Assembly: GCA_016788685.1 (NCBI GenBank)
Contig: JAEUSS010000544.1
Coordinates: 1 to 20,904 of the forward strand
From: Prolixibacteraceae bacterium
GTDB lineage: Bacteria > Bacteroidota > Bacteroidia > Bacteroidales > Prolixibacteraceae
Reading direction: 5' to 3'
Length of the DNA stretch: 20,904 nucleotides
A program made the translations under genes and the position numbers. Below, piece after piece: positions 1-20,904 of this stretch. A model generated the notes under the pieces. It was not told the DNA's origin and searched no databases. It saw only the letters and a list, made by a program, of their open reading frames with translations. How positions within the stretch are numbered: the stretch's first letter is position 1; the number at the start of each line of letters is the position of its first letter.

Positions 1-714
1 TCAATTGTCCGGAAATCGAAAGACATTATCAGCAGATGGAGTGCTGCTCCCGAACTGAACGGAGCCCTGGAGTTCGGAAGATTTATGACCAAACACGGCA
101 TTCTGGCTTCCATCGCGCATACCGATGCCATTTACGAAGATGTCATCCAGGCCTTTGAGAACGGGTTTACACACATGACGCACCTGTACTCGGCCATGTC
201 CGGAGTCACCCGCCGCCATGCTTTCCGCTATGCCGGAGTTATCGAAAGCGCCTTCCTGATTGATGAAATGACCGTTGAAATCATTGCCGACGGAGTTCAT
301 TTGCCGCCAAGTTTGCTTCAATTGATTTATAAAACCAAAGGAGCCAGCCGCATTGCTTTGGTTACCGACTCCATGCGTGCAGCCGGAATGCCCGAAGGAC
401 CAAGTATTTTGGGTAGCCTGAAAGAAGGACAGAGTGTAATTGTTGAAGATGGGGTGGCCAAACTGCACGACCGGACCGCCTTCGCCGGAAGTGTGGCAAC
501 AGCCGACCGGCTGGTCAGAAACATGGTGAATCTGGCCGGTGTAAATCTGCTCGAAGCGGTTCAAATGATCACTTCTACACCTGCCAAGATCTGCGGCATA
601 TTTTCCGAGAAAGGAAGTATTGCCGTCGGGAAACAGGCTGACCTGGTAATCTTTGATCAGGACATCACGATAAACCAAACCATCATCAACGGAAGAGTTA
701 TTTATTCAAAATAA
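1..714 (+). CDS. nagA: N-acetylglucosamine-6-phosphate deacetylase, 3' part (5' end outside window)
   Basis: The reading frame is open from base 1 and ends at TAA 712-714, so the visible 237 residues are the C-terminal part of a gene of about 380 codons; the ATG at base 85 is internal. NagA removes the acetyl group from GlcNAc-6-phosphate in the cytoplasm, giving GlcN-6-phosphate and acetate. Amidohydrolase-fold landmarks appear in family order: SAAPELNGA near the window start, the metal-ligand histidine of AHTDA, the histidine of THLYSAM, the substrate-binding DGVHLPP, and the catalytic aspartate in VTDSM. The tail GKQADLVIFD is the usual closing strand of the small beta domain. It is followed after 7 bases by a NagB homologue, so the two form a GlcNAc-6-P to fructose-6-P unit. 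Family assignment is firm; the missing N-terminus cannot be judged. Confidence 0.95.
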   Translation, partial: SIVRKSKDIISRWSAAPELNGALEFGRFMTKHGILASIAHTDAIYEDVIQAFENGFTHMTHLYSAMSGVTRRHAFRYAGVIESAFLIDEMTVEIIADGVHLPPSLLQLIYKTKGASRIALVTDSMRAAGMPEGPSILGSLKEGQSVIVEDGVAKLHDRTAFAGSVATADRLVRNMVNLAGVNLLEAVQMITSTPAKICGIFSEKGSIAVGKQADLVIFDQDITINQTIINGRVIYSK

Positions 715-721
715 ATTTAGA

Positions 722-1483
722 ATGAAACAAGATTTTTTAGTCGACAACTTACACGTTTTTAAATATCATACAAGATTAGAATTAGCAGCTGATGCTGCTT
801 CAATGGCCGCTGCCGAGATCGTTTCGATGCTGAAGGGCAAACCCATGCTGAACATTATTTTTGCCGCAGCGCCGTCGCAAAGCGAGTTTCTGGACGCCCT
901 GACAGAGCGACCGGAAATTGAATGGAGTAAAATCAACGCCTTTCACATGGACGAGTACATCGGCCTGCCCGAGGGAGCTCCGCAGAGCTTCGGCAATTAC
1001 CTGAAAGAAAGAATTTTTGATCGCGTGTCATTCCGAACTGTCAGTTACGTGGATGCCGATGAGATGGCCCCCGAAGAAATTTGTTCCCGGTATGCAAATC
1101 TGCTCACCGCATTTCCTCCGGATATTGTGTTTATGGGTATCGGCGAAAACGGACATATCGCCTTTAATGATCCTCATGTAGCTGATTTTGCCGACCCGGC
1201 CAGCGTTAAGGTGGTCGATCTGGACCTGATTTGCAGACAACAGCAAGTGAATGACGGCTGTTTCAGCAGCCTGGAGTTGGTTCCTGAACAGGCAATAACC
1301 CTGACCATACCAACACTCCTGAAAGCGGAAAAGCTTTTCTGTATTGTTCCGGGAAAAACCAAAGCTCAGGCCGTGTACAATACCTTCAATCAGCCAATCA
1401 TTGAAAAATATCCGTCGACAATTCTCCGGAAACACGCTTCGGCAAAACTTTTCATCGATGCCGAAAGTGCAACGCTCCTTTAG
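722..1483 (+). CDS. nagB: Glucosamine-6-phosphate deaminase (NagB family)
   Basis: This 253-residue protein belongs to the NagB/6-phosphogluconolactonase superfamily. With NagA directly upstream, its likely job is conversion of glucosamine-6-phosphate to fructose-6-phosphate and ammonia. The general-base motif HMDEYIGL (D77), the ring-opening loop GENGHIAFNDP (H145) and a C-terminal PGKTKAQAV segment are all present. Compared with the E. coli enzyme, the loop has Asn where E. coli has Asp141 (Asn is common in Gram-positive NagB) and Asp150 where E. coli has Glu148, so it is a divergent subclass. The start ATG lies 7 bases after the nagA stop, which supports co-transcription and fixes the start. 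6-phosphogluconolactonase is the alternative, but the context favours NagB. Confidence 0.85.
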   Translation: MKQDFLVDNLHVFKYHTRLELAADAASMAAAEIVSMLKGKPMLNIIFAAAPSQSEFLDALTERPEIEWSKINAFHMDEYIGLPEGAPQSFGNYLKERIFDRVSFRTVSYVDADEMAPEEICSRYANLLTAFPPDIVFMGIGENGHIAFNDPHVADFADPASVKVVDLDLICRQQQVNDGCFSSLELVPEQAITLTIPTLLKAEKLFCIVPGKTKAQAVYNTFNQPIIEKYPSTILRKHASAKLFIDAESATLL

Positions 1484-1494
1484 TTGTTGTTAAT

Positions 1495-1560
1495 ACAGAA
1501 CTCCGCAGCCTTGCCCGTTTCATTTGCTTCAGGTTTAACGGAAAGGATACGGAGTTCTGT
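1495..1560. terminator. Long inverted repeat between convergent nagB and OYE genes
   Basis: ACAGAACTCCG (1495-1505) is exactly complementary to CGGAGTTCTGT (1550-1560), an 11-bp perfect stem with a 44-base loop. It sits in the 94-base gap between two genes that converge. It may end both transcripts or protect their 3' ends, but the loop is long and no U-tract follows, so it is not a textbook intrinsic terminator. Confidence 0.4.
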
Positions 1561-1577
1561 TGCTAAAGACAAAAACC

Positions 1578-2648
1578 TCACGTTGGTTTAGCTCTTTGAT
1601 ACTGTAAAGGCCAACCGATATCATCCTTCAAGACCTGCGCAGCCCGCAAGGCAAAATAGGGTTCACGCAAAGATTCTCTCGCGATCAGAATAAGGTCGGC
1701 CTGTCCGCCGGCTAAGATGTCTTCAGCCTGCTGCACCTGCGTGATCAAACCAACAGCACCGGTCAAAATTCCGGTTTCTTTTTTTATCCGTTCGGCAAAA
1801 TGCACCTGATAACCCGGGGCGAGCGGTATATGGGCATGAGGCACTAATCCGCCCGACGAGCAATCAATCAGATCGACACCCTGTTCTTTCAGGATACCCG
1901 AAAGCTTCACCGCCTGGTCGATATCCCAGGCTCCGTCGACCCAATCGGTGGCCGAAATCCGGACGATCAACGGAAGATGTTCAGGCCAAACAGTTTGTAC
2001 TTCACTGACCACCTGGATCAAAAGTCTGATCCTGTTCTCGAAACTTCCTCCGTATTCATCAGTCCGGTGATTACTCAAAGGCGAAAGGAACTGATGAATC
2101 AGATAACCATGCGCCGCATGAATTTCAATCAGTTGATATCCGGCCTGCAACGCCCGGATGGCAGCGGCCTTGAAATCAGCAATTACTTTTTTAATTCCTT
2201 CCGGATCCAGGGCCTGCGGAATATCATCTTCAGGCCGAAAAGGCACAGCAGAGGCCGAAACTGTTTTCCAGCCTCCCCTGCCGGTATGAAGCTGATGCCC
2301 TCCTTCCCAGGGACTGGCACAACCGCCTTTTCTTCCGGCATGGGCCAGTTGAATTCCGGGCACAGCTCCTTGCTGATGAATGAAGGCTGTGATCAGTTTC
2401 AGCTTTTCGATGTGCTCATCTTTGTACAGCCCCAAATCGCCCGGAGTGATGCGGCCCTCCGGAGAAACCGCCGTAGCCTCCTGAATAATTAACCCGGCTC
2501 CGCCGACGGCGCGGCTTCCGAGATGAACCAAATGCCAGTCGTTGGCAAACCCGTCCTCAGCCGAATACTGGCACATCGGCGAAACGACAATCCGGTTTTT
2601 AAACGTGATCTCTTTTATGGTGATCGGCGATAAAAGTTTTGATCTCAT
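1578..2648 (-). CDS. NADH:flavin oxidoreductase, Old Yellow Enzyme family (YqjM/XenA-like)
   Basis: This is a 356-residue TIM-barrel FMN enzyme of the OYE family, which reduces activated C=C bonds of enals, enones, maleimides or nitro compounds with NAD(P)H in the cytoplasm. The N-terminal SPMCQYS places Cys26 where the redox-tuning cysteine of YqjM sits. The substrate-binding pair is seen as IHAAHGYLIHQFLSP (H177 and H180), followed by the family signature SNHRTDEYGGS and ENR. A glycine-rich strand and IARESLREP near the C-terminus match the FMN phosphate-binding end. This points to the 'thermophilic-like' YqjM/XenA class rather than plant or yeast OYE. The ATG at 2648 gives full family length. 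It stands alone, convergent with nagB, and its physiological substrate cannot be read from the context. Confidence 0.9.
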   Translation of the reverse strand: MRSKLLSPITIKEITFKNRIVVSPMCQYSAEDGFANDWHLVHLGSRAVGGAGLIIQEATAVSPEGRITPGDLGLYKDEHIEKLKLITAFIHQQGAVPGIQLAHAGRKGGCASPWEGGHQLHTGRGGWKTVSASAVPFRPEDDIPQALDPEGIKKVIADFKAAAIRALQAGYQLIEIHAAHGYLIHQFLSPLSNHRTDEYGGSFENRIRLLIQVVSEVQTVWPEHLPLIVRISATDWVDGAWDIDQAVKLSGILKEQGVDLIDCSSGGLVPHAHIPLAPGYQVHFAERIKKETGILTGAVGLITQVQQAEDILAGGQADLILIARESLREPYFALRAAQVLKDDIGWPLQYQRAKPT

Positions 2649-2861
2649 AAACAGTATGTTTTAATGATCGGTTTATCCGACATCCTTAAATAAGAAACAA
2701 GGCCATCTTTTTGTTCAGAAAATCCGGTCCGGCATCGATATTTAAGAAACCAGGGCTTACCTCACCTATTTATACCAACCGTAAACCAATCGCCTACGCA
2801 TTTGATCCGATCTTTTTTTCACTCATTTTTGTATCTTAGGGCGCAAATCATATTCTCTGTT

Positions 2862-4115
2862 ATGAGCAAACAAAGTAACCGACAAACCTGGGCACACCCG
2901 TGGTCGTACCGCGAAGGGACAATCATTACCGTGGCAATCCTTCTCCTGGGCTTTGCCCTTCAGGCAACGAGCAGCGGTATGGTACTGATGGTTGCACGAT
3001 TCCCGCTAAACCTGCTTGCAGGGCTTGTCTTTTTGGGTGCGCTCATTTTTTTGTTTGTGTTCTGGCAGAAACATCCGGCAATAAAATGGCTGGGCAGCGT
3101 AAAAGCGGCTTTACCGGCCATTCTGGGCTTTACGTTTATGGTGTTGCTGATGGGTTTCGTGAAACAGGATGTCGCCCCGGAAACTGCCCTGGCAAAACTT
3201 CTGGGACTGAATCACCTCGTAAAAACCTGGCCGTTTATCCTGATCAACCTGTACCTGATGATCTTGTTGGGTATCGTTACCTTGAAACGGCTGACTCCTT
3301 TCAATTTAAAGAATGCAGGTTTCTTTCTGAATCATTTTGGCCTGTTCCTGGTGCTGTTTTCAACCGCTTTGGGAAGCAGCGACATGCAACGCCTCCGGAT
3401 GAATTGTTACGAAGAGCAAACCGAATGGCGTGCCGTCGACAACTCGGGGAAAGTGTTTGAACTGCCTGTTGCCATTAAACTGCTGAATTTTAACATCGAT
3501 GAATTCAGGCCCAAAGTGACTGTTGTAGATAACCAAACCGGACAAGTCGTTCTCAACAAAGGCAAAAATCAATTTGAATTGCTGGACCGGAACTCGTTCG
3601 ATTTGTACCAGTATCACCTGGAAGTAGAGCAGTTTCTGGATGCTTCAGGAAAAGTCGGGGAAAGTTATTTTCAGGTGAATGAGCCGGGCGCCGCACCCTC
3701 GGCAAAAGTTAAAGTAACCAATCTGGCCGACCGCACCGAAGTTTCAGGATGGATTTGCAGCGGCAGCTATGTCCATCAGCCCGAAGCGCTGAAACTGAAC
3801 GATCAGCATTCGCTGGTGATGTTGCCCGCCGAACCCCGGAAGTTCAGCTCGGAACTGAATATCCAGACCAAAAGCGGGAAGAATCTGACCACAACCATCG
3901 AAGTCAACCGCCCGTTCAAGATTGACGGGTGGACGATATACCAGCTAAGTTACAATACCGAAATGGGGCGCTGGTCGAACCTGAGTGTGCTGGAACTGGT
4001 GCGCGACCCGTGGTTACCGGTTGTTTATCTGGGCATTTTCCTGATGATGGCCGGAGCCGGATTCCTGTTTCTTTACGGTAAACCTAAAAATGGAGGAACT
4101 GAACATGTGGCTTGA
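2862..4115 (+). CDS. Cytochrome c biogenesis protein, ResB/CcsB-like
   Basis: An integral membrane protein of 417 residues that would act with CcsA in System II cytochrome c maturation, holding apocytochrome and haem on the periplasmic side. About five hydrophobic segments lie in the first 190 residues, including one with an HFGLFLV histidine motif. A soluble beta-rich periplasmic domain of about 200 residues follows, and a last membrane helix lies near the C-terminus. The longer frame begins at TTG 2802; I chose ATG 2862 (MSKQSN...) because the extra 20 residues fall in promoter-like AT-rich DNA and add no domain. It overlaps the next gene, ccsA, which is the usual partner. Members are poorly conserved outside the membrane helices, so the call leans on topology plus neighbour. 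The nrfA/nrfH genes often found beside such a pair are absent here. Confidence 0.8.
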   Translation: MSKQSNRQTWAHPWSYREGTIITVAILLLGFALQATSSGMVLMVARFPLNLLAGLVFLGALIFLFVFWQKHPAIKWLGSVKAALPAILGFTFMVLLMGFVKQDVAPETALAKLLGLNHLVKTWPFILINLYLMILLGIVTLKRLTPFNLKNAGFFLNHFGLFLVLFSTALGSSDMQRLRMNCYEEQTEWRAVDNSGKVFELPVAIKLLNFNIDEFRPKVTVVDNQTGQVVLNKGKNQFELLDRNSFDLYQYHLEVEQFLDASGKVGESYFQVNEPGAAPSAKVKVTNLADRTEVSGWICSGSYVHQPEALKLNDQHSLVMLPAEPRKFSSELNIQTKSGKNLTTTIEVNRPFKIDGWTIYQLSYNTEMGRWSNLSVLELVRDPWLPVVYLGIFLMMAGAGFLFLYGKPKNGGTEHVA

Positions 4116-4899
4116 TTTCCCAATCTATGCGTCGGTAGCTATTCTTTGCTGGCTGGGCGCCTCAGGCTTGTTCCTGTCTTCAGGCAAAAAGAAACTGAAT
4201 CAACTGGCTGCCGCCCTGTCGTTTGCCGGAACAATTGTTTTACTCCTGTTTCTTACCGTTCTCTGGCTGCATATTCAGCGGCCACCCATGCGTACGCTGG
4301 GCGAAACACGGTTATGGTATGCGGTGTTTCTTTCCGGAATCGGGTTGGTTTCTTACCTGCGCTGGAAATACAAATGGCTGGTTTCATACAGCCTCGGGCT
4401 GGCCATTATCTTTTTAATCATCAACCTGCAGCATCCCGAAACTTACGATAAAACGCTGATGCCCGCCTTGCAAAGTCCGTGGTTTATCCCGCATGTGATT
4501 GTGTACATTTTTGCCTACGCCTTGCTGGGCGCTTCGTCGCTGGTGGCTTTACGGAACCTGTTTTTTGCACCGACCGAAAAAACCATCAACGGGCCCATAC
4601 AAATGGCCGACAACCTGGTTTACCTGGGCTTTTCGTTCCTGACACTTGGCTTATTGTTTGGCGCGCTTTGGGCCAAAGAAGCCTGGGGGCACTACTGGAC
4701 CTGGGATCCGAAAGAAACCTGGGCATTTATCACCTGGATGTTTTACCTCGTTTACATCCATTACCGTTTCCGCCATCCGGCGCAACACAAAAAGGCAATG
4801 GGTGTTTTAGCTGTCGCGTTTGTTGTTTTGCTGATTTGCTGGTTCGGGGTAAATTATCTTCCAAGCGCACAAAACAGCGTACACGTGTATTCGCAATAG
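4105..4899 (+). CDS. ccsA: Cytochrome c biogenesis protein CcsA (haem handling)
   Basis: A polytopic membrane protein of 264 residues that binds haem and presents it to apocytochrome c outside the membrane. The tryptophan-rich WWD haem-handling motif is clear: WAKEAWG, YWTWDPKETW and FITW at residues 189-211. Candidate haem-ligand histidines are H130 (IPHVIVY), H219 (YIHYR) and H260 (SVHVYS), in the positions expected for this family. Around seven or eight hydrophobic helices can be counted. Two starts are possible: ATG 4090 (overlap with the ResB-like gene of 26 bases) and ATG 4105 (overlap 11). I prefer 4105 because GGAGG at 4092-4096 lies 8 bases before it, a good ribosome-binding site, while 4090 has none. 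The overlap implies translational coupling with the upstream gene. Confidence 0.93.
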   Translation: MWLDFPIYASVAILCWLGASGLFLSSGKKKLNQLAAALSFAGTIVLLLFLTVLWLHIQRPPMRTLGETRLWYAVFLSGIGLVSYLRWKYKWLVSYSLGLAIIFLIINLQHPETYDKTLMPALQSPWFIPHVIVYIFAYALLGASSLVALRNLFFAPTEKTINGPIQMADNLVYLGFSFLTLGLLFGALWAKEAWGHYWTWDPKETWAFITWMFYLVYIHYRFRHPAQHKKAMGVLAVAFVVLLICWFGVNYLPSAQNSVHVYSQ

Positions 4900-4900
4900 C

Positions 4901-6124
4901 CTATTTGTTGAGTGTCAGAAACCATATAATGGTTTCCAGCCCGGCCGGAAAAACCGCCGTTGAGTGATCGGCTTGCGGAATCAGGTTAAGTTCGATCTGT
5001 GACTCCGAAACTCCGGCAGCGATAAAACCATCGAGCATCTTCCGGCTGATTTCGGCCGGAATGTATTCGTCTGCCATCCCGTGAAAAAGTTTCATCGGAG
5101 TCCTGGCTTTCCAGGGAACAATGCTGTTTGCCTGAAATGCCTTTCGGGCTTCCGCAAATTTCGCACTGGTGGCATATCCGGTTTGGTATTCAGGAGTAAA
5201 AAGCATGCTCATTTGGGTACTCAGCTCGGCATTGATCGCACTCCCGCTGTGTTTTCCGTCGAACAAGCCCGGTATTTTAGCTGCATACGGTTCCAGAATA
5301 AAATCGCTCAGCGGATTGGCGACCGAACCAATCTGAGTGTATGAATGAAGCAGGTAGGCGATAAAATAAGGCATCGGATAATTGGCTTTTTCCACAATAT
5401 ATTTGTTCATATCTTCAATCGAATAGGGACCCGCACCGCACGAACTGCCCAGCAGTTTAAACTCTGAAGAGTAGTCTTTTTCGATTAATTTCTGAAGCTG
5501 CATGGTCGCCCATCCGCCCTGCGAATACCCGAAAATAAACAGGTTCTGGCTTGCTTTGGCTTCAATTTTATCTTCAGTGCTCAACTCTTTGGCAGCCCTG
5601 ATCATGTCCAGTATGCTTTGCGTCGACGACTGCGCATCGAGGTAAGGATGCGGCAGGTTTGCCGATACCCCGAAGCCGATGTAATCGGGGATAACAACGA
5701 TGAACCCCATAGCGGCAATACTTTCCATGATGGAAAACAGTTCGTCATCGGTACTCACGCTGGGGGCATCGCTGTGCAGGGTGTTGGTACCGTTCTGAAA
5801 ACTAAGTACCGGGTAAGTGCCCTGATTTTTCGGGAAACAAGCCAGACCGGATGCCTGTATACTTTTACCCTTAAATGTAGTTTGGTAAATTACCCGGCGA
5901 ACTTCAACATCATACCTGATCAGCAGACCAAGATCCGCGGCTTCGGGAGTCAGTTTTGTGAAGTTAGCAATGGCTTCCCTGCTGGTTATTTCGGTTTTAA
6001 GCTCGTCCGAGATATAATTTTTGTATATTTTTTCGGGGGCATCGTCCTTGTTGCACGAGCTCAGGAACAAGCCTGAGAAAAGAACCACAAGGAGGATAAT
6101 ACGGTAGGATTTAAAATTCTTCAT
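4901..6124 (-). CDS. Secreted alpha/beta-hydrolase lipoprotein, lipase-like
   Basis: A 407-residue hydrolase exported as a lipoprotein: a basic start, a hydrophobic stretch and the lipobox LSSC with the lipidated Cys24. An alpha/beta-hydrolase fold follows, with the nucleophile elbow GYSQGG (S201), a later aspartate in GMADEYIP (D352) and a histidine in QADHST (H387) forming a plausible catalytic triad. The spacing and the SFQNGTNT and IPDYIGFG segments resemble the secretory-lipase/prolyl-oligopeptidase-like group; the substrate (lipid ester, acylated sugar or other ester) is unknown. The open frame extends to TTG 6130, but ATG 6124 gives a normal signal peptide. It lies 24 bases after folK on the same strand and may be the last gene of that run. 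Its stop is one base from the convergent ccsA stop. Confidence 0.8.
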   Translation of the reverse strand: MKNFKSYRIILLVVLFSGLFLSSCNKDDAPEKIYKNYISDELKTEITSREAIANFTKLTPEAADLGLLIRYDVEVRRVIYQTTFKGKSIQASGLACFPKNQGTYPVLSFQNGTNTLHSDAPSVSTDDELFSIMESIAAMGFIVVIPDYIGFGVSANLPHPYLDAQSSTQSILDMIRAAKELSTEDKIEAKASQNLFIFGYSQGGWATMQLQKLIEKDYSSEFKLLGSSCGAGPYSIEDMNKYIVEKANYPMPYFIAYLLHSYTQIGSVANPLSDFILEPYAAKIPGLFDGKHSGSAINAELSTQMSMLFTPEYQTGYATSAKFAEARKAFQANSIVPWKARTPMKLFHGMADEYIPAEISRKMLDGFIAAGVSESQIELNLIPQADHSTAVFPAGLETIIWFLTLNK

Positions 6125-6148
6125 ATACAAAAGGGATTATGTTCTTGG

Positions 6149-6532
6149 CTAAATCTGGTTTTCGAAACCCAGCTCGGCGGCTGAATTCCGGAGAAAGTCA
6201 CGGGTATAATAATCCTGATCCACAATGGTGTTGTTCCAGGTCAGGATATCGAGATCAATGTTCCGGGGGCCGAACTTTTTTTGACTTCGGTCGCGCCCCA
6301 TGCGGTCTTCCAGCTTTTTAAGGTAGGAAGAAAGCTTTTTCTTGTCCATGCCGGTACGAACACGAACTGCTCCGTTGGTATAATCTGCCTGCTCCGAGAT
6401 GCCTATTGGCTTGGTCTGAACCATTTGCGAAACCCCGACGATTTCTACATCGGCAGCCAACAGCTGAAGCATCTCCCGAATATTTTTGTCAGCTTCTATA
6501 TTCGACCCGATGCCGATGATGCAATCGTTCAT
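6149..6532 (-). CDS. folK: 2-amino-4-hydroxy-6-hydroxymethyldihydropteridine pyrophosphokinase (HPPK)
   Basis: HPPK transfers pyrophosphate from ATP to 6-hydroxymethyl-dihydropterin, the step before dihydropteroate synthase in folate synthesis. The GSN motif (residues 9-11), the LEDRMGRDR segment and the signature GPRNIDLDI (88-96) are present, with D93 and D95 as the paired magnesium ligands. At 127 residues it is shorter than the roughly 160 usual for the family: the part after DIL that normally carries an HPR motif is reduced to a YTRDFLRNSAAELG-like tail. The ATG overlaps the folB stop as ATGA, so the two are translationally coupled. The core residues needed for catalysis are intact. Confidence 0.9.
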   Translation of the reverse strand: MNDCIIGIGSNIEADKNIREMLQLLAADVEIVGVSQMVQTKPIGISEQADYTNGAVRVRTGMDKKKLSSYLKKLEDRMGRDRSQKKFGPRNIDLDILTWNNTIVDQDYYTRDFLRNSAAELGFENQI

Positions 6533-6882
6533 CGTGTGGCCTCCATTTCAAATGAAACCGATTCGGCAAAACGCAGTGCGTGCGGTTTATCAACTTCGAC
6601 CTTTGCCCGGCTCACCCGTTGGTCAAGCATGATCAGGTCGAGAATATTTTTGGTCAGTACCTCCAGTAATTTAAACCGGTTGTCCTGAACCAGCTCGATG
6701 ATTTGTTTGGTAATGGTTTTGTAGTTGTAAATGCCGTCAGGCTCATCGGCCATGAGCGCTTCTTCAGGAATATCGGCCTCGATGGCAATGTTTATAAGCA
6801 CATCCTGCTTATTGGCTATTTCTTCAGGGTTAAACCCGACATAAGTTCTCAGCAATAAATTTTTTACACGGATCAAAGCCAT
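6529..6882 (-). CDS. folB: Dihydroneopterin aldolase
   Basis: FolB cleaves 7,8-dihydroneopterin to 6-hydroxymethyl-dihydropterin and glycolaldehyde, feeding FolK directly. The 117-residue length fits the family (about 120). The N-terminal YVGFNPEE segment supplies the conserved glutamate of the pterin site, and the C-terminal VEVDKPHAL contains the catalytic lysine. The open frame runs back to 7149, but the first 89 residues are low-complexity arginine-rich sequence antiparallel in content to nothing known and overlapping the SDR gene in another frame, so ATG 6882 is the real start, 11 bases after the SDR stop. Neighbours on both sides are pterin enzymes. Confidence 0.93.
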   Translation of the reverse strand: MALIRVKNLLLRTYVGFNPEEIANKQDVLINIAIEADIPEEALMADEPDGIYNYKTITKQIIELVQDNRFKLLEVLTKNILDLIMLDQRVSRAKVEVDKPHALRFAESVSFEMEATR

Positions 6883-6893
6883 TCTGTATTGTT

Positions 6894-7622
6894 TTAATTC
6901 GTTACTCCCAGGTTTTCGCCTCCGTCGCAAAACAAAAGCTGTCCGGTCAGATAATTGTTGTTCAGTATATAATCCAGCGTCGCCAGAATAGGTTCCAGAC
7001 CTCCGGGCCGTTTCATCGGTATTTTTTCGGCCAGTTTCCAAAGGTAGTCTTCTCCTTTTTCTTCGGGAGGAAGCGTCAAGCCCGGCGCAATGGCGTTTAC
7101 CCTGATACCGGGGCCAAATTCGAGTGCAGCCATTTTGGTAAATTCCCACAGCGCTTTTTTGGAAATGGTATAAGCAGCAAAGGAGGACTGGTTGGTAACA
7201 ATCCGGGTATCCACAAAGTTAATGATTACTCCGGATTGAAAGGCTCGGGCGAAGTTTCCGGATAAAACAAACGGCGCCCTGAGATTGACATTCATCTGCC
7301 GGTCGAAAAATTCGGCAGAGGTTTGCCCCAATGTTGCCGGTTCAAAAACAGATGCATTGTTAACGAGCAGCCCCAATCCGCCCATTGTCAGGCTGACTTG
7401 CCCGATCAGTAATTCAACCTCTTCCGCCCGGCTCAGATCGGCCCTGAAAATCGCGAACTGTTGATGGGGATAACTCTTTGCCAGTTCATCGCGAAACAGC
7501 ATTGCTTCACCTTCCGAAGTGTTGTAATGGATGGCGATGTTCCAGCCCTGGCCTGCCAGATGAAGTGCCAACGCCTTTCCTACCCGCCGCGCAGCGCCGG
7601 TTATTAATGCTGTTTTTATCAT
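6894..7622 (-). CDS. SDR-family pteridine reductase-like protein (PTR1/FolM type)
   Basis: A 242-residue short-chain dehydrogenase/reductase. The NADP-binding motif is TGAARRVG (residues 8-15), with the arginine typical of pteridine reductases, followed by HYNTSEGEA, which resembles the NADPH-phosphate-binding segment of PTR1. NNAS (88-91) and YTISK (Y151, K155) complete the fold. The usual catalytic serine is replaced by aspartate in INFVDTR (D138), the arrangement known from Leishmania PTR1 (VDAM...Y...K). Together with direct linkage to folB and folK, this suggests reduction of dihydropterin or dihydrofolate (FolM-like dihydromonapterin reductase activity). A generic 3-oxoacyl-ACP reductase is the alternative and is less likely given D138. 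It follows the aldo/keto reductase by 19 bases. Confidence 0.85.
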   Translation of the reverse strand: MIKTALITGAARRVGKALALHLAGQGWNIAIHYNTSEGEAMLFRDELAKSYPHQQFAIFRADLSRAEEVELLIGQVSLTMGGLGLLVNNASVFEPATLGQTSAEFFDRQMNVNLRAPFVLSGNFARAFQSGVIINFVDTRIVTNQSSFAAYTISKKALWEFTKMAALEFGPGIRVNAIAPGLTLPPEEKGEDYLWKLAEKIPMKRPGGLEPILATLDYILNNNYLTGQLLFCDGGENLGVTN

Positions 7623-7641
7623 TCAATTTGCTCTTATTATT

Positions 7642-8742
7642 CTATTTACGTTCAAATCTTTTGGCCAGATTTTGTATAAAATCACCTCTGGAAGACAGCT
7701 TTTCTTCCGGGAATTCGGTGGGCTGTTTTTTTAAATAAACCAGGTCCGATTTTCCGTCAGTCAAAATCAGTTCTATCTCTGTCAGTTCAGCTTCGGAGAA
7801 TCTCCGGTTATCCAATGCAGCGACATTATCGTCCAATTGTTTAACCGAGCTGGCACCTATCAGTACTGAGGTTACGCGAGGATCTTTCAGCAGCCACACC
7901 AGCGCCATTTGCGCCAGAGTCTGACCTCTCCGGAGGGCAATCTCATTCAGCATTTTAACCTTTTCGATAGCCGGTTCAATCTGTTCCGGCTTCAGGAATC
8001 CCCACGATTTGGCCGCTCTTGAACCTTCAGGAATTCCATTCAGGTATTTGTCGGTCAACAATCCCTGGGCCAGCGGTGAAAACGGGATACAACCGATCCC
8101 TTCCTTCTCCAGAAGATCCAGCAGTCCGCCTTCGACCCAACGCTCGAACATGGAATATTTAGGCTGATGAATGAGGCAGGGAGTGCCTAACTCTTTCAAT
8201 ATCTTAGATGCCTCGGCAGCCATTGCTGCCGGGTAGTTGGATATGCCGACATACAGGGCTTTCCCTTGGCGGACAACCTGATCGAGCGCCATCATGGTTT
8301 CTTCAAGCGGAGTACCGGGGTCGGGCCGGTGCGAGTAAAAGATGTCGACATAGTCGAGTTTCATTCGCTTCAGGCTTTGGTCAAGACTCGAAATCAAATA
8401 CTTGCGGCTACCCCACTCTCCGTATGGGCCAGGCCACATCAGGTAACCTGCCTTGGTAGAAATAACCAGTTCATCGCGGTAAGGAGCCAGGTCGAGTTGC
8501 ATAATTTTGCCAAAATTTTCTTCGGCAGATCCGGGAGGCGGACCGTAATTATTTGCCAGATCAAAATGAGTAATTCCCAGGTCGAAAGCACGCCGGCACA
8601 TAGCCCTTCCATTCTCGAATACATCAACACCACCGAAATTATGCCATAGCCCCAGTGATATCGGCGGAAGCTTTAGTCCCGATTTTCCACATCGTTTATA
8701 CGAAATCTGATTATACCGGTTTGGGTTCGCTTGATATTGCAT
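7642..8742 (-). CDS. Aldo/keto reductase, YghZ/GprA-like (AKR14 group)
   Basis: A 366-residue NADPH-dependent aldo/keto reductase of the (beta/alpha)8-barrel type. The catalytic tetrad is visible as D61 and Y66 (FDLANNYG), K97 (STKAGY) and H138 (YSHRPDP). The loop NNYGPPPGSAEENFG is the hallmark of the E. coli YghZ group, which reduces L-glyceraldehyde-3-phosphate and methylglyoxal. The C-terminal cofactor segment VLIGASSVKQLDDN is intact. The protein is about 20 residues longer than YghZ because of a charged C-terminal tail. It starts the run that continues into the SDR, folB and folK, so a role in aldehyde clean-up linked to pterin chemistry (FolB releases glycolaldehyde) is possible, but this is only inference. 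Confidence 0.9.
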   Translation of the reverse strand: MQYQANPNRYNQISYKRCGKSGLKLPPISLGLWHNFGGVDVFENGRAMCRRAFDLGITHFDLANNYGPPPGSAEENFGKIMQLDLAPYRDELVISTKAGYLMWPGPYGEWGSRKYLISSLDQSLKRMKLDYVDIFYSHRPDPGTPLEETMMALDQVVRQGKALYVGISNYPAAMAAEASKILKELGTPCLIHQPKYSMFERWVEGGLLDLLEKEGIGCIPFSPLAQGLLTDKYLNGIPEGSRAAKSWGFLKPEQIEPAIEKVKMLNEIALRRGQTLAQMALVWLLKDPRVTSVLIGASSVKQLDDNVAALDNRRFSEAELTEIELILTDGKSDLVYLKKQPTEFPEEKLSSRGDFIQNLAKRFERK

Positions 8743-8879
8743 ATCCGTCAGGTTTAAGTTTTACACTTATTTACATAGAAAGAGCCAATTTAATAAAATC
8801 TATCAGTTCAGTTGTTATCGGCTAAAACATTTTTAAGACACAGTGGTTCATTCTGATGGATTTGATTGCCGTTTTGCTC

Positions 8880-8887
8880 TATATTTG
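8880..8887 (+). promoter_or_regulatory. -7 box TATATTTG ahead of the ppsR-like gene
   Basis: TATATTTG matches the Bacteroidetes -7 consensus TAnnTTTG and lies 24 bases before ATG 8912. A TTTG at 8861-8864 is a possible -33 element, but the spacing of 15 bases is shorter than usual. Confidence 0.5.
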
Positions 8888-8911
8888 TTACCGATAATAA
8901 AAGAACAGTTG

Positions 8912-9793
8912 ATGATGACCGAAATAAAGAAAGAAAAACATGTTGGACCGATTTATATTGTTTCAGGAGGAAAGGGCCTTGCGGGAAATAATATGGTTCA
9001 ATCGATGCTTATTCAATATCCGAACAACAATGTCCCGATAAATATTGTCCCGAACATCCATGAAAAGATTCAGCTGATCAAGTTGGTAGAAAAAGCAAAG
9101 CATGAGGACGGCCTGATTGCACATACGCTGGTCAATCGTGAGTTGCGGGATTTCCTGAAAGAGCTCTGCAATGAAAAGGGCGTAAGAAACATTGACTACA
9201 TGGGCGAACTGGCCGATTATCTGGACGAGAAACTTCACATTCCTTCGCTGCAGACACCCGGCCTTTACCGCGAAATTAACCAGCAGTACTTCGACCGGAT
9301 TGAGGCCATTGAATTTACCCTGAACCATGACGACGGCCTGCAACCACACCGGTTGCACAAAGCGGAGATTGTATTAATCGGCGTTTCCCGCTCGGGGAAG
9401 ACTCCTTTGAGCGTGTATCTGGCCATGTACGGATGGAAAGTTGCGAATATTCCGCTGGTGAATGGAATTCAGCCACCCAAGGAGCTGTTCGAAGTCGATC
9501 CGCAGCGGGTTTTCGGGCTTAGTATCAGTCCGGCTCAACTGATTTCGCACCGTGTAAAAAGGTTGCGCAGCCTCGGAGACACCGACAACACGAACTATGT
9601 TGACGAGCGCATGGTTTCCCAGGAGATCAGGAATGCAAATTTCATTTTTGAAAAGGGCGGATTTACTGTTGTCAATGTATCCAATAAGCCCATCGAAACC
9701 ACTGCCAATGAGATATTAAATATCATGGCCAACCGTTTTGAGTATCGTGGCAGAAGGCTAAATTCGCCTTATCCGTATGAAGCTAAAGATTAA
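8912..9793 (+). CDS. PpsR/PDRP-type regulatory kinase and pyrophosphorylase (DUF299)
   Basis: A 293-residue member of the Kinase-PPPase family (DUF299). Such proteins use ADP to phosphorylate a threonine of PEP synthase or pyruvate phosphate dikinase, switching it off, and reverse this by phosphorolysis. The P-loop is GVSRSGKTPLS (from residue 157) and is preceded by the family-defining block YFDRIEAIEFTLNHDDG (about 126-142). Further downstream, FGLSISPAQL and the RLRSLG segment also match the family. The frame extends to GTG 8843, but the extra 23 residues overlap the promoter; ATG 8912 (or the adjacent ATG 8915) is preferred. The target enzyme is not in the window; in Bacteroidota it is likely pyruvate phosphate dikinase. 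It converges on glmS with 14 bases between stops. Confidence 0.88.
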   Translation: MMTEIKKEKHVGPIYIVSGGKGLAGNNMVQSMLIQYPNNNVPINIVPNIHEKIQLIKLVEKAKHEDGLIAHTLVNRELRDFLKELCNEKGVRNIDYMGELADYLDEKLHIPSLQTPGLYREINQQYFDRIEAIEFTLNHDDGLQPHRLHKAEIVLIGVSRSGKTPLSVYLAMYGWKVANIPLVNGIQPPKELFEVDPQRVFGLSISPAQLISHRVKRLRSLGDTDNTNYVDERMVSQEIRNANFIFEKGGFTVVNVSNKPIETTANEILNIMANRFEYRGRRLNSPYPYEAKD

Positions 9794-9807
9794 TTTGGAT
9801 TCAAAGC

Positions 9808-11646
9808 TTACTCGACCGTGACTGACTTTGCCAGATTTCGTGGCTGATCTACATCGCAGCCACGCATCACCGCAATGTAATAAGCAAACAACTGCAACGG
9901 AATAACAGCAAGTAAAGGTGACACCGCCGGGTGCGACTTGGGTATTTCCAGCAAGTCGTTGACCATGTTCTTCAGCCCGTCATCGCCTTCGGTTACCACG
10001 GCAATAATGTTTCCCTTCCGGGCCTTTACTTCCTGAATGTTACTGACAATCTTTTCGTAGTATTGGTCTTTTGCTGCCACCACAATCACCGGAAGATTAT
10101 CATCAACCAAAGCAATGGCGCCGTGTTTCATTTCTCCGGCAGCAAATCCTTCAGCATGGATATACGAAATCTCTTTCAGTTTCAAAGAACCTTCCAACGC
10201 AACCGGAAACAAAAAACCTCTTCCCAGATAAAGCGCACTGAAAGCATCTTTGTATTTGGCGGCAACTTCTTTAATGTGCGGATGTTTTACCAGTATGCTT
10301 TTTACCTTTTCCGGGATTTCACTTAGTTCGGATATCAGCGTTGCATAAAATTCAGGAGAAATACGGCCTTTTTCTTTGGCAAGTTTAAGTGCAAAAAGTG
10401 TGATGACCGTAACCTGTGCTGTAAACGCCTTAGTCGAGGCCACACCGATTTCAACTCCGGCGTGTGTATAAACACCGGCATCCGTTTCGCGGGCAATGCT
10501 CGACCCTACCACGTTACAAATACCAAGAATGGTAGCCCCCTGTTCTTTGGCCATGCGCAAAGCCGCCAGGGTATCGGCAGTCTCACCACTCTGACTGATG
10601 GCAATAACTACATCATCGGAAGTTAACACCGGATTGCGGTAACGGAATTCCGATGCGTATTCCACTTCAACCGGAATACGGGCATATTCCTCAATCAGGT
10701 ACTCTCCAACCAGGGCGGCATGCCAGGATGTTCCGCACCCGATAAAGATGATTCGTTTGGCATTCATGATTTTGGGGAAAATATCCAGCAGACCACCCAG
10801 AACAATATCGGTATGGTCCGGGGTAATCCGCCCTCTAAAGGTATCTTCGATAGTCTTGGGTTGCTCGAAAATCTCTTTCAGCATAAAATGCTCAAAATCC
10901 CCTTTTTCCAGATCGCCAATGCTCATATCCACTTTCGTGATCTTGAACGCCACCGGATTGTTTTCCACTGTTTTCAGTGTCAGGCTGTCCTTGTTGATAA
11001 TGGCAACATCATGATCATTCAGGTAAATAACACTGTCGGTATAACTGATAATGGGTGTTGCATCTGAGGCAACAAAATATTCGCCTCTGCCAATTCCGAT
11101 CACCAAAGGACTTCCCTTGCGGGCCGCTATCAGCTGATTTTTTTCGTCTTTACAGATTACAACAATTCCGAAAGCGCCAACAACTTTTGAAAGCGCCAGC
11201 CGAACAGCAATCTCAGCATTGACACCTTCTGCATTTTCATAGAAATATTCGATCAGGTTAACCAGAACTTCGGTATCGGTATCCGATTGAAACGTGTATC
11301 CTTTCTTCAGAAGGTCAGATTTTAACTCAGCATAATTTTCGATAATTCCGTTATGAACCAGCACAAAGTGCCCGGCCATAGAAGTATGCGGATGTGCATT
11401 GCGGTCGTTTGGTTCTCCGTGGGTTGCCCATCGTGTATGTCCGATTCCGATGTGTCCGCTGATGTCTTCAGCAGCCACATGTTTTTCCAGATCAGCTACC
11501 CGGCCTTTGCATTTATACACTTTCAGTGAACTGTTGTATATGGCCATTCCTGCCGAATCGTAACCACGATATTCCAGACGCTGAAGCCCTTGAATCAAAA
11601 TGGGATAAACATTTTTATCGCCAATGTAACCTACAATTCCACACAT
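9808..11646 (-). CDS. glmS: Glutamine--fructose-6-phosphate aminotransferase (isomerizing)
   Basis: GlmS makes glucosamine-6-phosphate from fructose-6-phosphate and glutamine, the first committed step to UDP-GlcNAc for peptidoglycan and lipid A. The 612-residue length is standard. The N-terminal MCGIVGYIG supplies the glutaminase nucleophile Cys (residue 2), with HTRWATHG and HNGIIENY following. Two SIS sugar-isomerase domains occupy the second half: GCGTSWHA and SQSGETADT in the first, and AEGFAAGEMKHG in the second. The protein ends with the invariant DQPRNLAKSVTVE. It is the last gene after the half-GT5 gene and the DUF4270 gene, 43 bases after the latter. I see no glmS-type ribozyme upstream, as expected outside Firmicutes. 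It opposes nagA/nagB metabolically. Confidence 0.98.
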   Translation of the reverse strand: MCGIVGYIGDKNVYPILIQGLQRLEYRGYDSAGMAIYNSSLKVYKCKGRVADLEKHVAAEDISGHIGIGHTRWATHGEPNDRNAHPHTSMAGHFVLVHNGIIENYAELKSDLLKKGYTFQSDTDTEVLVNLIEYFYENAEGVNAEIAVRLALSKVVGAFGIVVICKDEKNQLIAARKGSPLVIGIGRGEYFVASDATPIISYTDSVIYLNDHDVAIINKDSLTLKTVENNPVAFKITKVDMSIGDLEKGDFEHFMLKEIFEQPKTIEDTFRGRITPDHTDIVLGGLLDIFPKIMNAKRIIFIGCGTSWHAALVGEYLIEEYARIPVEVEYASEFRYRNPVLTSDDVVIAISQSGETADTLAALRMAKEQGATILGICNVVGSSIARETDAGVYTHAGVEIGVASTKAFTAQVTVITLFALKLAKEKGRISPEFYATLISELSEIPEKVKSILVKHPHIKEVAAKYKDAFSALYLGRGFLFPVALEGSLKLKEISYIHAEGFAAGEMKHGAIALVDDNLPVIVVAAKDQYYEKIVSNIQEVKARKGNIIAVVTEGDDGLKNMVNDLLEIPKSHPAVSPLLAVIPLQLFAYYIAVMRGCDVDQPRNLAKSVTVE

Positions 11647-11689
11647 ACGCTTCTGTTTTAGAAGTTATCGATAATGGGGATGATATGTT

Positions 11690-13012
11690 CTATTTTAATT
11701 TGGAGTACGTAATCTCCAATCTGATTCCGGTTTTGCTGGTTGCTCCTTTTAATACGGTTCTGCTGAATGTTGCACTTCTGAAAGCGGTTGAAAGATAGAA
11801 TCCCAGATTCTCTTTCCCTTTCTTTTTATCTACCACTTCCTGCATGTGCTTGGCAATATTAAAACGGTAGGTTTTGTCTTTGCTGTTGTATGTCCCGCCG
11901 TAGTAGGCCGAAGAGAAAGCAACATCCGAAGGCAGGTATTCTGTTTCCTTTTTTTCTTCCTCATCATAACCAATGGCCGAGAATACCAACTGACTGGGCG
12001 GCGGATATAGTTTGACATCGGTAACCGTTGTATCAACCTGGAAAATAAGTTCTGCCTTGTTGATGGCATAATTAGTCGAATCGCTCCAGGAGCCCAGGTT
12101 TGGGATCATAATCTTAGTTCTCAGTCCCCCGGTGGTTTGTAAATAGATTAAGCTGTCCATAGTCTCGGTCTGATCGAGATTTGCGAAAAAGGGAGTTTGC
12201 GAATAATCATGGCTAAACCTGCTCACCACCGCCGAATTTGAAGTGACACTAAAATAAGTGACCAAAGTATCCTTTGCATTGTGCGAATACAATTTCATTC
12301 CCAACGGAAATGTCTTCATAATGGTTCCACCCTGATTAAGGTCACTGACTTCAACATACAAACCCTTTAAATGTTGAAGAAAGGCTTCGTTACTTGACAA
12401 GGTTAAAGAGTCAGCGGTCACTAATTTCTGAATCAGCGACGGCCCCATTTTAATGGCTAACTGCTGAATAACAGTGTCCTTTGGACTTGCCTTTGTCGAG
12501 CCGTATTTATTTGACAACGAGTCGAGTTTGAGCTTTGGGATATGGGTATATTCGGCCAATACTTCGGTCTTGGCAAGTGCTTTTAGGTCGACATCCTGAT
12601 AATATTTATTAGTGACCGACAAGTCCGAAGCAAGTTCGTATATTTTAATCTTTTGTGGAGTAATGGTATCTCCGTAGAATTCCTTGTAATTAATGTAAAA
12701 TATCATTGAATCAATGATATCGGTTTTTATTGTTTTTGGGTAGGCCCCGATACGCAGCTGACAAGCAAAATCTGCTGTTGTTTTGCCAAAAATCGGATCG
12801 TTAAATGTCCCGAGCAGGTTATGCGTTGGCTCATCGGTCCGTTGTTTTTCATCAGTAAGCGTATAAGCCCTAATGTTTGCTTTTTCGGTTACTTCCCCGA
12901 CACGAATTAAGTCGCCAACAGGTAATAAATCCTTCCCCAGATCATTGATGTCATTTGTACAACCCCAAAATGTAATTACCATCCATGCAAATCCGATTGC
13001 GAATTTGTACAT
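11690..13012 (-). CDS. DUF4270 family lipoprotein
   Basis: A 440-residue predicted outer-membrane or periplasmic lipoprotein found mainly in Bacteroidota; its function is unknown. The signal peptide is short, with hydrophobic residues leading to the lipobox TFWGC (Cys18). The following NDLGKDLLPVGD is the recognisable start of the DUF4270 domain. The rest is rich in beta-strand, Ser and Thr, with paired segments resembling structural repeats. The open frame begins at TTG 13036, but ATG 13012 gives the correct signal peptide. It sits between the short GT5 gene (55 bases upstream) and glmS (43 bases downstream). This neighbourhood recurs in Bacteroidales as I recall, hinting at an envelope or glycan role that I cannot specify. 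Confidence 0.85.
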   Translation of the reverse strand: MYKFAIGFAWMVITFWGCTNDINDLGKDLLPVGDLIRVGEVTEKANIRAYTLTDEKQRTDEPTHNLLGTFNDPIFGKTTADFACQLRIGAYPKTIKTDIIDSMIFYINYKEFYGDTITPQKIKIYELASDLSVTNKYYQDVDLKALAKTEVLAEYTHIPKLKLDSLSNKYGSTKASPKDTVIQQLAIKMGPSLIQKLVTADSLTLSSNEAFLQHLKGLYVEVSDLNQGGTIMKTFPLGMKLYSHNAKDTLVTYFSVTSNSAVVSRFSHDYSQTPFFANLDQTETMDSLIYLQTTGGLRTKIMIPNLGSWSDSTNYAINKAELIFQVDTTVTDVKLYPPPSQLVFSAIGYDEEEKKETEYLPSDVAFSSAYYGGTYNSKDKTYRFNIAKHMQEVVDKKKGKENLGFYLSTAFRSATFSRTVLKGATSKTGIRLEITYSKLK

Positions 13013-13067
13013 TGTTGTTTGTTCTTTCTTCACCAATTATATTTTTTTAATTTATTAAAACACTCAC

Positions 13068-13871
13068 TTACAATACCTTGTCGTAAAGATCATTGTAAGC
13101 ATCAATATAGGTGTGTTCAGGTTGGTAATCTAGAAATAATTTTCCGGACGATTGTATAAATTCTGTTATTTCCGGATTAATTTTGGGGCTTCCCTGAATT
13201 ACGGCATCCGAATACTGAATTGCCATCTTACTAACATTGACATAATTTGGGTCGTCAACAAGTTCAGTGTCCTCGCCTTCAATGTTATTCATCTTCAGTT
13301 TTGTCCTGAATGTGGCATCCAGCGGCTTTTTAAAGTCGTCCTGATAAACCGAATAAATAACTTTCGAATTTACAAACAAGGGCTCATCATTGTATGCCTT
13401 CTTAATGTATAGGGGTACAAGAGAAGTCAGCCACCCATGACAATGGATCAGATCCGGCGCCCACCGAAGTTTAATTACTGTTTCCAGCACGCCGCGGGCA
13501 AAGAAAATAGCCCGTTCGTCATTGTCGGCAAATTCATTTCCCTTTGAATCTTTCAGAATATGCTTTCGCTGAAAATAGTCCTCGTTATCAATAAAATAAA
13601 CCTGCATTCTTGCTGATTGAATTGATGCTACCTTAATAATCAAAGGGTGATCGGTATCATCAATAATCAAATTCATCCCTGACAATCGTATTACCTCATG
13701 CAATTGGTTACGACGTTCATTCACACTACCATATCTAGGCATAAAAGTCCGGATTTCCTTTCCTCTTTCCTGAATTCCCTGTGGAAGAAATCTGGATTTT
13801 TTCGACATTTCTGTCTCTGGAAGATAAGGGGTAATTTCTGATGAAATAAATAAGACTTTTTTCTTTTCCAT
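13068..13871 (-). CDS. Half-length glycogen/starch synthase (GT5 N-terminal domain only)
   Basis: A 267-residue protein matching only the N-terminal Rossmann half of GT5 glycogen synthases (usual length about 480). The opening KKVLFISSEITPY and later RTFMPRYG match the family start. WAPDLIHCHGWLTSLVPLY corresponds to the HAHDW region, with Gly replacing the Asp. The ADP-glucose motif KxGGL near residue 15-20 is lost: the sequence reads EMSKKSRFLPQ there. The C-terminal glycosyltransferase domain with its EPCGL-type motif is absent; the gene ends naturally at 13068 with a normal spacer before DUF4270. It is therefore probably not an active glycogen synthase. The frame reaches 13934, but ATG 13871 restores the family N-terminus and sits 16 bases or so below a good promoter. 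Confidence 0.82.
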   Translation of the reverse strand: MEKKKVLFISSEITPYLPETEMSKKSRFLPQGIQERGKEIRTFMPRYGSVNERRNQLHEVIRLSGMNLIIDDTDHPLIIKVASIQSARMQVYFIDNEDYFQRKHILKDSKGNEFADNDERAIFFARGVLETVIKLRWAPDLIHCHGWLTSLVPLYIKKAYNDEPLFVNSKVIYSVYQDDFKKPLDATFRTKLKMNNIEGEDTELVDDPNYVNVSKMAIQYSDAVIQGSPKINPEITEFIQSSGKLFLDYQPEHTYIDAYNDLYDKVL

Positions 13872-13894
13872 TATATCGCCTAAGTTTAATTGTG

Positions 13895-13924
13895 CAAAAT
13901 TAGTAAAATATCGGCAATATTCAA
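13895..13924 (-). promoter_or_regulatory. Promoter of the GT5-DUF4270-glmS operon
   Basis: On the minus strand TTG (13924-13922), 19 bases, and TAATTTTG (13902-13895) make a very good Bacteroidetes-type -33/-7 pair. Transcription would begin about 7 bases further on, leaving a short leader before ATG 13871. No comparable box was noticed in the spacers before DUF4270 or glmS, which supports one transcript for all three genes. Confidence 0.7.
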
Positions 13925-14149
13925 TTCCAGACATTTACGGAGGACTTAAAAAACCTTAAGATATGGTAACATTGTGTTAAAGATGGAGACGTTTTAAAAC
14001 CAAAAAAAAACGATTTCAAAACACTGGCATTCTGCACCTTATTTCTCCGGAACCCCTTCACAAAATTTTAACTTTAAGTTTTGATTTCGGATCCGGCAGT
14101 TATCGTGTTGAATTATTTATTTACTTTGCACGCTCATTTTCACACCAAA

Positions 14150-14998
14150 ATGCAGGTAATAAAGCATATAAATGATCTTCAGACAATACTGGACGTCAAG
14201 CGAAAAGAAGGGTTAAGTATTGGTTTTGTTCCTACCATGGGAGCACTGCACGAAGGACACCTTTCTCTGGTCAGGAATGCCGGACAGCAAACCGATTTTG
14301 TGGTTGTCAGCATTTTTGTAAACCCCACTCAGTTTAACGACAAAGGCGATCTGGAGCGCTATCCGCGCGATCTCCGGAAAGATACACAACTGCTGACACC
14401 AACCTCCTGCCAGCTTATTTTTGCCCCCGAAGTTGATGAAATCTATCCCGAACCAGATACCCGTCAGTTTAATTTCGGCCCGCTCGAGCAGGTAATGGAA
14501 GGCAAATTCAGGCCCGGCCATTTTAACGGCGTTGCACAAGTGGTAAGCCGGCTCTTTGATATTGTCTGTCCTGACAAAGCATTTTTCGGGCAAAAAGATT
14601 TTCAGCAACTGGCCATTATCAGAGAGATGGTCAGAAAACTAAAGCTCCCGGTCGATGTCATTTCCTGTCCGATTATTCGTGAAACTGACGGATTAGCAAT
14701 GAGCTCACGCAACATGCTGCTTACACCTGAACAACGGCATAACGCCGTACATATTTCGGCCACCTTGTTTGAGGCGGTAAACAAAACCGCAGAACTAAGC
14801 GTAGAAGAATTGTGCCGGTGGGTGGTTGCCCGCATCAATGAAAACGAGTACCTGAACACAGAGTACTTTGAAATTGTTAATGAAGAAAGCCTGCAGCCGG
14901 TAAGAAACTGGAAAGATGCCGGAAATAAGGTCGGCTGCATTGCAGTTCATTGCGGAAAAATTAGATTAATTGATAATGTTGTATTTAGAAATACCTAG
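14150..14998 (+). CDS. panC: Pantothenate synthetase (pantoate--beta-alanine ligase)
   Basis: PanC joins pantoate and beta-alanine with ATP to make pantothenate, the coenzyme A precursor. The 282-residue length is typical. FVPTMGALHEGHLSLV contains the HEGH nucleotide-binding motif (residues 34-37). Further landmarks are FVNPTQF, FRPGHFNGVAQVV and FFGQKDFQQL, and MSSRN corresponds to the KMSKS-like loop. The frame opens at TTG 14081, but ATG 14150 gives the family N-terminus (MQVIKHINDL). It is followed after 41 bases by panD, which supplies beta-alanine, so the two genes complete the last two steps together. It is divergent from the half-GT5 gene across a 278-base AT-rich gap. Confidence 0.97.
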   Translation: MQVIKHINDLQTILDVKRKEGLSIGFVPTMGALHEGHLSLVRNAGQQTDFVVVSIFVNPTQFNDKGDLERYPRDLRKDTQLLTPTSCQLIFAPEVDEIYPEPDTRQFNFGPLEQVMEGKFRPGHFNGVAQVVSRLFDIVCPDKAFFGQKDFQQLAIIREMVRKLKLPVDVISCPIIRETDGLAMSSRNMLLTPEQRHNAVHISATLFEAVNKTAELSVEELCRWVVARINENEYLNTEYFEIVNEESLQPVRNWKDAGNKVGCIAVHCGKIRLIDNVVFRNT

Positions 14999-15039
14999 AA
15001 AGGGCTAAAGTTTCATAATTACAAGTAAAAATCAGAAAA

Positions 15040-15390
15040 ATGATTATCGAAGTTTGCAAATCGAAAATACATAAGGTTACTGTAACCGAAGCTAATTTAC
15101 AGTACGTCGGAAGTATTACCATTGACGAGGACTTGATGGATGCCGCCAACATGATCGAGAATGAAAAGGTTCAGGTCGTAAACATCAACAACGGCGAACG
15201 CCTCGAAACATACGTGATCAGAGGTGAGCGTGGTTCAGGTATCATTTGCCTGAACGGTCCGGCTGCCCGGAAAGTGGCTGTTGGCGATGTGGTTATTATT
15301 ATTTCGTATGCCCAGCTGGATTTTGAAGAAGCAAAAACATTCAGACCCTGGTTGGTTTTCCCCGACACTGAGACGAATAAGCTGATTTAA
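15040..15390 (+). CDS. panD: Aspartate 1-decarboxylase proenzyme
   Basis: PanD decarboxylates aspartate to beta-alanine for PanC. It is made as an inactive 116-residue chain that cuts itself between Gly24 and Ser25 to give a pyruvoyl cofactor; the cleavage motif YVGSITID is present. Other family residues are visible: the N-terminal KSKIH, the [12 protein letters not shown] segment that includes the substrate-contacting Arg and Tyr, and NGPAARKV with [10 protein letters not shown]. Length and start are standard, and the gene is followed 20 bases later by a strong terminator. Confidence 0.98.
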
Positions 15391-15409
15391 TTTAATTCAA
15401 AATGAATAA

Positions 15410-15455
15410 AAGAAAACCTCATTGCCATTACAGGCAGTGAGGTTTTCTTCTTTTT
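15410..15455. terminator. Bidirectional intrinsic terminator after panD
   Basis: A 17-bp stem (15410-15426 against 15433-15449, one G-U pair) with the six-base loop ATTACA is followed on the plus strand by CTTTTT-rich sequence. On the minus strand the run beyond the stem is also T-rich. It separates convergent panD and the glycoside-hydrolase-like gene and can serve both. Confidence 0.88.
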
Positions 15456-15481
15456 GATCCTCCCTTAATATTCTTTCTTCC

Positions 15482-16564
15482 TTATATTTCTGCAGAGGTC
15501 TTTTTCAGTATCCGGAGGACATTATCTCCGATGTTTCCAAAGAGCGATATTCCTGAAGCCCCATGCTGAATGGCGGTTTTGATACCTTGTTCCAATTCTT
15601 CGTCCGACTTAAAATCAGGAAGAAAAATTCCGGCATAAAGCGGAAATCTGCCACACAGGAAATGTACTCCTTCTTCAACCGCATCGCCAATCCAACTGAC
15701 CTGTTCCTTGTAGAAACCATGATAAATCATGGGGCAGATACCATCGAGCTTCCAGTTGGTCCAATCCTGACGAACAATGCGCCGGGCAACTTCAGGAGTT
15801 GGAAAAACAGCCGCAGTAATTGGTTTGCGGTATTGCCCGGCAAGCTCAGAGAGGCTGTTTACTACCCGTGTGATGCGGTCGTAGCGGAACTTTCGCCACG
15901 ATAAACTTTGATCGGGATATTCGATCTCGAGCGGATCGGCCCCGTTCCCGGCCTTGTATCCGGCCCGGCAGGTATCGCAATAGCAAAAATCATATTCAGG
16001 CAACTCGCGGGTCTGCTCAATTCCGTAATTTTTCCAAAGGTTAACCGGAAGTATCACATCGCAATACCGGATATAATCGAGGTGAATGCCATCGACATAA
16101 TCTTTGGACAGAATCGCCTTTACTTGTGATTTCAGATAATCCAGCACTTCAGGTTTTGACGGACATAACCAACGATAATAGCCCACATAAGGCGGATCGG
16201 TTGCACACGATTTGCCGTTGCGGCTGACGGCATACCATTCCGGATGTTTATCGAGCAATTCTTTTTCTCCCCGGTTCATGGTCCACATCCAGCGATGCGC
16301 CTCCAAACCCGAAGCTTTGGCCGTTCTGAAATGTCTCTCGCTGTCAGATTCAAAAAACATACCTCTTATTCCCGCATCAAAATAACGGGAGTACCTCTCT
16401 TTTAACGACTCATCTGTTTCACTGGCTTTCGGGTTCTCCCACACCCAATGTTTTAGTCCGGCAGGCTTTCCCGGTTTTGCTGATTCAGCCCCCGAAGAAG
16501 AATGATAACCAATTAGCCCGACTCCGGCCAGAAAGGATGATTTGATAAAATCTCTTTTGTTCAT
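15482..16564 (-). CDS. Exported glycoside hydrolase-like protein (GHL10/DUF187-type fold)
   Basis: A 360-residue predicted exported TIM-barrel protein. The N-terminus MNKRDFIKSSFLAGVGLIG is a Tat-like signal common in Bacteroidota (KR instead of RR). The strongest motif is VDGIHLDYIRY (157-167), close to the DGIHFDYIRYP signature of the GHL10/DUF187 group; its aspartates are catalytic candidates. A small CYCDTC cluster (C194, C196, C199), a possible metal or disulphide site, follows. FFESDSE (about 70-76) and MIYHGFY are further barrel-end motifs. Its ATG overlaps the stop of the CBM9-like gene as ATGA, so they are made together. Substrate is unknown; a polysaccharide or glycoconjugate is likely. 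Whether it is truly catalytic cannot be read from sequence. Confidence 0.72.
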   Translation of the reverse strand: MNKRDFIKSSFLAGVGLIGYHSSSGAESAKPGKPAGLKHWVWENPKASETDESLKERYSRYFDAGIRGMFFESDSERHFRTAKASGLEAHRWMWTMNRGEKELLDKHPEWYAVSRNGKSCATDPPYVGYYRWLCPSKPEVLDYLKSQVKAILSKDYVDGIHLDYIRYCDVILPVNLWKNYGIEQTRELPEYDFCYCDTCRAGYKAGNGADPLEIEYPDQSLSWRKFRYDRITRVVNSLSELAGQYRKPITAAVFPTPEVARRIVRQDWTNWKLDGICPMIYHGFYKEQVSWIGDAVEEGVHFLCGRFPLYAGIFLPDFKSDEELEQGIKTAIQHGASGISLFGNIGDNVLRILKKTSAEI

Positions 16565-17691
16565 TGGTTCGTTTTTTTTGAGTTGATTGTTTGTACCAGT
16601 CCGGTTTCATTCACCGAAAATGCCTGCCCGTCATTGGCGGTTATTTGAGCAGAAAACTGATTCCCGTTTACTGAAAGGCTGAGCCGAACGGCCCTCCCCG
16701 ATTCGGCAGAAAGATTTTCGGGTACAGAGAGATTAGTCAGGTTCGCAGCAAAATGCCCGTGTGCCTTCCTGAAGTCCATTTGCTTATAATAAATCAGCCA
16801 GAGTATTTTTTTCAGCTCTTCGTCTGCAGGCATCCTGAACCCGACTTTCTTGCCACTCACCGGGAAAGCCGAAAACTGCAACAGTCCCCAGCGTTCAGGA
16901 GTGTGCATGTTAATTTCTCCGGTAGGATTCCACACCCAATTATATTCACTTAAAAACCGACCGGTTTTTTCGTCTTTCTTTTTCTGATACCGTCCGTTAA
17001 CAACAGTCGTTTGCCATTCGACCCTCGAGAAGTTAATCTTCCACACCTGCCCATCCTGAGGGACAACCGGCGCCAGATCTTCCGTCCGAAGGGATTCAAA
17101 AGGAATCGCCATTTCCAGAGTCCATTTCTTATCGGTGTCTCCGGGGTTATTAAGAGTTCCGGTCAGCGAAACGCCACTTTTGAACCCCGAAGCATTCCAG
17201 CTGATTTGCGGATGTCCGCCGTTGCGGTAGGGTTTGGGAAGAAATAAATCGAATAAAGTGTTTGCGGCATTCAGCTCAAACTCAAAATAGTTATGCGTAT
17301 CGCCGTCAGGATCAATAAACACTTCAAAATCATTTTCATGATAAACAATTTGGTCGTGCTGGTCATAATAAGCCCAGATGTGCGGCTCTTCGAGTTCGGC
17401 CAGCACATATAAACACCTGGAATCCCACAGCATCTTTACTTTGGTCGGATGCAGAGGCTTGGGCTTCTGAGGCCCTTCAATATCCTCAAAATCAACAATC
17501 CAGGCTGCCTGCTCCCACGAAAACTCATCGCCTTTACCGTCAATAACAACCGGATGAACTGACTGACAGACCACATAATTCCGGACAGGCTGAAACAAAT
17601 GTCCGTATCCGGTCCAGATATCCTGAGCCTTCAATTGATCAGGCATCACGAACAGGGCGAATGAAATACAATAAAGAGTAAATATCTTCAT
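16561..17691 (-). CDS. Secreted CBM9-like (carbohydrate-binding family 9-like) protein
   Basis: A 376-residue protein with a Sec signal peptide (hydrophobic core, cut after about residue 22, LKAQ). A CBM9-like sandwich covers roughly residues 40-280: PVVIDGKGDEFSW, then KVKMLWDSRCLYVLAELEEPHIWA, NDFEVFIDPDGDTHNYFEFELN, and WTLEMAIPFESL. The W..N/F..E pattern and the NDFEVFIDPDGD calcium-like loop fit the CBM9_1 family, which binds reducing ends of sugars. The last 100 residues (about 280 onward) are a separate C-terminal region containing FRKAHGHFA. It is likely periplasmic or surface located and acts with the coupled glycoside-hydrolase-like protein. A -7 box lies about 50 bases before the start. 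Confidence 0.75.
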   Translation of the reverse strand: MKIFTLYCISFALFVMPDQLKAQDIWTGYGHLFQPVRNYVVCQSVHPVVIDGKGDEFSWEQAAWIVDFEDIEGPQKPKPLHPTKVKMLWDSRCLYVLAELEEPHIWAYYDQHDQIVYHENDFEVFIDPDGDTHNYFEFELNAANTLFDLFLPKPYRNGGHPQISWNASGFKSGVSLTGTLNNPGDTDKKWTLEMAIPFESLRTEDLAPVVPQDGQVWKINFSRVEWQTTVVNGRYQKKKDEKTGRFLSEYNWVWNPTGEINMHTPERWGLLQFSAFPVSGKKVGFRMPADEELKKILWLIYYKQMDFRKAHGHFAANLTNLSVPENLSAESGRAVRLSLSVNGNQFSAQITANDGQAFSVNETGLVQTINSKKTNQ

Positions 17692-17740
17692 CGAAAGCTT
17701 TTAAAATACCGACCGTTTCGGGCAATTTCATATCTTCTTG

Positions 17741-17748
17741 CAAAATTA
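17741..17748 (-). promoter_or_regulatory. -7 box TAATTTTG ahead of the CBM9-like gene
   Basis: TAATTTTG on the minus strand is identical to the -7 box before the GT5 gene and matches TAnnTTTG. No good -33 TTG was found at the usual distance, so the promoter may be weak or activator dependent. It would give a leader of about 43 bases. Confidence 0.5.
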
Positions 17749-17858
17749 GGAATATTTTTCGTGAAGTATCTGAATTTTAGAGGATCAGAAAAAGAATCAC
17801 AAATAATTATTTTAACCACGGAGCACAGGTGTAATGAAACTAAAACAACAAGTTTTAC

Positions 17859-17866
17859 TATTTTTG
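17859..17866 (+). promoter_or_regulatory. -7 box TATTTTTG ahead of the heptose adenylyltransferase gene
   Basis: TATTTTTG matches TAnnTTTG and lies 20 bases before ATG 17886; a clear -33 element is not evident. A run of nine T lies between the box and the start. Confidence 0.45.
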
Positions 17867-17885
17867 CTGAAATGTTTTTTTTTAG

Positions 17886-18395
17886 ATGAGCCCCATAGAA
17901 ATTATTCAATCCAAAATATTTAAGGACACCCCGTCATTTCTCCCCGTTTTAGACCAATGGAGACAAAACGGCAATACCATTGTTTTTACCAACGGGTGTT
18001 TCGATCTGGTACACCGCGGACACATTGACTCGCTGGCAAAAGCAGCCGAGTGGGGCGACCGGCTGATTGTTGGCCTTAATTCGGATGTTTCTGTGCGGTT
18101 GCTGAAAGGCGAAAACCGACCGTTAGTTGATCAGCAGTCGCGGGCCGTGTTACTGGCATCCATGCTGATGGTTGATGCCGTTGTCATGTTCGACGAAGAA
18201 ACTCCTTACCAAATGATTGAGCACATTTTGCCTGATGTTCTGGTTAAAGGGAGCGAATATCAGATCGAAGAAATTGCCGGGCACGACATTGTTCTGGCTT
18301 CCGGAGGGAAAGTTATCCGGGTTGAACTGACTGAAGGGTTTTCAACTTCCGAGATTATTCAGAAAATAAAAAACAAATTTCTGGCGGCTCAATAA
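17886..18395 (+). CDS. rfaE2: D-glycero-beta-D-manno-heptose 1-phosphate adenylyltransferase
   Basis: A 169-residue cytidylyltransferase-fold enzyme corresponding to the C-terminal half of HldE. It makes ADP-heptose from heptose-1-phosphate and ATP for lipopolysaccharide core. The signature TNGCFDLVHRGH carries the nucleotide-binding HRGH (43-46). GLNSDVSVRLLKG and RPL, then DVLVKGSEY and the GFSTSEIIQKI end complete the family pattern. The separate, single-domain form (not fused to the kinase) is usual in Bacteroidota. The kinase and epimerase genes are not in the window. radA follows after 48 bases, so they may share a transcript. Assignment is good, though related FAD-synthetase-like enzymes have similar cores. 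Confidence 0.9.
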   Translation: MSPIEIIQSKIFKDTPSFLPVLDQWRQNGNTIVFTNGCFDLVHRGHIDSLAKAAEWGDRLIVGLNSDVSVRLLKGENRPLVDQQSRAVLLASMLMVDAVVMFDEETPYQMIEHILPDVLVKGSEYQIEEIAGHDIVLASGGKVIRVELTEGFSTSEIIQKIKNKFLAAQ

Positions 18396-18443
18396 AACCC
18401 GGAACAGACGCCACTTTTAGGAAAAAACTTAAAAATCATTCAG

Positions 18444-19811
18444 ATGGCCAAACTTAAAACCAGTTTCTTCTGCCAGAATTGCGGAGCTCAGTCGCCTAAA
18501 TGGGTAGGGAAATGCAACTCGTGCGGCGAATGGAATTCGTTTGTGGAAGAAGTTGTGGAACGCGAAGGCCCTAAGATTGCTTCCTTCCTGACCGGAAGCG
18601 GCAATCAGCCCAAACTTTTGCACGAAGTTTCTTCGGAAAACACCCAGCGGATCGACACCTGCAACCAGGAACTTAACCGGGTTTTAGGCGGCGGGCTGGT
18701 TCCCGGATCAATGGTACTGATTGGCGGAGAACCCGGAATCGGTAAATCAACGCTGGTCCTGCAACTGGCTTTAGACCTGAAAAACAAAAAGATACTGTAC
18801 GTTTCCGGAGAAGAAAGCATACAGCAGATTAAAATCAGGGCACAACGGCTGCAGAAAGAAAACCAAAACTGCTATTTCCTGAGCGAAACCTCGCTGGAGC
18901 ATATCCTGGCACAAAGCAAACAGGTTGTTCCAGATTTACTGATCATCGACTCCATTCAAACCGTTTCTACCGAGTCGATCGAATCATCGCCCGGATCGGT
19001 GGGGCAAATCCGCGAATGTACGAACGGCATTCTGAAATACGCCAAAGAAAACATGGTTCCGGTTATTCTCATTGGGCACATCACCAAGGAGGGTTCACTG
19101 GCCGGGCCTAAAGTACTGGAACACATTGTCGATACTGTTCTGCAGTTCGAAGGTGAGAACCAGTATATGTACCGCATCCTGCGCGCCATCAAAAACCGTT
19201 TTGGCTCAACTTCCGAACTCGGAATTTTTGAGATGGGCAATTCGGGCCTGCGCGAAGTTTCCAATCCGTCAGAATTGTTGATCAACCGGGCTCACGAAGG
19301 ACTGAGCGGCACCGCCATTGCCGCGGCTATCGAAGGCATCCGCCCTTTACTGATTGAAATTCAGGCGCTGGTAAGCACCGCAGCTTACGGAACTCCGCAA
19401 CGATCGTCAACCGGATTCGATCTACGGCGACTCAACATGTTGCTGGCGGTTCTCGAAAAACGGGCTGGATTTAAGCTGGCCACCAAAGACGTTTTCCTGA
19501 ATATCGCGGGTGGAATTAAAGTCGATGATCCGGCCATCGATCTAACCGTGATCACGGCCATTCTGTCATCGAATTTCGATTTACCTATCCGAAAAAACGT
19601 CTGCTTTGCAGGCGAAGTCGGGCTTTCAGGAGAAATACGGTCGGTAAACCGGCTGGAACAACGCATTGCAGAAGCCGAAAAACTGGGCTTCGACAGCATT
19701 TTTATTCCCAAAGCCGGAAAAGGAATTAACCTTCAGAAATTTAAAATTGAAATTGTACAGTTCGACCGCGTAGAACTGTTTTTCAGGCATGTATTTGCAA
19801 AAAAAAGCTGA
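18444..19811 (+). CDS. radA: DNA repair protein RadA
   Basis: RadA is a RecA-like ATPase that promotes branch migration of recombination intermediates. The 455-residue protein has every landmark: a zinc finger (C10, C13, C24, C27), a Walker A GGEPGIGKST (94-103), LLIIDSIQ (Walker B, about 165-172), the RadA-specific KNRFG (250-254), and a Lon-like C-terminal domain containing GGIKVDDPAIDL. The stop codon TGA (19809-19811) lies inside the left arm of a hairpin terminator. A convergent cobalamin riboswitch RNA ends at the same hairpin on the other strand. Confidence 0.97.
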   Translation: MAKLKTSFFCQNCGAQSPKWVGKCNSCGEWNSFVEEVVEREGPKIASFLTGSGNQPKLLHEVSSENTQRIDTCNQELNRVLGGGLVPGSMVLIGGEPGIGKSTLVLQLALDLKNKKILYVSGEESIQQIKIRAQRLQKENQNCYFLSETSLEHILAQSKQVVPDLLIIDSIQTVSTESIESSPGSVGQIRECTNGILKYAKENMVPVILIGHITKEGSLAGPKVLEHIVDTVLQFEGENQYMYRILRAIKNRFGSTSELGIFEMGNSGLREVSNPSELLINRAHEGLSGTAIAAAIEGIRPLLIEIQALVSTAAYGTPQRSSTGFDLRRLNMLLAVLEKRAGFKLATKDVFLNIAGGIKVDDPAIDLTVITAILSSNFDLPIRKNVCFAGEVGLSGEIRSVNRLEQRIAEAEKLGFDSIFIPKAGKGINLQKFKIEIVQFDRVELFFRHVFAKKS

Positions 19812-19832
19812 GGCCCCTGACCATCAGCTTTT
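19803..19832. terminator. Bidirectional terminator built into the radA stop codon
   Basis: AAAAGCTGA (19803-19811) pairs with TCAGCTTTT (19824-19832), a 9-bp stem around a 12-base loop. The plus strand reads radA to its end and then TTTTATT. The minus strand ends in eight T (19806-19799), the stronger orientation, so it is well placed to stop RNA started at the riboswitch. The radA stop TGA forms part of the stem. Confidence 0.72.
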
Positions 19833-19913
19833 ATTACAGTTACACGGTTTCAAACTTGGCAGAAGTGAAACCTGTGAAGCCAGGGATTTTGGCTCTTACC
19901 CCGAAAGCTTCTC

Positions 19914-20098
19914 GTTGCAGGCAGGTCTTCTGGCTCTCCTGATTTTTGCCAACCTTCCCAATTGCAATTAACAATCAGTGGTTATCTCCGGCAAAACCTC
20001 CTTGCGGACATAGGATTACAGCTGCGGGGACAGCTCCTGATTTGAACAGGATTCCCTCTTCGTTCCGGATAAACGGAAACCGACAACACACTTGCAAA
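19914..20098 (-). ncRNA. Cobalamin riboswitch aptamer, no downstream gene
   Basis: Read on the minus strand, this is a clear cobalamin riboswitch: GAGGGAATCC (about 20057-20048), a TCCTG/CAGGA hairpin, the invariant AGCTGTCCCCGCAGCTGTAA, then CCACTG, GGGAAGG and the closing core AGAGCCAGAAGACCTGCCT (19937-19919). A P2-like GTTTCCG/CGGAAC arm and a closing TTGCA (20097-20093)/TGCAA (19919-19915) pair are also seen. Such switches turn down B12 uptake or synthesis genes when cobalamin is high, usually by termination or by hiding a ribosome site. Here the minus strand leads only to a terminator at 19832-19803 and then into radA antisense; no ORF longer than about 14 codons starts in between. A near -7 TACTTTTG (20102-20095) overlaps the first P1 strand, so it is doubtful as the promoter; a weaker candidate lies at 20201-20193. 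Confidence 0.93.
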
Positions 20099-20234
20099 AG
20101 TACACAGAAATTTTGTGACGGGGCTGTGCCTTACCGTTAATTAATTTGAAAGTTTACCGATCAGCAAGCTGCGACGCAATTCTTTTCCCAAACAAATTAT
20201 ATTTATTGCCCGCCGATTTATAATTTTTTCGGAT

Positions 20235-20242
20235 TACCTTTG
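20235..20242 (+). promoter_or_regulatory. -7 box TACCTTTG ahead of the DUF4296 gene
   Basis: TACCTTTG matches TAnnTTTG and lies 23 bases before ATG 20266. TTG at 20206-20208 is the nearest -33-like element, but the spacing of 26 bases is too long, so only the -7 part is convincing. Confidence 0.5.
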
Positions 20243-20265
20243 AACCTCGAATAAACAAAACAGAA

Positions 20266-20646
20266 ATGAAACAACTCATTGGCATATTGCTACTTGCAGC
20301 TATTCTATCAGGACTTTCATCCTGCCTGAACACCTCTGTTGAGAAACCGGAAAAGCTCATCCCGAAAGAAAAGTTCGAGAAGATGTTGCTTGATATCTAC
20401 CTCATTCAGGGAATAACCACAGGGGCTGATGAACCTGAAACGCTGAAAAAAATTACTCAGACGGACTTGTATTTCTCGGTTCTGGCAAAATATGATGTTC
20501 CGGATACAGTCTTCATCCGTTCCTTGATTTATTACTCCAGCTTTCCGAAAGACTATGAAAAAATGCACACTCAAATCATCAATAACCTAAACGAAGCGGA
20601 GCAACAGTTTAAGCCTAAAGATAAACTGAACGAGGAACCTAAATGA
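20266..20646 (+). CDS. DUF4296 family lipoprotein
   Basis: A 126-residue lipoprotein typical of Bacteroidota; its function is unknown. The signal MKQLIGILLLAAILSGLSSC ends in the lipobox LSSC (Cys20). The family segment follows: KLIPKEKFEKMLLDIYL (about 29-45), then helices with DLYFSVLAKYDV and a YYSSFPKDYEKMH pattern. It is mostly helical and acidic towards the end, with a charged C-terminus (KPKDKLNEEPK). The stop overlaps the next start as ATGA, so the following gene is translationally coupled and may work with it. It starts divergently from the cobalamin riboswitch. Confidence 0.85.
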   Translation: MKQLIGILLLAAILSGLSSCLNTSVEKPEKLIPKEKFEKMLLDIYLIQGITTGADEPETLKKITQTDLYFSVLAKYDVPDTVFIRSLIYYSSFPKDYEKMHTQIINNLNEAEQQFKPKDKLNEEPK

Positions 20647-20904
20647 AAAAGTTTGCTGCCAACTATGTGATATCCGAATCAGGCGATTTGCTGAAAAACA
20701 GCATTCTCATTGCCGAAGATGATGGCACCGTATTGGAATATATTGACACAAAAGGCAACTTGCAAGAAATGGCCCGCCTCACCTTTCTCAACGGGATATT
20801 GCTGTCTGGCTTCAGTTTTGTCAGAGTCCGGGAGCCTTTACCGGTTCCCGATGACGATCATCGCTTCAGCTCATTGTTTTTGCCTGAAATCGAAGACAAA
20901 AATG
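20643..20904 (+). CDS. Amidohydrolase-like protein, 5' part (3' end outside window)
   Basis: The frame is open for 87 codons from ATG 20643 to the window end, without a stop. The first 55 residues resemble the N-terminal beta domain of amidohydrolases of the aminodeoxyfutalosine-deaminase/chlorohydrolase group: KKFAANYVIS, LLKNSILIAEDDGTVLEYID, then FLNGILLSGF. In that family the next residues are the metal-binding N/T-H-C/S-H motif. Here the sequence runs on as SFVRVREPLPVPDDDH, so the HxH ligands are not seen where expected. The protein may be a non-catalytic relative, or the motif may be displaced; the rest lies outside. The ATGA overlap with the DUF4296 gene fixes the start and indicates co-expression. 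The family call is moderate. Confidence 0.55.
   Translation, partial: MKKFAANYVISESGDLLKNSILIAEDDGTVLEYIDTKGNLQEMARLTFLNGILLSGFSFVRVREPLPVPDDDHRFSSLFLPEIEDKN

What the first reader, a model, noticed from the sequence alone, without database searches (positions are those of the whole stretch)
19914..20098. Orphan cobalamin riboswitch with no gene to control
The aptamer core is nearly perfect, yet on its strand the next 80 bases hold no ORF and end in a terminator, after which lies radA in the opposite direction. A conserved aptamer without a target suggests either a riboswitch that makes a regulatory RNA by itself (as known for Rli55/EutX, which holds an antiterminator protein until B12 binds) or a leader whose B12-transport gene was lost recently. 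The intact core argues for recent loss or continued use.
Basis: partly seen in the sequence, partly recalled or inferred. Interest (0 to 1): 0.72.

Follow-up and report, generated by a model that had tools for sequence, protein, structure and literature searches.

The report
B12-sensing small RNA targeting mutA
The vitamin B12 riboswitch with no gene behind it looks like the front half of a conserved stand-alone small RNA whose back half matches the start of the mRNA for a B12-dependent enzyme, which could let cells make that enzyme only when the vitamin is there.

Summary
In detail: RF00174 matches full length at 19903-20099 (-), 101.9 bits, E 8e-25. No gene follows, only about 100 nt of RNA with a U8 terminator.

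It is no recent leftover. Aptamer plus 3' module recur in 18 of 140 genomes of the family (6 of 23 genera). The unit always diverges from a DUF4296 gene (18 of 18), while what it faces varies (17 examined). In the window's genus the module is 93% identical, the aptamer 79%, synonymous radA sites 61%. One hairpin covaries; its loop (CUGCC) and a linker (GUAACUG) never change.

The linker's complement recurs before mutA, the small subunit of B12-dependent methylmalonyl-CoA mutase. Linker and loop both fit the mutA leader and start codon, collinearly, in 17 of 18 RNA-bearing genomes (no mutA found in the other) and in 0 of 314 other leaders. The site also survives in 18 genomes without a detected RNA, which weakens the link.

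Best reading: a B12-riboswitch small RNA that represses mutA when B12 is absent. The RNA is well supported and the target strongly suggested; direction and switching are inferred. Nothing was measured.

The parts
20095..20102 (-). Bacteroidota-type -7 promoter element TACTTTTG (predicted)
   Evidence: TAnnWTTG at this place in 16 of 18 units; not in strict form in G005 and G472. Consensus recalled; no -33 element checked.
19903..20099 (-). Cobalamin aptamer (RF00174), including L5 (GCUGUCCCCGCAGC, about 20021-20034)
   Evidence: 101.9 bits, E 8e-25, full length; L5 identical in 18 of 18 units
19892..19908 (-). P13 hairpin; loop L13 CGGGGUA can kiss L5
   Evidence: P13 pairs hold in 14 of 14 distinct modules, one pair with two-sided changes; CGGGG in 18 of 18 units; kissing recalled for this class
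19876..19886 (-). Element A (AUCCCUGGCUUC core): pairs either with the P13/L13 strand or with the 5' side of the terminator
   Evidence: Both pairings possible in 14 of 14 distinct modules, but nearly invariant; alternative folds
19843..19876 (-). Hairpin H
   Evidence: Four stem pairs with two-sided changes
19857..19864 (-). Loop UUCUGCCA of hairpin H, complementary to UGGCAGAA at the mutA start codon
   Evidence: CUGCC invariant in 18 of 18; 7-9 bp with the own mutA start in 16 of 16
19836..19844 (-). Linker UGUAACUGU, complementary to ACAGUUACA in the mutA leader
   Evidence: GUAACUG invariant in 18 of 18; 9-13 Watson-Crick bp with the own mutA leader in 16 of 16
19799..19832 (-). Intrinsic terminator with U8; loop CAGGGG
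   Evidence: Folding; present in all aligned units; stays with the riboswitch where other DNA lies between it and radA
18444..19811 (+). radA, convergent neighbour; not the target by the evidence here
   Evidence: TIGR00416; next gene on that side in 12 of 17 units examined, other genes in 5
20266..20646 (+). DUF4296 lipoprotein-like gene, divergent neighbour of the unit
   Evidence: PF14129; same neighbour in 18 of 18 units, 16 of them by Pfam, G015 and G022 by similarity of the gene start

Best explanation
The element is a stand-alone B12-sensing small RNA of about 290 nt. It starts at its own promoter, carries a complete cobalamin aptamer, continues into a ~100-nt regulatory module and ends at its own terminator (anatomy and conservation shown by sequence; promoter and transcript inferred). 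The module displays two segments, the hairpin loop UUCUGCCA and the linker UGUAACUGU. They can pair, collinearly and antiparallel, with the leader and start codon of mutA mRNA (small subunit of methylmalonyl-CoA mutase, a B12-dependent enzyme), which would block translation (complementarity shown; binding and repression inferred). Without B12, element A pairs with the P13/L13 strand, the terminator forms and the small RNA is released to repress mutA. With B12, L5 kisses L13, P13 forms, element A is freed to pair with the terminator's 5' side, and the mature RNA is not made or not active, so mutA is translated (inferred from alternative folds and physiology).
For: Unit directly behind an RF00174 aptamer in 18 of 140 family genomes, 6 of 23 genera. 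Divergent neighbour constant in 18 of 18, far neighbour variable in 17 examined. Genus-level identity: module 93.3%, aptamer 78.7%, upstream flank 38.5% (nine genomes), synonymous radA third positions 60.5% (six genomes, 15 pairs). Structure: 97.4% of cells paired, 34 two-sided changes against 12.2 in shuffles and at most 12 when slid. Target: linker-only search in six genomes led to the mutA leader; gene is TIGR00642 best hit, full length, in 8 of 8 tested; loop complement found at the start codon without having been searched for; site intact in 16 of 16 resolved starts of RNA-bearing genomes, 17 of 18 by pattern; bipartite site in 0 of 314 other leaders. In the genus, 5 of 10 resolved RNA-minus genomes have changed the site (one-sided Fisher p 0.02, ancestry ignored). 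G008 has a decayed relic of the module and a changed site. Two exclusive folds.
Against: The mutA site is also present in 18 RNA-minus genomes of the family (14 inspected as mutA starts, 4 not), so the leader is kept where I detect no RNA. Half of the duplex covers the codons AUG GCA GAA, which RNA-minus genomes also keep (9 of 10 in the genus). TIGR00642 is above its curated cut-off in only 2 of 8 tested proteins; the other 6 fall just short (577-615 of 617 bits). Own pairs are only slightly better than swapped pairs in duplex energy (-27.0 against -26.2 kcal/mol). One of five covariation measures (further pair types, 14 against 15.9) does not exceed shuffles. The switch pairings hardly vary, and in all six full-length folds the terminator beats the antiterminator even with P13 forced, so B12 control by antitermination would have to be kinetic. 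13 of 23 genus members lack the unit. No expression or binding data.
Confidence: 0.72

Rival explanations
1. A stand-alone B12-sensing RNA with another target or mode, for example holding a protein as Rli55/EutX does; the mutA complementarity is then a coincidence of a conserved leader.
For: The mutA leader is conserved in 18 RNA-minus genomes too. Two other recurring complements lie within the first dozen codons of reading frames.
Against: Two independent invariant segments fit the same 25-nt stretch in the right order; the gene is B12-dependent; 0 of 314 other leaders have the pair.
Confidence: 0.18
2. A leftover leader of a lost B12-transport gene, on its way to decay.
For: No gene follows; 13 of 23 genus members lack the unit.
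Against: Gene-less in all 6 genera; module better conserved than the aptamer; where the unit is gone the remnant looks decayed (G008).
Confidence: 0.02
3. A B12-controlled antisense RNA to radA or a cis switch for a gene behind the terminator (such as DUF4468), as AspocR is antisense to pocR.
For: radA is the next gene on that side in 12 of 17 units; a DUF4468 gene on the riboswitch strand stands there in 3.
Against: Five units face unrelated genes (O-antigen ligase, HlyD, GcpE, glyoxalase, outer membrane efflux protein), and in six of the 12 radA cases other DNA lies in between; the terminator stays with the aptamer.
Confidence: 0.05
4. The module encodes a short peptide or a start-stop element.
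For: AUG-UAA or GUG-UAA overlaps the linker in most units.
Against: G428 has AAG-UAA there; inserts of varying length and compensatory stem changes fit structure better than coding. No formal coding test was made.
Confidence: 0.03

Closest known systems
Rli55 (Listeria; the EutX RNA of Enterococcus is recalled as its counterpart)
   Same: B12 riboswitch joined to a non-coding RNA; expression of a B12-using pathway only when B12 is present (passages of PMC8079631).
   Different: Rli55 holds the protein EutV by ANTAR elements and lies beside the eut genes it controls; here the conserved output segments match an mRNA encoded elsewhere in the genome. ANTAR motifs were not searched for.
AspocR (Listeria)
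   Same: B12 riboswitch controls an RNA that keeps B12-using genes off without B12 (passages of PMC8079631).
   Different: AspocR is antisense to its neighbour pocR; here the neighbour is not conserved and the complement is distant.
SreA/SreB (Listeria)
   Same: A terminated riboswitch RNA pairs in trans with the leader of another mRNA and blocks translation (passages of PMC8079631).
   Different: SreA senses SAM and also controls an operon in cis; here the ligand is B12 and no cis gene exists.
Ordinary Bacteroidota B12 riboswitches of the same genomes
   Same: Same aptamer and P13/L13 position.
   Different: In those read, a gene of 80 aa or more starts roughly 90-330 nt behind the B12 box and the loop-linker-terminator module is absent.

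Membership tests
Cobalamin riboswitch (RF00174) | Full-length match above the curated score | tested here: met
   101.9 bits against 31.5
Cobalamin riboswitch (RF00174) | L5-L13 kissing pair possible | tested here: met
   CCCCG in L5 and CGGGG in L13 in 18 of 18 units
Cobalamin riboswitch (RF00174) | Binds a cobalamin | not testable with these tools
   Needs in-line probing or similar
Cis-acting riboswitch | Controls the gene directly downstream | tested here: not met
   Terminator, then unrelated or convergent genes, in 14 of 17 units; a same-strand DUF4468 gene behind the terminator in 3 of 17
Trans-acting base-pairing sRNA | Own terminator, conserved unpaired segments | tested here: met
Trans-acting base-pairing sRNA | Conserved complementarity to the start region of a distant mRNA | tested here: met
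   mutA leader, 16 of 16 resolved starts; but site also in RNA-minus genomes
Trans-acting base-pairing sRNA | Expressed as a discrete RNA that represses its target | not testable with these tools
   No RNA data at hand
Rli55/EutX type | ANTAR elements that hold EutV | not tested
   The motif was not searched for
AspocR type | Antisense to a conserved neighbour gene | tested here: not met
   Far neighbour is not radA in 5 of 17 units

The most novel reading that the evidence does not exclude
A metabolite-sensing trans-acting RNA in Bacteroidota: a stand-alone cobalamin riboswitch small RNA, held at one locus in six genera, that clamps the start codon of mutA by a two-part duplex when B12 is missing and is switched off by B12 through an antiterminator. 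Cofactor supply would then gate synthesis of an enzyme that needs it, with no regulatory protein.
Probability: 0.5. Interest if true: 0.9.

Novelty: new variant of a known kind. Interest (0 to 1): 0.82.

Why it matters
Riboswitches are mostly read as switches for the next gene, and orphans are easily set aside. Here an orphan leads to a candidate RNA regulator with a named target. It bears on a question that is open in print. In the rumen Bacteroidota member Xylanibacter ruminicola, methylmalonyl-CoA mutase rises with cobalamin at RNA and protein level, the mechanism is called unknown, and riboswitches are discounted because none lies near the genes (abstract and passages of PMC11575231). A riboswitch RNA acting in trans is the kind of regulator that a nearness test cannot see. 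I found no such RNA outside the window's family, but the wider searches were insensitive. The idea is directly testable by reporter and compensatory mutation.

Tried and rejected
Recent loss and radA antisense: judged unlikely from conservation and the varying far neighbour. DUF4468 as a cis target: it stands behind the unit in 3 of 17 units, and DNA like its 3' end also follows radA in genomes of the genus without the RNA (G008, G010, G014, by similarity).

Weak R1 hits behind other riboswitches of the genus (L093-L102 and L104) proved ordinary riboswitches with a gene start roughly 130 nt on. The R1 hit in another family of the order (G283, L076) has no RF00174 match and was judged chance. 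G461 (L124) has an aptamer, a hairpin with a GCUGCCA loop and a terminator, but a gene follows; left out of the counts. R2 over 395 genomes of the class matched only the window's own genome, and R1 over 393 of the order only that and G283; few candidates per genome were scored (8 or 9 in the rows shown), so absence is weak evidence.

One search gave a capped list. Of the sites that recur in four genomes there, two lie within the first dozen codons of reading frames (a membrane protein and a HipA-like protein; names recalled) and were not pursued. Full-segment duplex energies are dominated by the stem arms of H: several of 307 background leaders score better than mutA (0 to 29, by genome), so loop and linker runs were used instead. 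The background held loci chosen for the linker pattern, so its ranks for the genus are pessimistic (8 to 10 of 285 leaders match the linker as well); one search counts the two-part site.

Prior art: searches of the open PMC library listed no paper whose title or opening lines describe such an RNA; lists were capped and subscription papers are not held. Papers seen in passages only: PMC11575231, PMC8079631, PMC7160235.

Full report
1. What is there. The window holds one listed Rfam match at E<=1: a full-length cobalamin aptamer at 20099..19903 on the minus strand (101.9 bits, E 8e-25). Behind it come 91 bases and then the stop codon of radA, which runs the other way. No ORF of 60 aa or more starts in that gap on the riboswitch strand. 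A stable hairpin with U8 closes it. A TAnnTTTG element (Bacteroidota -7 consensus, recalled) lies just upstream. The genome has two more B12 riboswitches, on another contig.

2. It recurs as a unit. The ~120 nt behind the aptamer gave full-length or near full-length DNA matches in 10 of 23 genomes of the genus; the nine other than the window's own are 89-98% identical. A covariance model of this module (R1) was run over 140 genomes of the family: 21 have a match at E<=0.01. I count 18 as true units, each with an RF00174 aptamer directly in front: 10 of 23 in the window's genus (g1), four in g15, one each in g224, g226, g221 and g13. The other three are G009 and G019 (ordinary riboswitches) and G461 (uncertain). 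A pattern scan of named genomes gave 15 stretches: ten carry the unit, two of them being the contig-end halves of one assembly; two are other B12 riboswitches without a module match; three have no aptamer.

3. It has a constant back and a changing front. Upstream, a DUF4296 gene points away from the unit in 18 of 18 (Pfam in 16; by similarity of the gene start in G015 and G022). The far side was examined in 17; the G462 contig ends there. radA follows directly in six (G000, G003, G011, G013, G034, G428). radA follows at a distance in three: G017 (about 550 bp of insert flanked by a repeated ~30-bp stretch), G036 (repeats and a DUF559 gene) and G452 (about 0.9 kb). A same-strand DUF4468 gene and then radA follow in three (G012, G015, G022; PF14730). 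Other genes follow in five: O-antigen ligase (G018), HlyD (G005), GcpE (G433), glyoxalase (G472), outer membrane efflux protein (G441) (for the rest). So radA is probably the old neighbour, but it is neither always there nor always adjacent, and the terminator stays with the riboswitch.

4. It is under selection. Among nine genus members the mean pairwise identity is 93.3% for the module, 78.7% for the aptamer core and 38.5% for the flank upstream of the promoter; for synonymous third positions of radA it is 60.5% (six genomes, 15 pairs). On 16 aligned modules (14 distinct), P13, hairpin H and the terminator are paired in 97.4% of cells. There are 34 cells with two-sided changes, against 12.2 in shuffles and at most 12 when strands are slid; one of five measures, further pair types (14 against 15.9), does not exceed the shuffles. 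Invariant in all 18, and unpaired in the model: the loop CUGCC and the linker GUAACUG. In G008, which lacks the unit, a decayed relic of the module lies between DUF4296 and DUF4468. On a radA tree the RNA-minus members of the genus fall into several separate groups.

5. The target. I searched six genomes for the linker's complement, ACAGTTACA, within 30 nt before any ATG (capped list). Three sites recurred in four genomes. Two lie within the first dozen codons of reading frames. The third is the leader of a gene beginning MAEKYNNLF: methylmalonyl-CoA mutase small subunit, TIGR00642, 629 bits in the window's genome. TIGR00642 is the best and full-length hit in 8 of 8 tested proteins, above its cut-off (617) in two and at 577-615 in six. 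The start codon region AUGGCAGAA is also the complement of the loop UUCUGCCA, which had not been searched for. The order is right for an antiparallel duplex: linker with the leader, loop with the start codon. A TAATTTTG element lies about 25-30 nt before the ATG in most, so the site probably sits in a short 5' UTR (inference). Linker duplexes are 9-13 Watson-Crick pairs (up to 15 with G-U), loop duplexes 7-9, in 16 of 16. In G011 and G017 the loop has lost pairs on one side and gained on the other. In g15 the RNA reads CUGUUAA and the leader UUAACAG.

6. How good is the target? For: the site is intact in 16 of 16 RNA-bearing genomes with a resolved start (one with a G-U) and in 17 of 18 by pattern (G015 has no mutA match). 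The two-part site occurs in 0 of 314 other leaders held, against 16 of 21 mutA leaders. In the genus, 5 of 10 RNA-minus genomes with a resolved start have changed it (one-sided Fisher p 0.02, ancestry ignored); G016 has only part of the gene, G004 no close match, and G001 was not searched for mutA. Against: the pattern also occurs in 19 RNA-minus genomes. One (G435) is not mutA, 14 are mutA starts by eye, 4 were not inspected. In genus g7 all four genomes have it, yet 11 of their 12 riboswitches, fetched, all have an ORF behind them. So the leader is older or more widely kept than the RNA I can detect. A diverged or aptamer-less RNA may exist there, or the leader has another role. The family-wide association (17 of 18 against 18 of 122, Fisher p 2e-11) ignores ancestry and genomes without mutA.

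7. The switch. Folding six modules with constraints gives two exclusive states. In one, element A pairs with the strand that makes P13 and L13, and the terminator forms; this is the lowest full-length fold in 5 of 6 (G472 prefers a related one). In the other, P13 forms and element A pairs with GGUCAGGG on the terminator's 5' side; this is the lowest fold of the unfinished transcript in 5 of 6 (G472 has the A pairing without P13). B12 stabilises L13-L5 in this class (recalled), so it should favour the second state. But in all six full-length folds the terminator still beats the antiterminator with P13 forced, so the effect would have to act during transcription. The pairings hardly vary. This step is inference. 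Lack of B12 would then give the terminated RNA and repression of mutA, which makes physiological sense.

8. Known relatives. In the passages I read (PMC8079631), Rli55 is a B12-riboswitch RNA that holds the protein EutV, AspocR is a B12-riboswitch RNA antisense to pocR, and SreA is a SAM-riboswitch RNA that pairs with prfA mRNA. The present RNA would combine the B12 input of the first two with the mRNA pairing of the third, aimed at a B12-dependent enzyme. In X. ruminicola, mutase levels rise with cobalamin by an unknown mechanism (abstract and passages of PMC11575231). In a periodontal metatranscriptome a cobalamin riboswitch lies directly upstream of the mutase large subunit in Veillonella (passage of PMC7160235), so B12 control of this enzyme in cis is plausible elsewhere.

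9. Verdict. The orphan is real, old and kept: a new variant of the riboswitch-RNA kind with a specific, testable target. Confidence by step: stand-alone conserved RNA about 0.93; mutA as target about 0.78; repression without B12 about 0.65; control by termination about 0.45.

Noticed in passing
L035 (G017), between radA and the unit: About 550 bp of inserted DNA flanked by a repeat of about 30 bp that includes the radA end and the start of the terminator; looks like a target-site or recombination duplication.
   Followed up: partly
L124 1307-1640 (G461, genus g12): B12 aptamer, a hairpin with a GCUGCCA loop and a U8 terminator, followed on the same strand by a 394-aa lipoprotein-like ORF; may be a cis cousin of the RNA or a coincidence.
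   Followed up: partly
L103 797-871 (G008): Decayed relic of the 3' module without an aptamer, between DUF4296 and DUF4468.
   Followed up: partly
G000:C366:5857-6060 and 9715-9917 (L003, L002): The window's genome has two more B12 riboswitches about 3.7 kb apart on one contig; their genes were not identified.
   Followed up: no
L093-L102, L104: A second, ordinary B12 riboswitch type in the genus stands before a conserved secreted-looking protein; its own leader has a hairpin that weakly matches model R1.
   Followed up: no
mutA leaders of RNA-minus genera (L217, L220, L221, L226-L229, L231, L232): The mutA leader with ACAGTTACA before ATGGCAGA is kept where no RNA was detected; a hidden RNA or a second role of the leader is possible.
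   Followed up: partly
L244 (G430): B12 riboswitch before an ORF that looks like a ribonucleotide reductase (name from recall).
   Followed up: no
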